Shown: positions 1 to 64,000 of the stretch, in pieces
Numbering within the stretch: the stretch's first letter is position 1
How the letters are laid out: the number at the start of each line of letters is the position of its first letter
Made by a program: the position numbers and the translations under genes
Notes under the pieces: generated by a model
Databases searched by the model: none
Told to the model about the DNA's origin: nothing
Seen by the model: the letters and a program-made list of their open reading frames with translations, nothing else
Assembly (NCBI RefSeq): GCF_000365425.1
Contig: NZ_AQOV01000001.1
Location: 682,001-746,000 of the forward strand
DNA length: 64,000 nucleotides
DNA from: Methylomonas sp. MK1
GTDB taxonomy: Bacteria > Pseudomonadota > Gammaproteobacteria > Methylococcales > Methylomonadaceae
Direction: 5' to 3'

Positions 1-1
1 G

Positions 2-199
2 GCGAGCTGGATTCGAACCACCTGGCTGCCGTACACGCACAGGATTCCCGAAAACCATAGAGAATCGTTTATCGAAGCGGTCTGTTCGAGTTACCTAGAT
101 CAAGTGCCGTTGTGTGCGGACGGCCAAGCCCATGTGGCGATGGTCTTGCTCGAGGTCGAAGCGGAGAAATCGGCAAAACTTAAGCCGACGTTTCCCTGA
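2..199 (+). CDS. SAM-dependent methyltransferase, C-terminal end (partial)
   Basis: An open frame enters from the left edge and stops at 197-199. The 65 visible residues (beginning ASWIRTTWLPYTHRIPE) resemble the C-terminal cap of class I SAM methyltransferases of the trans-aconitate methyltransferase (Tam-like) type, in which a WLPYT..IPE..R..F segment precedes the final strands ending in a short VxMVxLEVEA-like stretch. The catalytic Rossmann core lies outside the window, so substrate cannot be inferred. The assignment rests on general resemblance only. Confidence 0.5.
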   Translation, partial: ASWIRTTWLPYTHRIPENHRESFIEAVCSSYLDQVPLCADGQAHVAMVLLEVEAEKSAKLKPTFP

Positions 200-283
200 A
201 TAGCGAAGCATATTTGGAGGTGTGAGAGGACTTTGTTCGTGCGAATATGCTTCGGTATTCGCACGGTCTATTTACCTGGAGAA

Positions 284-1462
284 TTATTTGACAATAGTCA
301 AATTTGGTCGCCTCGCCGACTTGCCATCCGCAATGAGATCACGATCCTTTCGACCACCAAGTGCTGTAAGCATTAGTCCGAATGTCAGTTCATCTATTTC
401 TTGAGGTAAAACCATCAATTCACTAGCGACATCATTTTTAGAAACCCCTTCCGCTCGTAATGCTGCAAATACCTTCGATAAGACTTGCGAAGTTTCAAAA
501 GACGATCCATCCGGTTCTTTGTTACGCCCATATTGGGATAGTTGCACGCAAAGAGTTCTATAGGTCCAATCCGTCGTGAGACCAAGTGAGTGCAATCGGT
601 AGTTCAAGGCAGCAGCGGAAACCGTCCAATATTTCTTGTGAGCTATTAGGCTGGGTAGCGTAGCCGAACGTGGTGCGTTTGCCAAAATGCTCTTTCTAGG
701 CATAAGGAACGCTGAGGCAAACGCATTTGCATCCCTTTCCGCCTCTTGCCCCTGTGGCGCGCCGTGCCTATGCATAATCAAATGTCCCAGTTCATGCGCG
801 GCATCGAAACGGCAGCGTTCCGCTGTCTTGTTGGTGTTAAGAAACACGTACGGCTTACCGCCATACCACATCGAAAATGCATCAACTTCCCTGGCATCAA
901 TAGCCAACGAAAATACGCGTATACCATTTGACTCCAGCAATGAAATCATGTTCCTAATTGGCAATTCTCCTAGCCCCCAATAATGCCTGAGTGCATCGGA
1001 GTAGGCTTCTGGATCATGCTCTTCACCTGCTGCTGGATATAGATCGCCTTGATCCGACCTGGGAGCCGCTTGTGAAATTGAGCTCGCTCGTAATCCATTT
1101 CTGTCGAAATCAGGCATCTTGGTTTGAGGTAAGTCAAAGCGTTGTTCAATCCATTCGCTCAACAAGAGAGCAATGCTTCCAGCACCAAGCGCCATAGCTC
1201 GTTGAGATGATGTCATTTTTGTCAAAGCTCTAAAACTCGCAATATCCGGTTTTAGTTCATCCACATCCGAAGCACAGAAAAAGGCCACGGGAAAACCCAA
1301 GACGCGAGATATTCGATTTACGGTTTCAGGTTCGGGAATGGTAGCTCCACATTCATAAGCGGATACCGAACGTTCTGAAACTTCAATTCGCTCTGCGAGT
1401 GCGCGCTTTGTAATGCCACGGCGCTTTCTAGCCAAGGCAAAGCGAGTGGAATTAAACATCAT
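284..1462 (-). CDS. XRE-family HTH / ImmA-IrrE metallopeptidase fusion
   Basis: This 392-residue protein has an N-terminal Cro/C1 helix-turn-helix (about residues 5-60, with RGITKRALAERIEVSERSVSAYE). A central-to-C-terminal ImmA/IrrE zinc peptidase domain follows, with a clear HELGH motif at residues 223-227 and a downstream glutamate-rich helix (EAERDANAFASAFLMP) typical of the family. Members cleave or relieve a partner repressor, usually in stress responses, mobile elements or toxin-antitoxin-like pairs. Its first codons overlap the stop of the upstream unknown gene by four bases, so the two are co-translated. The partner protein is the natural candidate substrate or effector, but that is inference. 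Confidence 0.85.
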   Translation of the reverse strand: MMFNSTRFALARKRRGITKRALAERIEVSERSVSAYECGATIPEPETVNRISRVLGFPVAFFCASDVDELKPDIASFRALTKMTSSQRAMALGAGSIALLLSEWIEQRFDLPQTKMPDFDRNGLRASSISQAAPRSDQGDLYPAAGEEHDPEAYSDALRHYWGLGELPIRNMISLLESNGIRVFSLAIDAREVDAFSMWYGGKPYVFLNTNKTAERCRFDAAHELGHLIMHRHGAPQGQEAERDANAFASAFLMPRKSILANAPRSATLPSLIAHKKYWTVSAAALNYRLHSLGLTTDWTYRTLCVQLSQYGRNKEPDGSSFETSQVLSKVFAALRAEGVSKNDVASELMVLPQEIDELTFGLMLTALGGRKDRDLIADGKSARRPNLTIVK

Positions 1463-2142
1463 GAAGCCTTACGTCGGATTGGAACGTCAATTTCCGGAAC
1501 ATCAGGCATGTTGACATCAATAAAATCACCTTCGCGCGGAATGACAGGAAGGATTATGCGTTCCTTCCAAGCCTTTATTTTTCCATTTGAAATCAGAGAG
1601 GGCAATGATAATTCAGCCCGGACTTCTTCATCAGATAAATGTATCAGTAATACCCAAGTGCTTAAGCCCGCTTTTTCGATTACTGGAGGCAAAAACTCGG
1701 CAAATAAATCAAATTGATTGTTAGCACTAATAGCATCAATCGTATTGATACCTTTAGGACATTTGTTCGAAGGGCTAAGGTGAGCAAGGCCTGTGCATTC
1801 ATCGCCAGTTGTAACGGCAATCGCAAGATTACCAATTGAATTGATCGTTAATTCATAATTACCCTGATCAGACTTAAGCCAGCCATCAGGACGTAAATTA
1901 TCGCGCAATGCTGCAACTGTCTGCGCCCACATAGAATAACCAAAGAATATTCGAGGATGATTTGCAGTTAGCAGGGTTCTAGCCAAATATCCCTGCCTAA
2001 CTGCTTCTGATAAAGTGGTCACGGTCAGATCGAGCTGCGAAAGGCGGTTAGTTACATCGGAAAACTCGGTACGAATAGGTACTAGCACAATAAATATCCT
2101 TGAAGGAATCGTCGCAATTGACTTCCGGTTATTAGACCTCAT
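1459..2142 (-). CDS. Unknown 227-aa partner of the ImmA/IrrE protein
   Basis: I do not recognise this family. The protein is 227 residues long and soluble, with no signal peptide or membrane segment. It has hydrophobic strand-like segments (RIFIVLVPI, NLAIAVTT, TWVLLIHLSDEEV) and ends in a basic tail. It is first in a two-gene operon with the HTH/ImmA-IrrE gene, which it overlaps by four bases. Its start codon sits inside a perfect 14-bp palindrome, suggesting direct autoregulation by the HTH partner. It could be a toxin, an antitoxin-like inhibitor or a sensor. The sequence does not decide between these. Confidence 0.7.
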   Translation of the reverse strand: MRSNNRKSIATIPSRIFIVLVPIRTEFSDVTNRLSQLDLTVTTLSEAVRQGYLARTLLTANHPRIFFGYSMWAQTVAALRDNLRPDGWLKSDQGNYELTINSIGNLAIAVTTGDECTGLAHLSPSNKCPKGINTIDAISANNQFDLFAEFLPPVIEKAGLSTWVLLIHLSDEEVRAELSLPSLISNGKIKAWKERIILPVIPREGDFIDVNMPDVPEIDVPIRRKAS

Positions 2143-2149
2143 ATGAGGT
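2136..2149. promoter_or_regulatory. 14-bp perfect palindrome over the start codon of the 227-aa gene
   Basis: The sequence ACCTCATATGAGGT is fully self-complementary and contains the start codon of the minus-strand gene beginning at 2142. Palindromes overlapping the translation start are common operators of XRE-family regulators encoded in the same operon. Binding here would block transcription or translation of the pair. The link to the HTH protein is inferred from position. Confidence 0.5.
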
Positions 2150-2296
2150 TAAAAAACAAGAAGAGACATTCCATTCGTTGTTTCTAAATTGGCTATAACC
2201 GATTAACACCACTTTTTAATTCATCCAGCCTAATAGCTCAGGGTTCGCGATAGCGTTCCCTGACAATTTGACTGGCGGCGAAAAATTTCAAAGCGT

Positions 2297-2788
2297 TCAA
2301 TATGGCGTACCGTCCTTGTGGGCGAAGCGGAAGCTATTATCGACAAACGCAGCCAGCAAGTCGTCGTCCGGGTAGACGACTTGGTCACCCGCGCTGCGGT
2401 CGCCGATTTCCAGATAGACGACGTCGCTCGCCGTTTCGTTGACCAGCCGGTGGGCGTCGCCGCTGCCGGCTTTAAAACCGGCGCACATGCCGGGCGACAA
2501 GGGCGTGGGGCCGGCGTCGGTGTACAGGGTTGGGCAGCCTTGCAAGATGTAGATGAACTCGTCCTGTTTGGCATGAGCATGGCGCAACGCGGAAATCGCG
2601 CCGGGTTCCAACTTGGTCAGATTGACACCGAAGTTTTGCAGGCCGAACAAATCGCCTAACGCCCGCTTTTCCCGACCTTCCAACCGGGCGCCATGCACGT
2701 CCAAAATGGCTTGCGGATACAAAGATTTTCTCGCCCGTGGCGGCACTTGCTCCGCTACGATGGCAATTGGGAACGTTGACTCAGTCAT
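2297..2788 (-). CDS. Cupin-domain protein
   Basis: The protein has 163 residues if it starts at the ATG giving MTESTFPIAIVAEQ. Longer in-frame starts give a basic, low-quality N-terminus. The core shows a classic cupin pattern: G-x5-H-x-H-x4-E (ALRHAHAKQDEFIYILQG) at about residues 69-86, then a second motif PLSPGMCAGFKAGSGDAHRLVN. It ends in HKDGTPY, a tail seen in single-domain cupins of proteobacteria. The histidines would bind one metal ion. Substrate is unknown. It lies 35 bp downstream of the DinB gene and is probably in the same minus-strand operon. Confidence 0.8.
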   Translation of the reverse strand: MTESTFPIAIVAEQVPPRARKSLYPQAILDVHGARLEGREKRALGDLFGLQNFGVNLTKLEPGAISALRHAHAKQDEFIYILQGCPTLYTDAGPTPLSPGMCAGFKAGSGDAHRLVNETASDVVYLEIGDRSAGDQVVYPDDDLLAAFVDNSFRFAHKDGTPY

Positions 2789-2823
2789 TCGGAACCATCC
2801 TAAAAGGGTTAAAAAATGCAAGC

Positions 2824-3324
2824 TTAGTCGACAAACGGCGCACAGATATAATCGATGGCGCCGTAGTCGCAACCGCACTGGCTTAGCAACGCGGTGATTT
2901 GGCCGCGGTGGTGGGTTTTGTGGATCAACAAGGTGGTCAGCATGGTAGCTACAGCCAGATTTCTATCCTGCCCGGTGGACAGGCTGCAGAAGGCGATGCG
3001 CCGTTGCAAATCGTCGGCTTGCAAGCCTTCGATCCAATCCAGCAAGGCTTGGTCGCAATCGGCTTGCGCCGCCCGCAATTCGCCGAAATCGGCGTAAAGT
3101 TCCAAGTCCAAGCGTTGGTATGGCGCCGTTTGATCTTGCAGCCGCGCCAGCCAGACGCGATCGCCCAGCAGCAAATGGTTCCAGGTGCCGTGGATGGAAT
3201 GGAAAAATACGCCGCGCTCCCGTTTGCGTTCGTCGTCCGTCAAACTGGCGCAGGCGACGTACAAACGCTGGTTGACCCACTGGCTGTAACGCGCCTGCAA
3301 CTGCAAATTTTCCAATAAATTCAT
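2824..3324 (-). CDS. DinB-family four-helix metalloprotein
   Basis: The 166-residue protein starting MNLLENLQLQARYSQWVN has the DinB/YfiT helical bundle pattern. A first metal-binding histidine lies in FFHSIHGTWNHLLLGDRVWL, and the second and third lie in LLIHKTHHRGQITALL. Family members bind a divalent metal through three histidines. Several are thiol-dependent transferases, but most have no assigned function. The chosen start makes the usual 4-bp ATGA overlap with the stop of the upstream aminotransferase gene (3321-3324), so the two are translationally coupled. Confidence 0.85.
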   Translation of the reverse strand: MNLLENLQLQARYSQWVNQRLYVACASLTDDERKRERGVFFHSIHGTWNHLLLGDRVWLARLQDQTAPYQRLDLELYADFGELRAAQADCDQALLDWIEGLQADDLQRRIAFCSLSTGQDRNLAVATMLTTLLIHKTHHRGQITALLSQCGCDYGAIDYICAPFVD

Positions 3325-4205
3325 CTCTCGCCTCCGCACTCTTGGTCTATGGTCCGCCGAAAGGCCTGTTGCAAGCGTTGGAACACCGGTCCTGGGCAAC
3401 TAGGCAATGCACGGCAATCGATACTGGCCACCGCTATCAGTTCGGCGCCGGTGCCGGTGCCGGTCAACAAACATTCGTCGGCGGCGTACAAATCATACAC
3501 GCCCAACGGCTGTTCGCTAGTGTCGATGCCTTCGGCTTGCGCCAATTCCAGCACTAAATCGCGGGTGATACCTTCCAGTGCGCCTTCGCTGCAAGGCGGC
3601 GTCAGCAAGCGGCCATTGCGGACGATGAACACATTGTCGGCGGTGCCTTCGGCCACCCGACCTTGGCCGTTGAGCAGTATCGCCTCGTCGGCACCGGCAT
3701 GGTTGGCTTCGATTTTGGCGAGAATGTGGTTCAAATAATTCAGGCTTTTGATGCGCGGATCCAGGCCGTCGGCCGGCAAGCGGCGCACCGACGATACGAT
3801 CAGCCGCGCCCCGGCCTGTTGTTGGCCGATGGCTATCATCGTCAATTGGTCGGCGATGGCGATGACATTGGGCTGCGAATAGATTTTGGGATTCAAGCCC
3901 AATGGCCCGGCGCCGCGCGTCACCGTCAGCCGGATATAGCCGTCGTCGTCTGCAAACGCTTCGATCAGCCGTTCGATGACAGCCTCCAATTCCTCGGTGG
4001 AGTATGATATTTCCAGCGCAATCGCCCGCGCCGACAGCGCCAGGCGTTGCAAATGCCGTTGCAGACGAAAAGCCCGGCGCCGGTAAAAACGTATGCCTTC
4101 GAACACGCCGTCGCCGTAAAGTAGTCCGTGGTCGTTGACCGGGATACACGCTTGATTGGTTGGCAGCAATTGGCCGTTCAGCCAAGTTAGCGAATGGGTA
4201 CTCAT
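3321..4205 (-). CDS. Class IV PLP-dependent aminotransferase (branched-chain / D-amino acid type)
   Basis: The 294-residue protein carries fold-type IV aminotransferase signatures: DHGLLYGDGVFEGIR near residues 25-39, the PLP lysine in RIKSLNYLNHILAKIEA (Lys153), and EGTADNVFIVRNG then EGITRDLVLELA in the C-terminal half. These match IlvE, D-alanine transaminase and aminodeoxychorismate lyase relatives. IKSLN-type lysine motifs occur in both BCAT and DAAT groups, so the substrate stays open. The gene is followed by dinB with a 4-bp overlap. It is preceded after 15 bp by an EamA exporter, so amino-acid transamination and export may be coupled. Confidence 0.85.
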   Translation of the reverse strand: MSTHSLTWLNGQLLPTNQACIPVNDHGLLYGDGVFEGIRFYRRRAFRLQRHLQRLALSARAIALEISYSTEELEAVIERLIEAFADDDGYIRLTVTRGAGPLGLNPKIYSQPNVIAIADQLTMIAIGQQQAGARLIVSSVRRLPADGLDPRIKSLNYLNHILAKIEANHAGADEAILLNGQGRVAEGTADNVFIVRNGRLLTPPCSEGALEGITRDLVLELAQAEGIDTSEQPLGVYDLYAADECLLTGTGTGAELIAVASIDCRALPSCPGPVFQRLQQAFRRTIDQECGGER

Positions 4206-4220
4206 AAAATGCTCCTGATG

Positions 4221-5159
4221 TTAACGTTGGCATGAAGATTTTCTGCCGGCCAAGACGCAGGCGACGACTACAGAGGCGGTTGCCAATTGTTCAATCTCGA
4301 CACTTTCACCGATCAACCCCGAACCGGCTGCCATGCTGAGAAACGGCTGCAGCAATTGCAGTTGGCCGATCTGCGCGGTGCCGCCCAGCGCTAAACCGCG
4401 ATACCAGGCAAAAAATGCCAGATACATGCTGACCACACTGACGTAGGCGAAGCCCAACAGACTAGGCCAGCCGACCAGCTCGATGCGCGACGGCGCGGCT
4501 TCCACCACCCACGGCAATAACAGCGGCGCAGTCATCAACAGCGCCCAACTGATGGTTTGCCAAGCGCCTAGCTGTTTCGCCAGCCTCGCGCCTTCGGCAT
4601 AACCGTAGGCGACGCAGGCAATGGCCGCCAGTAAATACAGATCCGCTTGCTGCAGCCCTGCCGAACCGGAAAGATAGACGAAGACCAGGATGGCCATACT
4701 ACCCAATGCCGTTGCCAGCCAGAATCGCCATGCCGGCCGCTCGCCCGATAACAGCACGCCGAAACCGGCGGTCAACAACGGCGTCAAGCCGACCACCACG
4801 GCACCATGCACCGCCGAAACTTGTTGCAAGGCCAATGCCGACAGTAGCGGAAAGCCAATCACCACACCGCCGGCGGTTGCGGCCAACCTCAGCCATTGAC
4901 TGCCTTTTGGCAAACGGCCGCCTCGCCACCACAACGCGAATGCCGCCAGCAGGGAAGCGGCGACCGCTCGGCCCAAGCCGACAAATACCGGATCGAGTTC
5001 CGCCACCGCAAGCCGGGTAGCCGGCAAGGTCAGGCTAAAACCGAGGATGCCGGCGCAGCCGAACCAATAACCGCGCGTCAGCTCGGAAGGTTGGGGAAGC
5101 GTCGTAGGGTTACGGCCGCCAACGGAAAACTTGGCGCGGTTCAACAAGCGGAATTTCAT
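4221..5159 (-). CDS. EamA/DMT-family inner-membrane transporter
   Basis: The 312-residue hydrophobic protein has about ten predicted membrane spans in two EamA repeats. The first includes LPATRLAVAELDPVFVGLGRA, and the second includes the internal SVVSMYLAFFAWYRGLALGGTAQIGQLQLLQPFLS segment that is typical of the drug/metabolite exporter family. Such proteins usually export amino acids or related metabolites. It is divergent from a MocR-type regulator at 5307, a common arrangement in which the regulator controls the exporter. A shorter start closer to the first membrane span is possible. Confidence 0.85.
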   Translation of the reverse strand: MKFRLLNRAKFSVGGRNPTTLPQPSELTRGYWFGCAGILGFSLTLPATRLAVAELDPVFVGLGRAVAASLLAAFALWWRGGRLPKGSQWLRLAATAGGVVIGFPLLSALALQQVSAVHGAVVVGLTPLLTAGFGVLLSGERPAWRFWLATALGSMAILVFVYLSGSAGLQQADLYLLAAIACVAYGYAEGARLAKQLGAWQTISWALLMTAPLLLPWVVEAAPSRIELVGWPSLLGFAYVSVVSMYLAFFAWYRGLALGGTAQIGQLQLLQPFLSMAAGSGLIGESVEIEQLATASVVVACVLAGRKSSCQR

Positions 5160-5207
5160 AGTCTTGCCCTGTTTGATTGGAGGGGCTACTTTAGACTATG
5201 ATCAGAC

Positions 5208-5277
5208 TATCGATACAGATGCAAATTCTGTAAATTACATCGATACAATTTTGACTGATGATAAATTGTATCGATAC
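5208..5277. promoter_or_regulatory. Triple ATCGATAC repeat in the divergent eamA-mocR promoter
   Basis: Three copies of an ATCGATAC core lie between the divergent genes: TATCGATACA at 5208-5217, ATCGATACAA at 5239-5248, and TTGTATCGATAC at 5266-5277. The first two are direct repeats about 30 bp apart and the third reads as an inverted copy. MocR/PdxR regulators are known to bind a set of direct and inverted repeats in their own promoters, so this is a likely operator array. Confidence 0.6.
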
Positions 5278-5306
5278 CTAAACGCCGAAACTGTATTGCA
5301 ACTGCC

Positions 5307-6719
5307 ATGAATCTTCGTTACGAAAACCTCGCCGAACATTTGCTCAACGCCATCGCGCAGAATCTGTACCGACCAGGGGCACGCCTGCCCAGCGTTCGTC
5401 AGCTCAGTCAGCAACATCAGGTCAGCACCGCAACGGCGGTCAGCGCATTGCGGCTTTTGGAGGACCAGGGCCATCTCGAAGCCCGCCAGCGCTCGGGTTA
5501 TTACGTCAGGCCGCGTCCGCGCTGTTCGCTGCAGGAACCGGCGATTTCGGCGCCGCCCCGCGAACCGTCATTGGTGACGGGTCAGGAATTGGTATTGCGG
5601 TTGGTCAAAGCCGCCAACAACCCGAACATCGTGCAATTGGGCGCGGCGGTGCCGGCGGCGTCGTTTTTGCCGACGCAAAAAATGGCTCAGCTGTCGGCCA
5701 GCGTCGCCCGCCGTTACAGCCAACGCATTGCCAATTACGAGTTTCCGCCGGGCGCGCCGGAATTGCGCCGGCAAATCGCCCGGCGCATGTCGGAACAGGG
5801 CTGCCCGGTCGATCCCAACGACATCCTGATCACCAACGGCTGCCAGGAAGCGATGACGCTGGCCTTGAGAGCGGTTACTAAGCCGGGCGACGTCGTCGCC
5901 GTCGAATCACCGACCTTTTACGGGCTGCTGCAAGTTATCGAATCGTTGTCGCTACGCGCAATCGAAATTCCGACCCATCCGCGCGACGGCATCGCGCTGG
6001 ACGCGCTGCAACTGGCCTGCGAGCAATGGCCGATCAAGGCATGCATCGCGGTGCCCAACTACAGTAATCCGCTCGGCTATTGCATGAGCGACGAACGCAA
6101 ACGCGCGCTGCTGGAGTTGGTCAACCGCTACCGGATCGCGCTGATCGAGGACGACATCTATGGCGACCTGGGTTTCGGCCCGCAACGGCCGTCGATGGCG
6201 AAAAACTGGGACAGCGAGGGACGTGTGTTGTATTGCTCGTCGTTTTCCAAATCCCTGTGTCCCGGTTTACGGGTGGGTTGGCTGGTGGCCGGGCCGTACC
6301 TGGAACAAACCGAATATCTGAAATACGTCGGCAATCTGGCAACGCCGACTCACGCGCAATTGACAGTCGCGGAAATGCTGGCCAAGGGCGGCTACGAACG
6401 GCATCTGCGCCAGGCGCGCAACCAATACCGGCAAGCGGTGGAGAGAATGACGGCGGCCATCGGCGTTTATTTTCCGTCAGGCACCCGCGTTACTCAGCCG
6501 GAGGGCGGCTTCGTGATCTGGGTGGAGCTGCCGGAAACTGTCGATGCGACGGCGCTGAGCCGGCGCGCGTTGCAGCAAGGCATCAGCATCGCGCCCGGCC
6601 CGATGTTCTCGGCGACGCAAAAATACCGCAATTTCATCCGTCTCAACTGTGCTGTCGATTGGGACGAGCGGGTCAATCAAGCGTTGGTCAGGTTGGGGCA
6701 GATGGTCGGCGAGGAATAG
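5307..6719 (+). CDS. MocR/PdxR-family transcriptional regulator (GntR HTH + aminotransferase fold)
   Basis: In this 470-residue protein, residues 1-70 form a GntR-type winged helix (RPGARLPSVRQLSQQHQVSTATAVSALRLLEDQGHLEARQRSGYYV). The remainder is a fold-type I aminotransferase domain with the PLP-lysine segment CSSFSKSLCPGLRVGWL and the upstream NGCQEAMTLAL and PNYSNPLG motifs. MocR proteins use PLP or an aldimine as effector to regulate vitamin B6 or amino-acid genes. The divergent EamA exporter and aminotransferase operon is the likely target, given the repeats between them. Confidence 0.9.
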   Translation: MNLRYENLAEHLLNAIAQNLYRPGARLPSVRQLSQQHQVSTATAVSALRLLEDQGHLEARQRSGYYVRPRPRCSLQEPAISAPPREPSLVTGQELVLRLVKAANNPNIVQLGAAVPAASFLPTQKMAQLSASVARRYSQRIANYEFPPGAPELRRQIARRMSEQGCPVDPNDILITNGCQEAMTLALRAVTKPGDVVAVESPTFYGLLQVIESLSLRAIEIPTHPRDGIALDALQLACEQWPIKACIAVPNYSNPLGYCMSDERKRALLELVNRYRIALIEDDIYGDLGFGPQRPSMAKNWDSEGRVLYCSSFSKSLCPGLRVGWLVAGPYLEQTEYLKYVGNLATPTHAQLTVAEMLAKGGYERHLRQARNQYRQAVERMTAAIGVYFPSGTRVTQPEGGFVIWVELPETVDATALSRRALQQGISIAPGPMFSATQKYRNFIRLNCAVDWDERVNQALVRLGQMVGEE

Positions 6720-7128
6720 TCCGGATTGTAATTCCCAAATGCCCTGAGTCATCCAAAATCAAGCCTTCGAGTCAATACAGCTCAGCTAGCCAACGAGCGG
6801 TTTTATCAAATTAAAGTAACACCTCACTGTCGATTTTGGTCAAGACCCAGAAGCCATTCAAAGCTTTGTGTCGCTATTGACTATATAGCGCCATTTAATT
6901 TGTCACTAAACTAAAAGTCGCGCCATAAAAATGCTCTTGGTGGTACACATAATCCTCAGCCACCATCAGCACACCCAAGTCACATTCCTTCCGATCATAA
7001 GATCAAGTAAAAAAGCAAGGCCAAACTCAGAGGATCGGCGAAAAACAACTTAAAGAGAGGTTTTTCGAACATATAGAATTTTTGGCAACGTCGTAAACTC
7101 GCTTCAAAACCATAACGGTGAGCTCGCG
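6720..7128. other. 409-bp intergenic stretch before the transfer module
   Basis: No convincing ORF, RNA or insertion-sequence remnant was found. The stretch separates chromosome-like genes from the first conjugation-associated gene, so it is a place where an element boundary or attachment site could lie, but no direct repeat partner was recognised within the window. Confidence 0.4.
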
Positions 7129-7785
7129 ATGTTAATTATTCACATAAAAAAACACGGGGTTAAGCACCCTGGCGTTTCAATCCAAAACCCTATTAAGCAT
7201 CTTTGGATTGGATTGTTCAGTGGCCTTTACCTCATCAGCCAACCCATGGAATCAATGGCTGCCGATCCCATTCAAGCCAATGGCTACAGCCTACACTCCC
7301 CAGCATCTAAAGCTAAATTACAAAACACGCAGTGGGGACAAATTGCCCGTAGACATCGCATTGATCCCTATATTCTGTATGCCGTTGCGCTGACGGAGTC
7401 GCGAAAAAACGGTGAACAGAATTGTGTCGTGCCCTGGCCCTGGGCCATCAATAACGCTGGCAACTCCTTTATTCCTAGCAGTCAGCAGGAGGCCAAAGCT
7501 TTGCTCAATCAAATGCTGGATCAAGGCAAACGCAATATCGACGTCGGCATCATGCAAGTGAATCTGCGATGGCATGGCCACCGCGTTGCGAAACCCGAAC
7601 AACTCTTGATCCCGAGCACCAATCTCGAAATTGGCGCTAGCGTACTCTCAGAGGCCATCCAATCGGTGCCAAACAATCTCGCTCATGGTATTGGGCGATA
7701 TTACAGCTGGAAAAATGAGTCGGCAGCCATCCAGTACGGGCAAAAAGTGATTGCCTTGGCCGATCAAATCCGCGAAATTCTTTAG
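7129..7785 (+). CDS. Conjugation-associated lytic transglycosylase (SLT domain)
   Basis: The 218-residue protein has a basic N-terminus and a hydrophobic segment (HLWIGLFSGLYLISQP) ending near AADP, consistent with export. The SLT core follows, with a catalytic-glutamate segment YAVALTESRKN, then PWPWAINNAG, DVGIMQVNLRWHG, NLEIGASVL and GIGRYYSW. This motif series is that of peptidoglycan lytic transglycosylases in conjugative elements, which open the wall for the mating channel. It is immediately upstream of the flhD/flhC-like activator pair, as in SXT/IncC-type elements, and probably belongs to that regulon. Confidence 0.85.
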   Translation: MLIIHIKKHGVKHPGVSIQNPIKHLWIGLFSGLYLISQPMESMAADPIQANGYSLHSPASKAKLQNTQWGQIARRHRIDPYILYAVALTESRKNGEQNCVVPWPWAINNAGNSFIPSSQQEAKALLNQMLDQGKRNIDVGIMQVNLRWHGHRVAKPEQLLIPSTNLEIGASVLSEAIQSVPNNLAHGIGRYYSWKNESAAIQYGQKVIALADQIREIL

Positions 7786-7803
7786 CCAATAAAGGATTCC
7801 ACC

Positions 7804-8115
7804 ATGGATGAGAATCTCTACAAACTGAATCTCGACTACCTCATCGTCGCTCAATCCTTAATTTTTTCCGAAAGCGAACAGAAAGCTATGTTCTGCCTGG
7901 GCTTAACGGCAGACGCGGTTTCATTGCTCAGAAAGATGCCGCTCGAACAACTGAAGAGCCTGGCACGAAGCGATTGCCTGACCTTTGTTCCCCGTTTCAA
8001 CTCCCATAAATGGAGCGAATTCCTAAAAACCCCAAAAGCCGAAGTCCCGGATGTACTCGACGCACGAGCGATCGACTTACTGATGCTTTTGTCCGCCCAC
8101 CCTCCAGAGTCATGA
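7804..8115 (+). CDS. FlhD-like subunit of a conjugation master activator (SetD/AcaD type)
   Basis: The 103-residue protein (LNLDYLIVAQSLIFSESEQKAMFCLGLTADAVSLLRKMPLEQLKSLA) matches FlhD in length and helical pattern. In SXT/R391 and IncC elements, FlhD/FlhC homologues (SetD/SetC, AcaD/AcaC) form a complex that turns on all transfer operons. The next gene encodes an FlhC-like protein and overlaps this stop by four bases. With tra genes on both sides and no flagellar genes in view, a role in transfer activation is much more likely than flagellar control. Confidence 0.75.
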   Translation: MDENLYKLNLDYLIVAQSLIFSESEQKAMFCLGLTADAVSLLRKMPLEQLKSLARSDCLTFVPRFNSHKWSEFLKTPKAEVPDVLDARAIDLLMLLSAHPPES

Positions 8116-8663
8116 GCAGTCATTGCGCCTTTGCTACTCGGCTCAATGATCAGTATTGGGCCTATCAATTACTGAGACGAAAGTTGCGTACAAAATTGGC
8201 CTGCCGGGCCATCAAAACCTTGCGCCCCAAAGACTTGTGTAACCTTTATTTTTCGCTGCACCGAGAAAGTCCAGTATCTGGGCTAGTTCCCAGCATTACG
8301 TCGATGCCGCAAGCGCGCGAGTCGTTTCTGTACATGGCCCTATTTGCTTCAATCTATCGAAGCGCTTGTCCGGGTGATATCAGATCGGAAATAGATCTGA
8401 ACGCTATGATTTTTGCCTGGGATACTTTTTGCACAATCTATCCCAACCATATTCTAGAACGCCGACCGTTTGGCCGCATACGACCTGCAAATTTCGATGA
8501 AGCCTGGATTATCACCGAAGCAATGAAAGACGGACTCGCTGAACTACCTTACTGTACAAGCTGCCATTTGCCCTATTTGGTTATTCATGGCTGCAAATAC
8601 CAGCAGGTCTGCCAAATGTGCGTGCTAAACCAGATGCGTAAATCCAAATACCTCATTGGCTAA
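8112..8663 (+). CDS. FlhC-like subunit of a conjugation master activator (SetC/AcaC type)
   Basis: The 183-residue protein starts at the ATG in the ATGA overlap with the FlhD-like gene. FlhC features include an extended helical N-terminal half and a C-terminal zinc site built from CTSC and CQMC pairs (YCTSCHLPYLVIHGCKYQQVCQMC region). Established knowledge: SetC/AcaC act with SetD/AcaD as activators of conjugative transfer in SXT/R391 and IncC elements. A longer upstream start exists in frame but lies entirely inside the flhD-like gene and lacks FlhC similarity. Confidence 0.75.
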   Translation: MSSHCAFATRLNDQYWAYQLLRRKLRTKLACRAIKTLRPKDLCNLYFSLHRESPVSGLVPSITSMPQARESFLYMALFASIYRSACPGDIRSEIDLNAMIFAWDTFCTIYPNHILERRPFGRIRPANFDEAWIITEAMKDGLAELPYCTSCHLPYLVIHGCKYQQVCQMCVLNQMRKSKYLIG

Positions 8664-8740
8664 TTGATTCTTTCCAAGAATATTGGGATAGTAGCCACTA
8701 GAATTCAGGATCTGCCGAATATTCGAAGTGGAGTCCACCA

Positions 8741-9316
8741 ATGGCGACATTCTCATCCCAATTAAGCCGAAAAGACACTTCCAAACCCTCAGTCTTTGCC
8801 GGACATCATGCTACCGTGATTTGCAACGAATGTAGCCGATCCATGGTGCCTAGAGTAGTCGTTTACTATGGCAGACCAACCAAGTCGGTTTGCCCTTTCT
8901 GTGGCGTGACGTTTGCGCGGTTTCCGAGTGGATTGAAGAAGTTTTTGCAGCGTTTTCACACCCGCACATTAACTAAAAAGCACTTTAATTTTTTTAGCTT
9001 GGCAGCTGGATTATTTGGATTAACATTCATGGGCAGTTCAAAAGGCATGCTGCCTGAAACACTTTCTACATTTGCCCTATTTGGTTTCGTTACTTTTACT
9101 GCCCTAGCATTAGCAGAATTAGTTTTTCAGTGTATTGAACAATTGGCAAATCGTCTTTCCCATGAAAGTAATTACTATTGGGCTACCTTAGTGTTTGTAG
9201 CCTGGGTACTGGGGAGTATTAACAATGAACTTACCGTACCAATTATCATGCTCTCATTTGCCATGATTCTGCGAGGGATTATTGTTGGTTTTGGACAAAT
9301 TCTTCGCAACAAATAA
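8741..9316 (+). CDS. Unknown membrane protein with N-terminal zinc ribbon
   Basis: I do not recognise this family. The first 60 residues contain two CxxC pairs (VICNECSRSM and VCPFCGVTF) that should form a zinc ribbon. The rest has about four hydrophobic spans (for example FNFFSLAAGLFGLTFMG and TIIMLSF-type segments near the C-terminus). The gene is convergent with traG and downstream of the activator pair, so it could be a transfer accessory or exclusion protein. Its base composition is more AT-rich than the neighbouring tra genes. Confidence 0.7.
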   Translation: MATFSSQLSRKDTSKPSVFAGHHATVICNECSRSMVPRVVVYYGRPTKSVCPFCGVTFARFPSGLKKFLQRFHTRTLTKKHFNFFSLAAGLFGLTFMGSSKGMLPETLSTFALFGFVTFTALALAELVFQCIEQLANRLSHESNYYWATLVFVAWVLGSINNELTVPIIMLSFAMILRGIIVGFGQILRNK

Positions 9317-9326
9317 TTCATGGTTC

Positions 9327-12300
9327 TTAATAATTAATTAGTCCTCTAGCTCGATTAAAGCTACTAATCTGATCTATGAGATCCATGCGATTTTGGCCGG
9401 CTGCACTCATCAATAACTTTGAAATATTGTTGCCATCAATGTCTCCTTCCTCTTTGATCAATTGTTGTTTTGCTGCGGCCAAATTTCCGCTATATCCTCC
9501 ACCAACTGATATTCCAGCGAATGCTTCAAACATTGCTGCTCGGTAATATGTTTTTTGACTTGGCGTTAATTTGTCACCGATTTCATTAATTCTTTGGTCT
9601 GCCCAAGCCTGGGTAGTTTGAATAAAACCGGAGTAAGATTTAGAGGCTCCGTATTTTACGGAATCCCAAAAGCTTGCTCCGTTCGAGTAAGCTTCTGTAG
9701 TATTTGAAGTAAATTCTTTAATGCTTTCAGCACCAGAAGAACCCACGGCTTCGATATTCTTGGCGGTATTATAAATACTCCCTCCCAGGTAATCGTATGT
9801 TGCCTCCGCTACCGAAGGCGTGTCATTGGCCGCTGCCGCAATCGATTGCCTAAAGTGCTCCGCTTTGACATTCGCCAATTGACCGAAACCTTCTCTTGAA
9901 TTTTGTTCACGCTCTGCCAAATTACGATCATGTTGTGCGTCGATATGGGCTTCGCCGCCGGCAATTTTTTCCGTCGCTGAACCAATATGCGCCTGAGCAC
10001 GCTGATTTAGCGATTCGGTTTCAGCGCGTGGGTCTTTGAGATTGGCCTGTTCGACTGATGCCTGAACCCTGCCAGCTTCCGGAGCGCTGGCTTTCAGGGA
10101 TTCATTCCGGCTGGCATTCCAGCTTTGATCGGCTTGCGGCGCATTAAACGCATCGCCGAGCAGCTGGTAACCCGAGATTTGCGCCTGGTACGATTGTTGA
10201 TCGTCCAGCGTGCGGTAGCTGGGTGACGAAAATCCGGTCAATAACGACATGCCGGCGGCCGCATAGGCTTGATCGGCATTGCTGATCCAACCCGACGCTT
10301 TCCATTGCGAGGCTAGCCGTTGCGTATCGCCGCGCAAGCCGTATTGATCAAGTGTGCGATCCAGACGTTCCATCAAGCCAGAATCATGCGCGATTTTGTA
10401 TCCCGTTTCCGCCGCACCGAAACTGGCTTGTGTTCCGAAGCGTTGTTGAGCCGATAAAGTTTGTTGATAGGATTCACTGGCGGATACCGCATCGGTTGCG
10501 CTGTGTTGTAGCGAGGACAGTGATTGATTTTGTAAGCCCATCGATGCGACGTTTCGGGTGCCGGTTTGTGCATCCATTGCTAGGCTTTTCGCCAATCCGG
10601 CCTGATAGCCTTGGCTGTCGTTGACCGTTTGGCTGATGTCCGCGGCAATCGCATCGGACTTGTCCTGACTGACTTTGAAATCGTTCTGCAAGCGGCCAGA
10701 TATTGCGCCGCTGAGTTGGTCGCTTCCCAGCTTGGCCCCGGCATTGGCACTGCCGGCCACCAACGCCGAGAACTGATCGGCGGATATGCCAGTATCGGCA
10801 TGCTTCTTGGCGAAGGCTTCACCGAACTGACGATTATAGGCATCGGTATAACTGGAACTGCTGGCAATCTGATTGCCAAGCGACCGGCTGTCAAACGCAT
10901 CGTTACTGATGTTGGCCGACTTCGAGGCCGTGGACGACACACTGTGCATGAAGCTGCTGGTAGCCTGTTCCGAAGCACTATAAGCCGACGATACCGCCGA
11001 ACTCATGTCCTTGCCGGCGGTAAAGGTGGGTAGCACTTTGTCGACGCCAGTTTGGGTAACCGCCGACAACGGACTGTATTGATGCTGCGATTGGGCATTC
11101 AAGACCGGCGCCGGGCTGATCACATCGGGCGTGGCAATTTTTTCATTCACGTAATCGCCGCCGTCCATGCGTCCCAGGAAATGGGTGGCGGTTACCGCTC
11201 CACGATAGATCAGCATCAATGTGATCGCCGGTGTGGACGCCGCCAACATACCGCCAATCGACAACCATTGCTGTAACTCCATGTCCAGTTGGTAAATCCC
11301 CATCATCGACGGCAGGTTGTAGGTCGCCGTGGTTAGCGCGGCCATTTTACCGGCGGCGGACATCTGGATGAACAGATTGATCACCGCCAGAATCGGCATC
11401 CACAATTGGATCCAAAGCAACATCGAGAAATAACCGATATTCATCCGGATACCGACATTGCCCAGCATCACTACGAAGGCCATGATCGGGGCAATGGCAT
11501 AACTCAAACCTTCGATGAAGGCCATCATGGGTCGGACGATCTTGGAAAACAGCGTTTGTTCGGCCGCCCATTGAGTATTGCGTTGCTGAATGGCTTGTTC
11601 CACCATGGCCGCTTTGTTCCAGTGCAAACCGTCTTCATGCCGGCCAATCACGCCTTTCTCGAACATGGGCATGATCGCTGACATCAGCATGTAATCGGCG
11701 GCATCAATAACACCCGGCCCTGCCAGCGCATCAAAGGCATCCTGGATTTTCGGCACCGTATCGGCTGCTGCCGGCACACCCAGGGTGGGCTGCAACAAAC
11801 CCTCCAGCGCCGTCGCGAAATTACCGGTGGCCACCACGCTCAAATCGGCCCAGGCTTCGGTGCAGGTTTTGGTTTGTGGTTGGCCGCCGACAAAGATTTG
11901 GGTCATGTAGATGTCGGAATCGAAGCGGATGGCATTCAACGGATCGGCGTCGCGCAAGATGGCATCCACCGATTTCTGATTCAGATCGACACCGGTCAAC
12001 GTGCATTCCCGCACGTAATTGGCAAACGAGGTTTCCATGTCGCTGCCGGCATTGGGTACATTGGCCGCGCCTAAATTCACCCGCGACAACAAATTCTTCC
12101 GTACCGCCGTTAGAGTCTGCAAACTGTCGGCAAAGCCATTGCCGGTCATCGACGGTGTGCCAAAGCCTTGTTCGAACAATCGCGTGGTTCGATAGCCCAT
12201 GTTCGACATCACACTGCCGACCACGGCCGGACCTAGCGGCACGTTGTCGACCACCACCACGCTACCGCTATAAGCATCCTCAATCGACACCCGCACCGAC

Positions 12301-12524
12301 GGCGCATATAGCATCAACCACAACACATACGCCAACAGTAAATCCTGATAACGGATGCCCCGGCCGTCCCATTGCAACAAGGCTCTAAGCATGACGATGA
12401 TGACACCAATCAAACCACCCACGGCAGCAGCGGTGCGATAATCGCCGGTGCCAGAGATCATCGCCACGGCATTCAGTACAGCTTGCAGATAGGCAGAATC
12501 GCCTACGGAAAAGATTTCAAACAT
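9327..12524 (-). CDS. traG: Conjugal transfer protein TraG (mating-pair stabilisation)
   Basis: The 1065-residue protein has an N-terminal TraG_N-like membrane region (spans near residues 15-90 and 330-450, including IAPIMAFVVMLGNVGIRMNIGYFSMLLWIQLWMPILAVINLF). A long Ser/Ala/Gln-rich, coiled-coil-prone periplasmic or cytoplasmic tail follows. This architecture and size match TraG of F-type secretion systems, which stabilises mating pairs and takes part in entry exclusion through its C-terminal part. It is the last gene of a minus-strand traF-traH-traG operon, 30 bp after traH. Confidence 0.85.
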   Translation of the reverse strand: MFEIFSVGDSAYLQAVLNAVAMISGTGDYRTAAAVGGLIGVIIVMLRALLQWDGRGIRYQDLLLAYVLWLMLYAPSVRVSIEDAYSGSVVVVDNVPLGPAVVGSVMSNMGYRTTRLFEQGFGTPSMTGNGFADSLQTLTAVRKNLLSRVNLGAANVPNAGSDMETSFANYVRECTLTGVDLNQKSVDAILRDADPLNAIRFDSDIYMTQIFVGGQPQTKTCTEAWADLSVVATGNFATALEGLLQPTLGVPAAADTVPKIQDAFDALAGPGVIDAADYMLMSAIMPMFEKGVIGRHEDGLHWNKAAMVEQAIQQRNTQWAAEQTLFSKIVRPMMAFIEGLSYAIAPIMAFVVMLGNVGIRMNIGYFSMLLWIQLWMPILAVINLFIQMSAAGKMAALTTATYNLPSMMGIYQLDMELQQWLSIGGMLAASTPAITLMLIYRGAVTATHFLGRMDGGDYVNEKIATPDVISPAPVLNAQSQHQYSPLSAVTQTGVDKVLPTFTAGKDMSSAVSSAYSASEQATSSFMHSVSSTASKSANISNDAFDSRSLGNQIASSSSYTDAYNRQFGEAFAKKHADTGISADQFSALVAGSANAGAKLGSDQLSGAISGRLQNDFKVSQDKSDAIAADISQTVNDSQGYQAGLAKSLAMDAQTGTRNVASMGLQNQSLSSLQHSATDAVSASESYQQTLSAQQRFGTQASFGAAETGYKIAHDSGLMERLDRTLDQYGLRGDTQRLASQWKASGWISNADQAYAAAGMSLLTGFSSPSYRTLDDQQSYQAQISGYQLLGDAFNAPQADQSWNASRNESLKASAPEAGRVQASVEQANLKDPRAETESLNQRAQAHIGSATEKIAGGEAHIDAQHDRNLAEREQNSREGFGQLANVKAEHFRQSIAAAANDTPSVAEATYDYLGGSIYNTAKNIEAVGSSGAESIKEFTSNTTEAYSNGASFWDSVKYGASKSYSGFIQTTQAWADQRINEIGDKLTPSQKTYYRAAMFEAFAGISVGGGYSGNLAAAKQQLIKEEGDIDGNNISKLLMSAAGQNRMDLIDQISSFNRARGLINY

Positions 12525-12554
12525 AGGAGATGGCCTGTAGAGAAAAGATAAGGA

Positions 12555-14006
12555 CTAAGGCGTCGGCCAGGCGGTACCGGAAGCCGGCAATTGCGCCACG
12601 GTACCGTAATGTTTTGGCTTTACGGTATTCATCAATTGCTGATAAAACGCCATCAGGGTTTGCGGATTGCCGTAGCGGCCGGCGATGGTGACGTACTCGT
12701 CTTGAATCTGCTCACGGGCATCTTTCAAGGCATCCATCAGCAATTTGGCGTAGGCATGGTCGTTCATGTGCGCGGCGGTTTGCACGGCATTCAGTAAATC
12801 ATTGACAATTAGTTGCGCCAGTTCCAAGGCAATCACCGGTGCCGCTTCTTCGGCCCACATCCTGGCAATGCCGGCATCTTCCCTCGCCAAGTTATGGATC
12901 ATGCCGCCGATGGCATCCGGCACTGTTTGCATGAAGGCTTTTTCGCTGTCGGTGATTTGACCGCTGTTGGTCGAGAATTTGTAGATAAGGCCGTTGCCGG
13001 TATTGGCCGAACCCAGCAGGATATCCATCACCCGTTGCTTCAAGCCCACCAGATTGACGTTCTGGACGATGGGTTTGAGGCACTGATCGGCATCGTGTCC
13101 ATCCGAACAGGTGTACATCCTGACGGTTTGATAACTATTGCCGGCGTCATTGCCGTACATCAGATCCTTGATCCGCAGCACCGGCGGCGGCGCGCTGACC
13201 GCATTGTTTTCGCCTTTGCCGTCGGGCGCGGCTTGAGGCGCATCGACGATCACCGTACCGGAAATACTCATCGCCGCTTCCAGCAAATTGTTGCCACCGA
13301 AGCGAAACCAACCGCCGGCATTTTGATTGACCAAAGCCCGCCAGACCAGATTGCCCTGAATGATCTTGGTCATGTCGGCCGGGTCGTTTTGCTTCACCTG
13401 CTGTACCGGATCGCCCAAGGTACTGGTGTTGGTCCAGCTGGAAAACACATCCGAAATGCCTTGGGTAAACGAGGCATTGGACAGGTTGGTTTTACTTTGC
13501 AGGTCGAAGGCTTTGACAGTGTCGTTGACCAAGCCCTGTGCCAACCGGCAGGAGTTGCTGAACATCTGGTTCATTTCCTGGATTTTCTTTTGCAAGTCGG
13601 TCATCACCGACGCACACCAGGGGCACATGGCGCCGACGGCGAGTTGGAATGCATAGCCTGAGGCATTGGCGGCGACATTGCGCAGCAATTGCACGAACTG
13701 GTTGAAGTTGATGAAACTGAAGCTGCCGGCAAACAAATCGATACCGCCACAACCCGCGCTAAATGACGGCGGCACGAACGAGACCAGGTTGGTATTGGTG
13801 ATGCCATTGCGCGCCACCAGGCTGCCGCCGGTAATCACGCCACGGCGCTGTCCCAGATGCGCGGTGGGTGCCGTGAAGTTGGTCATGGTGCCGAACATGC
13901 TGTCCATTTCCTGTTGCAGGTCGGCATAGGCTGGAACGGAACTCTCGATCAACAGAATCAACACCAGCACCTGGCGGTAGCGCAGAGACAATGAAAGCGA
14001 AATCAT
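12555..14006 (-). CDS. traH: Conjugal transfer protein TraH
   Basis: The 483-residue protein has a signal peptide ending near VPAYA-D. The TraH core is visible in GCGGIDLFAGSFSFINFNQFVQ, followed by a CPWCASVMTDLQKKIQEMNQMF segment and a cysteine in NSCRLAQGLV. TraH is a periplasmic or outer-membrane-associated F-type T4SS component needed for pilus extension. The gene overlaps the upstream traF by four bases and precedes traG, the same order as in the F plasmid and SXT. Confidence 0.9.
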   Translation of the reverse strand: MISLSLSLRYRQVLVLILLIESSVPAYADLQQEMDSMFGTMTNFTAPTAHLGQRRGVITGGSLVARNGITNTNLVSFVPPSFSAGCGGIDLFAGSFSFINFNQFVQLLRNVAANASGYAFQLAVGAMCPWCASVMTDLQKKIQEMNQMFSNSCRLAQGLVNDTVKAFDLQSKTNLSNASFTQGISDVFSSWTNTSTLGDPVQQVKQNDPADMTKIIQGNLVWRALVNQNAGGWFRFGGNNLLEAAMSISGTVIVDAPQAAPDGKGENNAVSAPPPVLRIKDLMYGNDAGNSYQTVRMYTCSDGHDADQCLKPIVQNVNLVGLKQRVMDILLGSANTGNGLIYKFSTNSGQITDSEKAFMQTVPDAIGGMIHNLAREDAGIARMWAEEAAPVIALELAQLIVNDLLNAVQTAAHMNDHAYAKLLMDALKDAREQIQDEYVTIAGRYGNPQTLMAFYQQLMNTVKPKHYGTVAQLPASGTAWPTP

Positions 14007-15013
14007 GGTGAGCTCCCCATTTGCGCACTGCGTTGCAATGCCTGGATCAGTGACAGTGGATCTTGAGTGACCGCAGGGCTGATGCTACCGGCGGCCGGTA
14101 ACAACATCGGTGTGTTACGGATGCCCTGAGTGGTTTGGTATTGCGAGGCATCGATCCAACCGGCTTCCTTGGCGGCCAGCAGAATCCGTCCGGTGACTTC
14201 TTCCAACGACAACGCGCCTTGCGCCAACGGCACAATTTGCTTGGGCGGTTTCATCAGGAACAGCGCCGGGGTTTGTTCGACGCCCAACATCGCCGCTTGA
14301 CCGTTATCCCGTTTGAACTGGCTGAAAAAGCCGTTCGGCGTCGGCAAACCATCCAACGACACGGGATATATTTTGAAACCGTAAGCGTTTTCCAGCATCG
14401 CCAGAATCGGTGCCTGCACATGGCAATAAGGGCAATCGGATCGAAAGAAAAACAAAATGCCGGCTTGGGCGGCAATCGACTTCAATGCCATTTCCGCCAC
14501 CACGTTGGCCTGATGATTGGCTTCATTGGCCGCATAGGTCGCCACCGGACGGCGCACGGTTTCATCCAATTGCGGATCGGACATCACCACGTAACGCGCG
14601 GCGTTGGTAAAACGCTCAGCTTTGTCCATCATCACCCGCTGCAGGTAGTAAAACGCCGCCACATTCTCGGGACTGGGATCGTCGAGCGCCTGGTTCAGGT
14701 AATGCTCCAGGTTTTGCTTCAACCAGGCCGAGGAGAGCGGTTGGGGTTCTGCAGAAGGCTGTACTTGAGTTGTGTCTACAACTTCGGTTTCAACGACGCT
14801 GGGCGGTTTGATGTCAGGCTTGGGCTTTTCCTGGGCGGCTTGAATTTCGGGTCTGGCTTTTTTAACCGGCTCCGGCAGCACCTCATACCAAAACCAGCCG
14901 CGTTGCTTGTCGGAGAAATAGGAAATCTCGGGCGCGCTGTCTTTTCCCATCGCCAGTGAGGCTCTGAGACACAAGCTTATGATGATTGGCAAAGAAATGG
15001 CGTTTCGGTTCAT
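14003..15013 (-). CDS. traF: Conjugal transfer protein TraF (thioredoxin-fold)
   Basis: The start at 15013 (MNRNAISLPIIISLCLRASLAMG) gives 336 residues with a signal peptide. The 50 extra upstream residues of the longest frame are not signal-like. A proline-rich linker (VKKARPEIQAAQEKPKPDIKPP) leads to a thioredoxin-like domain with the CxxC site FFFRSDCPYCHVQAPIL. TraF of F-type systems acts in the periplasm in pilus assembly and disulfide handling. The gene is the first of traF-traH-traG and overlaps traH by ATGA. Confidence 0.88.
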   Translation of the reverse strand: MNRNAISLPIIISLCLRASLAMGKDSAPEISYFSDKQRGWFWYEVLPEPVKKARPEIQAAQEKPKPDIKPPSVVETEVVDTTQVQPSAEPQPLSSAWLKQNLEHYLNQALDDPSPENVAAFYYLQRVMMDKAERFTNAARYVVMSDPQLDETVRRPVATYAANEANHQANVVAEMALKSIAAQAGILFFFRSDCPYCHVQAPILAMLENAYGFKIYPVSLDGLPTPNGFFSQFKRDNGQAAMLGVEQTPALFLMKPPKQIVPLAQGALSLEEVTGRILLAAKEAGWIDASQYQTTQGIRNTPMLLPAAGSISPAVTQDPLSLIQALQRSAQMGSSP

Positions 15014-15163
15014 CGCGCCATTGTCCGTCAGATCTTCCCAGCGACTTTTGCAGCTGACGACGAAAACGCCATCAGCTGCAAGATGATTCGAAAAGCGATC
15101 GCAGATCGCGACCGGAACGGCAGACGATCGCAAATTCGGCGTCAACTGCAATCGGTATCCCAT

Positions 15164-15502
15164 ATCGGTTGCCTAAAATGCTGGCGTTATTGCGAACGGA
15201 CGATAGCCCGCAAATCCCAATAGGAATTCGACTTTCGATTTCCCTACTGTAGTAGGGAAAGGTGGCAACCGTTAACCGGCCCCTAATCCGAAGTTATTTC
15301 CTAGGTAGGCATGAATCACGCCGTTTTGCGAAGGCAATGCCTAAATGAACCATCGAGAAAATGACAGTGATATGCCTACTGCGTTAGGGATTTAAGGTGC
15401 AAATACCTATGCACTAAGGCGCTTTCCAAGGTTCGCAATGAACAGAAAACTCCATTAGGCATTGTCCATGTCTATCCCTACAGTTAAGTAATAGGAAAAT
15501 TC
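15164..15502. other. Candidate oriT region upstream of mobI
   Basis: The 339-bp non-coding region lies between divergent traF and the mobI-like gene. It holds a strong hairpin, TTTCCCTACT at 15239-15248 and its complement at 15251-15260 with a 2-nt loop, and several scattered copies of TAGGCAT or its complement (near 15306, 15349, 15376 and 15454). In SXT and IncC elements oriT lies immediately upstream of mobI. The position and inverted repeats fit, but the nick site was not identified. Confidence 0.5.
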
Positions 15503-15988
15503 ATGTCCAGCGAACGACCCGTCAACGCTCAGTCCACTCTCACCGAACAAGACATATTGCATTGGATCGAAACCCGGTGCGATCATCTCCAGGCGCAAGC
15601 CAAAGTATTGGTCGATGATTATTGGCGCCAATTGAAAAGCCAGCGCCAGAAACACAGCAAAAGCGAATCGGGCCGAATCGGCGTCCGCATCCGCTGCCGG
15701 GAAAACCAACGCGGTTTCAGCATTGAGTGGTATCGCATGGCCACGTTACGACAAAACGGTCAAACCAAGCCAATTGCGCAGTACGTTAAGAAAGGCCGCG
15801 GCTATCGTTATCCGCTCGGCAACCTGCTGAAGGGGGAACCCGCCTGGGAGACGGAATTAGTCGAAGAACTGGAAACCGAGTTTGCCCATATCCGGCAACA
15901 GCTCGATCGATTGGGAAAAATTCGGGATGCTCTGCAGCGTTATTGCAGGGTAATTGAAGCCGAAGCCAATAACAAATTCATCGGTTGA
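15503..15988 (+). CDS. mobI: MobI-like mobilisation protein
   Basis: The 161-residue protein shows the layout of MobI from SXT/IncC elements. A helical N-terminus (LVDDYWRQLKSQRQKHSKSESGRIGVRIRCRE) is followed by RGFSIEWYRM, a basic central segment YVKKGRGYRYPLGNLLK, and a C-terminal coiled helix (ELETEFAHIRQQLDRLGKIRDAL). MobI is required with the MobH relaxase TraI for initiation at oriT. The adjacent repeat-rich upstream region and the traI gene 4 kb away fit this role. The call relies on remembered family features, not a search. Confidence 0.7.
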   Translation: MSSERPVNAQSTLTEQDILHWIETRCDHLQAQAKVLVDDYWRQLKSQRQKHSKSESGRIGVRIRCRENQRGFSIEWYRMATLRQNGQTKPIAQYVKKGRGYRYPLGNLLKGEPAWETELVEELETEFAHIRQQLDRLGKIRDALQRYCRVIEAEANNKFIG

Positions 15989-16372
15989 TGATTGCAAGAT
16001 TACGAGCATTGTTCCAATCGGCTTGCTAGAAAGATAGACCCCGATACGGCGATTACCTGTCGGTCGGGATGGCCATTCAATTTCAACGATTAATACATCC
16101 TGAAATCCATTCGAATGTCTGGAATTCGGCGAGCAAATTGAAATTATCACTGTGTCATAACGGCCAATAGCGGTCTGACAGTATCATCAAATCAAATCCC
16201 TAACGGTCCCGAAAGCAGACATTTAACGTGAACGCTCACCCGCTCGTGTTCACGGCGGACCAAGAAAACACGAAACAGCTTGCTGCCCCGTGGTGAGTGG
16301 CACGAAAAGTTAGGCAAGGATACTAAATTGATTTGGTTCGTTATTCACCACATTTATGGTCCATATATTGTG
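15989..16372. other. Intergenic stretch, nothing recognised
   Basis: This 384-bp stretch separates mobI from the convergent HAF-repeat gene. I see no credible ORF on either strand, no strong terminator and no repeat shared with the rest of the window. Confidence 0.4.
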
Positions 16373-17356
16373 TCAATCTCTATTTGGACCGTTTAGCACC
16401 CGTTTGTTGCCTAGGTTTGCAGACTGCAATCTGCCCCACCCAGCCAGAACTGAGATAAACAGCCAGGCGGAGGCTGGTAGCGGCACGGCAGCCGGAGCCG
16501 CAATGAAACCATGGAGAACGCTATTAGCGTAGAAACCCCCTACTACTTGTCCGCTGTCATTGATGCCATCAGCCCAAGTATTATATTCCCCCGGAGCATC
16601 GAGAATCGTATAGGTGCTGCCGTTGAAGACGAAACCATGTGACCACCCATTGGTGTCGTTGAGAATTCCAACCACCTGTCCGCTATCATTGATGTCTCGG
16701 GCCGAGATGTTATATCCATTAGGGGCATCGAAGGTAGTATAGGTGCTGCCGTTGTAGACGAAACTGTGAGTACCCGTAGCGTCGTGAAAGTCTCCCACCA
16801 CCTGTCCAATATTATTGATGCCAAAAGCCCAAGTATAATCAGCGTTAGGGGCGTTGAGAGTAGTATAGGTGCTGCCGTTGTAGACAAAACCATGGCTACC
16901 AGTGACGTCGTAAAAGTGACCCACTACTTGTCCACTATCATTAATGCCGAAGGCCTGGGTATTATTTCCATTAGGAGCATCGAGAGTAGTATAGATACTG
17001 TCTTTATATACGAAACCATGGCTACCAGTAGTATTATCAAAATCTCCAACGACTTCTCCTGTATTGCTGATATCTCTGGCAATGGTGTCACTCACTGCAT
17101 CAGGAACGGCTAAAGCAGCATAAGTGTTGCCGTTGTAAACGAAGCCATGAGTGCCGTTATTTGTAAGAACACCTCCTACGACCTGTCCTTGATTATTAAT
17201 GCCCTCAGCCCAGGTCCAGCTAACAGATGGAGCATCAAAAGTAGTGAAGTTATAAGCCGAAGCTTGCACGACTGAAGTAAAGGCAAACAAGCTGGCTATT
17301 AAGGCTCTGCTAATAACCAATCGTTTGAATGATTTTAGATCTAGAGAATAAGACAT
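16373..17356 (-). CDS. HAF-repeat extracellular protein with PEP-CTERM-like end
   Basis: The 327-residue protein has a signal peptide (LVISRALIASLFAFTSVVQASA). It then has about six repeats of roughly 43 residues, each built on DAPN..TWA.GINDSGQVVG.F.D..GSHGFVYNGSTYTTL, the HAF-type extracellular repeat expected to fold as a beta-propeller-like surface domain. The C-terminus has VPLPASAWLFISVLAG, resembling a PEP-CTERM sorting signal, but the tail after it (GWGRLQSANLGNKRVLNGPNRD) is longer and less arginine-rich than usual. It is isolated between mobI and the replication region and looks like cargo. The DNA repeats make it prone to recombination. Confidence 0.8.
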   Translation of the reverse strand: MSYSLDLKSFKRLVISRALIASLFAFTSVVQASAYNFTTFDAPSVSWTWAEGINNQGQVVGGVLTNNGTHGFVYNGNTYAALAVPDAVSDTIARDISNTGEVVGDFDNTTGSHGFVYKDSIYTTLDAPNGNNTQAFGINDSGQVVGHFYDVTGSHGFVYNGSTYTTLNAPNADYTWAFGINNIGQVVGDFHDATGTHSFVYNGSTYTTFDAPNGYNISARDINDSGQVVGILNDTNGWSHGFVFNGSTYTILDAPGEYNTWADGINDSGQVVGGFYANSVLHGFIAAPAAVPLPASAWLFISVLAGWGRLQSANLGNKRVLNGPNRD

Positions 17357-17704
17357 ACATACCTCAATATTAGTTTTTTAAAATAATGGGCTGGAACATC
17401 ACCTTCCCCTGACACAAATTCCCATCCTTGGATTTCCCAACACCTAGTTGGGGCGCTCTAGCTTGAATGGTTCGCACGGCATAATTGGAAGGAACTAACC
17501 CCGGTTCTGTGAAAATGTCTTAGATTAAGCGGTCATGGGCACCAAAATAACCTAACGCTTATTCTACTTCACAACCAGGTGTCAACTACATACTTTTATC
17601 TTTGCAGTCAAACGGGTCGAGTTAAGTCATCCATGATATCGAGTGAGCTAGAAGTCCCCTATGACCAACTGGGAGCTATTAGCCTCAAATCAAATTTTAG
17701 CCCG

Positions 17705-17785
17705 TGTAGCTCCGATTAGCGAAAGCGTAATCGGAGGAATGTTGACTTCGAAATGTGCGATTACGCAAGCTAATCGCACCTACAT
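17705..17785. repeat. Pair of REP-like hairpins
   Basis: Two adjacent imperfectly related hairpins occur here: CTCCGATTA...TAATCGGAG (17710-17736) and GTGCGATTA...TAATCGCAC (17755-17779). They share a CGATTA-GC...GC-TAATCG core. Such short palindromes recur between genes in many proteobacterial genomes. They lie in an otherwise empty stretch (17357-17954) between the HAF gene and the replication origin. Confidence 0.5.
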
Positions 17786-17950
17786 TCTGAATGACAGCTA
17801 ATTGGCCTTTTACTGTCACCGCAAATTAAATCTTATCTGGCGACAAAGGGTCGTCATAAGACGACCGAGGGCGTTCCATATAAGCCCAGTGACAAACGCC
17901 TCACTAGCATTTGTTTCAAAAACGAAATCCTGGCTATCACCAGTCCCTAT

Positions 17951-18262
17951 ATATAGATTAAATAAAGATTATATATAGATTAGCACCTTCGATTTTCAGC
18001 GTGAAAAAATCGCTGAAGCCCGCGAATAGCTTGGCCTGCGGCGATTTCCAATTTTGCTCGAAGCGTCGGTCTAATGCCGTGTCAAACGTCGGCCTAATGC
18101 CGTGCTTTTTGTCGGTCTAATGCCGTGCCCGTCGGTCTAATGCCGTTACCTTGTCGGCCGAATGCCGTGCCTCCGTCGGTCTAATGCCGTATCCGCGTCG
18201 GCCTAATGCCGTATCGAGAGGCTTCGACCGACCCAAAATAGCGTCGGTCTAATGCCGTGCTT
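17951..18262. other. Iteron-type origin of replication (oriV)
   Basis: Eight copies of GTCGGYCTAATGCCGT, all in the same orientation, start at 18065, 18088, 18111, 18131, 18153, 18175, 18197 and 18243. Copy 5 has CGAA instead of CTAA. Spacing is mostly 20-23 bp, about two helical turns, with one position near 18220 degenerate. To the left lies an AT-rich tract with a direct repeat of TATATAGATTA (about 17950-17982) that could be the unwinding region. A TrfA-like initiator gene ends at 18265, directly beside the array. This is the classic arrangement of an iteron-controlled plasmid replicon. Confidence 0.85.
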
Positions 18263-18264
18263 TT

Positions 18265-19134
18265 TTAGTGTTGTTTATCTTCCAAAAAACGTTGCTGACT
18301 GGGCGTCGGTTGGCGTTTGATCTTCACCATATCGTCAGCGAATTCAAAGCTAGCCAAAGTATCAATGCTAACCAAAGCCTCCAACGCTTTACCCAACCGA
18401 TATTTGAAATCGCGCAGGGTTTTTGAGCCACTACCGCTCAGTCGGTGAATGGTGATAATTTTCATCGGGAACGGCGCGGCATGGGACGACAGGAAACCGT
18501 GTAACCATAAGGCCAAGGGTTGTTTGCGCAATTTCTGCCGCTGTTCGAATTCAATGTAGGTGTAGCCCTCCTCGAACAGGCGCAGCATGGATTCGGTTAA
18601 TTCCACCACGTAGCGCTGCGTCAGTTCGTCACGGTAATAGCGCAAAAAGCCTTTTTCACCGAAGGCATCCCGGCCGTGAAAGGTGATTTCGACAAAGGCG
18701 CCGCCCAAGCGCGCCATCGATTCTTTCAACCATTCATGTTGGCTTTTGCCGCTACCGCGACCCAATGCCGTCAACAGGGCATGGGCGCTGAAGGTCACGC
18801 TAAATCCCGGTAATTGTTGCCGGGACAAGTGCACGATCTGCATCCAGACATCAAGGTCCGATTGATTGAGTTGTATGCCGAGGTAACGAACCTCGATCCC
18901 ATCGACCGCAGCCAGCAAAGTGCGTTTTTTGTAGGCAATGCGCTCCTTGCCTTGGATGCCGGCGAACAATGCGCTCCGTAAGCAAGCATTGGGCGTACCG
19001 CGTATCGCCGACGGCCAATTGGGCAAAGACGTCAAGGGTTCGACGACCCGCAATTTGGCCTTTTTCCGCTCCGTCAGAGATTGAAAACGTTCGGTGAGAT
19101 TATCGAGCGAATGGTTGGTGGTATTTCTGTCCAT
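18265..19134 (-). CDS. trfA: TrfA-like plasmid replication initiator
   Basis: The 289-residue protein begins at the ATG preceded by GAGGTGG. A GTG nine bases upstream is the alternative. It has TrfA-like winged-helix features: LDVWMQIVHLSRQQLPGFSVTFSAHALLTALGRGSGKSQHEWLKESMARLGGAFVEI and later PLALWLHGFLSSHAAPFPMKIITIHRLSGSGSKTLRDFKYRLGKALEAL. TrfA binds iterons and opens the origin. The eight iterons just past the stop codon are its evident binding sites. The start of this gene abuts the stop of a small secreted-protein gene, forming a two-gene operon. Confidence 0.85.
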   Translation of the reverse strand: MDRNTTNHSLDNLTERFQSLTERKKAKLRVVEPLTSLPNWPSAIRGTPNACLRSALFAGIQGKERIAYKKRTLLAAVDGIEVRYLGIQLNQSDLDVWMQIVHLSRQQLPGFSVTFSAHALLTALGRGSGKSQHEWLKESMARLGGAFVEITFHGRDAFGEKGFLRYYRDELTQRYVVELTESMLRLFEEGYTYIEFEQRQKLRKQPLALWLHGFLSSHAAPFPMKIITIHRLSGSGSKTLRDFKYRLGKALEALVSIDTLASFEFADDMVKIKRQPTPSQQRFLEDKQH

Positions 19135-19144
19135 GACAGCCACC

Positions 19145-19615
19145 TCACTTCTTCAAGCTGCCTGGATGACAACCATGACTCATTACGTTGTGCGGAATTG
19201 GCATGGTTTTGACTAACGCCTGCTCCTCCGATGTCATATCGAGCTGATGATGGCAATATTTTCGCCAAGCACGTTCTATGACCAGTGTATCGTCATCCTG
19301 GCGATCGGGAATGTGCGACGCGCTGACATCGAGAACGCGATCCGATGAGTCGTCACTTGCCACGTAAACGCCAAGCGGCTGATCGACTTGCCTGACGACG
19401 TGTTCAATTGATGCAGACCGTAATACCGAACCGCCCAATCCACCTGTCTGCCAGGCATTATCCAGGCGCCAGGGTTGTTCGGGTTGAACCGGCACAATCG
19501 ATTCGATGACGGTCTCGCTCACGTGTTCGGCGGCATTGGGCCGATTCAGCGAATTACAGGCCGTGCCGCACACTGCGGACACAAGACAATGGATTGCGAG
19601 CGATTTGGATTTCAT
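19145..19615 (-). CDS. Unknown exported protein next to trfA
   Basis: The 156-residue protein has an N-terminal hydrophobic stretch ending in VCGTACNSLN, which could be a lipoprotein signal with a lipidated cysteine. The remainder is acidic and shows no family I recognise. It is upstream of trfA on the same strand, with only a few bases between them, and divergent from traI. It may be a plasmid lipoprotein. Entry exclusion is one possibility but nothing in the sequence proves it. Confidence 0.65.
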   Translation of the reverse strand: MKSKSLAIHCLVSAVCGTACNSLNRPNAAEHVSETVIESIVPVQPEQPWRLDNAWQTGGLGGSVLRSASIEHVVRQVDQPLGVYVASDDSSDRVLDVSASHIPDRQDDDTLVIERAWRKYCHHQLDMTSEEQALVKTMPIPHNVMSHGCHPGSLKK

Positions 19616-19746
19616 GAGAGCTCCAGGGGTAATTAAAGGGAGCTCGTTACACTAAACACTCTTTTGCGAAGCCTGCTTGCAGCTGACGTCGAATTCGTCG
19701 CCAGCTGCAAGCGACGATTGAGAAATTCCCGGCAAGATGCGGCGTT

Positions 19747-22149
19747 ATGGAAAATACGCCTTCGACGCTCATTACTCGCATCCGCCAACGTCTGTTTGGC
19801 GTCGAGTCCGCGCTTGTCGCTCCGGTTGCGACAACGATGGATGAAGACGTGCCGCGTTACCCACCGTTCATGAAGGGTCTGCCGGCTGCGCCTGTGGAAC
19901 GCATCCTGTCCGGTCAAACGGAATTGATTGCTGCTATCGAACAGGCGCTGGCCCTGCCGGATAGTCTTTATCAAACCATAGCTGCGCCGGTCATACGCCG
20001 CTATGCCGCCTTCAGCCACTTGTTGCCGGCTTCCGAATCGCATCATCATCGCGGCGCCGGAGGCTTGTTTCGGCACGGATTGGAAGTTGCCCATTGGGCC
20101 ACTTTGGCTTCTCAAGGCAGTTTGTTTGCCACATCAGCATCACCCAAGGAACGAAAAGCACAAGAATTACGCTGGCGTCTGGCGGTCTGTTTTGCCGGGC
20201 TATTGCATGACATCGGCAAACCGGTTGCCGATATCGCCGTGGTCGACACACAGGGGCAACATACCTGGAACCCTTGCGATGAAAACATCACCGACTGGGC
20301 TGTACGAAATGAGATCTCCCGATACTTTCTGCGCTGGCGGGACAACCGCCATAAACGCCATGAACAGTTTTCTGCCTTGGTGATCGAGCGCGTGCTGACT
20401 CGCGAAGCGCGCACATTCATTCTGGAGTCCGGCCCCGACATCATGCAGGCCATGCTGGAAACCATTAACGGTTTGGACCGCGGCTCCAAAGTTTACGCAC
20501 TGGTGATAACCGCCGACTGCAAAAGCGTGGAACGGGATCTGAAAGCGCACTACCAAAACATCGACTCGGCCTTGGGCATGCCTGTGGAAAAGTACCTGTT
20601 CGACGCCATGCGCCGATTGGTCAAGTCCGGACAATGGACCGTCAACGAAAAAGGCGCTCGGCTATGGCGTTTTGAGGATGGCCTGCATATTGTCTGGCGT
20701 GCCGGTGCGCAAGACATCGTCACATTGCTGGCCAAGGACAAAGTGCCCGGCATTCCGCGTGACGAAGATACCTTGGCGGACATTCTGATCGAACGCGGCT
20801 TGGCAATCCCTAAGTCCTGGCCGGATGGCCGGCAATACCGTTATTGGCAGATGCAGCCTGAAGGCTTGGAAAATACGCTGTATCTGTTGCGCCTGAAATC
20901 CGCGGAACTCATTTTCAGCGGCGAGCCGCCGCTCGTTGTTGTAGCGCGCGAAATCAACGAACCGGATGCGACCATCGTTAAAGCCGACCCCGATACGAAT
21001 CAGGCACGGCAAATCAGCAAACCGGCAAAAGCCAAGAATGTCGCGGCTCTGAAGCAATCCCAACGCACTGATAATCCGAAGCCAGTTGAGCCAAAAGAAC
21101 CCCAAATAGAACCTGCTCATGAAACCAGCGCTGAACTCGAGCTACCGATCCTCGAATCGGCGCCAGGCATTTTGAATTCCTTGCCATCAGATCCCGATCA
21201 AGGACTGTCGCAATCCAAATCAACCGATGACGCCTCTTCGTTGTGTCAGACAAAAAAACCGAAAAACAAAACGCCAGCCAAAACGCCCATCACAGAAAAA
21301 TCTGATTCAGCGACAAAACCCGATCTCGCCACGACGGATACGAAAAGCATTTCTAATCCGGTCGACAGCGCCAAGTGCTGGTTCGAAAACCACGGCGATG
21401 CCGGCCAATGGCTAATGGACATCGCCAGCATGCTCAATCAAGGCCAATGGCAATTAGGCAGCGATATTCTGGAAGTTCAGGACAAATACTTGCTGCCGTT
21501 TCCGGCGACGGCTGAAAAACTCGCCGTCGATCCGCCCCAGTTCATCAAAATCCTGGAGGACAATGGTTGGCTGGTGACCGACGTCCTGTCGCCGATGCGT
21601 AAGGTACAAACCATCCAATCGGTCCGCGGCATCCTGCTGGCATTGGAACCGAGTTTGGCGTTGAAGGCATTATTGAAATTCCAAGCCAAAGCCACGCTTA
21701 CAGCGTCATCTCCGCAATCTCCAAGTAGCAATACTGACAAGACCGGAGATCAACTTAAGGCTTCTCAGTCTCAAGACGCGACGCCTCTGGAGACTAAGCC
21801 TGTCCAGCCCAAATCAAAAGCGATCGGCAAGCAAAAATCAATCAGCAGCAAGGCGTCAGACAGTTCGGTCAATTCCGAACCTGATAAGGCAAGCGCTCCC
21901 CTAACAACCCCACCGGCAAAACCCGGAACAATCGACTTGCTGATAACACATGTGCGGCAACAAAACATTCCGCCCAATGAATCATCGCCAGACGGTCACT
22001 GGCACACAGTGTCCAATACCGCGCTGGAACAATTTTTAACGCAACATCCTACGATCAAGCGCACTCGCCTGATGCTCGATATCGCCAACCATCCGGATTG
22101 CCGCTCGGTCAGCGCCACGGAAGGCATCCAGGTTCGGTTACGCCCATGA
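19747..22149 (+). CDS. traI: MobH-family relaxase TraI
   Basis: The 800-residue protein has an N-terminal TraI_2 (MobH) domain containing HHHRGAGGLFRHGLEV (His99-101 and His110) and an HD-type LLHDIGKP (His154, Asp155). These metal-binding motifs define the MobH class. A lysine/proline-rich, low-complexity linker (about residues 420-560 and 640-720) separates it from a C-terminal winged-helix-like domain. It nicks oriT and leads the strand through the coupling protein. The gene overlaps traD by ATGA. Overall organisation traI-traD-DUF4400 equals that of SXT and IncC elements. Confidence 0.9.
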   Translation: MENTPSTLITRIRQRLFGVESALVAPVATTMDEDVPRYPPFMKGLPAAPVERILSGQTELIAAIEQALALPDSLYQTIAAPVIRRYAAFSHLLPASESHHHRGAGGLFRHGLEVAHWATLASQGSLFATSASPKERKAQELRWRLAVCFAGLLHDIGKPVADIAVVDTQGQHTWNPCDENITDWAVRNEISRYFLRWRDNRHKRHEQFSALVIERVLTREARTFILESGPDIMQAMLETINGLDRGSKVYALVITADCKSVERDLKAHYQNIDSALGMPVEKYLFDAMRRLVKSGQWTVNEKGARLWRFEDGLHIVWRAGAQDIVTLLAKDKVPGIPRDEDTLADILIERGLAIPKSWPDGRQYRYWQMQPEGLENTLYLLRLKSAELIFSGEPPLVVVAREINEPDATIVKADPDTNQARQISKPAKAKNVAALKQSQRTDNPKPVEPKEPQIEPAHETSAELELPILESAPGILNSLPSDPDQGLSQSKSTDDASSLCQTKKPKNKTPAKTPITEKSDSATKPDLATTDTKSISNPVDSAKCWFENHGDAGQWLMDIASMLNQGQWQLGSDILEVQDKYLLPFPATAEKLAVDPPQFIKILEDNGWLVTDVLSPMRKVQTIQSVRGILLALEPSLALKALLKFQAKATLTASSPQSPSSNTDKTGDQLKASQSQDATPLETKPVQPKSKAIGKQKSISSKASDSSVNSEPDKASAPLTTPPAKPGTIDLLITHVRQQNIPPNESSPDGHWHTVSNTALEQFLTQHPTIKRTRLMLDIANHPDCRSVSATEGIQVRLRP

Positions 22150-23990
22150 AATCCGATTACGACTACCAGTTTCCCTGGCGGCCGATCTTCGAGGTGTATG
22201 CCATCTCGGGTTGGTTGGGCGGTGCCGGATTGGCATATTGGACCAATCGCTGGTCGGGCTTGCCGCGCGAACCCTTCGATTGGCTGATGACGGCGTGTGG
22301 AGTGATGGCGTGTTGGCGGCTGTCGCCGGCGTTGAGTCTCTGGTACCGCAAACACCGATTGCGGCAGTTTCGGTTCCAATATCTGGATGCCGAAAAGCTG
22401 GTAGCGATGGTGAAACATCATCCCGAGGCCTTGTGGTTCGGCTGGGGATTCGATTGGGTGCAAAAGCATGCGCAATTGGCCTATGAGATTTTGAAACGCG
22501 ATGTCTCGACGCTGATTCCCAGCGATCATCAACGTATGGGTTCGGCCTGGATTCATGGACTGGAAGTCTCCGAAGGCGACATTCGCCAACCCTTGCAACA
22601 TACCGCCGGCCATACATTACTGGTCGGTACCACTGGCGCCGGCAAAACCCGCGCCTTCGACGTGTTGGTGACACAAGCTGTATTGCGCGGCGAAGCGGTG
22701 ATCATCATCGATCCCAAAGGCGACAAGGATTTGATGGCCTGCGCCAAACGGGCTTGCGCCTTGGCCAAGCGCCCGGATCGCTTCGTGTATTTCCACCCGG
22801 CGTTTCCGGAAGACAGCGTGCGCCTTGATCCCTTGCACAATTTCAACCGGCCTTCGGAAATCGCCAGCCGCATCAGCGCCATTTCGCCTAGCGAAAGCAG
22901 TAACGACCCGTTCAAAGCCTTTGGCCAAAAATCGCTGGATAACGTGATTCAAGGCTTGATGGTGATCGAAGAACGGCCAACCTTGGTCAAGCTGCGTCGT
23001 TATTTGGAAGGCGGTCCTTCGACATTGGTGATTCAGGCCCTGGAACGCTATTTCGACAATAACCTGGGCCATTGGCGCCAAGAGGCGCGGCCTTACCTGA
23101 AGAACGCCAAGGACATCGATTCCAAAGCCGTGGGTCTGGTGCGGTTTTACAGAGAAGTCGTGCAGTACCAATTGCCCAATTTGGATTTGGAAGGCCTGTT
23201 GTCCTTGTTCGAACATGACCGGGCACATTTCAGCAAGATGGTCGCCTCCTTGATTCCGATCATGAACATGCTGACCTCCGGTTCCTTGGGGCCTCTGCTA
23301 TCGCCCAATCCGCATGACGTGGATGATTTGCGTCCCATTACCAATACCGGCCACATCATTGAAAAAGCCCAGGTCGCTTACATTGGCTTGGACTCGTTAT
23401 CGGATGGCATGGTGGGCAGCGCCATTGGTTCGATTCTGTTGGCCGATTTGGCCGCCGTTGCCGGTGATCGTTACAACTACGGCGTCTCGGATAGACCGGT
23501 GAATGTGTTTGTCGATGAAGCGGCTGAAGTCATTAACGACCCCTTCATTCAAGTGTTGAACAAAGGCCGTGGCGCCAAGATTCGACTGTTCATCGCCACC
23601 CAGACCTTTGCCGACTTTGCCGCCCGCACCGGTTCTCAGGACAAAGCCCGGCAAGTGCTGGGCAACGTCAACAACCTGATCGCGCTCAGGATCATGGACA
23701 GCGAGACTCAGCAGTACATCACCGACAATCTGCCCAAAACCCGCTTGAAATACATCATGCGCACCCAAGGCGTGGCCACCAGCGCAACCAATCCCACGGT
23801 GTTTTCCGGCAATGTCGGTGAGCGCCTGATGGAAGAAGAAGGTGACTTGTTTGCGCCGCAGTTACTCGGACAATTGCCTGACTTGCATTACATCGCCAAG
23901 TTATCCGGCGGCCGCATTGTCAAAGGCCGCTTGCCGATACTGCGGTCGGAACTGAATCGACAACGGGATCACCAAGGTGCCAGCTCATGA
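22146..23990 (+). CDS. traD: Type IV coupling protein TraD
   Basis: The 614-residue protein starts in the ATGA overlap with traI. Two N-terminal membrane spans (about residues 20-70) precede a VirD4/TraG-type ATPase with Walker A GTTGAGKTRAFD, Walker B VNVFVDEAAEV and the downstream LFIATQTFADF segment. It docks the relaxosome on the secretion channel and powers DNA export. It overlaps the next gene by four bases, so traI-traD-DUF4400 is one operon. Confidence 0.92.
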   Translation: MKSDYDYQFPWRPIFEVYAISGWLGGAGLAYWTNRWSGLPREPFDWLMTACGVMACWRLSPALSLWYRKHRLRQFRFQYLDAEKLVAMVKHHPEALWFGWGFDWVQKHAQLAYEILKRDVSTLIPSDHQRMGSAWIHGLEVSEGDIRQPLQHTAGHTLLVGTTGAGKTRAFDVLVTQAVLRGEAVIIIDPKGDKDLMACAKRACALAKRPDRFVYFHPAFPEDSVRLDPLHNFNRPSEIASRISAISPSESSNDPFKAFGQKSLDNVIQGLMVIEERPTLVKLRRYLEGGPSTLVIQALERYFDNNLGHWRQEARPYLKNAKDIDSKAVGLVRFYREVVQYQLPNLDLEGLLSLFEHDRAHFSKMVASLIPIMNMLTSGSLGPLLSPNPHDVDDLRPITNTGHIIEKAQVAYIGLDSLSDGMVGSAIGSILLADLAAVAGDRYNYGVSDRPVNVFVDEAAEVINDPFIQVLNKGRGAKIRLFIATQTFADFAARTGSQDKARQVLGNVNNLIALRIMDSETQQYITDNLPKTRLKYIMRTQGVATSATNPTVFSGNVGERLMEEEGDLFAPQLLGQLPDLHYIAKLSGGRIVKGRLPILRSELNRQRDHQGASS

Positions 23991-24619
23991 CCCGCAATCT
24001 GTTGTTCAGCCTGATGCTTTGGCTACTGGAAGTGATCCTGGTGGCCAGTTTCGTTTCCGACCGCTGGACGCGTGAACTGCAACGGGCCGAAGACCGGATG
24101 ATGATCGCCTATTTTGGCGCCGATAAAGAATCACAGATCAGTAAAACCGCGCAACGCTGGTTTGATCGCTTATTCGTTACCACCGGCATCCGAGAAAGCG
24201 TGTTCCGCTACTTCATCCCGACCGAGCGCGAACGGCAGATGTCCAAAGGTTTCGAGGATGTGGGCCGTAACGATTTGTTTCCCTTCATCGAAAGCCGGCT
24301 CAACGTGCTGTGGGACACGATCTTTCAAATGATCAAGCGCCTGACCACGGCGTGTATTTGGTTACCGTACCTGGCGGCCGCCTTGCTGCCGTTTGTCGTC
24401 GACGGACTGGTGCGGCGCAAGATCAGCCAGACCAATTTCGATTACCCCAGTCCCATGGCGCATCGCTACAGCCTCTATCTGATCCTGGGAGCGCTGTATC
24501 TGTTGCTGGTCAGTTTGACCTTGCCGTTTCCGATTCCGCCACGCGCCGTCCCGGTGGTTTTTTTTGTTGTCGCTTACGCCATCAATGTGTTGCTAGCCAA
24601 TACACAAAAACGGATTTAA
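23987..24619 (+). CDS. DUF4400 / TIGR03747-type integrating conjugative element membrane protein
   Basis: The 210-residue protein has spans near residues 3-22, 118-140 and 160-205. The central FIPTERERQMSKGFEDVGRNDLFPFIESRLNVLWDTIFQMIKRL and the terminal LVRRKISQTNFDYPSPMAHRYSLYL are features of the DUF4400 membrane protein that follows traD in SXT/R391, IncC and related elements. The role in transfer is not known. It is translationally coupled to traD, and the module ends here because an IS5-family insertion begins 124 bp later. Confidence 0.8.
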   Translation: MTRNLLFSLMLWLLEVILVASFVSDRWTRELQRAEDRMMIAYFGADKESQISKTAQRWFDRLFVTTGIRESVFRYFIPTERERQMSKGFEDVGRNDLFPFIESRLNVLWDTIFQMIKRLTTACIWLPYLAAALLPFVVDGLVRRKISQTNFDYPSPMAHRYSLYLILGALYLLLVSLTLPFPIPPRAVPVVFFVVAYAINVLLANTQKRI

Positions 24620-24743
24620 GGACAAAGCATCTGCCGGTCTGAGTAGGATATTTCGCGATATTGGGCGCGTATTTTTAGAAAGATTATTCTCGCTTTTGCA
24701 ATTCGAACAGATAAATCTAACAATGCGCTCATCTTTCTCTTAA

Positions 24744-25939
24744 GGAACCTCTGAAAAACTGCCATTTTGAGCGGCAGTAATTTCCAAGATTGGTCAAAGA
24801 TTTCAATAATCGACCGTTTTTTCATCAAACGAGCCGGTTTTTCTCGAAAACAAGCCCATTTCCAAGCCTATTTTCAAATTCCAGGCGCAATGAGGCATCG
24901 ACGCTCATACGCATCACCGCGCAGCACATTGGCAATCGCGGTTAAAAAGGTTAATCGGGCGGCGTTTTTGGCTATACCACGATAGCGATTCTTGGCGTAA
25001 CCAAAGCGGATCTTAATGTCTCGAAACACGTGTTCGACCTTGGCGCGGCGGCTTGCCAACTCTCTGGCTGCCGCCCGCAGTAACTGAGCCTCTTCGCTGT
25101 CGTCTTTCGTTAGCTTAGTCAGTTTGCCAGGGCGCATCGCAATCACGCAGATCGGTGGATTTTCGGTGGGCATCTCGGGGCGCTTGTCCAAGCCTTGATA
25201 ACCGGCGTCACCGTGCACGAATTGCTCTTCGCCGTGCAGCAAGGCAGCCGCTTCGGCTACGTCGCTTACGTTCCCTGCGGTGACTTTGAGCGTATGCACC
25301 AAGCCGGTTTCGCTATCGACGCCGATGTGAAATTTGCTGCCGAAAAACCATTGATTACCCTTTTTGCTGGAATGCATTTCGGGGTCACGTGACTGGCTTG
25401 TGTTTTTGGTCGAGGTCGGCGCGGCAATCAGGCTGGCGTCGACGATGGTGCCGGCTCTTGAAAACAGCCCGCGTTCACTCAGCGTTTGGTTGATGGCTTG
25501 GAAGATTTGCTCGGTCAAGCCGTGCTGTTCCAGCAAATGCCGAAATTGCAAAATCGTGCTCTCATCGGGCACGGCTTCCAGGCGAATCCCACAAAAACGT
25601 CGCAGGGACTCAATCTCGTACAGCGCGTCTTCCATGCCAGGATCGGAGTAGTTGTAGACAATCTGCGCTACGTGAACATGAAGCATGGCATTCAAGGCAA
25701 ACGGCTTGCGGCCATACCCTTTACCGGATGCGTAATGCGGTTCAATCACCGCTCCCATGACTGACCACGGCAACAGCTCTTCGAGTTGGTTCAGAAACTT
25801 TTCCCGCCGTGTGAGTTTACCTTTGTTGGCGTATTCGACATCCGCAAAACTAAGTTGTTGATACTGTTCCATGCGCGTTATCTCGAAATCAGGGCTGTTG
25901 CTGAATTATATCGCTCGCCGGTAATTAATCAGAGGTTCC
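24744..25939. mobile_element. IS5-family insertion sequence, apparently complete
   Basis: The 1196-bp element has terminal inverted repeats starting GGAACCTCTGA and is flanked by TTAA on both sides (24740-24743 and 25940-25943), the 4-bp YTAR-type target duplication typical of IS5. It carries one full-length transposase gene. It marks the boundary between the transfer module and the monooxygenase-related block. Degraded relatives lie at 55.7-57.9 kb and 61.1 kb. Confidence 0.9.
24874..25872 (-). CDS. IS5-family transposase
   Basis: The 332-residue DDE transposase has an N-terminal IS5 domain (MEQYQQLSFADVEYANKGKLTRREKF and PFALNAMLHVHVAQIVYNYSDPGMEDALYEI). The catalytic core has GTIVDASLIAAPTSTKN (first Asp), VHGDAGYQG (second Asp) and the YREK-like region RAKVEHVFRDIKIRFGYAKNRYRG (Glu). 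The frame is uninterrupted and lies within matching terminal repeats, so the element may still be active. Confidence 0.95.
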   Translation of the reverse strand: MEQYQQLSFADVEYANKGKLTRREKFLNQLEELLPWSVMGAVIEPHYASGKGYGRKPFALNAMLHVHVAQIVYNYSDPGMEDALYEIESLRRFCGIRLEAVPDESTILQFRHLLEQHGLTEQIFQAINQTLSERGLFSRAGTIVDASLIAAPTSTKNTSQSRDPEMHSSKKGNQWFFGSKFHIGVDSETGLVHTLKVTAGNVSDVAEAAALLHGEEQFVHGDAGYQGLDKRPEMPTENPPICVIAMRPGKLTKLTKDDSEEAQLLRAAARELASRRAKVEHVFRDIKIRFGYAKNRYRGIAKNAARLTFLTAIANVLRGDAYERRCLIAPGI

Positions 25940-25954
25940 TTAACCTTTAAAGGC

Positions 25955-26557
25955 TTAGATTTTAGATTCGGCGTGAGTTCTTCTGACTAATTTACCTATT
26001 GTGCGTTTGAAGCGCGCATTGGTTAAATATACTAAATAAAGAATAGTCAAGAACGCGACTATGTATATACCGATTTTACTTTTGCTGGCTGGTTGCCCTA
26101 CCCCTGCCTTAAAGTTCATGTGCGCATCCAGTCTATCGCCGTTATCTTGCAGCAAGGTAATATGAATCAGATATTTGCCTTGTTCAGCTACTCCATCCGG
26201 CATATTTAATACCACGGTTCCGGACTTGTGTTTCTCGGCTTCCGAAAAGAAAACCCGTTTTCCTTCAGGCTCCTTGGTGACTTCAAATTCGATCGCCATG
26301 TTGCGGTAACGCTGATCTTGGTAGTCGAATACCAACTGCGTCAGCGTGTTGATATCGGGAAGGCTGCCGCAAAAATCTTTAGCCGGATAAGCTTTCGGTT
26401 GATAAGCCGTGTAATGCAGCCAATGATCTTTTTCCAGTTCGAACTTGCATTGGTCGGTATCTGTGCCGGCCGCACCGCCGTGCGCCCAAAGAATGGTTGA
26501 AAAAATCATCCCCAGAAATCCAAGGAAACTCTTTCTGAATATTTGTGTGGTTTTCAT
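25955..26557 (-). CDS. Secreted membrane-anchored protein, candidate N-terminal His (His-brace) copper protein, paralogue 1
   Basis: The 200-residue protein has a signal peptide predicted to cleave at ILWA-HGG, leaving histidine as residue 1 (His26 of the precursor), as in PmoB, CopC and LPMO-type copper sites. Residues shared with the paralogue at 33623-34228 include Cys37, His48 in HYTAY, Cys63, FDYxxxRxRN, FEVTKEPEG, His132 and His146 (DAH). A single C-terminal span (about 162-178) should anchor it facing the periplasm. It follows ftsH on the same strand after 187 bp. Copper binding is inferred. The family has no function known to me. Confidence 0.75.
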   Translation of the reverse strand: MKTTQIFRKSFLGFLGMIFSTILWAHGGAAGTDTDQCKFELEKDHWLHYTAYQPKAYPAKDFCGSLPDINTLTQLVFDYQDQRYRNMAIEFEVTKEPEGKRVFFSEAEKHKSGTVVLNMPDGVAEQGKYLIHITLLQDNGDRLDAHMNFKAGVGQPASKSKIGIYIVAFLTILYLVYLTNARFKRTIGKLVRRTHAESKI

Positions 26558-26743
26558 AGACCTTCTCCTAAACGTTAGTTACTGCTATTAATCGAGCCGA
26601 ATCACTCAAGCCCAATATGGAATAATCAAAAGTAAAAAATAAACCAATGTAAATTTTCATCAATATAAAAAAAGCCATGTACATATAGATAATGAAATTT
26701 ATAAAAATTGGTTTTACCAAAAATTATCTAATTAAAATTAGAC

Positions 26744-28648
26744 TCAAGATAATGCAAATATATTTTGAGCTAATTGGTCGTTTTCAACTTCTTCTGAATT
26801 CTGATTTGTTTTTATGTCATCAATGCTCGATTCATGAATTTCAAATATAGGCGGCGCAATAATTTTTCCTTGCATCAATTCATCAATTTGAAATTTGTCG
26901 ATGGTTTCCCAATCCAGAAGCGTATACGCCATGTTGTGCAGGATCTCGATATGCGCTTTGAGAATGGTTTCGGCGCGTTGGTAGTTGCTGTCCACCATAT
27001 GCCGGATTTCTTCGTCGATGATCTGTGCCATTTGTTCCGACATCGGCTTGGCTTGTGCCCCCATGTAACCGCCTTCGCTATCGCCATAGTCCATAGGCCC
27101 TAGCCGCTCCGACAAACCCCATTTGGTGACCATATTCCGGGCCAGTTGCGTGGCTCTTTGGATGTCGTTGGAGGCGCCGGTGGTCACTTTGTTTTTACCG
27201 TAGATTAAGGCTTCCGCGACCCGGCCGCCGAACAGACTGGATATCTGGCTTTCCAGCTTGTCTTTCGAGGCGCTGTACTGATCGCGCTCGGGCAGGAACA
27301 TGGTGATGCCCAAGGCGCCGCCGCGCGGCATGATGCTGACTTTGTAGACTGGATCATGCTCGGGAACGATGCGGCCGACGATGGCGTGGCCGGCTTCGTG
27401 ATAGGCGGTCATCAACAACTCTTCGCGGCCCATCACCATGGTGCGCTTTTCCGCACCCATGATCATCTTATCGCGAGCTTTGTCCAGGTCATTCATGGTC
27501 ACCACCCGCTGGTTGTGGCGAGCGGCGAACAGCGCGCCTTCGTTGATCAGGTTGGCCAGCTCGGCGCCGGAAAAACCGGGGGTGCCGCGGGCCAGGTCGT
27601 TGATGTTGACGTCGTCGGCCAGGGGAACCTTGTCAGCATGAACCTTGAGGATTTGCTCGCGGCCTTTGATGTCCGGCAAGCCGACCTGAACCTGGCGATC
27701 GAAACGACCCGGTCTGAGCAGGGCTTTATCCAGGACATCGGCGCGGTTAGTGGCGGCGATGACGATAATGCCCTCGTTGCCGCTGAAACCGTCCATTTCC
27801 ACCAGTAACTGGTTCAAGGTCTGCTCGCGCTCGTCGTTGCCGCCGCCCATGCCAGCGCCGCCGCGCTGCCTGCCCACCGCATCGATTTCGTCGATGAAGA
27901 TGATGCAGGGCGCGCGTTTCTTGGCCTGCTCAAACATGTCCCGCACCCTGGAGGCGCCGACGCCGACGAACATTTCCACGAAATCGGAACCCGAGATCGA
28001 GAAGAATGGTACTTCGGCTTCGCCGGCAATAGCGCGCGCCAGCAGGGTTTTGCCGGTACCCGGTGGGCCGACCATCAGCACGCCGCGCGGAATCTTCCCC
28101 CCAAGTGCTTCGTATTTGCCGGGATCTTTCAAAAAATCCACCATTTCCACCACGTCTTCCTTGGCTTCCTCGACGCCGGCCACATCCTTGAAACGGACTT
28201 TCACCTGATCTTCCGCCATCAGTTTTGCGCGGCTTTTACCGAAACTGTTGGCGCCGCCACTCGCACCCATTTGCTGTTTGCGCATGAAGTAAATCAATAC
28301 CGCGATAAACAGCAGAGTCGGCGCCCAGGAGATTAAGATAGTCATGAAGGTGGACTGCACGGGCGGTTTTTCGACCTTGATTTTGACGCCATATTCCAGT
28401 AATTCGTCGATCATCCGCGAATCGTTGGGGTTATAGGTGGCAAACCGGGTGCCGTTCTGGCGGTGGCCATCGACATAGTTGCCGTTGATGGTCACTTCCG
28501 TGACGGCTTTTCCTCGCACATCCTCTATAAAATCCGAATAGGAGATGTCGTAATGCGGATCGTAATTCGGCAGACTGCGGCTGAAAATCGCATAAACAAC
28601 CAGACCGATGGCGGTAATGATCGTCAGAAAAATTAAAAGTTTTTTCAT
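26744..28648 (-). CDS. ftsH: Membrane ATP-dependent zinc protease FtsH (accessory copy likely)
   Basis: The 634-residue protein starts [15 protein letters not shown] after a GGAG ribosome site; the longest frame adds 15 unlikely residues. It has two N-terminal spans around a periplasmic loop and an AAA module with Walker A GPPGTGKT, Walker [12 protein letters not shown] and the SRH segment [20 protein letters not shown]. The zinc motif is HEAGH. It degrades membrane proteins and regulators such as sigma-32. It is third in sigma-hflK-hflC-ftsH. In most gammaproteobacteria the main ftsH is beside rlmE/folP, so this is probably a second copy. Confidence 0.93.
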
Positions 28649-28746
28649 GGAAATGCTCCGCATCAGGTTCAGTGTCCAGGGTTCAACGTTCAAAAAAATT
28701 GGGTCAACAATGTGGATGTTTTGAGTCTTGTACCTTGTGTACGGAC

Positions 28747-29610
28747 CTATTTTTCATTATTGAAATATCTGAAAAAGTCAGAATCCGGCTTCAATACCAA
28801 GGTGTCGTCGGTCTTCTCGAACGCCGTCTGATAAGCCTGCAGGCTGCGGTAAAAGGCATAGAATTCGGGATTCTTGCCGAAGCTTTTGGCGTAAATATCC
28901 GCCGATTGAGCGTCACCACGGCCGCGGATGTTTTCTGCATCGCGTCGGGCGTTGGCCAACAGTACCTGCCTCTGCTTGTCGGCTTCGGCACTGATCGATT
29001 CGGCGCTTTCCGAGCCTTGCGAGCGGAATTCCCGCGCGACCCGTTCGCGCTCGGCGCGCATTCTTTGGTAAACCGAACTGCTGACTTCCGGCGGCAGATC
29101 GATGCGTTTGATACGGATATCGATCAGCTCGATGCCGAATTTACCGGCTACCGGCGTCAGTTTGGTCAACAGGGTTTGCCGCAGTTCGGTGCGGTCTTCG
29201 GAGATTAGCTGCTTGATGGTACGGAGACCAAATTCGCCGCGCATTGCATCTTTCAGGACTTGCTCGAGACGCAGATTGGCTTGATAGTCATCGCCTCCAA
29301 CCGTGGTGTAAAAGAGACCCACATCACCGATTCGCCACTTGGCGAACGAGTCGACAATCACGTTCTTCTTTTCGGAGGTAAGAAAACGCTCGGACTTGGT
29401 GTCCAAGGTCAGTACACGCGCATCGAATGTACTAACGTTATTGATGATGGGGGTCTTAAAGTGGAGTCCCGGCGTAAACTCTGAAGCGACCATTTCACCG
29501 AGACGAAACAGGATAGCCTTTTCATGCTGGTTGACATGAAAAACCGACAGGTAAGCCAGTACCAGAAGGGGTACAAAAGCCGGCAATAGCGTTATGGTTT
29601 TACTGTTCAT
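28747..29610 (-). CDS. hflC: FtsH-modulating SPFH protein HflC
   Basis: The 287-residue SPFH/prohibitin protein has an N-terminal anchor ([32 protein letters not shown]), the SPFH body with [15 protein letters not shown] and [14 protein letters not shown], and a coiled C-terminal [29 protein letters not shown] helix. With HflK it forms a large periplasmic-side cage around FtsH. It overlaps hflK by four bases and precedes ftsH by about 100 bp, whereas canonical hflKC is usually next to hfq/hflX. A decayed hflC fragment occurs at 42380-42531. Confidence 0.93.
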
Positions 29611-30764
29611 GGTCTACTCCGGCTGGGGCGCAGTTCAGTGTTGGTAGCCGCTTTATGAGAAACGCCTTTGTCGTTAGCCTCGCTGTCGTTGTTGACCTCG
29701 GGAGCTTGGGGCGTTTTCGCGGTTGCACTATGGCTTGGGGTCGATTGCAACGGCATATAAAACTGCGGCGCGTTGCGTTCCGCTTCAATCATGATTTTGT
29801 TGCTGCTGCTGTAAAGCTTTTCCTTGGCTTCCAGGTACAAGCGTTTGCGGGTAATGGCCGGGTTTTTCTCGTATTCCACCAACAACTGGTCGAAACGCTC
29901 GGTTTCGCCCTTGGCCTTGGCGACTTTTTCCGCCTCGTAGGCTTGGGCTTCCTGCAACAAACGAGCGGCGGCACCGCGGGCCTTGGGGATGATTTCGTTG
30001 CTGTAGGCTTCGGCTTCGTTGATCAGCCGTTGCTTGTCCTCGCGAGCGCGGATGGCGTCTTCAAAGGCGCCTTGCACTTCTTCCGGCGGCTGGGCATCCT
30101 GCAGGTTGACGCTGGCGATGGTGATGCCGGCGTGGTAATCGTCCATCGCCGCTTGAATCTCGCGTTTGATTTCGGCGACGATTTCACTGCGGCCTTCGGT
30201 GAGGATGAAGTCCATGTGGTTGCGGCCGATCACCGCCCGCTCCACGCTTTCGGTCAGTTGTTTGAGGGTGGCCTCGCTGTCCTTGACGTTGAACAGATAG
30301 TCTTTGGCGTTGTTGATCTGGTATTGCACAGCCAGGCGGACGGTAACGATGTTCTCATCGCTGGTCAGCATCAGGGAGTCCTGAGGCAAGGTAGCCGATT
30401 TGGTAAAGCGACTGGAATAGCCGATTTCGATAAAGCGATGCTGCTCGACATTGACGATCTTGACGGTTTCGATCGGCAGCGGAACATGCCAGTGCGGGCC
30501 GGGCTGGGTGGTGTCGATGTAAGCACCGAAACGGCTGACGACGCCGCGGTTACCCTGGTCGACGATATATACGCCGCTGACCAGCCAGGCCAGGGCCAGC
30601 GAGCCGCCCAATACCGCGCCGACATTCTGCAACGATAACCGGTGCTTGTGGTCGCGATAAAAATCGGCGCCGCGTTGGCTGACTTGTTGCCAGTATTTGT
30701 CGGCCTCGGTCTTCCAGTCGGTCGGCAGCGTCGGTTTGCTGGTGTTGTGTTTTTCTGACGACAT
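29607..30764 (-). CDS. hflK: FtsH-modulating SPFH protein HflK
   Basis: The 385-residue protein has a cytoplasmic N-terminal segment, one span (VGAVLGGSLALAWLVSGVYIVDQGNRGVVSRFG), and an SPFH domain with LMLTSDENIVTVRLAVQYQI and VTIASVNLQDAQPPEEVQGAFEDAIRAREDKQRLINEAEAYSNEIIPKARG-like features. The C-terminal tail is polar and low in complexity (residues about 345-385). It heads the coupled hflK-hflC pair. Immediately upstream (38 bp) is a sigma factor gene, suggesting that protease complex and regulator are co-expressed. Confidence 0.92.
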   Translation of the reverse strand: MSSEKHNTSKPTLPTDWKTEADKYWQQVSQRGADFYRDHKHRLSLQNVGAVLGGSLALAWLVSGVYIVDQGNRGVVSRFGAYIDTTQPGPHWHVPLPIETVKIVNVEQHRFIEIGYSSRFTKSATLPQDSLMLTSDENIVTVRLAVQYQINNAKDYLFNVKDSEATLKQLTESVERAVIGRNHMDFILTEGRSEIVAEIKREIQAAMDDYHAGITIASVNLQDAQPPEEVQGAFEDAIRAREDKQRLINEAEAYSNEIIPKARGAAARLLQEAQAYEAEKVAKAKGETERFDQLLVEYEKNPAITRKRLYLEAKEKLYSSSNKIMIEAERNAPQFYMPLQSTPSHSATAKTPQAPEVNNDSEANDKGVSHKAATNTELRPSRSRP

Positions 30765-30802
30765 GGTCGCTCCTCTCGTTATCGTTGGTTTACCTGGTTT
30801 TT

Positions 30803-32065
30803 TCAGCCATCGTTAGGCTCAAGAAACGGCATCAGGTCATAACCGAAGTTTTGTTTTAGTTTTTTTAGGGCTTTATTCTGTATTTGCCGAACCCGCTCGC
30901 GGGTGACGTGCAATTGTTCGGCGATGGCTTGCAGTGTCATCTCGGTGTGATTTTTTAGACCAAAACGCATATTCAATATCGCTGCTTCCTTCTCGGGAAG
31001 ACTGGCAATGATTTTGCCGAGGTAGAGGCTAAGGTGTTGGTCAACGAGTTCGTCCAATGGCTGAGGAAACTGATGCTGTATAAGGCCGGACATCAGTGTT
31101 TGATCGTCTTTCTCACCGGATAGCGATTCATCCAGGGAATGGGTAGCCTGATAGTAGCTACTGATGGTTTTAATCTCTTCCAGCGATAGTTCGCAGCGGG
31201 CTTGGAGTTCCACCAGACTCGGCCAACGCTGGTGTTCGAGATAGCAATTTCTCATTGCCTCGAACACTACTGAGGCTTTTTCGGCCATCGCAATCGGAAG
31301 GCGAACCACTTTTTCCTGCTTGACGATCAGTCTGGATATGGCTTGTTTGATCCAGAACACCGCATAGGTGGAAAAGCGTATCCCTCGACTGGGATCGAAT
31401 CTGTCCACCGCTCTGATCAAACCGATTACCCCTTCCTGCATTAAATCGTCAAAACTTAAGGTGCTGGTTTTGTATTTATACGCAAGAAAAGCCACAAGAC
31501 CAGTATTGGCGCCAATCATTCTTTGTCGGATGTCTTGCAAATGACGGCGGGAAGTTGCCAACTCAACTTTATGGGCGATGTCGTTGGGATATGTATGTAA
31601 AGTTCGATCGGCAATCCGAATCAAAAATGCTGGAAAAAAATGTACATCTTCCAGACGAACTGATTCCGAACCGTTACCAACAAAAAACTGATTTTTGTTT
31701 TGTAAGGGGAAGTGCGAGGTGAAATGGGATTTTACAAGATCGTTATTTTGAACAATCTCCTCGTCAACGGTTTTATCATTAATATTGAATGAATAATCGA
31801 CACTTTCACCTTTGCTAACCAATAGTTGATCAATCAAATAACCATAGGCAATAGGATTTTCTAGAAGTAAGCGCAGAAGTTCATTTTTTGCCTTCTTCAT
31901 TTCCAAAGCCAAGTCTTGGATAGCTAGGGTTGGTTCCTGGCCAGACAACTTAGATCCGACTTTTATATCTATAGGCTGATTAGATAAATCAACGAATGAC
32001 TCTCCTGAGGTTGGAACAGAGCCTTCTGTGACTACACTTATTGGATGAAAAAAGCCTAATGCCAT
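30803..32065 (-). CDS. Alternative sigma-70 family sigma factor
   Basis: The protein has about 420 residues. The unusual first 150 residues have no family I recognise. Region 2 is clear (MIGANTGLVAFLAYKYKTSTLSFDDLMQEGVIGLIRAVDRFDPSRGIRFSTYAVFWIKQAISR), as is a region 3 and region 4 with LPEKEAAILNMRFGL and the HTH TLQAIAEQLHVTRERVRQIQNKALKKL. It resembles RpoD/RpoS-group factors but is not a housekeeping copy. I chose the ATG at 32065 over the GTG at 32083. It lies 38 bp ahead of hflK, in a position to drive or be degraded by the adjacent FtsH-HflKC complex; that is inference. Confidence 0.85.
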   Translation of the reverse strand: MALGFFHPISVVTEGSVPTSGESFVDLSNQPIDIKVGSKLSGQEPTLAIQDLALEMKKAKNELLRLLLENPIAYGYLIDQLLVSKGESVDYSFNINDKTVDEEIVQNNDLVKSHFTSHFPLQNKNQFFVGNGSESVRLEDVHFFPAFLIRIADRTLHTYPNDIAHKVELATSRRHLQDIRQRMIGANTGLVAFLAYKYKTSTLSFDDLMQEGVIGLIRAVDRFDPSRGIRFSTYAVFWIKQAISRLIVKQEKVVRLPIAMAEKASVVFEAMRNCYLEHQRWPSLVELQARCELSLEEIKTISSYYQATHSLDESLSGEKDDQTLMSGLIQHQFPQPLDELVDQHLSLYLGKIIASLPEKEAAILNMRFGLKNHTEMTLQAIAEQLHVTRERVRQIQNKALKKLKQNFGYDLMPFLEPNDG

Positions 32066-32453
32066 GACTGACTCACTAAACACGGATTAAAATGGTTTGT
32101 ATGCTATCGCTGATCGCATAACTTCAGCGTACTTTGGAAAAATCTTACTGAGTTTTAAAACATCTGTTAAATGTATAAACTTTATGAGGTCATTATTAAT
32201 ATTCATTAAAATCAATTATCTGTTGTCATTAGTCATCTACTAGGCAAATCAAAACAGGGCCATGATCAAAGGTTTGTTAACAAGAGCACTGATATTAGTG
32301 ATAATAAAGGCTTATAGTTTTCTTCTAATTTTTAATTAACTAATTGATTTCGTGTATTTTATATAAATTTATAATATCACTATAACTCTATCATTCTATG
32401 AATATCTTTGATCTCACTGACTTGAATAAATGTTAAGAAATAGGATGCATGAA

Positions 32454-32558
32454 TAGCTCCATCAGATACCACAAGTAGAAATTACTTTCAACTATCACCC
32501 TTGGGGAGTTTATATAGCTGATAGATCTACTAGCGGTATTTTGTTTCTGATGGAGCTA
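32454..32558. repeat. 105-nt structured repeat element, copy 1
   Basis: The element is bounded by perfect 12-bp inverted repeats TAGCTCCATCAG (32454-32465) and CTGATGGAGCTA (32547-32558). Its interior includes CACCCTTGGGGAGTTTATAT. A second copy of exactly the same length lies at 42121-42225 in the opposite orientation. In both places it sits about 100-120 bp after the end of the PHB-depolymerase-like gene. It could be a structured RNA, a complex terminator or a miniature transposable element. The rest of the 32066-32677 gap is AT-rich with no gene seen. Confidence 0.65.
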
Positions 32559-32677
32559 GTCATATATCTTTCTTAAATTATCTAAAATAGCAACATATCG
32601 CTAGATAAAAATAAAACAAGGAAACATCTAGGAAAACTGATTTTTATTTTATATAACTATTTATTTTCAACGCGAGT

Positions 32678-33574
32678 TCATAATTTACCGACTCTATCAA
32701 CGGACTCAGAAGTTATAAAAAAATCGATAACTTGGGTATCAAGCTGAGGCCATTGCGAATGTGGTTGATCACCTTCGCAATATAAGGTTTTTACTCCATT
32801 GGCACACCCTGAATAAGAGATGCAACCATCACCTTGCTTATCCGGAATCGGATCACATTTATTACAAGATGCCCACCAACCGGCCGATTGCTGACCAAAT
32901 CCTGGGAACAGTCGATCTTTACTGCTATGCATGATCATCACCGACAAGGGCTCTGGACATTTGCGGTCACGTAGATCCTCATAAGTAATACCAGCAGCAC
33001 TAGGTGCAATAGCGTGTGGAATGTGTCGTGTTCCCGTCATAAACGCTAGCGCCATCGCCGAAGTCCCTCCGTCTGAATGCCCTGTGATATAAACCTGCTT
33101 TTCATCAATACACCATTTTTTGGCCATCAAATGCGGAATTGTCCCTAATTCCACAGTGGTGCTAGGCGATAACTCCGGATGATCGGCATAGGCGACGATA
33201 AAGCCTGCGCGCGTAGCAGGTAAGGTCAATCCCGTCGTCTTCTCCGTTTTGGCGCGATTCGAACCCGCCGGTGAAAATACCAATAATAATGGGTGAGCAA
33301 TAGAAGGGTCATAATTAAGTGGGGTGCGGACGTTGTATTTAATGCCGTTTTCGGTCGATTCGCCATAACTGGCACCAGAATCGCCCTTAAGCTGATCAGG
33401 TTGACAGCGGTCTTGATGCATTTGGGGGTGATAGCTGGCTTGCCCCAGTTCTACCGAATCGCCACTATGATCCAGACCCAACATGAAAATCACAGCCACG
33501 ACAGGTAATCCGAATAACACCTTCCACCACTTATTTCCTTCAAGTAGAAAAGACTTTAACTGATTAATATTCAT
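32678..33574 (-). CDS. PHB-depolymerase-like (LpqC-type) alpha/beta hydrolase, membrane-anchored
   Basis: The 298-residue protein has an N-terminal membrane segment (VLFGLPVVAVIFMLGL), so it is periplasmic and anchored. The esterase/polyhydroxybutyrate depolymerase-like fold shows HPLLLVFSPAGSN (oxyanion region), the nucleophile elbow GHSDGG (Ser167), a possible acid in MIMHSSKDRLFPG, and a cysteine-rich loop (CNKCDPIPDKQGDGC). DQPHSQWP supplies a histidine. The substrate is unknown; esters or polymer are possible. It is 49 bp after the His-brace candidate gene on the same strand. The same two genes are fused and broken at 41.0-42.0 kb. Confidence 0.82.
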   Translation of the reverse strand: MNINQLKSFLLEGNKWWKVLFGLPVVAVIFMLGLDHSGDSVELGQASYHPQMHQDRCQPDQLKGDSGASYGESTENGIKYNVRTPLNYDPSIAHPLLLVFSPAGSNRAKTEKTTGLTLPATRAGFIVAYADHPELSPSTTVELGTIPHLMAKKWCIDEKQVYITGHSDGGTSAMALAFMTGTRHIPHAIAPSAAGITYEDLRDRKCPEPLSVMIMHSSKDRLFPGFGQQSAGWWASCNKCDPIPDKQGDGCISYSGCANGVKTLYCEGDQPHSQWPQLDTQVIDFFITSESVDRVGKL

Positions 33575-33622
33575 AGCCGTGCCTCTCTTATTTGTTAGAT
33601 TTGGTTAAATAGCTTTAGCGGA

Positions 33623-34228
33623 TTATGTTTCGGGAGTGTGATTGGGCGTTTCCTTCTGTGCCACCCTAAACAATCCATAGACCATTAAAAACAGGCTGCC
33701 AATTATCACAAGCTGTGGCATATAGCTTTTTCCTGGCAGCGACTCCAATCCTACGGAGAACGGAATATGTGAATCTAGGCGCTTATCCTTGTCGACGATA
33801 GCGATATGCGCCAAGTAATGGCCCGCACCATATTGGCTGAAATCGACCGAACCATTTGTTGTACCAGTTTTAATCAATTGTGGTTCCTGATAAAAAATCC
33901 TCGTACCTTCGGGCTCTTTAGTAATCTCAAATTCGATATTAAGATTTCGCAGACGTTTACCTTCGTAATCGAAAACCAATTTAGTAGGGCCAAGTCCAGG
34001 AATAATATCGCAATATTCCGCGTCACCCGTCAGCGTTGGAGTATATGCCGTAAAATGCACGCGTTCAAAGCCAAGCCGAGTTTTACAGGCGTCAACCTCT
34101 TCTTGTGCACCACGATGGGCATAGGCATTTATTGACGTTAGTCCCGACAAAACAAGGATAACCGCTAATTTAAACCCGGAACTTTTAATGCCGTATGCCG
34201 ACAAGTATTCTTCAAGACTAGTTTTCAT
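33623..34228 (-). CDS. Secreted membrane-anchored protein, candidate N-terminal His (His-brace) copper protein, paralogue 2
   Basis: The 201-residue protein has a predicted signal peptide cleaved at NAYA-HRG, giving an N-terminal histidine (His38 of the precursor). Shared residues with paralogue 1 are Cys48, His58 (HFTAY), Cys73, LVFDYEGKRLRN, EFEITKEPEG, His141 and His154 (DSH). A C-terminal span occurs at about 171-190. It is first in an apparent operon with the hydrolase gene and downstream of pxmABC. PmoB in the same cluster also matures to an N-terminal His, so an accessory copper role is attractive but unproven. Confidence 0.75.
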   Translation of the reverse strand: MKTSLEEYLSAYGIKSSGFKLAVILVLSGLTSINAYAHRGAQEEVDACKTRLGFERVHFTAYTPTLTGDAEYCDIIPGLGPTKLVFDYEGKRLRNLNIEFEITKEPEGTRIFYQEPQLIKTGTTNGSVDFSQYGAGHYLAHIAIVDKDKRLDSHIPFSVGLESLPGKSYMPQLVIIGSLFLMVYGLFRVAQKETPNHTPET

Positions 34229-34654
34229 TGGCTTATCCTCTCTATCTTCATCGCACTTCGAAAAATTCTTTTATAAGGCATGATGTTATGCTCCTGTAAT
34301 CAAAAAAAAGGGTGCCATCGTTAAACGTGTCGACTATGTTTCCAACCGTTTTTTGACATTCATGTGAATTTCGACTTACATATAGCTTTGCGTTAGAAGA
34401 GAAATACGCCTCAGCAATATGTAACAGCTGCTTGATCCGTTAAATGGAACAAGATAACCACGAAAGATGTTTCCCCTGTCTATTTTTTACAGCCAAGAGC
34501 ACAATAGAATTAGCCAATCATCATTTAAAAATTCTCATTTCGAGCGTCATACGGTAAATTAAAAATATTTTTACTTCATAGATTTTTCGTATAATTATTC
34601 AACTTTCGAGACATATATAACAACATATTTTATGCCTAGTAAAATATTTATTTT

Positions 34655-34679
34655 CTATGATTAAATAGGTTTTCCCTAT
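34655..34679. promoter_or_regulatory. Tripartite LysR-type motif, copy A
   Basis: CTAT-N6-ATAG-N7-CTAT is present with all three blocks intact, in the 669-bp gap between the small membrane gene and paralogue 2. It is about 430 bp upstream of the latter's start. The same 25-bp layout occurs at 40547, 45641, 52867, 53275 and 55655. The rest of this gap is AT-rich with no gene recognised. Whether this copy controls the downstream gene is uncertain because of the distance. Confidence 0.5.
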
Positions 34680-34897
34680 GCAAAAACTTTAATGTTAAAA
34701 CAATGTAAATTCGTTTTACCTAGAAACCGATATAAATATTTTTCGTTAATATGCCACAAGCCAATTATTATTCTACATGCAAGCGTTCGTAAGAGCTGAG
34801 CGTTAATCGGCTTATAAAATTTGCTATTTTTATAAAAAAACAGATTACACAATAATAATCATAATATTATTTTATTAAATATTTGCAGAGTGCTATT

Positions 34898-35179
34898 TCA
34901 GCTTTTATCAGCACTGTTAACCAGAAACTTCCAACGTATCAATGCCCCCACCAAAACCCCGAAGGCCATTGCTAAAGCCTTGATTGTAATACCGGTTTTC
35001 ATTCGATGTATAAAAAACGCATGTCCTAAAACTGGTTTTATAATTCCATATAGACAAAAAATACTAAAAATATAATAACTAATAACACCGATTGCCATCC
35101 ACAAATACCGATTCTTTTTTGCTTGCTTTGCAGATTTAAAAAACCAGACTGCAATAAATATTGCTCCAATTGCCAACAT
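34898..35179 (-). CDS. Small three-span membrane protein, unknown
   Basis: The 93-residue protein is almost entirely hydrophobic, with spans near residues 2-14, 27-48 and 65-85, and basic loops (KSAKQAKKNRY, HRMKTG). I do not recognise a family. It lies between pxmC and the His-brace candidate on the same strand, so it could be an accessory of either, but it is separated from both by long AT-rich gaps. Confidence 0.5.
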   Translation of the reverse strand: MLAIGAIFIAVWFFKSAKQAKKNRYLWMAIGVISYYIFSIFCLYGIIKPVLGHAFFIHRMKTGITIKALAMAFGVLVGALIRWKFLVNSADKS

Positions 35180-35376
35180 GATTAATAACTCGTTAATTTT
35201 ATTTTATAAAACACTGAGAATGCACTATAGCTACTATTTATTTAAATCAGAAACCACAGATATCAGCAGTCATCATTAGTTTATTATGAAGCCATTAAAG
35301 TTAATACATAAACAATATAGTCATTAAATAGCATAATGATTTATTTTATAAAAATAAATTCGTTAAGATCATATAC

Positions 35377-35408
35377 CCAGCCAACAATAGATTGTTATTG
35401 TTGGCTGG
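35377..35408 (-). terminator. Hairpin after pxmC, probable operon terminator
   Basis: Perfect 11-bp arms CCAGCCAACAA (35377-35387) and TTGTTGGCTGG (35398-35408) with a 10-nt loop lie about 30 bp past the pxmC stop. There is no long U run on the minus-strand side, so it may also act as an mRNA-stabilising stem. Confidence 0.65.
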
Positions 35409-35437
35409 ACCTTTTATATGTGATTTTTTGTAATTAA

Positions 35438-36226
35438 TTAACGTTTTTTGGAATTGTCTTGATTGATTAGTTCGGTTAGTTCGGACATGCGAGTTACTTG
35501 TTGCAACAAAATACCTCCAACAGCAAGTGCAAACCACACACCGATAACGAAAGCATAATGCATATAAGCACCAAACAGTTCTTCTCTAAACCAAAATGTA
35601 TGCCCCCATTCGTTAAAGCCAACAGCAACAAAAATCATAAAGGGGCCCGCAACAGCCAAAGTCAACGGTAGCGAAACGTTTTTGGCAAATAATGGTAATT
35701 GGGTACGCGCATATAACCATGATGAAACTCCCATGATGGTATAAAACGGAAAGCACAGATAAAATTCAACGACATGATTGGCGGTAAAAATGTTGTCGCG
35801 AATAGCAGCTTGATGCCAGGCATTATCTTGTTCGGCAAAATAACTACCTGCCCAATAAACTGAAAAGGTATAAATGCTGATCCACATCGTCAGATTCAAA
35901 TAACGTCGTAATTCCTCGCGTGGAGATAGTTGATCAAGATGTAGATCACGGTTTTTCCAAAAATAATAGCCAAGTGCACCGATCAAACTGAGTTGAAAAA
36001 TGACTTCTATATAAAACAAATTCATCCAGTATTCCTCAAAAAGAGGATCGGTTGAATCTAAACCCGTAGCAGCACCAAAAGTATATTGATAAGCCGTGAT
36101 CGATACGTACATAAGCAAAATTGCCAAGAAAGACACAGCGTATCGTTTAAAATCCTTCAGATACCACTGTCTATCATAGGTTTCAGTGCTGGATGATGAA
36201 ATAATTTTATCAGGTGCAGTAACCAT
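35438..36226 (-). CDS. pxmC: pXMO subunit C (PmoC/AmoC family)
   Basis: The 262-residue protein has about six membrane spans. Both metal-binding sets known in PmoC are present: Asp134-x3-His138-x12-His151 (DNAWHQAAIRDNIFTANH) and Asn205-x3-His209-x13-His223 (NEWGHTFWF...H). These are the CuC/CuD-site residues in the membrane subunit, now considered the probable active-site region of particulate methane monooxygenase. It is the last gene of an A-B-C operon, an order characteristic of pXMO rather than the canonical pmoCAB. A damaged extra copy lies at 40023-40450. Confidence 0.93.
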   Translation of the reverse strand: MVTAPDKIISSSSTETYDRQWYLKDFKRYAVSFLAILLMYVSITAYQYTFGAATGLDSTDPLFEEYWMNLFYIEVIFQLSLIGALGYYFWKNRDLHLDQLSPREELRRYLNLTMWISIYTFSVYWAGSYFAEQDNAWHQAAIRDNIFTANHVVEFYLCFPFYTIMGVSSWLYARTQLPLFAKNVSLPLTLAVAGPFMIFVAVGFNEWGHTFWFREELFGAYMHYAFVIGVWFALAVGGILLQQVTRMSELTELINQDNSKKR

Positions 36227-36267
36227 AATAATTTCCTGTTTATATGTAGATATAAATAAATGTTGTT

Positions 36268-37491
36268 TTATTTGTATTCAGGTATCAAAGACGCCGAAAT
36301 ACTTGATAGATAGCGATTTCCCTGATCATCGAATAAAAACAACAACCCTCCAAAGCGACTATCGGCATCACCAATAACACTGGAGAGATGTTCGATTTCC
36401 CAGACAGCATCAGATGCCATGATTTTTACAACTTTGGCTTCACCGGGGTGAATCAAATCGTTTGGTTCAATTTGCATACCGTTTGTCGCCAAATATTCTG
36501 GCGGCGTATGACTGGCATCAATTTTCATATTTGAATTAATAAAACGCACAGATCCAGTGGTAAACTCACCAATCTGCAAAGTTTTTTGACTATCGTTTTT
36601 GATTTCCACCATCATCATCATTGATCGCTGGGGAATATTGTAAGTAGCGCGTTTAATTTTTGCGTTAACCAGATCGGCTTGTTCAGGTAACGGGGGGATA
36701 AGATCCAATGAAGCTTGTAACGGTATGGTTTCCGGATACTGACTGTTTGTCACAAAATAACCGCTCAAGACAATGACAGGAACCGCGACAAGTATCGCCT
36801 TAGCCAGATTTTTATCTTTAGGAGTTACCAATTTATCTTCTTCGCCCTTATTCACCATGGCATAGCGTGGAATAAACAACGGACGTCGAACCCACCAAAC
36901 CAACCAGGCTATTCCCAGAATCATCCACAGCATATGCCAACGAACACCGTTGGCAGTGCCGTAGGTTTCTAAATTGATCATTTCTCCCTTGACAGTTTCG
37001 ACATTGTTTGTGAACGCATTGGCATTACCGGTAATCTCAACCCATTGCCCAGGTCCCGCAACATTACCTGTATCTATGATATTAAACGAAGGATGAATGT
37101 GATAACGCCCAGGAATTCTGGCCTTAAGCTTCATTTTGAACTCATAATCACGACCAACTTTTAGGGGTAATGAGTTCAAATGGGCTTCGCCGTTGATCCA
37201 CCGTTCTTTACGGAGAAATACTGGACCAGGAGCGATGACACCCAAATAAGCGGCTTCTGGCTTTGGAAGACTATTAGGCCAATCTTCTGCAACATGAACT
37301 TTACCGGTTATGGTGAGTTCATCATTAACAGCAACCGTACTAGCTGACCAGTTAACGTCATACCATTGAACCGTTCGCATGCGGACAAAAGGCTCTAAAG
37401 AACGTTCACCGTGAGCCCAAGCAGTTGACGTTGAAAGAAAAAGCCCACTAAGACAGATGGATGAAAAAACAAATAACTTCAATAGTTTCAT
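36268..37491 (-). CDS. pxmB: pXMO subunit B (PmoB/AmoB family)
   Basis: The 407-residue protein starts MKLLKLFVFSSICL after AGGAG; the longer frame begins at a GTG in front of it. The signal peptide should cleave at TAWA-HGE, exposing His27. With His131 and His133 in GRYHIHPSFNI it reproduces the CuB ligands of PmoB (His33, His137, His139 in Methylococcus). Two cupredoxin-like domains flank two spans (HMLWMILGIAWLVWWV and AILVAVPVIVLSGYFV). The substrate of pXMO is not established; methane or ammonia-like oxidation has been suggested for the family. Confidence 0.93.
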   Translation of the reverse strand: MKLLKLFVFSSICLSGLFLSTSTAWAHGERSLEPFVRMRTVQWYDVNWSASTVAVNDELTITGKVHVAEDWPNSLPKPEAAYLGVIAPGPVFLRKERWINGEAHLNSLPLKVGRDYEFKMKLKARIPGRYHIHPSFNIIDTGNVAGPGQWVEITGNANAFTNNVETVKGEMINLETYGTANGVRWHMLWMILGIAWLVWWVRRPLFIPRYAMVNKGEEDKLVTPKDKNLAKAILVAVPVIVLSGYFVTNSQYPETIPLQASLDLIPPLPEQADLVNAKIKRATYNIPQRSMMMMVEIKNDSQKTLQIGEFTTGSVRFINSNMKIDASHTPPEYLATNGMQIEPNDLIHPGEAKVVKIMASDAVWEIEHLSSVIGDADSRFGGLLFLFDDQGNRYLSSISASLIPEYK

Positions 37492-37501
37492 GTTTTTTCT
37501 C

Positions 37502-38245
37502 CTATACACGTTTCAGGTAACGGACAGTGGCAAAGGCTTTACCGATATACCAACCTGCGGCATAAACCAGGATGCAGAGTAGCGCTGCAAAAAAGGCGGA
37601 TAAAGGAGCGGCCATCTGGCCATATGTTCGTAATGTGCCTCGTTCTATGATGCGTAGATATTCCGGCATACCCGCCCGTAAGTATTCAAAACCAAATTGA
37701 TCGGCGATGGTTTGCAATCCACCTTGCCATTCAATTGGAACATGGAACATAGCAAAAATAGGCCAGTTAGTTGGATAGAATAAAAGCGCAAAAGAAGCGC
37801 CCCCTGCAATCGCAGTCACTAGAAAACTAGGTGACAACATCAAAATAGCATCCAAAACTAAGGCGCTAGGAATCATGGTGGCTGGTAGCACAAAATTTAG
37901 TGGGTAATTGGTCCAAATTTGATAGGCGGTCACGCGAGTGATCCACATGCCCAGCATTAAACCCACTACTGATAAAGTTGCACCCATAGGCAAACGAAAA
38001 TGGGTCCATAATACCGATTGCACTGCTGCGGGCCAGGCAATCATCAGAACGGGCGTCACAAGCGGCCAATATTGCCGGTCTTTCCAATCGAGCCAAAAAT
38101 CCCAGTCGCCCACCGTTAGCATGAAATGCAGATGATAAGAGCCAATATATAAAAATCCGGCTAACACCAAGATTAGATAATCATAAATCCTGGAGACCGT
38201 GGCGGTTTCTTTATCAAAACCGGTGGATACGCTAATTGTTGACAT
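37502..38245 (-). CDS. pxmA: pXMO subunit A (PmoA/AmoA family)
   Basis: The 247-residue protein has six or seven membrane spans. The segment GDWDFWLDWKDRQYWPLVTPV covers the diagnostic GDWDFW site used to amplify pmoA/amoA genes. It is the first gene of the operon, with 10 bp to pxmB. A perfect TGTACCG-TT-CGGTACA palindrome lies 34 bp upstream of the start. Gene order pxmA-pxmB-pxmC and the divergent pmoA sequence are the hallmarks of the pXMO group described in Methylococcales. Confidence 0.94.
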   Translation of the reverse strand: MSTISVSTGFDKETATVSRIYDYLILVLAGFLYIGSYHLHFMLTVGDWDFWLDWKDRQYWPLVTPVLMIAWPAAVQSVLWTHFRLPMGATLSVVGLMLGMWITRVTAYQIWTNYPLNFVLPATMIPSALVLDAILMLSPSFLVTAIAGGASFALLFYPTNWPIFAMFHVPIEWQGGLQTIADQFGFEYLRAGMPEYLRIIERGTLRTYGQMAAPLSAFFAALLCILVYAAGWYIGKAFATVRYLKRV

Positions 38246-38278
38246 AATTCACTCCTCGTCGCAATTTGCAACATTATT

Positions 38279-38294
38279 TGTACCGTTCGGTACA
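38279..38294. promoter_or_regulatory. Probable TetR operator upstream of pxmA
   Basis: TGTACCGTTCGGTACA has 7-bp arms and a 2-bp centre, 34 bp before the pxmA start. Near-identical palindromes precede the tetR gene (39459-39474) and the membrane-protein gene (61038-61053). A half-site occurs at 38692-38707 ahead of the truncated tetR. Confidence 0.7.
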
Positions 38295-38334
38295 TTTTGG
38301 CGCAAAAAAAACGCCTGAATATAACAAGCACTTA

Positions 38335-38664
38335 CTAATCTAAATCAATCAATGCATTAGATATAATATGACTAACCGAATTCATGGGAAGAGTTTCGCT
38401 TCCCGTCGCCAGTAAACCGTAAAATAGACCAGTTAGAAAATCAGCGAGTGATTCAGGATCTTTATCGGTTGAAATTTCCCCTGAATTTTGCCCCTTGATA
38501 ATCGCCGACTTAAAACCTTTTTTAATTCCTCCAAGACCCTGCTCAAAGTACTTAGCAATTTTTGGATCTTTCTGCCAGAAAAAAAAATGAACAAAACAGT
38601 TATAGAGATTGGACGTCATCGTAGCTTGAGTTACTGCGTCTTTAGCTAAAAAAATCTGTGTCAC
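38335..38664 (-). CDS. TetR C-terminal domain without DNA-binding domain
   Basis: The 109-residue protein aligns with the second half of the neighbouring TetR protein (WQKDPKIAKYFEQGLGGIKKGFKSAIIKGQ.....FLTGLFYGLLATGS...ISNALIDLD). No helix-turn-helix is encoded upstream in any frame, so it is either a remnant of an upstream duplicate or a functional short protein that could bind the effector or form inactive heterodimers. It lies between tetR and pxmA, preceded by a half-operator. The expected start is not certain. Confidence 0.6.
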   Translation of the reverse strand: MTQIFLAKDAVTQATMTSNLYNCFVHFFFWQKDPKIAKYFEQGLGGIKKGFKSAIIKGQNSGEISTDKDPESLADFLTGLFYGLLATGSETLPMNSVSHIISNALIDLD

Positions 38665-38863
38665 GAAAAGTCCTCACGCATTGCGCCATTCTGTACCGTT
38701 TGGTTTTTTTGGTGCGCATAAATATATAAATATTCAGTTAATAAATGCCGTTTTTAAGGTATTACTTCATTAAGATTCACATATTGATTATCTCCTTGTC
38801 GCTTATTTATATCGACTAGTACAGTATTATTACAAAAACATCTATTTTTTAGTTTATTAAAAA

Positions 38864-39442
38864 TCAATCCAGCAGGATAAGTGCATTTGAAATAACCTTT
38901 TCTAAAGTTTTACGATCAGGGTTGGCGCTACCCATAACTTGCAAACCATAAAAAATACCAGTAAAAAAATATGCGAGCGAGTCGGAATCTTTATCAGCAG
39001 CAATTTCCATATCTTTTTGACCTCGAATGATGACCTGACGGAAAGCATCTTCGACTTGTTTGATACCGCCTTCAACTTCTTCAGATATTTTTGCGTCAGT
39101 TTGCCAAAACTCCAACGCAGTTTTTCCAAACATGCAACAACGCTTGTCTTCAATGGCCCTATCCATAACTCTAACCAAAATCCGCTCAATCGCGTTTTTG
39201 GCAGGTAAACTTGCCATGATATCGGCTATTTCGCGCACCATAGCTCGCTTACTTCTATAAAGTTTCAGCGCATCTAAAAATAGCTCATGTTTGCTACCAA
39301 AGGTTGCATAAAAACTTCCTTTTCCTATGCCCATGTTGTTCAAAAGGTCACTCAGAGAAGCTCCTTTATACCCTTTATCCCAAAAAACATACATCGCTCT
39401 AGTAAGAGCTTCTTGAGTATCGAATTCTTGATATCTTGCCAT
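38864..39442 (-). CDS. TetR-family repressor, likely regulator of pxmABC
   Basis: The 192-residue protein has a full TetR HTH (ALTRAMYVFWDKGYKGASLSDLLNNMGIGKGSFYATFGSKHELF) and a C-terminal effector domain with ITGIFYGLQVMGS-type features. A CC pair (Cys102-103, KRCCMFGKTAL) is in the position where NemR/AcuR-like relatives carry reactive cysteines. Its own promoter contains TATACCATTTGGTACA 17 bp upstream, matching the palindrome ahead of pxmA. Autoregulation and control of pxmABC are inferred from these shared sites. The effector is unknown; a reactive electrophile is one option. Confidence 0.85.
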   Translation of the reverse strand: MARYQEFDTQEALTRAMYVFWDKGYKGASLSDLLNNMGIGKGSFYATFGSKHELFLDALKLYRSKRAMVREIADIMASLPAKNAIERILVRVMDRAIEDKRCCMFGKTALEFWQTDAKISEEVEGGIKQVEDAFRQVIIRGQKDMEIAADKDSDSLAYFFTGIFYGLQVMGSANPDRKTLEKVISNALILLD

Positions 39443-39458
39443 AAAACTTAAATTTTAA

Positions 39459-39474
39459 TATACCATTTGGTACA
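39459..39474. promoter_or_regulatory. TetR operator at the tetR promoter
   Basis: TATACCATTTGGTACA differs from the pxmA palindrome at three positions (second G to A, central G to A, C to T) and lies 17 bp upstream of the tetR start. It supports autoregulation. Confidence 0.65.
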
Positions 39475-39540
39475 GAATCTACACTATATTATCAGCCATG
39501 TCAATCAATCTGAGCATTTTTTATCGGCGTTCATAAGTCA

Positions 39541-39715
39541 ATTGAAGTCGACGGCAGGCAGCTGCGAACGTCTTTGTTGGTCAGCGCCGTTTCATTGCAC
39601 CATCGGATTTCGCCGCCTTCAGCCTTAGCTTGGGCGGCAATCACAGGATAGTGTTCTTCAGCCTAGCTTTGACGGCTTCCGGACGTTGTTCGTAGGCTTT
39701 CTTGATCGGCTTTTA
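39541..39715 (-). pseudogene. IS630-family transposase remnant
   Basis: Reading the minus strand with one frameshift gives KAYEQRPEAVKARLKN followed by YPVIAAQAKAEGGEIRWCNETAL. This matches the segment around the second catalytic region of IS630 transposases (EAV..W.....P.I...AKAEGAEI.W.DE.GL), with the key Asp replaced by Asn. No ends were found. It is one of several dead transposase scraps that separate the pxm and cofactor regions. Confidence 0.55.
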
Positions 39716-39748
39716 CGGCGTGAAACCCTAGTGTTTAGGGCATTTACA

Positions 39749-39934
39749 TTACCAAAGCTTATTGACATTTCTTGGCGGATTGCAGCCTGGGCATTGAAAA
39801 CCGGATGGCCATCGGGCCTGAAGTAACGCTTCGGCGCACTGGCTTTCAGTGCCGTACTGCTTCATGAAATCCATCAAGCTGAAGCCTTTTTGAAATTGGA
39901 TCGGGTTTTTTTCATGGCATGGATCTCCAGGCAA
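39749..39934 (-). pseudogene. IS1595-family transposase N-terminal remnant
   Basis: The fragment NPIQFQKGFSLMDFMKQYGTESQCAEALLQARWPSGFQCPGC carries the zinc-ribbon start of IS1595-type transposases (ISXO2-like), and stops soon after the first CxxC. Catalytic sequence is missing. It lies directly beside the IS630 scrap, so this interval is a graveyard of insertions. Confidence 0.6.
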
Positions 39935-40022
39935 GTCAAGGCTTCAGCTCGACTAACCGAATGGTCAAAAGTTGCTGTGGGTCGTGGGTAATCAGGAAAA
40001 GTTATGTATTTCCCAAAGCGGG

Positions 40023-40450
40023 TTATTGACTTATCAATTCCATCAATGTGCTCATACGAATAACGCATTGGGGAAGAATTCCTCCCACCGCAAGCGCGAA
40101 CCAAACTCTAATGACGAAAGCGTAATGCAACAACTCCTCGCGAAACCAAAATGTATGCCCCCACTCATTGAAGCCAACGGCAACAAAAATGATAAATGAC
40201 CCGAGAACGGCAAGTGTTAAAGGCAGAGAAATTCCTTTTGCAAATAATGGTAAACAAGTTCGCGCGTAAAACCACGATGCAGAACCCATGATAGTGTAGA
40301 ACAGAAAACATAAATAAAATTCAACTACATGATTAGCAGTAAAAATACTGTCCCAAATTGCCGCCTGATGCCATGCATTATCTTGTTCAGCAAAAAGCTT
40401 CCTGCCCAATAAACAGCAAATGTATATATGCTAATCCACATGGTCAAAAC
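40023..40450 (-). pseudogene. Decayed second pxmC
   Basis: The minus strand encodes TMWISIYTFAVYWAGS, then after a 1-bp frameshift AEQDNAWHQAAIWDSIFTANHVVEFYLCF through to MELISQ-stop, matching pxmC residues from about 113 to the end. The region equivalent to NEWGHTFWFREELFGAYMH has lost the FGAYM residues, so the last copper-ligand spacing is destroyed, and the N-terminal 110 residues are absent. It must be non-functional. It shows that a second pxm locus once existed or that part of the cluster was duplicated. Confidence 0.85.
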
Positions 40451-40546
40451 AAGATACGCCAAAACTGGTTGGTTGAATGAGTTCTTATCGCAGACCGTCA
40501 GAAATAGCGAATTTATTGCATTATAAAATTACACTAATTTTGTTGA

Positions 40547-40571
40547 ATAGGATAATCCTATTCAATCATAG
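40547..40571. promoter_or_regulatory. Tripartite LysR-type motif, copy B (before EthD-like gene)
   Basis: On the minus strand this reads CTAT-N6-ATAG-N7-CTAT with every block exact. It ends 75 bp before the start of the plus-strand EthD-like gene. Relative to that gene it has the same orientation as copy E has to the other EthD-like gene, where the distance is 71 bp. Confidence 0.65.
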
Positions 40572-40646
40572 AAAATAGGTATTTTACTAATCATAAAAAC
40601 TGGTGTTTTATATGCGCCACCATTTAGATAGCCATACAATAAACTT

Positions 40647-40949
40647 ATGAGTTCAGCAAAATTAATTGTAATTTACCCTGTGCCGACCGATATGAAAACT
40701 TTTGAACGTCGCTACGCAGATGAGTATATCTCAATGGCTGTCGAAAAACTGGCAGGTAAAACCTCTTTCGTGGCTTCCTTTTTCCACTCCAAGGTCAATC
40801 AAATTGCTGCACCGTTTCATCGTATCGCCGAGGTGTATTTCCCTTTGAGCAGAGAGTTGGAAGCCTGTCTGAACTCATCTGGATGCCAGGAAACAGCCGG
40901 ATACGCAGTCGATATATCCAGTGGCAGTGCACCGTTTTTGACTGCATAA
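40647..40949 (+). CDS. EthD-like small dimeric alpha-beta barrel protein (copy 2)
   Basis: The 100-residue protein starts MSSAKLIVIYPVPTDMKTFERRYADEYISMAVEKL, and GCQETAGYAVDISSGSAPFL follows near its end. These match EthD-family proteins (ferredoxin-like dimeric barrels), which act on or bind small organics. It is clearly paralogous to the gene at 55257-55583 but ends about eight residues earlier (after APFLTA rather than APLFLMAEVEVIDF), so the last strand may be missing. A LysR-type motif lies 75 bp upstream. Function is unknown. Confidence 0.75.
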   Translation: MSSAKLIVIYPVPTDMKTFERRYADEYISMAVEKLAGKTSFVASFFHSKVNQIAAPFHRIAEVYFPLSRELEACLNSSGCQETAGYAVDISSGSAPFLTA

Positions 40950-41011
40950 TCATAACATCATGAATTATATAATGTTTTACAGAATGTGATGAGCGTAGAA
41001 GGAAGAGTCCG

Positions 41012-42020
41012 ATGAAAGCTAGTTTTAAAAAGCACTTGCCAACATACAGCATTAAAAGCCACGGGTTAAGGTTAGCGTTGTTCCTTGTTATGGTGGGAGT
41101 AATATCAACCAATGCCAATGCGCATCGTGGCGCGCTCGACGAAGTCGATGCCTGCAACACTCGGCTTGGCTTCGAGCGCGTGCATTTAACAGCCTATACA
41201 CCAACCCTGTCAGGCGACAGGGAATATTGCAATATCATTCCTGGTGTCGGCCCTACCAAACTAGTGTTCGATTATGAAGGTAAAAGCATGCGTAATTTCA
41301 GCGTTGAATTTGAGATCACTAAAGAGCCCGAAGGTACGAGGATTTTTTATCAGGAACCACAATTGATTAAAACTGGTACAACAAATGGTTCGGTCGATTT
41401 CAGCCAATATGGTGCGGGCCATTACTTGGCGCATATCGCTATCGTCGACAAGGATACCTGCTACGCGCGCAGGCTTTATCGTCGCCTATGCCGATCATCC
41501 GGAGTTATCGCCTAGCACCACTGTGGAATTAGGGACAATTCCGCATTTGATGGCCAAAAAATGGTGTATTGATGAAAAGCAGGTTTATATCACAGGGCAT
41601 TCAGACGGAGGGACTTCGGCGATGGCGCTAGCGTTTATGACGGGAACACGACACATTCCACACGCTATTGCACCTAGTGCTGCTGGTATTACTTATGAGG
41701 ATCTACGTGACCGCAAATGTCCAGAGCCCTTGTCGGTGATGATCATGCATAGCAGTAAAGATCGACTGTTCCCAGGATTTGGTCAGCAATCGGCCGGTTG
41801 GTGGGCATCCTGTAATAAATGTGATCCGATTCCGGATAAGCAAGGTGATGGTTGCATCTCTTATTCAGGGTGTGCCAATGGAGTAAAAACCTTATATTGC
41901 GAAGGTGATCAACCACATTCGCAGTGGCCTCTGCGGGATACCCAAATGATTGAGTTTTTTGTAACTTCAGAGCACCTTGATGGAATTGATAAATTAAGTG
42001 CGCGCATTGAAAAGAAATAA
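41012..42020 (+). pseudogene. Chimeric pseudogene: His-brace candidate fused to PHB-depolymerase-like hydrolase
   Basis: The first part (from ATG 41012, with AAGGAAGAG ribosome site) is a third His-brace paralogue, including signal peptide, NANA-HRG and HLTAY. After IVDKD at about 41455 it jumps out of frame into the hydrolase gene at PATRAGFIVAYADH, which runs to 42020 in another frame. The tract 41318-41923 reads the same as the intact genes (33922 to 33784, then 33222 onwards), while both flanks are clearly diverged. This points to gene conversion plus a deletion of about 560 bp at a TA microhomology. Confidence 0.88.
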
Positions 42021-42120
42021 TTATTTAAAATAAAAGTCAGTATTTCGCCGGGTATTACATTCTTTTGTTTGTATCCGGTGAGATGCTACCATTTTATATT
42101 CTGTAAACAGGGTGGACGGT

Positions 42121-42225
42121 TAGCTCCATCAGTAACTATATGACCAGCAATATCTACCAGCCATATAAACTCCCCCAAGGGTTGATGTATGAAGGTAATT
42201 GCTACTGGTTGATCTGGTGGAGCTA
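42121..42225. repeat. 105-nt structured repeat element, copy 2
   Basis: This copy is inverted relative to copy 1 (32454-32558) and the same length. Its ends are TAGCTCCATCAG (42121-42132) and CTGGTGGAGCTA (42214-42225), and the reverse strand interior has CAACCCTTGGGGGAGTTTAT. It lies 101 bp after the broken hydrolase gene, matching the position of copy 1 after the intact hydrolase. Confidence 0.65.
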
Positions 42226-42379
42226 ACCGCCCATCCCGCTTCTTGAAATGTATTTCATTCGATTGGGAGCACAGATATCAACAGAGTGAGAGTGATTTAT
42301 GCATCTTGTCTATTTACGTAAACTAAATAAAGATAATATATTGGTCAATAAAGTCAAGATTGGAAACAATTTACAGACC

Positions 42380-42531
42380 TTCATCATCAAAATATCAGTA
42401 CATTTGATGCGCGTGTACTGGGTTTGGGGGCGTTTCTCCCAAGCATTTTCTTACCTCCAAGAGAAGAATGCTAGAACTAACTCTTTCGCCATGTGGCGAA
42501 TAGGTGATGAGGGTCTTTTTTACAAATGCAT
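42380..42531 (+). pseudogene. hflC remnant
   Basis: The segment reads [10 protein letters not shown] in one frame and then FSYLQEKNARTNSFAMWRIGDEGLFYKC in another, matching HflC residues around [44 protein letters not shown]. At DNA level the similarity to the intact gene (about 29300-29460) is obvious with small indels. It belongs to the same decayed duplicate as pxmC' and the chimeric pseudogene. Confidence 0.75.
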
Positions 42532-42850
42532 TTAGCTATTTAATTCTCAATAGACAATACATGTTGACCATTAATATATCTATAAAACATAATATTATTA
42601 AAATCAATAAATTGCATAACGATATATTTAAATTGCAAATTTGAAAACAAGACAGAATATTTATTTTATTTGGCGTTAGCAGGATGTTTATATCTTGAAT
42701 GAACGTCGGCTTTATCAACGTTATCGAGTTAATTTTAGTTATGCTTTTGGAGCTAAGTAGTAAGAGGTAATATGAGGAATCATACCAGTAATATGGAACA
42801 AGTCGGACAGTATCTGCAGCAGTGGATGATCATAATAGTTTCAGAGCGTT

Positions 42851-44143
42851 ATGCGTAACATGATAGATAACGACATTCTTCATCTAAGCAGACCAGGTTG
42901 CAGTGACGAGCATGATCCGACAGCAATAACTGTGGATGTTGCACAGCAGTCCATTATAGATTGTGTCAAACCATTAGCTAGTACGGAGCAAGAACGATTA
43001 CCGTTGCGACAATCCATTGATCGCGTCTTGGCTGAAGATATTATTGCTGAAATGAATGTCCCCCCTTATGACAATTCGGCGATGGATGGGTTTGCCTTGC
43101 ATGCCGATGGTATACCGCAGAACGGGACGGTCACATTAAAGGTAGTTGGAAATAGTTTTGCCGGTCATCCATTTTTTGAGGGTTGTACAAGCGGCGAGTG
43201 TGTTCGCATAATGACGGGTGCAGTGATTCCGGCGGGTTGCAACACTGTAATCCCGCAGGAGCATGTCGAACTGCTCGGCGCAGAAAGCATTAGAATCGAT
43301 GGTCGTGCGAGACTAGGAGAAAATGTCCGATTCGTTGGCGAGGATATTCGTTTAGGGCAAACTGTGTTGACTTGTGGTCGACGATTAACGGCGGCAGATT
43401 TAGGGCTGTTATCTTCCTTAGGCATCAATAATGTTGCAGTAATGCGGCGCTTGCGGGTAGCCTTTTTCTCCACCGGTGATGAATTGCAGACAGTTGGGGA
43501 AGCCTTACAGCCAGGACAGATTTATGATAGCAATCGATATACGCTGTTTGGAATGTTGAGCCGCCAGCATTGCGATATAACTGATCTGGGCGTGATTGGC
43601 GACGATCCCATGCAAGTACGCAATACATTGCAATTAGCTGCGAAGAGTCATGATGTCATTATCAGCAGCGGCGGAGTGTCAGTCGGCAAAGCCGATTATA
43701 TATATCAAGTGTTGAACGAATTAGGCGACATTATCTTTTGGAAGGTGGCGATGAAGCCAGGACGACCATTAACCTTTGGCCGCCTGCAACAAGCATTGTT
43801 TTTTGGTTTGCCAGGCAACCCTGTAGCGGTAATGGTAAGTTTTAGCCAGTTTGTGCAGCCGGCCCTGCAGCGTTTTGGTGGCGAAATCACGCGTCCGCCT
43901 TTAATTTTACGAGCGGTGACCAGTTCACTTTTAAGGAAGCGAGCGGGGAGAACAGAGTACCAGCGTGGCATTTTGAGTCAGGCGTCTGATGGCGAGTTGA
44001 CAGTATGCAAGACAGGTGAGCAAGGCTCCGGAATTTTACGTTCTATGTCGCAAGCCAACTGTTTCATAGTCTTGACCGCCGATCAAACCCGAGTGGAAGC
44101 TGGTTCAACGGTAATCGTGCAACCTTTTGCTAGTTGGCTATAA
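42851..44143 (+). CDS. moeA: Molybdopterin molybdenumtransferase MoeA
   Basis: The 430-residue protein has all main MoeA signatures: VPPYDNSAMDGFA, RIMTGAVIPAG, SGGVSVGKADYI, MKPGRPLTFG and GLPGNPVAVM. It inserts molybdate (or tungstate in some organisms) into adenylylated molybdopterin. It is the only plus-strand cofactor gene here; the others run towards it on the minus strand. Base composition is closer to the host genes than that of moaC-A. Start could alternatively be the fourth codon. About 30 extra N-terminal residues precede the usual start of homology. Confidence 0.93.
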   Translation: MRNMIDNDILHLSRPGCSDEHDPTAITVDVAQQSIIDCVKPLASTEQERLPLRQSIDRVLAEDIIAEMNVPPYDNSAMDGFALHADGIPQNGTVTLKVVGNSFAGHPFFEGCTSGECVRIMTGAVIPAGCNTVIPQEHVELLGAESIRIDGRARLGENVRFVGEDIRLGQTVLTCGRRLTAADLGLLSSLGINNVAVMRRLRVAFFSTGDELQTVGEALQPGQIYDSNRYTLFGMLSRQHCDITDLGVIGDDPMQVRNTLQLAAKSHDVIISSGGVSVGKADYIYQVLNELGDIIFWKVAMKPGRPLTFGRLQQALFFGLPGNPVAVMVSFSQFVQPALQRFGGEITRPPLILRAVTSSLLRKRAGRTEYQRGILSQASDGELTVCKTGEQGSGILRSMSQANCFIVLTADQTRVEAGSTVIVQPFASWL

Positions 44144-44233
44144 AGTTTGAATAGAATGACTGAGCTAGTACGAACCGATTAATTCAATATAGAGGCGCCC
44201 CCCTGATTTGGGCATAAACCGTCATATTTAGTT

Positions 44234-44315
44234 GGTCGAGTAGCCCAAAGGAATCGCACCTTCAGGCTATCACATATCACGCAACGGTACGTGAATATCT
44301 CGATTCATACCGCTC
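44234..44315 (-). ncRNA. Group II intron 3' end remnant (domains V-VI)
   Basis: The minus strand of 44281-44315 reads GAGCGGTATGAAT.....ATTCACGTACCGTTGC, a domain V-like hairpin. It is followed towards 44234 by AGCCTGAAGGTGCGATTCC and TTTGGGCTACTCGACC, resembling the standard 3' end of bacterial group II introns. No maturase ORF remains. Only this tail is left, next to an IS6-family scrap. Confidence 0.5.
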
Positions 44316-44430
44316 TTATCGTTCAGTCATTCCGGCGAAGGTAATATGCCAATGTGCGAACAGGCCTGAGTTTTGCAGTGCTATCTTTTCATTCCGACCG
44401 TGAAAACTATCACCTCATAAAAAAATGAAG

Positions 44431-44570
44431 TGCCGCTTTCCTGTCCTGACGAGCGTTCAACAAAAAATCTATGGTGTAGCCTTCTTTGTCGAATGCCCGA
44501 TGGAGATATTTTCATTCGCTTTCACCTTAATATACTCGCGGGATTCTGAATCGGCTCAAGTCACAAAAGT
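44431..44570 (-). pseudogene. IS6-family transposase remnant
   Basis: The minus strand encodes EYIKVK and, in another frame after a stop in place of a tryptophan codon, KYLHRAFDKEGYTIDFLLNARQDRKAALHFFMR. This is the central DDE segment of IS6/IS26-like transposases (YIKV.G.W.YLYRAVDKEG.T.DFLL...RD..AA..F). It is truncated on both sides. Confidence 0.65.
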
Positions 44571-44984
44571 CCGCGCAAATGTGCTACCCAGATGCTTATT
44601 GCAATTGCTAAAGAGAGGCCTGTTTTGCTCGCTGAACACGGTATCATAAGTCGCCTTATTGTCCGGGAGTCGATCGCCTTGGTGATGTGACTTCTTTCAT
44701 GAAGCAAAAAAGCAAATATTGGAGCGCAAATACTTTACGGGTTGAAGCGGTCAGATACTCATAAATAAACCAAACTGAAAATGCAGATGTTTTCAAGTCT
44801 TATGGTTTATTTTAGTGTGTCTATATAGGTATCGCCAATTATATCAATATTTTCGAACTTATGCTTTTCGAGGACACTTTTTTTTAAGATGTCTATCTCT
44901 CGTTAAATGTTAAACAAATCAATAAATTGGTCTGATAATATTTAACGAGTTGACACACCGAAAATCTAAATTAACAATGGGAAG

Positions 44985-45155
44985 CTATTCCTTTAAACCG
45001 AAAACGCTGTAGAAAAAAAACATTAACGAAGGAAAAAAGGCAATTATAAACCCCAAAATTACTGCGAATATATATCTGTATTTATACACGAATAATAATA
45101 TTGGGCGAATTGCTTCTGTTAAGTGACCATACTGTTTTTTAATGATATTTTCCAA
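44985..45155 (-). CDS. Possible 56-aa small membrane protein (TTG start)
   Basis: A TTG preceded by AGAGGGGC gives a 56-residue ORF beginning LENIIKKQYGHLTEA with a hydrophobic region (YIFAVILGFIIAFFPSLMFFF). It is not similar to anything I know. It lies about 490 bp downstream of LysR-type motif copy C in the orientation that the other target genes show. Support is limited to the ribosome site and the membrane-like composition. Confidence 0.35.
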   Translation of the reverse strand: MENIIKKQYGHLTEAIRPILLFVYKYRYIFAVILGFIIAFFPSLMFFFYSVFGLKE

Positions 45156-45640
45156 TTTCTGCCCCTCTTTTTATAAAACTATATCGAATTATGACCGTTA
45201 GCTACCATTATTTACAAGCTTTTTAGGTCACTTAATACGGTTAAAATTCATGACATATTTTACCTATTCGGTTTATGCTTGGTTTACTTGATTAAAAATC
45301 AAAATTCAGACCAAATACCTTTGGCTCCAACTAGTATAAACGTTATGAATTGACCCAATAAAAAAGCAGTCCAATCCCTAACAAGAGTTTTTTATATCAT
45401 TCATTATGTACCACCTCAGATGCAGACATCCTGTTTCACTGTAAATTACTTTAATTAGAGCACAAGCCTATTCATTCAATAAGATTATTTATACTGCTTA
45501 CCATAGGTTTATCATATAGCTATTAGAGTGACACATATTTATTTTGCTTTAGGAAGATAAATTAATAATCGCAACCCTTTTATTGATGCGCCTAAATTCA
45601 TTTTAAATTAAATAAGACGTGTTTGTAAAAGACTAATTTC

Positions 45641-45665
45641 CCATGAAAAAATAGGGTTTATCTAT
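45641..45665. promoter_or_regulatory. Tripartite LysR-type motif, copy C (orphan)
   Basis: CCAT-N6-ATAG-N7-CTAT, with one mismatch in the first block, lies in the 690-bp AT-rich gap (45156-45845) between the small ORF and moaCB. No gene starts at the 71-75 bp distance seen for the EthD-like genes, so it may mark a lost target. Nothing else is recognised in this gap apart from a weak hairpin near 45805-45834 that may end the moaCB transcript. Confidence 0.45.
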
Positions 45666-45845
45666 GGATTAAAACTGCAAGTAAGTTCTTAATTTCAGTG
45701 TTTTTCTGATTCTGCAGATAATAAATCGCATATATCTGGCGGTTAATTTCAGAATTGCTTAAAATAACGGCAGGCACGTGATCGACGTTTGCAGGGCAGG
45801 CTTATACTCTGAGTAGACTGCTTATCAGAGTTTGGTTTATGGATA

Positions 45846-46778
45846 TCACTTTTTTACCCAGCGTTTTTCTTCATCATGTCCGCCACCCCACAACATGGGG
45901 AAAGCATGTAAGAGACCAGGGAAAAGCGCTTCCATACTTTCTTGCGCGCCTTTGGAACTTCCGGGTAAATTAATAATTACTGTTTTGCCGCGGATACCGG
46001 CTAGTTCGCGTGATAACATTGCATAAGGTGTGCGTTCTTTACCATAGCGGCGTATAGTCTCAACTAAACCGGGCGCCTCTTTTTCGATGACGTTAGCCGT
46101 TGCTTCCGGAGTTATATCTTTAGGACCAAAACCCGTTCCACCGGTTGTTATAATCAGATCAATATTTTCATCTGCCAGTTGCCGCAAGCGATTTGATATT
46201 TGGTCTGAATCATCAGGTATAATTTCATAGACCGGAACCGAGAGCTCTTTATCTTCCAAAAATAATTTGATGATTTTTCCAGATGTATCTTCGCGATTTC
46301 CAGCATATGTTGAATCAGAAATAACAAGAACAGCCGATTTTAATGGTTCAGCAAAATATTCTTTAAAACTGCTTTTCCCGCCCTTTTTCTTAACCAGCCT
46401 TATACAAGAAAAAGAGATATTGTCATCTAAAGGTTTAAGCATATCATAGACATTTAATAGCGCGCCCGTAACTGCAGCCATAGCTTCCATTTCAACACCG
46501 GTTTTCCAGATTGCTTTTACTTCCGCTGAAATTTTTATAGTGTCTTTTCCGATATCAAAATTTATATCAACCCAATCTAAAGGTAGGGTATGACAAAAGA
46601 TGATCCAGGATGCAGCATTTTTTGCAGCGGTTATACCTGCTGCCCGTGCAACCTGTAAAACATCCCCTTTAGGGACAGTTTTTTCAGCCACCCGTTTTAT
46701 TGTTTCCAAATTAGCTGTCAAAATTCCTTCGGCTTTTGCATATCTTAATGTATTAAATTTTGGACTAACATCAATCAT
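45846..46778 (-). CDS. moaCB: Bifunctional molybdenum cofactor protein MoaC-MoaB/MogA
   Basis: The 310-residue fusion starts at MIDVSPKFNTLRYAKAEG after AAGGA. Residues 1-150 are MoaC (KGDVLQVARAAGITAAKNA, CHTLPLDWVDINF, VEMEAMAAVTGALLNVYDMLK), which makes cyclic pyranopterin phosphate with MoaA. The rest is a MogA/MoaB adenylyltransferase-like domain (AVLVISDSTYAGNREDTSG, LIITTGGTGFGPKDITPEAT, LPGSSKGAQESME). MoaC-MoaB fusions are usual in Bacteroidota and a few others, so the cassette may have been acquired. It is the last gene in the minus-strand moa operon. Confidence 0.92.
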   Translation of the reverse strand: MIDVSPKFNTLRYAKAEGILTANLETIKRVAEKTVPKGDVLQVARAAGITAAKNAASWIIFCHTLPLDWVDINFDIGKDTIKISAEVKAIWKTGVEMEAMAAVTGALLNVYDMLKPLDDNISFSCIRLVKKKGGKSSFKEYFAEPLKSAVLVISDSTYAGNREDTSGKIIKLFLEDKELSVPVYEIIPDDSDQISNRLRQLADENIDLIITTGGTGFGPKDITPEATANVIEKEAPGLVETIRRYGKERTPYAMLSRELAGIRGKTVIINLPGSSKGAQESMEALFPGLLHAFPMLWGGGHDEEKRWVKK

Positions 46779-46893
46779 TTTGTAATCCTTGACTCTTAAA
46801 TTATTTATTTTTTGCATTTTGTTGAACATACAAACGATCAGAAAATTATATTTTCAACTGACCTTACAATTTCTGAAAAAATGTTCTAAAAAG

Positions 46894-47334
46894 CTAATCC
46901 TGAACCCAGCGCACAGATTTATCTTCCATAATTTCTTTTTTCCAGATGGGAACTTTGTGTTTAATATCTTCAACAATCTGTTCCATCGCTTTAATACTTT
47001 CTTTACGATGCCCAGATGAGCAAAAAACAAAAAGTGATAACTCTCCAGTTTTTACCAGTCCAGTACTATGAAATATGTGCACGCAATTTAATGGCCATTT
47101 TTCAAAGGCTTCTTCACGAATTTTTGCAAAAACTTTGTTGGCCATATCCCCATAAGCTGAGTATTCAATTCCAGCTACATGTTTACCTACTTTTTCATCC
47201 GCACGTACTTGACCGAGAAAAATAGAATGGGCACCTATGCCATGATTAGAGTTATGTGTTGCTATTTGCTCACCGATAAAAACCGGATCAATCGCACCCT
47301 GGACAAAATAATTTTTATCTTTCATTGTTCTCAT
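46894..47334 (-). CDS. moaE: Molybdopterin synthase catalytic subunit MoaE
   Basis: The 146-residue protein has the MoaE core: GAHSIFLGQVR near the start, FHSTGLVKTGELSLFVFCSSGHRKE and DIKHKVPIWKKE with the active-site lysines. It converts precursor Z to molybdopterin using the MoaD thiocarboxylate. It overlaps moeB by four bases (ATGA). A second in-frame ATG three codons later is also possible. Confidence 0.93.
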   Translation of the reverse strand: MRTMKDKNYFVQGAIDPVFIGEQIATHNSNHGIGAHSIFLGQVRADEKVGKHVAGIEYSAYGDMANKVFAKIREEAFEKWPLNCVHIFHSTGLVKTGELSLFVFCSSGHRKESIKAMEQIVEDIKHKVPIWKKEIMEDKSVRWVQD

Positions 47335-48467
47335 TGTTCTATTTTTTCTTTTTTCAGCCAGGCTGCCAAACCGCCTTTAAGATTAAATACATTTTTAAGG
47401 TTATGATGATTCTGCAGCATTCTAACCACCTTGGCGCTGCTGATTCCATGATCACAATAAAAAACAACCTTGTTGCCGTTTCTCGATATTTTATCAATGT
47501 TAGCCTGCAAATCATTTAGTGAAATGTGAACAGAATTCGGCAATTCCATTTGAAATTCACGTGCCGAACGAGTATCAACCAATTGTATTTTTTCTTTTTT
47601 TTGTAACTTTTTGTACAAATCAACAGCGCTGATTTCATTTATTTTTTGCTGATTTGAACTGCAAAAGTATTCATAATCAAATGATCCGAAATCCGAGGCA
47701 TTTTGCAAAGCTAGCTGTACAGCCTGTTCGTTTCGTTGAATGGAAAACTGCATCGTTTGATTATTCAATGCATCAAATATTAAAATTTTTCCAGATAAAA
47801 TTTCGCCTACTCCGCAGATCATTTTTATAACTTCGTTTGCTTGTAAGTTACCGATAATTCCCGGCAGAACTCCAAGCACGCCATTTTGCGAACAATCCGG
47901 TGCTTTTTCGGGTGCCGGCGGCTTGGGGAACAGGCAGCGATAAGTTGGCCATTTATTGCCTTGACCATCTGTAAAATTTAATACACTCACTTGTCCCTGA
48001 AAGCGGTCTACTGATCCTGAAACAAAAGGTTTGTCCAGATAAACACAAATATCATTAATTAAATAACGGGTTGGAAAGTTGTCTGTCGCATCAATAACGA
48101 CATCATATTGGGAAACCAAATCGACGGCATTTTTCGAAGAAAATCTTTGAGCATATGCCTTTAAAACAATATTAGGATTGAGATCTTTTAAACGATTTAC
48201 CGCAGCTTCAGCTTTGAATTCTCCAACTTGTGAAAAGCCATACAATACCTGGCGATGCAAATTAGAAACCGCAACTTTATCGGGGTCCACAATACCAATC
48301 CTGCCGATACCAGCCCCGGACAGATACATTAAAATAGGGCAGCCCAATCCGCCTGCACCGATGACCAGCACGTTTGCTTTTTTTAAAGCCTGTTGTCCTG
48401 TTTTGCCAATTTGGGGTAAAATCAAATGGCGATGATAATACTGAATTTCCTCTTTATTTAGGTTCAT
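47331..48467 (-). CDS. moeB: MoaD-adenylyltransferase MoeB with C-terminal rhodanese domain
   Basis: The 378-residue protein starts MNLNKEEIQYYHRHLILPQIG after AAAGG. The ThiF/MoeB domain has the nucleotide-binding GAGGLGCPILMYLSGAGIGRIGIVD and NLHRQVLY motifs, and DATDNFPTRYL. Unusually for the E. coli form, it lacks one recognisable zinc CxxC pair but has cysteines near RCLFPKPP and GVLPGIIG. The C-terminal rhodanese domain contains LVDTRSAREF and the loop CDHGISS. It activates and probably sulfurates MoaD, combining two steps. It is 16 bp after moaD. Confidence 0.9.
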   Translation of the reverse strand: MNLNKEEIQYYHRHLILPQIGKTGQQALKKANVLVIGAGGLGCPILMYLSGAGIGRIGIVDPDKVAVSNLHRQVLYGFSQVGEFKAEAAVNRLKDLNPNIVLKAYAQRFSSKNAVDLVSQYDVVIDATDNFPTRYLINDICVYLDKPFVSGSVDRFQGQVSVLNFTDGQGNKWPTYRCLFPKPPAPEKAPDCSQNGVLGVLPGIIGNLQANEVIKMICGVGEILSGKILIFDALNNQTMQFSIQRNEQAVQLALQNASDFGSFDYEYFCSSNQQKINEISAVDLYKKLQKKEKIQLVDTRSAREFQMELPNSVHISLNDLQANIDKISRNGNKVVFYCDHGISSAKVVRMLQNHHNLKNVFNLKGGLAAWLKKEKIEQ

Positions 48468-48483
48468 GGCTGCCTTTAAAAAA

Positions 48484-48717
48484 TCAGCCCCCAGCAAAGG
48501 GTGGCATAATTGCAACTATATCGTTATCAAAAAGACGGTGATTGTCTTCAACCATTTGCTGATTTACAGCCATTCTATAGGTATAGTCTATTAAGTCTGG
48601 ATAATTTGTGATTAATTTTCTCTTTAAATCAATCATATTATCCGTATCTTGAATCGTCAGCATGTTCTTCCCCACCACATCACTCAGAACACCAAAAAAA
48701 ATTACATTAATTTGCAT
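48484..48717 (-). CDS. moaD: Molybdopterin synthase sulfur carrier MoaD
   Basis: The 77-residue ubiquitin-fold protein ends in the required Gly-Gly (IMPPFAGG), with INVIFFGVLSDVVGK at the start. Its C-terminal glycine is adenylated by MoeB and converted to the thiocarboxylate used by MoaE. It is directly upstream of moeB in the same operon. Confidence 0.92.
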   Translation of the reverse strand: MQINVIFFGVLSDVVGKNMLTIQDTDNMIDLKRKLITNYPDLIDYTYRMAVNQQMVEDNHRLFDNDIVAIMPPFAGG

Positions 48718-48733
48718 AGTTTTTCCTTACGTT

Positions 48734-48883
48734 TTAATGGAAACTATTTTTGTTTGTCTGTTTAAAAAAATTATAGCTATACTCTAATATCAATCCGGCT
48801 ATCAACGCGATCGTCAGATTTCGTGTGGTAAAAGAAATGAAACCAACAGCAATCGCAACTGCCAACAGTAATAGTGTTCTCAA
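48734..48883 (-). pseudogene. Small membrane ORF fragment between moaA and moaD
   Basis: The 49-codon frame RTLLLLAVAIAVGFISFTTRNLTIALIAGLILEYSYNFF resembles DUF2892-type two-span proteins. The only likely starts are TTG or ATT, and two frame breaks separate it from an ATGATG just after the moaA stop (about 48930). It looks like a damaged small gene or chance ORF inside the operon. Confidence 0.3.
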
Positions 48884-48939
48884 GTTATCAATAGAGCCAG
48901 ACTATTCCAAAAGTCAAAATCTGTTTTTAAGTTTTTTCA

Positions 48940-49980
48940 TCATCCACCTATCTGTGCCATTGAAAGATGTTTTTTTGAAAAATGAACTATTTGCTGTGTT
49001 CGCTGTTCCGATTCAAATCCGTCTTTTGCCCTTTTGGCCACGGCCTCTCCAATTGCCGTTTTTATTTCCTGATCACTTTTCCCTGAACGTAGCATGTCTT
49101 TTAAATTTATGGCGCCATGATCATAGAGACAGGTTTTGAATGTACCGTCGGGAGTGAGCCTTAAACGACTGCATGTTGAACAGAATGTTCTGGAATGGCC
49201 GGCGATGATGCCGACTTTTCCTCTAAATCTGGGGATTCCAAAAATTCGGGCAGTTGAACTCATTTTAAGATGTTCGATCATTTCTGGGAAAAAATTCTGC
49301 AACGTGCTGATAATTTCTTCTGCAGAATATATTTCGTTTGAAAAACACCCCCCATTAAATGACATTTGTTCAATAAAACGGACTTCGACTTTATTGCTTT
49401 TGGCTAACATCGCAAAATCAACAATTTCATTGTCATTGACGCCTTTGAGAACCACCATGTTCAATTTTACGTTCAGATCTGCTAGCAGAATTTTATCAAT
49501 GTTATTCCACACCCGTTCAAAATCATCACGTCGGGTAATGTTATAAAAAACGTCTCGCTTCAATGAATCAAGACTGATGTTTATACTGCCTGATTTTATT
49601 TTTTGAAACAATGGGATGGTATCTTCTAAAAAATAGGCATTCGTTGTTAAATTGATTGTTTCCAGTTTTTCATATTGGTTTATTCTGGTTAAAAAATCAG
49701 GCAGACCTTTACGAACAAAAGGCTCGCCACCGGTAATACGCACCTTGGTTACACCTAAATCCAGAAAGAGTCCAAGAAGATGTTCCATTTCCTGAAAGCA
49801 CAAAATATCATCACGCGCTTTAAGATCAATACCCTCCTCTGGCATACAATAAGTACAACGAAAATTGCAACGGTCGGTAACGGCAAGCCGCAAATAATTT
49901 AAATGGCGCCCCTGGGGATCAATCAATTGGGAACCTGTTGAATTTTCTGGATTTGTTGTATGTAAGTAAGTCACACTCAT
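48940..49980 (-). CDS. moaA: GTP 3',8-cyclase MoaA (radical SAM)
   Basis: The 346-residue protein has the radical-SAM CxxxCxxC site (CNFRCTYC), RITGGEPFVRKG, ISLDSL, and the second [4Fe-4S] site FCSTCSRLRLTPDGTFKTCLY. It ends in the conserved Gly-Gly needed for activity (AQIGG). It catalyses the first step of molybdopterin synthesis with MoaC. It heads the moaA-moaD-moeB-moaE-moaCB operon and lies immediately downstream of the molybdopterin enzyme gene on the same strand. Confidence 0.95.
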   Translation of the reverse strand: MSVTYLHTTNPENSTGSQLIDPQGRHLNYLRLAVTDRCNFRCTYCMPEEGIDLKARDDILCFQEMEHLLGLFLDLGVTKVRITGGEPFVRKGLPDFLTRINQYEKLETINLTTNAYFLEDTIPLFQKIKSGSINISLDSLKRDVFYNITRRDDFERVWNNIDKILLADLNVKLNMVVLKGVNDNEIVDFAMLAKSNKVEVRFIEQMSFNGGCFSNEIYSAEEIISTLQNFFPEMIEHLKMSSTARIFGIPRFRGKVGIIAGHSRTFCSTCSRLRLTPDGTFKTCLYDHGAINLKDMLRSGKSDQEIKTAIGEAVAKRAKDGFESEQRTQQIVHFSKKHLSMAQIGG

Positions 49981-50048
49981 GTTACTCCTTTCCTAGTATA
50001 GGAGGCTTTGCTATTTCCGGCAAAACCTTATCAGCCATGAACCCTATA

Positions 50049-50087
50049 TAGTCATACTTAATAGTCATACTTAATAGTCATACTTAG
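50049..50087. repeat. Three 13-bp tandem repeats upstream of moaA
   Basis: TAGTCATACTTAA is repeated three times head to tail (the last copy ends in G), centred about 90 bp upstream of the moaA start. It may be a binding array or a simple slippage repeat. The surrounding 49981-50497 gap holds no gene that I recognise. Confidence 0.5.
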
Positions 50088-50497
50088 GTAGGCTCGAAGT
50101 TAATTTAAATAGTGCGTAAAACTATACAAAAATATTTTCACTGATCGTCTATCTTAAAAATATAGAAAATCAATGTCATATGCTGTTTGTTTTTATTTAG
50201 AGTCAGGCTTTTTGGGCTTTACATACTTTTTTATGTCCGAATTTCATAAGCTGCCAACAAGGATAAATTATCGAGCTCATGCTAATGTTTACGATTAATG
50301 ACAAGCAATTATTGTTGGTAAATTTATGATCTTACAACTTATCGGCTCGACGCTCTTCAAGATAGGAAAAAACGATTTAGAATAGTCGGTGAATAGAGGC
50401 TATCATTCAAATCGAAATGATAGCTCTCATCTTCTTTATCAAAGCTTTGTTTAAAGCTACTTTTAAGTCTGATTACCCTGTACGTGCTACAAAAATT

Positions 50498-52729
50498 TTA
50501 TATTGCATAACTTGTCCCTTCTGTTCCGTCCTCCACTTTATAAACTTTGCAAGCCAGTCCTCTGAGTTGGAAGTTACCTTGTTCTTTATCACAGTATTCG
50601 TCAGAGTCATGAAGGATGACCGCATCCGCCGATTTCCAGAGACTCGATAACGCCGCTCCTGGTTCTTCACTTCCTGTTGTTTCCGGGTACCACCAGCCAT
50701 GAGGAACCCTGACCACGTTAGGATGCGTGTCGTTGCTGAGCCACGACCTGAGTTTTATTCTTTTTCCGCTAGTTGATTCCACCCATGCCCAATCTCCATC
50801 CGACAGGTCCAAATCGTACGCCGTATCAGGATGAATTTGCATACGAGGGTCCGGCTCACGGCCACGCAGCTCTTTAATAGACCGGCCAAGGCCAAAACTG
50901 TGAAACCAATAGTTTTCTCGCATCCCGGTAAAAAAAGTCAATGGATGCGACTTAGCCAACTCAGGTTTCCTTACATGGCTATCCGGTGGCTCAATCCAGC
51001 TTGGTAACGGATCATAACCAAGCTCTTCGAAAATGCTTGAATAGAGCTCGACTTTCCCGCTAGGAGTGCCAAAGCCTGTCTGTTCGTACTTCTTGAAACC
51101 GAGTTCAGGGGCAGACGCTCGATCTTGGGTTGATAATTTTTGCCATGTTAAACCTGCTGGTGCCAACCGTTCATCGTAGGCCTCTTCCATGCTTTTCCAT
51201 GGCCAATCTTTTTCCTGTCCTAGACGGACGCCAAGCTCACGCCATAACATCCAGTCGTGCATACACTCTTCTGGCGCCTCCACCGCTTGCTCTCCTCCTT
51301 GATAGATTGGAATCCAATCCCAGTAATTAAACAAGTTCGGCCTTTCCAGCCAATGGGTGGCCGGCAAAATATAATCGGCGATTTGGGCCGTGGGTGACTT
51401 AATAAGATCCATGACAACTAACAGATCCAGATTCATCAACCCTTCGTAAATGTGAGTAGTGTTGGGGTAACTGTTTAAGGTGTTGTTACATTGCGATATA
51501 AGTGCCCTCAAGCGGTAAGGCTTGCCAGTTTTCATTGCCTCCCACATGCTTGCAGGATGCGCCATTGCGCCGCCGGATACCTGGTTTGAATATTTCTTGC
51601 CCCAGACCTTTTCCATTGCTGGGCCGGTCTTTTCGAGTGTTTCCCAGCTCAAGAGCTTAAAGCGATCTACACCGAGTTGTTTCTTGCGTTGTTCAGGAGA
51701 TAGCCTCTCATTGAGTTCGAATTCATCATCCGATGAAATTTCCGGATGGTACCCCATCAACAATTCGCCTCCGGGTACATCGAGATTACCGGTGATGGAT
51801 CTCAATATGGTTAAGGCTCGCAAAGTCTGAGTGCTATTGGCATGATGATCAGGCACTGCTCCCCAGGGGATCACAGCCGGACCAGTAGTAGCATACATAC
51901 GGGCAGACTCACGAATCTTATCCGCTGGTGCTCCAGTTATTTCTGATGCCCACTCCGGAGTGTAATCCTTCACTCTTTCAGTGAGTTGTTCAAAACCAAC
52001 CGTCCATTTTTTTACAAATTCTTTGTCATAGAGGTCTTCATAGATGATCACATTGATCCAGGCCAGTAAATAGGCGCTATCCGTAGCAGGTTTAACCTGC
52101 AGAAAAATATCCGCTTGATCACTGTAGCTATTACGGCGTGGATCTGTAACGATTAGTTTTGCTCCTTTATCCAGGGCATCCTTAATCCACAGATACTCAG
52201 CCGTCCATCTTTGCGGACCCGGAGCGTGGCCTAAAAGTACGATGCATTTGGTATTATGAAAGTCTGGAAACTGCCAAAAACCGTAAGTCGCTTTACTGGG
52301 CACTGTGGAATTGGCTAAACACACGTATCCCGTCCAAGTCCAGTTCGGACTCCCCAGTAAGTTCATAAATCTTCGTGAGGCCGCACCAGCATTAGAGCTC
52401 CAACCATAAGTGCTGCCGATTGTTTCCGGCCCATCTTCGGCTATCAACTTCTTCATCTTATCGGCAATTTCATCTAAAGCTTGTTTCGTGCTAATTTGTT
52501 CCCATTGACCCGAGCCGCGCTCACCGACTCTTTTCAGCGCATGCGTTAATCGGTCTGGGTGGGTAATGTATTTATTTGCGTTAGCTCCCTTGATGCAGAT
52601 CGAATTCGGAGTAAGGGGGTGATCTGGGTTTTTTTTGATCGATTTCACCTTACCGTCTTCAACGGTGACAAGAAGTCCGCAATTGATATCGCAGGTACTG
52701 CAGATGACCCATTTCGTTTCTTTGCTCAT
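50498..52729 (-). CDS. Acetylene hydratase-like Mo/W-bis-MGD enzyme
   Basis: The 743-residue DMSO-reductase-family protein starts at MSKETKWVIC after AGAGG. The [4Fe-4S] cysteines are Cys10, Cys13, Cys17 and Cys45. Asp14 directly after Cys13, Lys47, a metal-ligand Cys137 (YVCLANS) and Trp175 occupy the places of Asp13, Lys48, Cys141 and Trp179 that form the acetylene hydratase active site of Syntrophotalea (Pelobacter) acetylenica. RFMNLLGSPNWT, INVII.E.LYDKEFV, PTAQIADYILP..HWLERP and SGKVELYSSIFEELGYDPLP extend the resemblance. No Tat signal is seen, so it is cytoplasmic. Formate dehydrogenase-like function is the main alternative. Confidence 0.78.
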   Translation of the reverse strand: MSKETKWVICSTCDINCGLLVTVEDGKVKSIKKNPDHPLTPNSICIKGANANKYITHPDRLTHALKRVGERGSGQWEQISTKQALDEIADKMKKLIAEDGPETIGSTYGWSSNAGAASRRFMNLLGSPNWTWTGYVCLANSTVPSKATYGFWQFPDFHNTKCIVLLGHAPGPQRWTAEYLWIKDALDKGAKLIVTDPRRNSYSDQADIFLQVKPATDSAYLLAWINVIIYEDLYDKEFVKKWTVGFEQLTERVKDYTPEWASEITGAPADKIRESARMYATTGPAVIPWGAVPDHHANSTQTLRALTILRSITGNLDVPGGELLMGYHPEISSDDEFELNERLSPEQRKKQLGVDRFKLLSWETLEKTGPAMEKVWGKKYSNQVSGGAMAHPASMWEAMKTGKPYRLRALISQCNNTLNSYPNTTHIYEGLMNLDLLVVMDLIKSPTAQIADYILPATHWLERPNLFNYWDWIPIYQGGEQAVEAPEECMHDWMLWRELGVRLGQEKDWPWKSMEEAYDERLAPAGLTWQKLSTQDRASAPELGFKKYEQTGFGTPSGKVELYSSIFEELGYDPLPSWIEPPDSHVRKPELAKSHPLTFFTGMRENYWFHSFGLGRSIKELRGREPDPRMQIHPDTAYDLDLSDGDWAWVESTSGKRIKLRSWLSNDTHPNVVRVPHGWWYPETTGSEEPGAALSSLWKSADAVILHDSDEYCDKEQGNFQLRGLACKVYKVEDGTEGTSYAI

Positions 52730-52866
52730 TTTTAGCCTCTTAAACTTGTTTTTACTGATTATCAATCGCCTCTACTAGGCATGGTTAACGCTTCTAATAG
52801 AGAGTCGAGATGTAGCAGTTGGCTAAAATTTACTGTAACTCCACAAGATTGTTAAATACCAATTTC

Positions 52867-52891
52867 CTATCGATCAATAGATTCAACCTAT
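52867..52891. promoter_or_regulatory. Tripartite LysR-type motif upstream of the acetylene hydratase-like gene
   Basis: CTAT-N6-ATAG-N7-CTAT with all blocks exact lies 137 bp before the start codon at 52729. It has the same orientation relative to the gene as the copies before both EthD-like genes. The divergent lysR begins at 53303. Confidence 0.65.
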
Positions 52892-53274
52892 ATATAAAGA
52901 AATGATACAAAAACCAAACTACCATTTAACAAAATGACCCGTTACTTTTCAGGGTATAACCAATCTTTCCACGCTCTTTGTTTGGTGAGGTTTTCATTGA
53001 TAGTTAGAGTTAACACCTGCTCGCGCAGTTTTAAAGTAAATTCACCTGACTTTATCCACTACAACTCAATGCCGACGACAGTTTTCCTGGTTTTTTAATT
53101 CTTTATATCTTCACAGTTCAGTGATTTCTAAGTTTGGATCACACCGATATTGTCGAAAACATCACTCTAATCTGAGCATTGAAGCATTTCTGTCTCAGCT
53201 TTTTCACTTTCAGATTAATGTCTAGAAGAGAACTCGTCGCATTGTTCAGGCTTGTATTAGCAAAATTCTATTTT

Positions 53275-53299
53275 CCATGAAATAATAGATTTTTCCTAT
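53275..53299. promoter_or_regulatory. Tripartite LysR-type motif at the lysR start (autoregulatory)
   Basis: CCAT-N6-ATAG-N7-CTAT ends four bases before the lysR ATG at 53303, or 16 before the in-frame ATG at 53315. Occupation should block its own expression, as is typical for LysR-type regulators. Confidence 0.6.
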
Positions 53300-53302
53300 T
53301 CA

Positions 53303-54190
53303 ATGGACACTAACATGGAAATACAACAAATACGTTACTTTCTGGCAGTCTGTGATAAGAGTTCATTTACCCGTGCAGCGCAATCGACCTATGTGGCACA
53401 ACCTTCCCTGACACAAGCAATAAAGAAACTGGAAGAAGAGCTAGGCGGCGATTTGTTTATTCGAGATCGTAGCGGTTGCCAACTTACACCTCTGGGGCGT
53501 TTCGTCGAGCCAACCATGCGGCAAATATTTCGCGAAACGCAAAGTATCAAAGCCGATGCCATTCGATTCAATCGTTTGAACACAGTACCGTTGCGTATCG
53601 GCGTAATGAATACCATTTCTGCGCAATATTTGAGTCCTTTTTTTACTGACTTTCAGCAAGAGCGGCCACATGTAGAGTTGGAATTGATAGTGGATTGCGA
53701 AAGCAATTTGTTGAAGTTACTCGATGACGATACTCTTGATTTGGTCATCAGCGCACCAAGCACGCCACCGATTGGACACTATCATTCGTTAAAGCTTTAT
53801 GAAGAACGCTATGTAGTGGTCTTCAACGACAAACACCGTTTCAATCAATTTGAGCAAATCGATTTGGTAGCGATTCAGCAAGAACCCTACCTTGATCGTC
53901 TCAACTGCGAGTTACGCGAAGAGTTACGAAACGTCTGTCAAGATAAACAAATCAATCTTTATGCCGCATACAGGAGTAATAGTGAGGAATGGATATTGAG
54001 TATGGTACGGGCCGGAATCGGTATAGCATTGATGCCTGAATTCACCATACCCAAAAAAGCGGACAACCTTAATTTTCGTTATCTGTCCGATCCTGAAATA
54101 CTTCGCACAGTACAAGTTTTTTTTCAACCATCATCGACAGCAAACCCTGAAGTTAATCAGCTACTGGAAAAAATACGCGTGAATTTTTGA
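53303..54190 (+). CDS. LysR-type transcriptional regulator
   Basis: The 295-residue protein has an N-terminal winged HTH (MEIQQIRYFLAVCDKSSFTRAAQSTYVAQPSLTQAIKKLEEELGGDLFIRDRSGCQLTPLG) and a periplasmic-binding-like effector domain with LRIGVMNTISAQYLSPFF and MVRAGIGIALMPEF. It is divergent from the acetylene hydratase-like gene. The 25-bp CTAT/ATAG motif, which contains a T-N11-A dyad of the LysR kind, is found at its own start and before its probable targets. The effector is unknown. The second ATG (53315) is a good alternative start. Confidence 0.9.
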   Translation: MDTNMEIQQIRYFLAVCDKSSFTRAAQSTYVAQPSLTQAIKKLEEELGGDLFIRDRSGCQLTPLGRFVEPTMRQIFRETQSIKADAIRFNRLNTVPLRIGVMNTISAQYLSPFFTDFQQERPHVELELIVDCESNLLKLLDDDTLDLVISAPSTPPIGHYHSLKLYEERYVVVFNDKHRFNQFEQIDLVAIQQEPYLDRLNCELREELRNVCQDKQINLYAAYRSNSEEWILSMVRAGIGIALMPEFTIPKKADNLNFRYLSDPEILRTVQVFFQPSSTANPEVNQLLEKIRVNF

Positions 54191-54295
54191 CCTTCGTATT
54201 CGATATTTGGCAATAAAACCGAACTCATAAATACCAGTAGTAGAGCTTATTTACCTTGGCGACACTGCCTACTTCTCTTTAAATGACGGTGATTG

Positions 54296-54442
54296 TACTC
54301 AGGGCGGGGCGAAATTCCCCACCAACGGTATCCAGGCCAATCCGGGGAATCCGCGAGCGCCGCAGTTTCCGAAATTGGAAATCCAGGTCAGCAGATCTGG
54401 TGAGATGCCGACGCCGACGGTGATAGTCTGAATAAAAGAGTA
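54296..54442 (+). ncRNA. FMN riboswitch (RFN element)
   Basis: The sequence has the invariant parts of the RFN element in order: TCAGGGCGGGGCGAAATTCC, CCACC.ACGGT, CCGCGAGCGC, GGTCAGCAGATCTGGTG, GCCGACGGT and ATAGTCTGAAT. The outer P1 helix is TACTC (54296-54300) with GAGTA (54438-54442). These riboswitches turn off riboflavin synthesis or transport genes when FMN is plentiful. The expected downstream gene, ribB, is only a fragment here. Confidence 0.93.
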
Positions 54443-54552
54443 CAGCGTAAGGTGGCCCATTCACATACCGTGTTTGGAAGATTTATTCTTGCTCGTTAAT
54501 TTTTTTTCAGCCCTGATCCTGGTGTTTCCATAACTTTTTTCGGAGCATTACC

Positions 54553-54648
54553 ATGAATCAGACTTTACGATGATGCGCACCAACATCTAGAAAACGCGTT
54601 GGCCGCGTTACAACGAAGCCAGGGCGTGTTAGTTACGCAACCCACTCG
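54553..54648 (+). pseudogene. ribB: ribB remnant behind the FMN riboswitch
   Basis: After a CGGAG ribosome site, ATG opens MNQTL and then breaks. A second frame continues with AHQHLENALAALQRSQGVLVT, which matches the start of 3,4-dihydroxy-2-butanone-4-phosphate synthase (MNQTL....ERVENALAALR.G.GV.V). The rest of the roughly 215-residue protein is missing. The break is followed by IS481-like sequence. Confidence 0.8.
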
Positions 54649-54659
54649 ACGATACGAAA

Positions 54660-54860
54660 GTCGTCCCCGCTTTACGTAACTCGTTAATGATGCGTAATCG
54701 ACCGTAAACAGGAAAATCCAGCACAAAAGACAACACTTCTAGTTCGGTGACGTCGTCAACCCGATTTTTCAGATTTGACTGGCAATGGCTTTTATCATTA
54801 TCAAATAGATTGTCGACATCTCCCGATTCTACTGCCGTTTCACAGCGATAAAACGTATCT
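54660..54860 (-). pseudogene. IS481-like transposase remnant
   Basis: The minus strand reads RCETAVESGDVDNLF....CQSNLKNRVDDVTELEVLSFVLDFPVYGRLRIINELRKAGTTF. This resembles the N-terminal HTH region of IS481-type transposases (NRV....E..VV.FALE.PAYGQVRVSNELRKRG). No catalytic domain or ends were found. It abuts the truncated ribB. Confidence 0.6.
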
Positions 54861-54961
54861 AGCGACAGCCCCCATGACTTTGTAGGCTTTTAGATACGTT
54901 ACTCCATTACTCGGCCAGATTCAGCAAACCGACTATAGGTTTAATGATTCGTGCATCTTTT

Positions 54962-55213
54962 TTATTCATTATTCGGGTCACATCCTTGCGGATTATAAAT
55001 GCGTACTGAAGAAGCGGGATATTTTTCTAATAGCTCGACAGAACGAATTGGTCTAAGTTGAAATTCGCCATTACAATTTGGGCAACGCCCTCCCAGTTTG
55101 GTATCTGCACATTCTCGACAAAAAGTGCATTCAAAGCTACATATCATAGCTTCCGATGAATCAGCAGGAAGATCTCTATCGCAACATTCGCAATTGGGTC
55201 GGAGTTCTAGCAT
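54962..55213 (-). CDS. DUF1272 cysteine-rich protein
   Basis: The 83-residue protein MLELRPNCECCDRDLP....MICSFECTFCRECADTKLGGRCPNCNGEFQLRPIR has the DUF1272 signature, with CxCC, CxFCxxC and CPNCxGE groups likely binding two zinc ions. Function unknown. It is oriented with the EthD-like gene 43 bp upstream on the same strand, so the two probably share a promoter. Confidence 0.88.
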   Translation of the reverse strand: MLELRPNCECCDRDLPADSSEAMICSFECTFCRECADTKLGGRCPNCNGEFQLRPIRSVELLEKYPASSVRIYNPQGCDPNNE

Positions 55214-55256
55214 AACATACTCCTAAAATAGTAATTTCCACATAATTATACCCATT

Positions 55257-55583
55257 CTAAAAATCGATAACTTCCACTTCCGCCATTAAAAATAACGGCG
55301 CTCCGCCACTCGATATTTCAATAGCATGAGCCGCAGTTTCTTGGCCTCCAGGTGAGCCTAAACATACTATTAAATCAGCAGTTGAATTGAAATAAATCTC
55401 TGCTACACGATGATACATTGCTGGCGCGTTATTAACATTAGAGGTTATTAGTGAAGTAACAACTTTCGTTTTTCCGACTAATTTTTCAATTGCCATTGGT
55501 ATATGCTCTTCAGCATAACGACGCTCGAAATCTTCTAAATTACTAGGAACTGGATATATCACAATTAATTTTGACTGTTTCAT
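55257..55583 (-). CDS. EthD-like small dimeric alpha-beta barrel protein (copy 1)
   Basis: The 108-residue protein starts MKQSKLIVIYPVPSNLEDFERRYAEEHIPMAIEKLVGKTK and ends GQETAAHAIEISSGGAPLFLMAEVEV, with EthD-family features throughout. It is the intact form of the gene copied at 40647. Upstream, after 71 bp, is a tripartite LysR-type motif, so it is likely in the same regulon as the acetylene hydratase-like enzyme. EthD-family proteins have been linked to degradation pathways, but no reaction can be assigned here. A start nine codons earlier is possible. Confidence 0.8.
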   Translation of the reverse strand: MKQSKLIVIYPVPSNLEDFERRYAEEHIPMAIEKLVGKTKVVTSLITSNVNNAPAMYHRVAEIYFNSTADLIVCLGSPGGQETAAHAIEISSGGAPLFLMAEVEVIDF

Positions 55584-55654
55584 AAATTTTCCAAAAGAGT
55601 TAAAAGTCAATTTATATTAGAATCCAATCTCGCCATTTGTAAAATAATTTTTTC

Positions 55655-55679
55655 CTATAAAAAAATAGGTTTTATCAAT
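55655..55679. promoter_or_regulatory. Tripartite LysR-type motif, copy E (before EthD-like gene)
   Basis: CTAT-N6-ATAG-N7-CAAT has a single mismatch in the last block and ends 71 bp before the EthD-like start at 55583. Its orientation relative to the gene equals that of copy B. Confidence 0.6.
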
Positions 55680-56193
55680 ACAAGTCAAAAAGTTAGCGAA
55701 TAATTATAAACTTAAGACGCATCTAAAAAACAGCCGTTTTGAACGATATTAATTTAGAATTCCGTAAAATAATTTCAATATTCGACCATTTTTCCATCAA
55801 AACGGCCTGTTTTTTCCCAAAATAAGCCTCTTTCTGAGCCTATTTTTGAATTTCTGATGCAATAATACGCCGACGTTCATAGCCATCACCCCGGATGACA
55901 TTGGCAATTAGCTGTCAGAAAGGTCAAACAGGCGGCGTTTTTGGCTACGCCCCGACAGCTGATGGCTTGGAAAATTTCTTCGGTCAAACTGCGCTGCTCC
56001 AGTAAATGCCTAAACTGCAAAATCGGGCTTTCATACGGCACAGCGTCCAGTCGAATACCGCAAAAGCGCTGCAACGATTCAATCAATCTCGTACAACGCG
56101 TCTTCCATGCCAGGGTCGGGGTAGTTGTAAACAATCCGTGCCAAGCGAACATGTCGCATGGCATTCAAAACGGCCTACGCCCCACCCCTTGCC

Positions 56194-57593
56194 CAATGCC
56201 GTTAAGTTAAGCCTCACCGGTACTGCCGCCTGGGCTTGGGACTGATCCGGTTTTTGAGCCTAGACGCTTTTCGATCGGGGCGTTTGCGTTCGAGAGTTCT
56301 GGCGTAGAGAGCTATCAGTTCCAACACTTGATCGTGGGGCACACGCTGGATAAGCCAACTGAATAGCTTGGTTTTCAGGGAGTTGAGGATGTAGGTGACG
56401 TTGGGATAATAACGCGCCGCTTTATTGTCCGGTAGCGTGTCGTAAGCCTCGCGTGCGAGGGCTTCCGCCAGATTAGCGGTGAAGATTTTGGCATGCACAT
56501 CCTGGCGTATCGATTCGGGTAATTCGCCGGTGAATTGTTCCAGGTAGAGTCTGTGTTTGAGGACTTTGAAGGCTTCTTCGATGTTCCAACGCGCGTGGTA
56601 CAACTCGGCGAATGCCTGGCTTGGATAAGCGTTGGCATCGATGAGCGATGTCGCCAGGACTTCGATGTGGCCGGTGGACAAGACCACTTTGATCAGGCGA
56701 AAAGTCAAGGTTTTGGCCGTCAAAGTCATTCCGACAGCCTGTGCTTGACGGCGGGCGCTGGCCGATACCGGCTGCGTGATCACGGTTTCGGAGAGGTTTG
56801 AACGTAAAAAGTTTTCCACCGCGGGCCATTGATTGCCGTCTATACGAGCGAGAAACGGTAATTGGCGTTGTTGCATCAGGGTAAACAGCCATACCGCCGG
56901 AAAACCGCGATCCATGACCAATAGATCGTCGCTGGCCAGATGAGGCAGCAGTTGCACCAGTAGCGCCCGCTCGGCGTCGTCGAAACGGCCTAGAACGGTT
57001 TTGATCATTAGCTTTGAGGTGGTGGCAAACAACCCCAAGGCGCGCGCCAACACATAAGGCGCGCGCCAACACATAAGGCTGGCCGCCGCTGTCGGTTTGG
57101 ACGCCGAATTCGGCCTGATTCTCCTGCCAGGGCGGCAAGCGTAAGGTCGTTGAATCGGTGGCGACTAACCGCAGGCCTTGCCAGCGCGGTTCGGGTAGCA
57201 GATCACTGAGTAAGCCGATCAAACTGTCGTTCAGCGCTTCGAAGGCTGTGGCCTTGAGTTTTTGTCGAGCTTGCGAGACAGCGCTTTTACTCACGGCGCG
57301 CACTGAATGGCCATCCACTGTGGCGAACAAATCGTCCAGCAGGGTTTGCAAGCTGCCTTTGAAGGCGCAGAGCAGGAACGAAACCAACACAGGAAAGGTA
57401 AGAACGCGCTGCCGGGTAAAGGCTTTGTCGTGAGTCCGATGCGCGATGATGAAGTCGGGCGAGTGGAGAAGCTTTGAAAGATGGGTAAGAATACTGGCAT
57501 GGATACTGCTAAGTCGGCTTCATTGATTTGTCCTTATTTTTCAGTGTGTTATGCGGATCATTGTAACACGAATTGCTTAACTTAACGGCATTG
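56194..57593. mobile_element. IS4-family insertion sequence with exact ends
   Basis: The 1400-bp element has perfect 19-bp inverted repeats CAATGCCGTTAAGTTAAGC (56194-56212 and 57575-57593) and a 10-bp target duplication ACCCCTTGCC (56184-56193 and 57594-57603). These features and the transposase fit the IS4 family. It lies inside an older IS5 relative. Confidence 0.92.
56214..57519 (-). pseudogene. IS4-family transposase broken by a 19-bp tandem duplication
   Basis: The first part (RQRVLTFPVLVSFLLCAFKGSLQTLLDDLF....LRLVATDSTTLRLPPWQ....GGQPYVLARAL) and second part (ALGLFATTSKLMIKTVLGRFDDAERALL....DDLLVMDRGFPAVWLF....YHARWNIEEAFKVLKHRL) form one DDE transposase with the YREK-type motif. They are put out of frame by two copies of the 19-mer GGCGCGCGCCAACACATAA between 57052 and 57089. 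Removing one copy restores a single frame. The start codon is unclear; no ATG opens the frame. Confidence 0.88.
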
Positions 57594-58040
57594 ACCCCTT
57601 GCCTGATACATATAGTTGCTTAATCACCGCCATCATCACCTGTCACGGCAATAAGTGTCCTTGTTGATTGAGAAACTTTTCTCGCCGCATGACTTTGCCT
57701 TTGTTGTCGTATTCGGCATCAGTGAAACTGAGCTGCTCGTATTGTTCCATGCGCGTCATCTCCAAAACGGGGACTGACTCTCTAAATTATATCGCTGATT
57801 AATTCAGTTTTTTAAGACCGTTTTATATGCAAGGAATTGATTTTGTTATAAAACAATGACAATGTTACGAATTAATCAGAAGTTTTCTAATCAAACTGAC
57901 TCATATCGTTAGTGACTTCACGATATAAACTTACTATATATTATGAATCCATTGCCAATATCTATATTGACTTCACTTTTTGAATGTAGTATGCTTTTGT
58001 GATTGATAAATTTGATCAAGTAGTCAATTAAGGAGAATTT

Positions 58041-58559
58041 ATGAATGAAAAAAATAACGCATTATGTGAAAAACACCGTGATATGTGTTCTATTTCTCGA
58101 TCGATTGACAAAATTGGAGATTCTTGGAGCCTTTTGATACTTCGTGACTTGAGTAATGGCCTATCAAAATATGAAGAGCTTAAGAATAGCCTCGAAATTC
58201 CCCCTGCTACGCTGAGCAAACGCTTGTCTGCGTTGGTCGGAGAAGGACTGTTGACAAAAGAAATCTACCAAGATAATCCGCCTCGCGCAAAATATGTACT
58301 TACAGATATTGGTAAGGATTTCTTGCCAGTATTGGCTATCATCATGATGTGGGGCAACAAGCATGCTTCGCCAAATGGTATTGATACGCAGCTGGTTGAT
58401 AGTAAGACGCACAAAAAAGTCGTTCCCATTATCGTGGATCGAGAAACTGGTAAAGAGATCGACTTCACTAAAATCATCTATGCAGGCGGACCAGCTAATT
58501 CGCCAGGTAAAATCAAGCGTCTTAAAGAGCGCGGCATTCCACTGAATGCTGCAAAATAA
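58041..58559 (+). CDS. HxlR-family transcriptional regulator
   Basis: The 172-residue protein has a winged HTH of HxlR type: CSISRSIDKIGDSWSLLILRDLSNGLSKYEELKNSLEIPPATLSKRLSALVGEGLLTKE and PRAKYVLTDIGKDFLPVL. These are usually thiol-based or aldehyde- and quinone-responsive regulators. Cys residues are at 9 and 16 (ALCEKHRDMC). A C-terminal extension (about 60 residues) is longer than in minimal members. An AAGGAG site precedes the ATG. No divergent target is adjacent, and the next sequence is a transposase remnant. Confidence 0.88.
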   Translation: MNEKNNALCEKHRDMCSISRSIDKIGDSWSLLILRDLSNGLSKYEELKNSLEIPPATLSKRLSALVGEGLLTKEIYQDNPPRAKYVLTDIGKDFLPVLAIIMMWGNKHASPNGIDTQLVDSKTHKKVVPIIVDRETGKEIDFTKIIYAGGPANSPGKIKRLKERGIPLNAAK

Positions 58560-58646
58560 AAATTAAGACAGAAGATAACCATAGTGTGACACCGAAACAA
58601 AAATTAGCCCAGGCCGCATAACCTCTACTTTTGAATTTGCTTAAAA

Positions 58647-59264
58647 ATGGGAGATTACCGCAGGGACCCGGTCTTGGTGGAAAAGTGGCAGGCCGACGAA
58701 TTTCCGGCATTGAAGGCTGAAACGAAACGCACGGGTGCGGTGATTTATTTTGCCGATGAAGCCGGCGTTCGTTCTGACTTTCATGCCGGTACGACCTGGG
58801 CGCCGGTGGATCGGACGCCGACCGTGAAGATGACCGGGCGTCGATATGGATTGAATCTGATCTCGGCGGTCAGCGCGCGAGGCGATTTTCGCTTCATGGT
58901 GCAAGAATGCAACGTCACCGCCGAGGTGTTTATCGAATTTCTGAAACGTCTACTACGCGGTGCCGAACAACCGATCATCTTGGTCGTCGACGGCCATCCG
59001 ATTCACAAGGCTAAGAGCGTTAAAACATTTGTGGAGCAACAGCAAGGCCGGTTGCAGTTGGTTTTTCTGCCACCCTACGCGCCACAACTCAATCCGGACG
59101 AACAGGTCTGGGGCCATATCAAACCGCGCATCGCCAAGCAGATGCCGGAAAATAAAATCTAATTAAAGAAACTCGTTCAATCCGCCATGCATCGATTACA
59201 GAAACTCCCCCAAGTCGTGAAATCTTTCTTTAAACACCCTGAGTGTCAATATGCTGGCATGTGA
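58647..59264 (+). pseudogene. IS630-family transposase, truncated and with in-frame stop
   Basis: The DDE domain has FADEAGVRSDFH, ILVVDGHPIHKAKSVKTF and LVFLPPYAPQLNPDEQVWGHIK. The frame is stopped by TAA at 59160-59162, but the same frame continues with LKKLVQSAMHRLQKLPQVVKSFFKHPECQYAGM to a TGA at 59262-59264, the usual C-terminus. The N-terminal HTH half is missing. This is therefore a defective relic following the hxlR gene. Confidence 0.85.
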
Positions 59265-59275
59265 CAATACTTTCT

Positions 59276-59863
59276 TCAGGAGCAGTAACAATTTTCCGCA
59301 TAATTTTTCTCAATCAACTCTTTAGCAGTTGATAGTGCAAATAATACAGGATCGCAACTATTTTTCATTTGGGCTTGAATTATAGCGCCAATCAGTAACT
59401 GCGTGAATTGTTCAGCCATTTTTGTTGAAACATCTTTAGAGAAATCATAATTAAGCTGCTCATAAAATAATTTTATGAGTGTACTGTTAAACTTTAGGGA
59501 TTGATCTTTAATAAATTCAAGGTCCATTGATGTTTCAATAAAGACATTAATAAAAGCTGATCCACGATAGCCTTCCATGGAAGATAGTTCGGCAAAATAA
59601 CTAAATATTGCAAGCGCTTTTTCAGTGCATATATTTTTTTTCTGCAATTCGGCACGTAATCTATACTCTAACACTTTACAATCTTTTTCTAAGTATTCTT
59701 TTATTAAGTCATTTTTTGATGGGAAATATTTATAAAAACTCATTTTGGCAACTTCTGAGCTTTTAACTATAGCATCTACACCTGTAGATTTGATTCCTTT
59801 TTTATAAAAAAGATCAGACGCTACATTTAAGATATGGTTTTTTAGTGCATTATTTTCATTCAT
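59276..59863 (-). CDS. TetR-family transcriptional regulator (second type)
   Basis: The 195-residue protein has an N-terminal HTH (LNVASDLFYKKGIKSTGVDAIVKSSEVAKMSFYKYFPSKNDLIKEYL) and a helical ligand-binding C-terminus ending in NYAENCYCS. It is not closely related to the TetR near pxmA. The following 700 bp (59864-60574) contain no gene that I can recognise, so its target is unknown. The membrane-protein and Old Yellow Enzyme genes farther right are candidates. Confidence 0.85.
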   Translation of the reverse strand: MNENNALKNHILNVASDLFYKKGIKSTGVDAIVKSSEVAKMSFYKYFPSKNDLIKEYLEKDCKVLEYRLRAELQKKNICTEKALAIFSYFAELSSMEGYRGSAFINVFIETSMDLEFIKDQSLKFNSTLIKLFYEQLNYDFSKDVSTKMAEQFTQLLIGAIIQAQMKNSCDPVLFALSTAKELIEKNYAENCYCS

Positions 59864-60574
59864 AATAATTAAAGCTGTGCATATTAAAATTATTTAATTG
59901 TTTTATCTTGTCTTATTTCTGGCGAGTGTCGGCTTCCGGCGGGAAAGATTGCTAGCCATTCCTGACTAGCAATCGCGCCTACACCGCCACGTGATTACCT
60001 GAAACGCCCCAGATTGTCCGCGTCACATCGGCTTTGACCCAGCAAGGGGATCAAAGCTTTGGCTCTCCCATAACGACGCCACGCCATTTCGCGATACTTT
60101 GCAGTTTCCTAGTCGAAAAACCTACCGGCTCTGCAGCTTTCAGAGACCGCTCAATCTTAATTCGATAACGCAGCGTTTGCAGTTGTTCACAACTTTAGAG
60201 ATCGTTAAAAGCCCAATTGCAACATTTTTTCTAAAAGAGTGTTGCGAAGAAATGCATGATTCAATTTCAACAAGGTTCTGTTTCATAAATTGGTACGCTT
60301 TAGAAGTTAGCTAATAGAAGTACTATTTCATATGCTACGACATTCTATTATTGAATTTCATCGCTTATCTCTTAATCAACTTATAACAGCATTGAGTTTC
60401 GCAACTTCAAATATTGGCTGTAGTCTCGAGTTTTCGTTTTCTTATAAATTTATGCAACAAAGTTGTATATAAAATTAATTCTAAATTTCAATAGGAATAT
60501 TTAAAATAAAAACAATATTATATTAACTGTAAATTTTAGTATCTTTGAAAAGAGCACTGTCTAGTTTTTTAATT
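59864..60574. other. 711-bp intergenic stretch, nothing recognised
   Basis: The first half is GC-richer (59930-60210) and may be an old mobile-element scrap, but no protein similarity was visible in six frames. The second half is AT-rich. No RNA gene or strong terminator was seen. Confidence 0.35.
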
Positions 60575-60967
60575 TCAATTAACGCCATTAATTAATAGCG
60601 CATAACCTATGCCTAAAAATCCAATTGTTGTTATCAGGAATGAAGATATAGTATATAAACGCCAATGTTTCTTTTTCCAAAAATCAGGATCAAAAGCTGC
60701 TATAGTAAAAACCGTCGGATTAGCAAAACCTCCAATTGCTACGCACCAGCAAGCAAACGCCGGCAAATCAATCCCGATACCGTAAAATCCCAAATTAAAT
60801 AATGCCATCAAAGCATAATCTATATGTGCTCGGATCATTGTCTTGTAATCAACTAAAAACTTCCCATCTATACCTTCAATTGGAAACCAACGAGCAAATG
60901 TCATTATCCAAGCGGATACGATCAAAGCGGTTATGCAAAAAGCCGCTCCCAACAGCAAAATATTCAT
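60575..60967 (-). CDS. Small four-span membrane protein under a TetR-type operator
   Basis: The 130-residue protein has spans near residues 2-24, 50-68, 70-92 and 105-126, and a conserved-looking RAHIDYALMALFNLGFYG segment. The first histidine after an arginine resembles the RAH motif of small membrane isomerases such as styrene-oxide isomerase, but this is weak. A TATACCAATCGGTACA palindrome, matching those before pxmA and tetR, lies 71 bp upstream. It is therefore a likely member of the same regulon. Confidence 0.65.
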   Translation of the reverse strand: MNILLLGAAFCITALIVSAWIMTFARWFPIEGIDGKFLVDYKTMIRAHIDYALMALFNLGFYGIGIDLPAFACWCVAIGGFANPTVFTIAAFDPDFWKKKHWRLYTISSFLITTIGFLGIGYALLINGVN

Positions 60968-61037
60968 GAATTACCTCTTAATCAAATCAATAAAATCGCA
61001 GACGCGTGGAAAACGTATCTGCCAGAAATTACATTCT

Positions 61038-61053
61038 ATACCAATCGGTACAG
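61038..61053. promoter_or_regulatory. TetR operator upstream of the small membrane protein
   Basis: TATACCAATCGGTACA shares the TATACC...GGTACA arms with the tetR-promoter site at 39459 and the arms of the pxmA site with a G-to-A change. It lies 71 bp before the start at 60967. Confidence 0.6.
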
Positions 61054-61074
61054 TTTATGTAGAGAACAACCGCT

Positions 61075-61162
61075 GTTTTGATCAAAAATCGAGCGTATAT
61101 TGAAGTTTTTGACCCACTTTGACAGTAACTGCCGCTCAAAATGGGCGTTTTTCAGAGGTTCC
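61075..61162. repeat. Solo end of the IS5-family element
   Basis: Read on the minus strand from 61162, the sequence GGAACCTCTGAAAAAC and the following CATTTTGAGCGGCAGT match the left terminus of the intact IS5 for about 90 bp before similarity fades. TTAG follows the end, in keeping with a YTAR target. The transposase and other end are gone. Confidence 0.7.
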
Positions 61163-61309
61163 TTAGGTAATTCAAATGAAGCGGCTGTTTTTTTCATTAG
61201 AAATAGAAATAATCACCTGGAATCGGGTAATAAAAACAATTATTTTTACTACCCGATTTTAGTACCATTTTCTGCAATCAACTTCATTGAAATCAGTTTT
61301 TATTGCAGG

Positions 61310-62464
61310 TCAAACTTCAACTGATGCCTTTTGATTGCCTTTAGAGAAATCATAAACGCTAAAATCGGTATACCCATTGGCATCGAATGCATAGAATGTA
61401 TTCCGATCATAATGCGTCAATGGAAAGTCGTGGAAAATTCGGTTGGGAAGATCAGGATTGGAAGTAAAATGTCTGCCGAAAGCAATCAAGTCAGCAATCT
61501 CGTTGTCGATTGCATTTTCTGCGGTTGCAGGTGTAAAACCACCGGCAGAAATGATAATACCTTCATAGATACCACGTAATTCTTTTGTCGCAATGGCATC
61601 TTGGTTTTCGGCTATTGTATCCGCCCCGCTAATGCGAGGTTCAATAATATGAAGATACGCCAAGGCATAATTATTCATCCGACTAGCTAGATAACGAAAC
61701 AAGGCGCGCGGATCGCTGTCTCCCATACCATTAAAGGTACTACTTGGTGAAATACGCACACCAACACGATTTTGCCCCCAAACACTGATGGTTGATTCAA
61801 GTATTTCTGTAAGTAAACGTACGCGATTTTCAATAGATCCGCCATACTCATCAATCCGGTTGTTGCTTTTATTTTGTAAGAACTGTTCGATGATATGACC
61901 TTGACCTGCTTGTATCTCTATACCATCAAAACCTGCATTTTTCGCATTTTCTGCAGCGTATCTGAATTGCTCAATAACATTTGGAATTTCATTGGTTTGT
62001 AATGCTCGATGTTCTGAAGGAAGCTCAAAGCCGTTCGGAGTCGAAACCACGATATTTTTATTCTGTAAAAATTCTTGATTAACAGAGGCGGTTATAGGGA
62101 GTTTTCCTTCGGTCAAAAGTGCATTTGTAGCACGACCTGCATGAGATAATTGCACAAATATCACGCCTTTTTTTTCATGAACCAAGTCAGTGATTCGTTT
62201 CCACCCTAGTACTTGTTCATCCGTATATAAACCTGGAGCTGTGTGATACGCACGTGCCTCAGCAGATACGGCCGTGGCTTCTGCGATAATCAAGCCACCT
62301 TCGGTAGCACGCTGACTATAGTGTTCTAACATCATATTGCTCGGTATAGCGTTAGGCCAATTTGCACGTAATCGGCTAATTGGTGGCATAACAATACGGT
62401 GATTAAGAGTGATATCGCCAACTTTTAGTGGGCTAAATAGTTTTTTCGAAGATTGAATGCTCAT
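61310..62464 (-). CDS. Old Yellow Enzyme family protein with altered active site
   Basis: The 384-residue protein starts MSIQSSKKLFSPLKVGDITLNHRIVMPP; the longer frame adds 19 unlikely residues. The FMN TIM-barrel of OYE/NemA is evident: VQLSHAGRA, DEYGGSIENRVRLLTEIL, RVGVRISP. However, the substrate-binding triplet HxxNGY (His191, Asn194, Tyr196 in OYE1) is changed to Gln185, Gln188 and His190 (EIQAGQGHIIEQFL). These residues bind the carbonyl and donate a proton, so ordinary ene-reductase activity is doubtful. It may have a new substrate or function. It is an isolated gene downstream of the PEP-mutase-like gene. Confidence 0.88.
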   Translation of the reverse strand: MSIQSSKKLFSPLKVGDITLNHRIVMPPISRLRANWPNAIPSNMMLEHYSQRATEGGLIIAEATAVSAEARAYHTAPGLYTDEQVLGWKRITDLVHEKKGVIFVQLSHAGRATNALLTEGKLPITASVNQEFLQNKNIVVSTPNGFELPSEHRALQTNEIPNVIEQFRYAAENAKNAGFDGIEIQAGQGHIIEQFLQNKSNNRIDEYGGSIENRVRLLTEILESTISVWGQNRVGVRISPSSTFNGMGDSDPRALFRYLASRMNNYALAYLHIIEPRISGADTIAENQDAIATKELRGIYEGIIISAGGFTPATAENAIDNEIADLIAFGRHFTSNPDLPNRIFHDFPLTHYDRNTFYAFDANGYTDFSVYDFSKGNQKASVEV

Positions 62465-62666
62465 AATAATTACTCTGTTTTTTGATTTTGAGATAGTCTG
62501 TCTAACTTCAAATAAAAGCACTAATAACTAAAGTTAGTTATATTTTTATTCATTTGTTTTTTAAAGTTATTCACATAGAATCCGTCTCAGAATCACATTT
62601 TTCAATAATTGTAAATAGTATTAAATCGAATACTGAATATTTTCATTTATCGGCTTGCACCATATT

Positions 62667-63542
62667 TTATGGTTGCCCCCATAAACCGGTAGAAAGCTTT
62701 ATTTTTTTGGCAATAATTTCGTGACCGTAATTCATCGATGTGGATGAAGTTTTACCGACTGCTTGATTGATATTTCCCTCTTCCAGCAGATCGAGGCCCG
62801 CTTGGTAAGCACTCCAAATAGCACGGGCATAAAGCCGTGAGCCTAGGCTCAATCGTTTCACTCCTATTTTTTGTAACTCCGCCCATGGCACGATACCTTG
62901 CATTGTTCCGATCAGCAGATTGACGGGTTTGGGGGCCACTGCTTTCACGATCGCGCGCACGGCGTCAATATCGGAAGGATACGGTGCAAAAAGCACATCC
63001 GCTCCGACTTCGGCAAAGGCAGTCAGTCGTCGAATTGTGTCATCCAAATCTGGCCGCCCCTGAATATAATTGTCAGTACGACCAGTAAGCACAATGCGAC
63101 CTTTGGCGACTTTGGCAGCAGCTTTGATGCGAGCTACTGCTTTATCGAAATCGTGAATCGGATTTTCCGGATTAGCAGTAGTGTCCTCGATGCCTACCCC
63201 AGCGAGACCCGCAGCGATTGCAGCTTTCACGGTAGCTGCAACATCTTCAGGTTCTGGCCCAAATCCATCTTCCAAATCGCCATTTACCGGTAAACCGGTG
63301 ACATCCACTATGAGGCGTGCGTGCGCAAGGTGTTCTTCCCGACTGACTGCATGCCTTCCATCTATTCGTCCGAGCGTAGTTGCCAAAGCAGCAGAGGATG
63401 TTGCAAGCGCTTCAAATCCCGCATCCATCATTATCAGAGCCGATCCTCCATCCCATACGTTTGGCATAATGAAGCCTTCTGGTCGTTCGTGAAGGGCTTT
63501 GAATTGTTCATAGTGTTCTTGTTGTATGACGTTCATATTCAT
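62667..63542 (-). CDS. Isocitrate lyase / PEP mutase family protein
   Basis: The 291-residue TIM-barrel protein has features of the PEP mutase/ICL superfamily: FIMPNVWDGGSALIMMDAGFEALATSSAALA, the metal-binding region VNGDLEDGFG, VGIEDTT and LTGRTDNY. Members cleave or rearrange C-C or P-C bonds of 2-oxo acids or act as oxaloacetate decarboxylases. The KKCG catalytic loop of isocitrate lyase is absent, so glyoxylate function is unlikely. The exact substrate is unknown. Confidence 0.85.
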   Translation of the reverse strand: MNMNVIQQEHYEQFKALHERPEGFIMPNVWDGGSALIMMDAGFEALATSSAALATTLGRIDGRHAVSREEHLAHARLIVDVTGLPVNGDLEDGFGPEPEDVAATVKAAIAAGLAGVGIEDTTANPENPIHDFDKAVARIKAAAKVAKGRIVLTGRTDNYIQGRPDLDDTIRRLTAFAEVGADVLFAPYPSDIDAVRAIVKAVAPKPVNLLIGTMQGIVPWAELQKIGVKRLSLGSRLYARAIWSAYQAGLDLLEEGNINQAVGKTSSTSMNYGHEIIAKKIKLSTGLWGQP

Positions 63543-63702
63543 CTTGTTCTCCTATTTTTTAAATAACAGATCTGCATAACGTTTACCGCTGATTGATCTA
63601 ATAACAGTCGTGCTTGCTCTTACCCAAATAGGGTCTGAGAAGCCTTAACGGTCATAGATTTTCACGGGTTGTTTCCCTTTGTTTTTTTTCGAATTGATGA
63701 AA

Positions 63703-64000
63703 CTATGAATCCCACCCACCGCCTAACGCGCGAAATACGCCTACGGCAGCGCGCGCTATATCCACTTGCTTTGCGCTGAGTTGATCACGAGCTACTAGTA
63801 GCAGGCGATCCGCGTCCAATACATCGGTCAACGTAATAGAACCCGCTTTATAGGATTGCTCGGAGAGGTCGCGGGCTTTCATCAACGCTTGTACTTCGCC
63901 CTCTTGTTCATCAATATGAATTCGTGTTTGAGCAAAGACGACTAGCGAATTTTCTACGTCTTCAGCGGCGCGCAAAATAGCTTGTCGGTACACTGTCAAC
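63703..64000 (-). CDS. Outer membrane efflux protein (NodT/OprM-like), C-terminal part
   Basis: The frame enters from the right edge and ends at 63703. The 99 visible residues (YRQAILRAAEDVENSLVVFAQTRIHIDEQE....ARDLSEQSYKAGSITLTDVLDADRLLLVARDQLSAKQVDIARAAVGVFRALGGGW) are the typical C-terminal repeat of RND-associated outer-membrane factors. The pump subunits would be beyond the window. Confidence 0.88.
   Translation of the reverse strand, partial: LTVYRQAILRAAEDVENSLVVFAQTRIHIDEQEGEVQALMKARDLSEQSYKAGSITLTDVLDADRLLLVARDQLSAKQVDIARAAVGVFRALGGGWDS

What the first reader, a model, noticed from the sequence alone, without database searches (positions are those of the whole stretch)
50498..52729. 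An acetylene hydratase-like enzyme in a methanotroph-like genome
The gene keeps residues that set acetylene hydratase apart inside the DMSO reductase family: Asp immediately after the second cluster cysteine (Asp14), Lys47 two after the fourth cysteine, a metal-ligating Cys137 and Trp175. It is also similar along its whole length. Acetylene is a mechanism-based inhibitor of particulate and soluble methane monooxygenases, so a hydratase could protect the cell or use acetylene as carbon via acetaldehyde. Known acetylene hydratases come from anaerobic acetylene fermenters, so an aerobic methanotroph version would be new.
Basis: partly seen in the sequence, partly recalled or inferred. Interest (0 to 1): 0.92.

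Follow-up and report, generated by a model that had tools for sequence, protein, structure and literature searches.

The report
Methanotroph acetylene hydratase with cofactor genes
A methane-eating bacterium carries a probable acetylene-hydrating metalloenzyme, together with its own set of cofactor-making genes and an RNA switch of a type linked to tungsten, which could protect or feed cells whose key enzyme acetylene poisons.

The parts
50498..52729 (-). ahy-like gene, 743 aa, W/Mo-bis-MGD and [4Fe-4S] enzyme of acetylene hydratase subfamily, clade A
49969..50111 (-). Moco/Tuco riboswitch aptamer (RF01055) lacking the P3 hairpin, between ahy and moaA, overlapping the moaA ribosome-binding site; only RF01055 match found in the genome (150 of 235 first-look candidates scored)
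   Evidence: 44.0 bits, gathering 36
48940..49980 (-). moaA, GTP 3',8-cyclase (second copy in the genome, 36% identical to the other)
48484..48717 (-). moaD, ThiS/MoaD sulfur carrier, 77 aa
   Evidence: PF02597
47331..48467 (-). moeB with rhodanese domain (MoaD adenylyltransferase); start taken at the ATG, the open frame runs to a TTG at 48515
46894..47334 (-). moaE, molybdopterin synthase catalytic subunit
45846..46829 (-). moaCB fusion
   Evidence: NF002947, 372.9 bits, cut-off 285
42851..44143 (+). moeA (second copy; metal insertase), found with at least 80% identity near ahy in 9 of 13 informative loci
53303..54190 (+). LysR-type regulator, divergent from ahy; possible but unproven regulator

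Best explanation
The gene encodes an acetylene hydratase of a small clade with members in aerobes: by analogy with Pelobacter Ahy a cytoplasmic monomer, with a metal-bis-MGD centre ligated by Cys137 and a [4Fe-4S] cluster (Cys10, 13, 17, 45). Asp14 would activate water, and a hydrophobic pocket (Ile15, Leu138, Trp175, Trp289, Trp470) would hold acetylene, giving vinyl alcohol and then acetaldehyde. The cell makes the pterin for it with an extra moaA-moaD-moeB-moaE-moaCB(-moeA) set, whose moaA start lies in a riboswitch of the P3-lacking type that tracks with tungsten cofactor; tungsten is therefore the somewhat more likely metal. Physiologically it would remove acetylene, an inhibitor of methane oxidation, and/or feed acetaldehyde into C2 metabolism. 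Shown: gene, homology, fold, motif, clade, cluster, riboswitch match, purifying selection. Inferred: substrate, metal, dedication of the cofactor set, role.
Against: No activity has been measured for any clade-A protein in anything I read. That DSM 44186 and I71 degrade acetylene is recalled; the two papers found on DSM 44186 do not mention acetylene. R. opacus acetylene hydratase is reported as molybdenum-dependent (PMC7858054), which sits badly with tungsten for the whole clade. The R. opacus aldehyde dehydrogenase and symporter are 26-32 kb away with transposase and integrase genes between. Clade A is sister to clade B, most of which is uncharacterised; catechol dehydroxylases are also close to acetylene hydratase (PMC7028382) and could not be placed in my tree. 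P0122, 82% identical to Pelobacter Ahy, has Cys at 472. Five of 28 clade-A proteins lack the full motif: P0005, P0006, P0007 and P0011 lack Lys48 and Trp472, and P0013 lacks its N-terminal part and has Val at 472. No tungstate-specific TupA was found with PF12849 (one protein, read as PstS-like); ModA is present. L004 has no riboswitch match. One copy is split by an insert (L070), so the trait can be lost. The Pelobacter copy P0121 was in the alignment used for the model.
Confidence: 0.6

Rival explanations
1. A subfamily member with a different substrate: a hydratase or dehydroxylase acting on another small unsaturated or aromatic compound. Fold, Asp and Trp residues would be shared because they are subfamily-wide.
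For: The cited residues occur in 175 of 178 clade-B proteins from many organisms unlikely all to meet acetylene; catechol dehydroxylases are described as closest to acetylene hydratase; a metallopterin ergothioneine synthase is a distant relative (27% identity).
Against: Clade A keeps the Pelobacter-like 142/472 pocket that clade B mostly lacks; clade A includes the genes of two bacteria recalled as acetylene degraders; the R. opacus plasmid also carries an aldehyde dehydrogenase and an acetate symporter 26-32 kb away.
Confidence: 0.27
2. A redox enzyme of the polysulfide/thiosulfate reductase or formate dehydrogenase type.
For: Shared superfamily; best NCBIfam models are PhsA and Fdh-alpha, both far below cut-off (297 bits against 694, 280 against 666).
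Against: The protein falls inside the acetylene hydratase subfamily with 100/99 support; 2E7Z beats 2vpw by 344 bits; no electron-transfer subunit among the 19 neighbouring ORFs scanned.
Confidence: 0.08
3. A sub-reading of the best explanation, with odds given hydration: the enzyme is an acetylene hydratase but uses molybdenum, and the P3-lacking riboswitch does not report the metal.
For: R. opacus activity reported as Mo-dependent; ModA but no TupA found; two of 19 organisms with P3-lacking RNAs had no tungsten genes in the 2008 survey.
Against: P3 absent or reduced to a few bases in all eight aptamers found; Pelobacter Ahy is a tungsten enzyme (PMC12096430, passages).
Confidence: 0.35

Closest known systems
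Pelobacter (Syntrophotalea) acetylenicus acetylene hydratase Ahy, PDB 2E7Z
   Different: 42% identity, separate clade (AU test rejects an exclusive grouping), Leu for Ile142, two-residue shorter Ile113 segment, methanotroph host, linked extra cofactor genes and riboswitch
Bradyrhizobium sp. I71 molybdopterin protein (P0012)
   Same: Clade A, 50% identical, same pocket motif (Asp13, Lys48, Leu142, Trp472)
   Different: Different subclade (A1), Met for Ile14; genomic context not seen
Rhodococcus opacus DSM 44186 plasmid pRop44186_a gene (WP_120661552.1)
   Same: Clade A, 45% identical, same motif, also on a replicon with its own moaA/moaD/glp/moeZ/mobA within about 25 kb
   Different: Plasmid-borne, different gene order, aldehyde dehydrogenase and acetate symporter 26-32 kb away; Mo-dependence reported for the species
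P3-lacking Moco RNA (Tuco riboswitch type), RF01055
   Same: Position upstream of moaA, core aptamer, no P3
   Different: Found here in a methanotroph next to an acetylene-hydratase-like gene

Membership tests
Acetylene hydratase subfamily (DMSO reductase family) | Four Fe-S cysteines, Cys metal ligand and Asp next to the second cysteine | tested here: met
Acetylene hydratase subfamily (DMSO reductase family) | Phylogenetic placement with 2E7Z against other DMSO reductase family members | tested here: met
   60-row subfamily 100/99, clade A 98/96; four outgroup rows only
Pelobacter-type Ahy (specific orthologue) | Exclusive clade of clade A with Pelobacter Ahy | tested here: not met
   AU p 5e-57
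Acetylene hydratase (function) | Hydrophobic ring I14, I113, I142, W179, W293, W472 (list recalled) | tested here: inconclusive
   I14, W179, W293, W472 kept, Leu for I142; Ile113 segment shorter; pocket geometry not measurable
Acetylene hydratase (function) | Acetylene to acetaldehyde activity in reduced state | not testable with these tools
   needs purified enzyme
Catechol dehydroxylase | Clade with E. lenta Dadh / Gordonibacter Cldh | not tested
   no such sequence in hand
Tuco riboswitch type of RF01055 | Match to RF01055 above gathering score | tested here: met
   44.0 against 36
Tuco riboswitch type of RF01055 | P3 stem absent | tested here: met
   alignment; absent or reduced to a few bases in 7 further loci; L004 has no match
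Tuco riboswitch type of RF01055 | Response to tungsten cofactor | not testable with these tools
   needs reporter assay

The most novel reading that the evidence does not exclude
Some aerobic methanotrophs carry a self-contained tungsten acetylene-hydratase module: the enzyme, its own pterin-making genes, and a tungsten-cofactor-sensing riboswitch. It protects methane monooxygenase from acetylene or turns acetylene into a carbon source, and the clade it belongs to is the unidentified gene family behind aerobic acetylene use.
Probability: 0.35. Interest if true: 0.85.

Novelty: new variant of a known kind. Interest (0 to 1): 0.72.

Why it matters
A 2021 paper states that no acetylene-transforming enzyme of an aerobic acetylenotroph had been characterised (PMC7858054, passages). 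Clade A is a small, testable gene family with cultured hosts. In a methanotroph it would mean a cell that removes the classic inhibitor of its own key enzyme, so acetylene-block assays could fail in some communities. A P3-lacking riboswitch beside the gene also makes a direct prediction of tungsten use in an aerobic methanotroph. In the held library no paper joins 'acetylene hydratase' with 'Methylomonas' (0), and none joins 'acetylene', 'Methylomonas' and 'acetylene consumption' (0). Seven hold 'acetylene hydratase' with 'methanotroph'; six were listed and none by its title reports such a gene, and I read passages of one, PMC4653830. Most subscription papers are not in that library.

Tried and rejected
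Rejected: (a) the idea that Asp14, Lys47, Cys137 and Trp175 alone prove acetylene hydration. (b) Pelobacter-type orthology. (c) A tungstate-specific transporter: PF12849 gave one protein whose sequence I read as PstS-like; other tungstate transporters were not sought. (d) R. opacus and methanotroph cofactor genes as one inherited block: not shown. moaA, moeA/glp and moeB/moeZ are 35-38% identical, the R. opacus moaA is nearer the genome's other moaA (39%) than the window's (35%), and gene order differs; but ahy itself is only 45% identical, so a separate pairing is suggested, not proved. (e) Clade-A genes elsewhere in Pseudomonadota: two of 398 sampled genomes besides the window's own matched, and both resemble clade-B proteins best. 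(f) G233's 39% protein lies outside the subfamily in the quick tree, on a long branch. Rows dropped: for the careful tree I left out four long-branched rows (L015, L001, L002, L039) and added four. The counts rest on the best 120 hits of each of two searches (211 distinct proteins plus two queries), not on all relatives. Five of 14 ahy loci (L006, L007, L011, L012, L067) were not searched for the riboswitch. Pocket geometry could not be measured from the model.

Papers: PMC7858054, PMC12096430, PMC10100899, PMC4653830, PMC9516567, PMC7028382, PMC9229178, PMC8892189 and PMC11170663: passages only; PMC2408646: abstract and passages; the rest: search listings only. Rosner 1997, the Bradyrhizobium I71 report, the 2018 acetylenotrophy review and Seiffert 2007 were not read (three ids not held); what I say of them beyond quotations in those passages is recalled.

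Full report
Gene and genome. The ORF lies on the minus strand at 50498-52729, 743 aa from an ATG preceded by AGAGG. The genome held as G000 has three genes of the methane/ammonia monooxygenase A family, one of them in the window at about 37502-38245 beside a subunit-B gene, so a methanotroph is right. A record titled Methylomonas methanica R-45363 carries a protein 99.9% identical. The genome has three molybdopterin-oxidoreductase-family matches, this gene among them.

Active-site residues. In 213 aligned proteins (211 database hits, the query and 2E7Z), D13, K48, C141, W179 and W293 together are kept in 23 of 28 clade-A, 175 of 178 clade-B and 0 of 7 other proteins. They mark the subfamily, not the substrate. 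Adding an aliphatic residue at 142 and Trp at 472 gives 23 of 28 in clade A and 4 of 178 in clade B; those four are 2E7Z, its 99% neighbour P0121, P0069 and P0172. In clade B, Ala stands at 142 in 111 of 178 and Phe or Tyr at 472 in 104 of 178. Against this, P0122, 82% identical to Pelobacter Ahy, has Cys at 472, and the query lacks two residues around Ile113. That these positions line the Pelobacter pocket is partly recalled; Asp13, Cys141, Trp179 and Trp472 are named in PMC12096430 (passages), which calls Asp13 specific for the subfamily and says that the other members have not been characterised biochemically. A 2023 survey uses 'AH' as a family name for homologues across bacteria and some archaea (PMC10100899, passages).

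Tree. In a 68-row maximum-likelihood tree the subfamily (60 rows) has 100/99 support and splits into clade A (22 rows, 98/96) and clade B (38 rows, 100/100), which holds Pelobacter Ahy. A grouping of clade A with the Pelobacter Ahy group alone is rejected (p 5e-57); A1 and A2 without A3 as one clade is not (p 0.395); both groups were named after the tree was seen. Clade A contains the methanotroph group, Bradyrhizobium sp. I71, Nevskia soli, a Sporichthyaceae MAG and the R. opacus DSM 44186 plasmid protein. A search with the latter found 40 clusters at E <= 1e-200 among 8000 scored candidates, which suggests a small clade. PMC7858054 (passages) names R. opacus as an aerobic acetylenotroph with a molybdenum-dependent activity and says no such enzyme of an aerobic acetylenotroph had been characterised. 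That strain DSM 44186 and Bradyrhizobium I71 degrade acetylene is my recall; the plasmid record gives soil from Tuebingen and the two papers found on the strain do not mention acetylene.

Neighbourhood. Downstream of ahy on the same strand lie moaA, moaD, moeB, moaE and moaCB; moeA is further on, on the other strand. Of 14 distinct methanotroph-type loci (window included), one (L006) ends at a contig edge; in the other 13, moaA follows ahy in 13, moaD in 12, moeB-moaE-moaCB in 11, and a moeA at least 80% identical lies within the stretch held in 9. L071 is the same contig as L004 and counted once; window, L067 and L011 are near-identical, as are L005 and L012; L007 is from an oddly labelled MAG and ends soon after moaCB; L004 has only a 31% moeA relative. 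The genome has a second moaA (36% identical) and a second moeA (47%) elsewhere, so this is an additional set. The G+C of moaA to moaCB, 35-39% against 47.8% for ahy, 48.3% for moeA and 46.5% for the window, suggests a foreign origin. The R. opacus plasmid carries its own moaA, moaD, glp, moeZ and mobA within about 25 kb of its homologue, with an aldehyde dehydrogenase about 26 kb and a cation acetate symporter about 32 kb away and several transposase and integrase genes between. Its moaA, glp and moeZ are 35-38% identical to the window's; with the different gene order this suggests a separate pairing of ahy with cofactor genes, but ahy itself is only 45% identical, so it is not proof.

Riboswitch. 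Between ahy and moaA, at 49969-50111 minus, lies an RF01055 aptamer: 44.0 bits, gathering 36. It is the only match found in the genome, 150 of 235 first-look candidates having been scored. Of nine ahy loci examined (of 14), eight have it at the same place, six above gathering (window 44.0, L008 66.2, L009 51.7, L010 43.4, L069 51.7, L070 65.9), two below (L005 30.9, L068 32.1 bits), and L004 has none. In all eight the P3 hairpin is missing or reduced to a few bases. In the 2008 survey (PMC2408646, passages), 17 of 19 organisms with P3-lacking RNAs carried genes indicative of tungsten cofactor. That is a correlation, not a binding result. No TupA was seen with PF12849; ModA is present.

Selection and spread. 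Between the window and five other loci, ahy has dN/dS 0.028-0.093 with dS 0.25-0.84, while moaA, moeB, moaE, moaCB and moeA have 0.10-0.26. Protein identity stays at 91-97% although fourfold sites are 58-84% identical (loci L004, L005, L007-L010 and L012; L011 is nearly identical throughout). The enzyme is under strong constraint. In the window's family 13 of 237 genomes match at 1e-60, 12 of them at 92-100% identity, one of these in two pieces with 96 and 93%; in the order 13 of 311 match at 1e-150. In the split copy an insert whose ORFs read like a transposase (not scanned) lies between the halves.

Mechanism and role. By analogy with 2E7Z, reduced metal with bound water, Asp14 as base and a hydrophobic pocket would hydrate acetylene to vinyl alcohol and then acetaldehyde; the mechanism is disputed even for Pelobacter. 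Acetaldehyde could be oxidised by aldehyde dehydrogenases: the genome has two matches to the R. opacus enzyme, at 35 and 30%. Acetylene inhibits methane oxidation (PMC7858054, passages), so protection is an attractive role, but carbon use is equally open.

Verdict. The finding is real and richer in context than stated, though weaker in its cited residues. Acetylene hydration about 0.6; tungsten, given hydration, somewhat more likely than molybdenum; physiological role unknown. New variant of a known kind.

Noticed in passing
window 36268-40409: pxm-like monooxygenase genes (subunit B 36268-37509, subunit A 37502-38245) with only a partial AmoC-domain ORF (40023-40409, model positions 117-243 of 245) upstream; the third subunit looks truncated.
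   Followed up: partly
window 54291-54447 (+); L004 4298-4463 (-): An FMN riboswitch (RF00050, 74.2 and 71.2 bits) directly after the LysR gene, with no ORF of 60 aa or more on its own strand up to 55300 in the window: it looks like an orphan riboswitch.
   Followed up: partly
L007: A contig labelled Thermoplasmata archaeon MAG carries the methanotroph ahy-moa cluster, ahy at 96% identity: probably misbinned.
   Followed up: no
L070 11394-14871: The ahy copy of genome G157 is split at about residue 435 by an insert whose ORFs read like a transposase; moaA and moaD remain, moeB-moaE-moaCB were not found in the stretch held.
   Followed up: partly
proteins P0005, P0006, P0007, P0011: A clade-A subgroup lacking Lys48 and Trp472 (Leu/Ile and Met/Asp instead), one named acetylene hydratase by its source: possibly another substrate.
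   Followed up: no
L041, L063 (R. opacus pRop44186_a 602000-654303): Plasmid region with the clade-A gene, ferritin-like protein, FdxA, cofactor genes, aldehyde dehydrogenase, 2-oxoacid:ferredoxin oxidoreductase, acetate symporter and several transposases: a candidate mobile acetylene-use island.
   Followed up: partly
window 44235-44317 (-): Weak match to a group II intron (29.9 bits, gathering 40) between moeA and moaCB.
   Followed up: no
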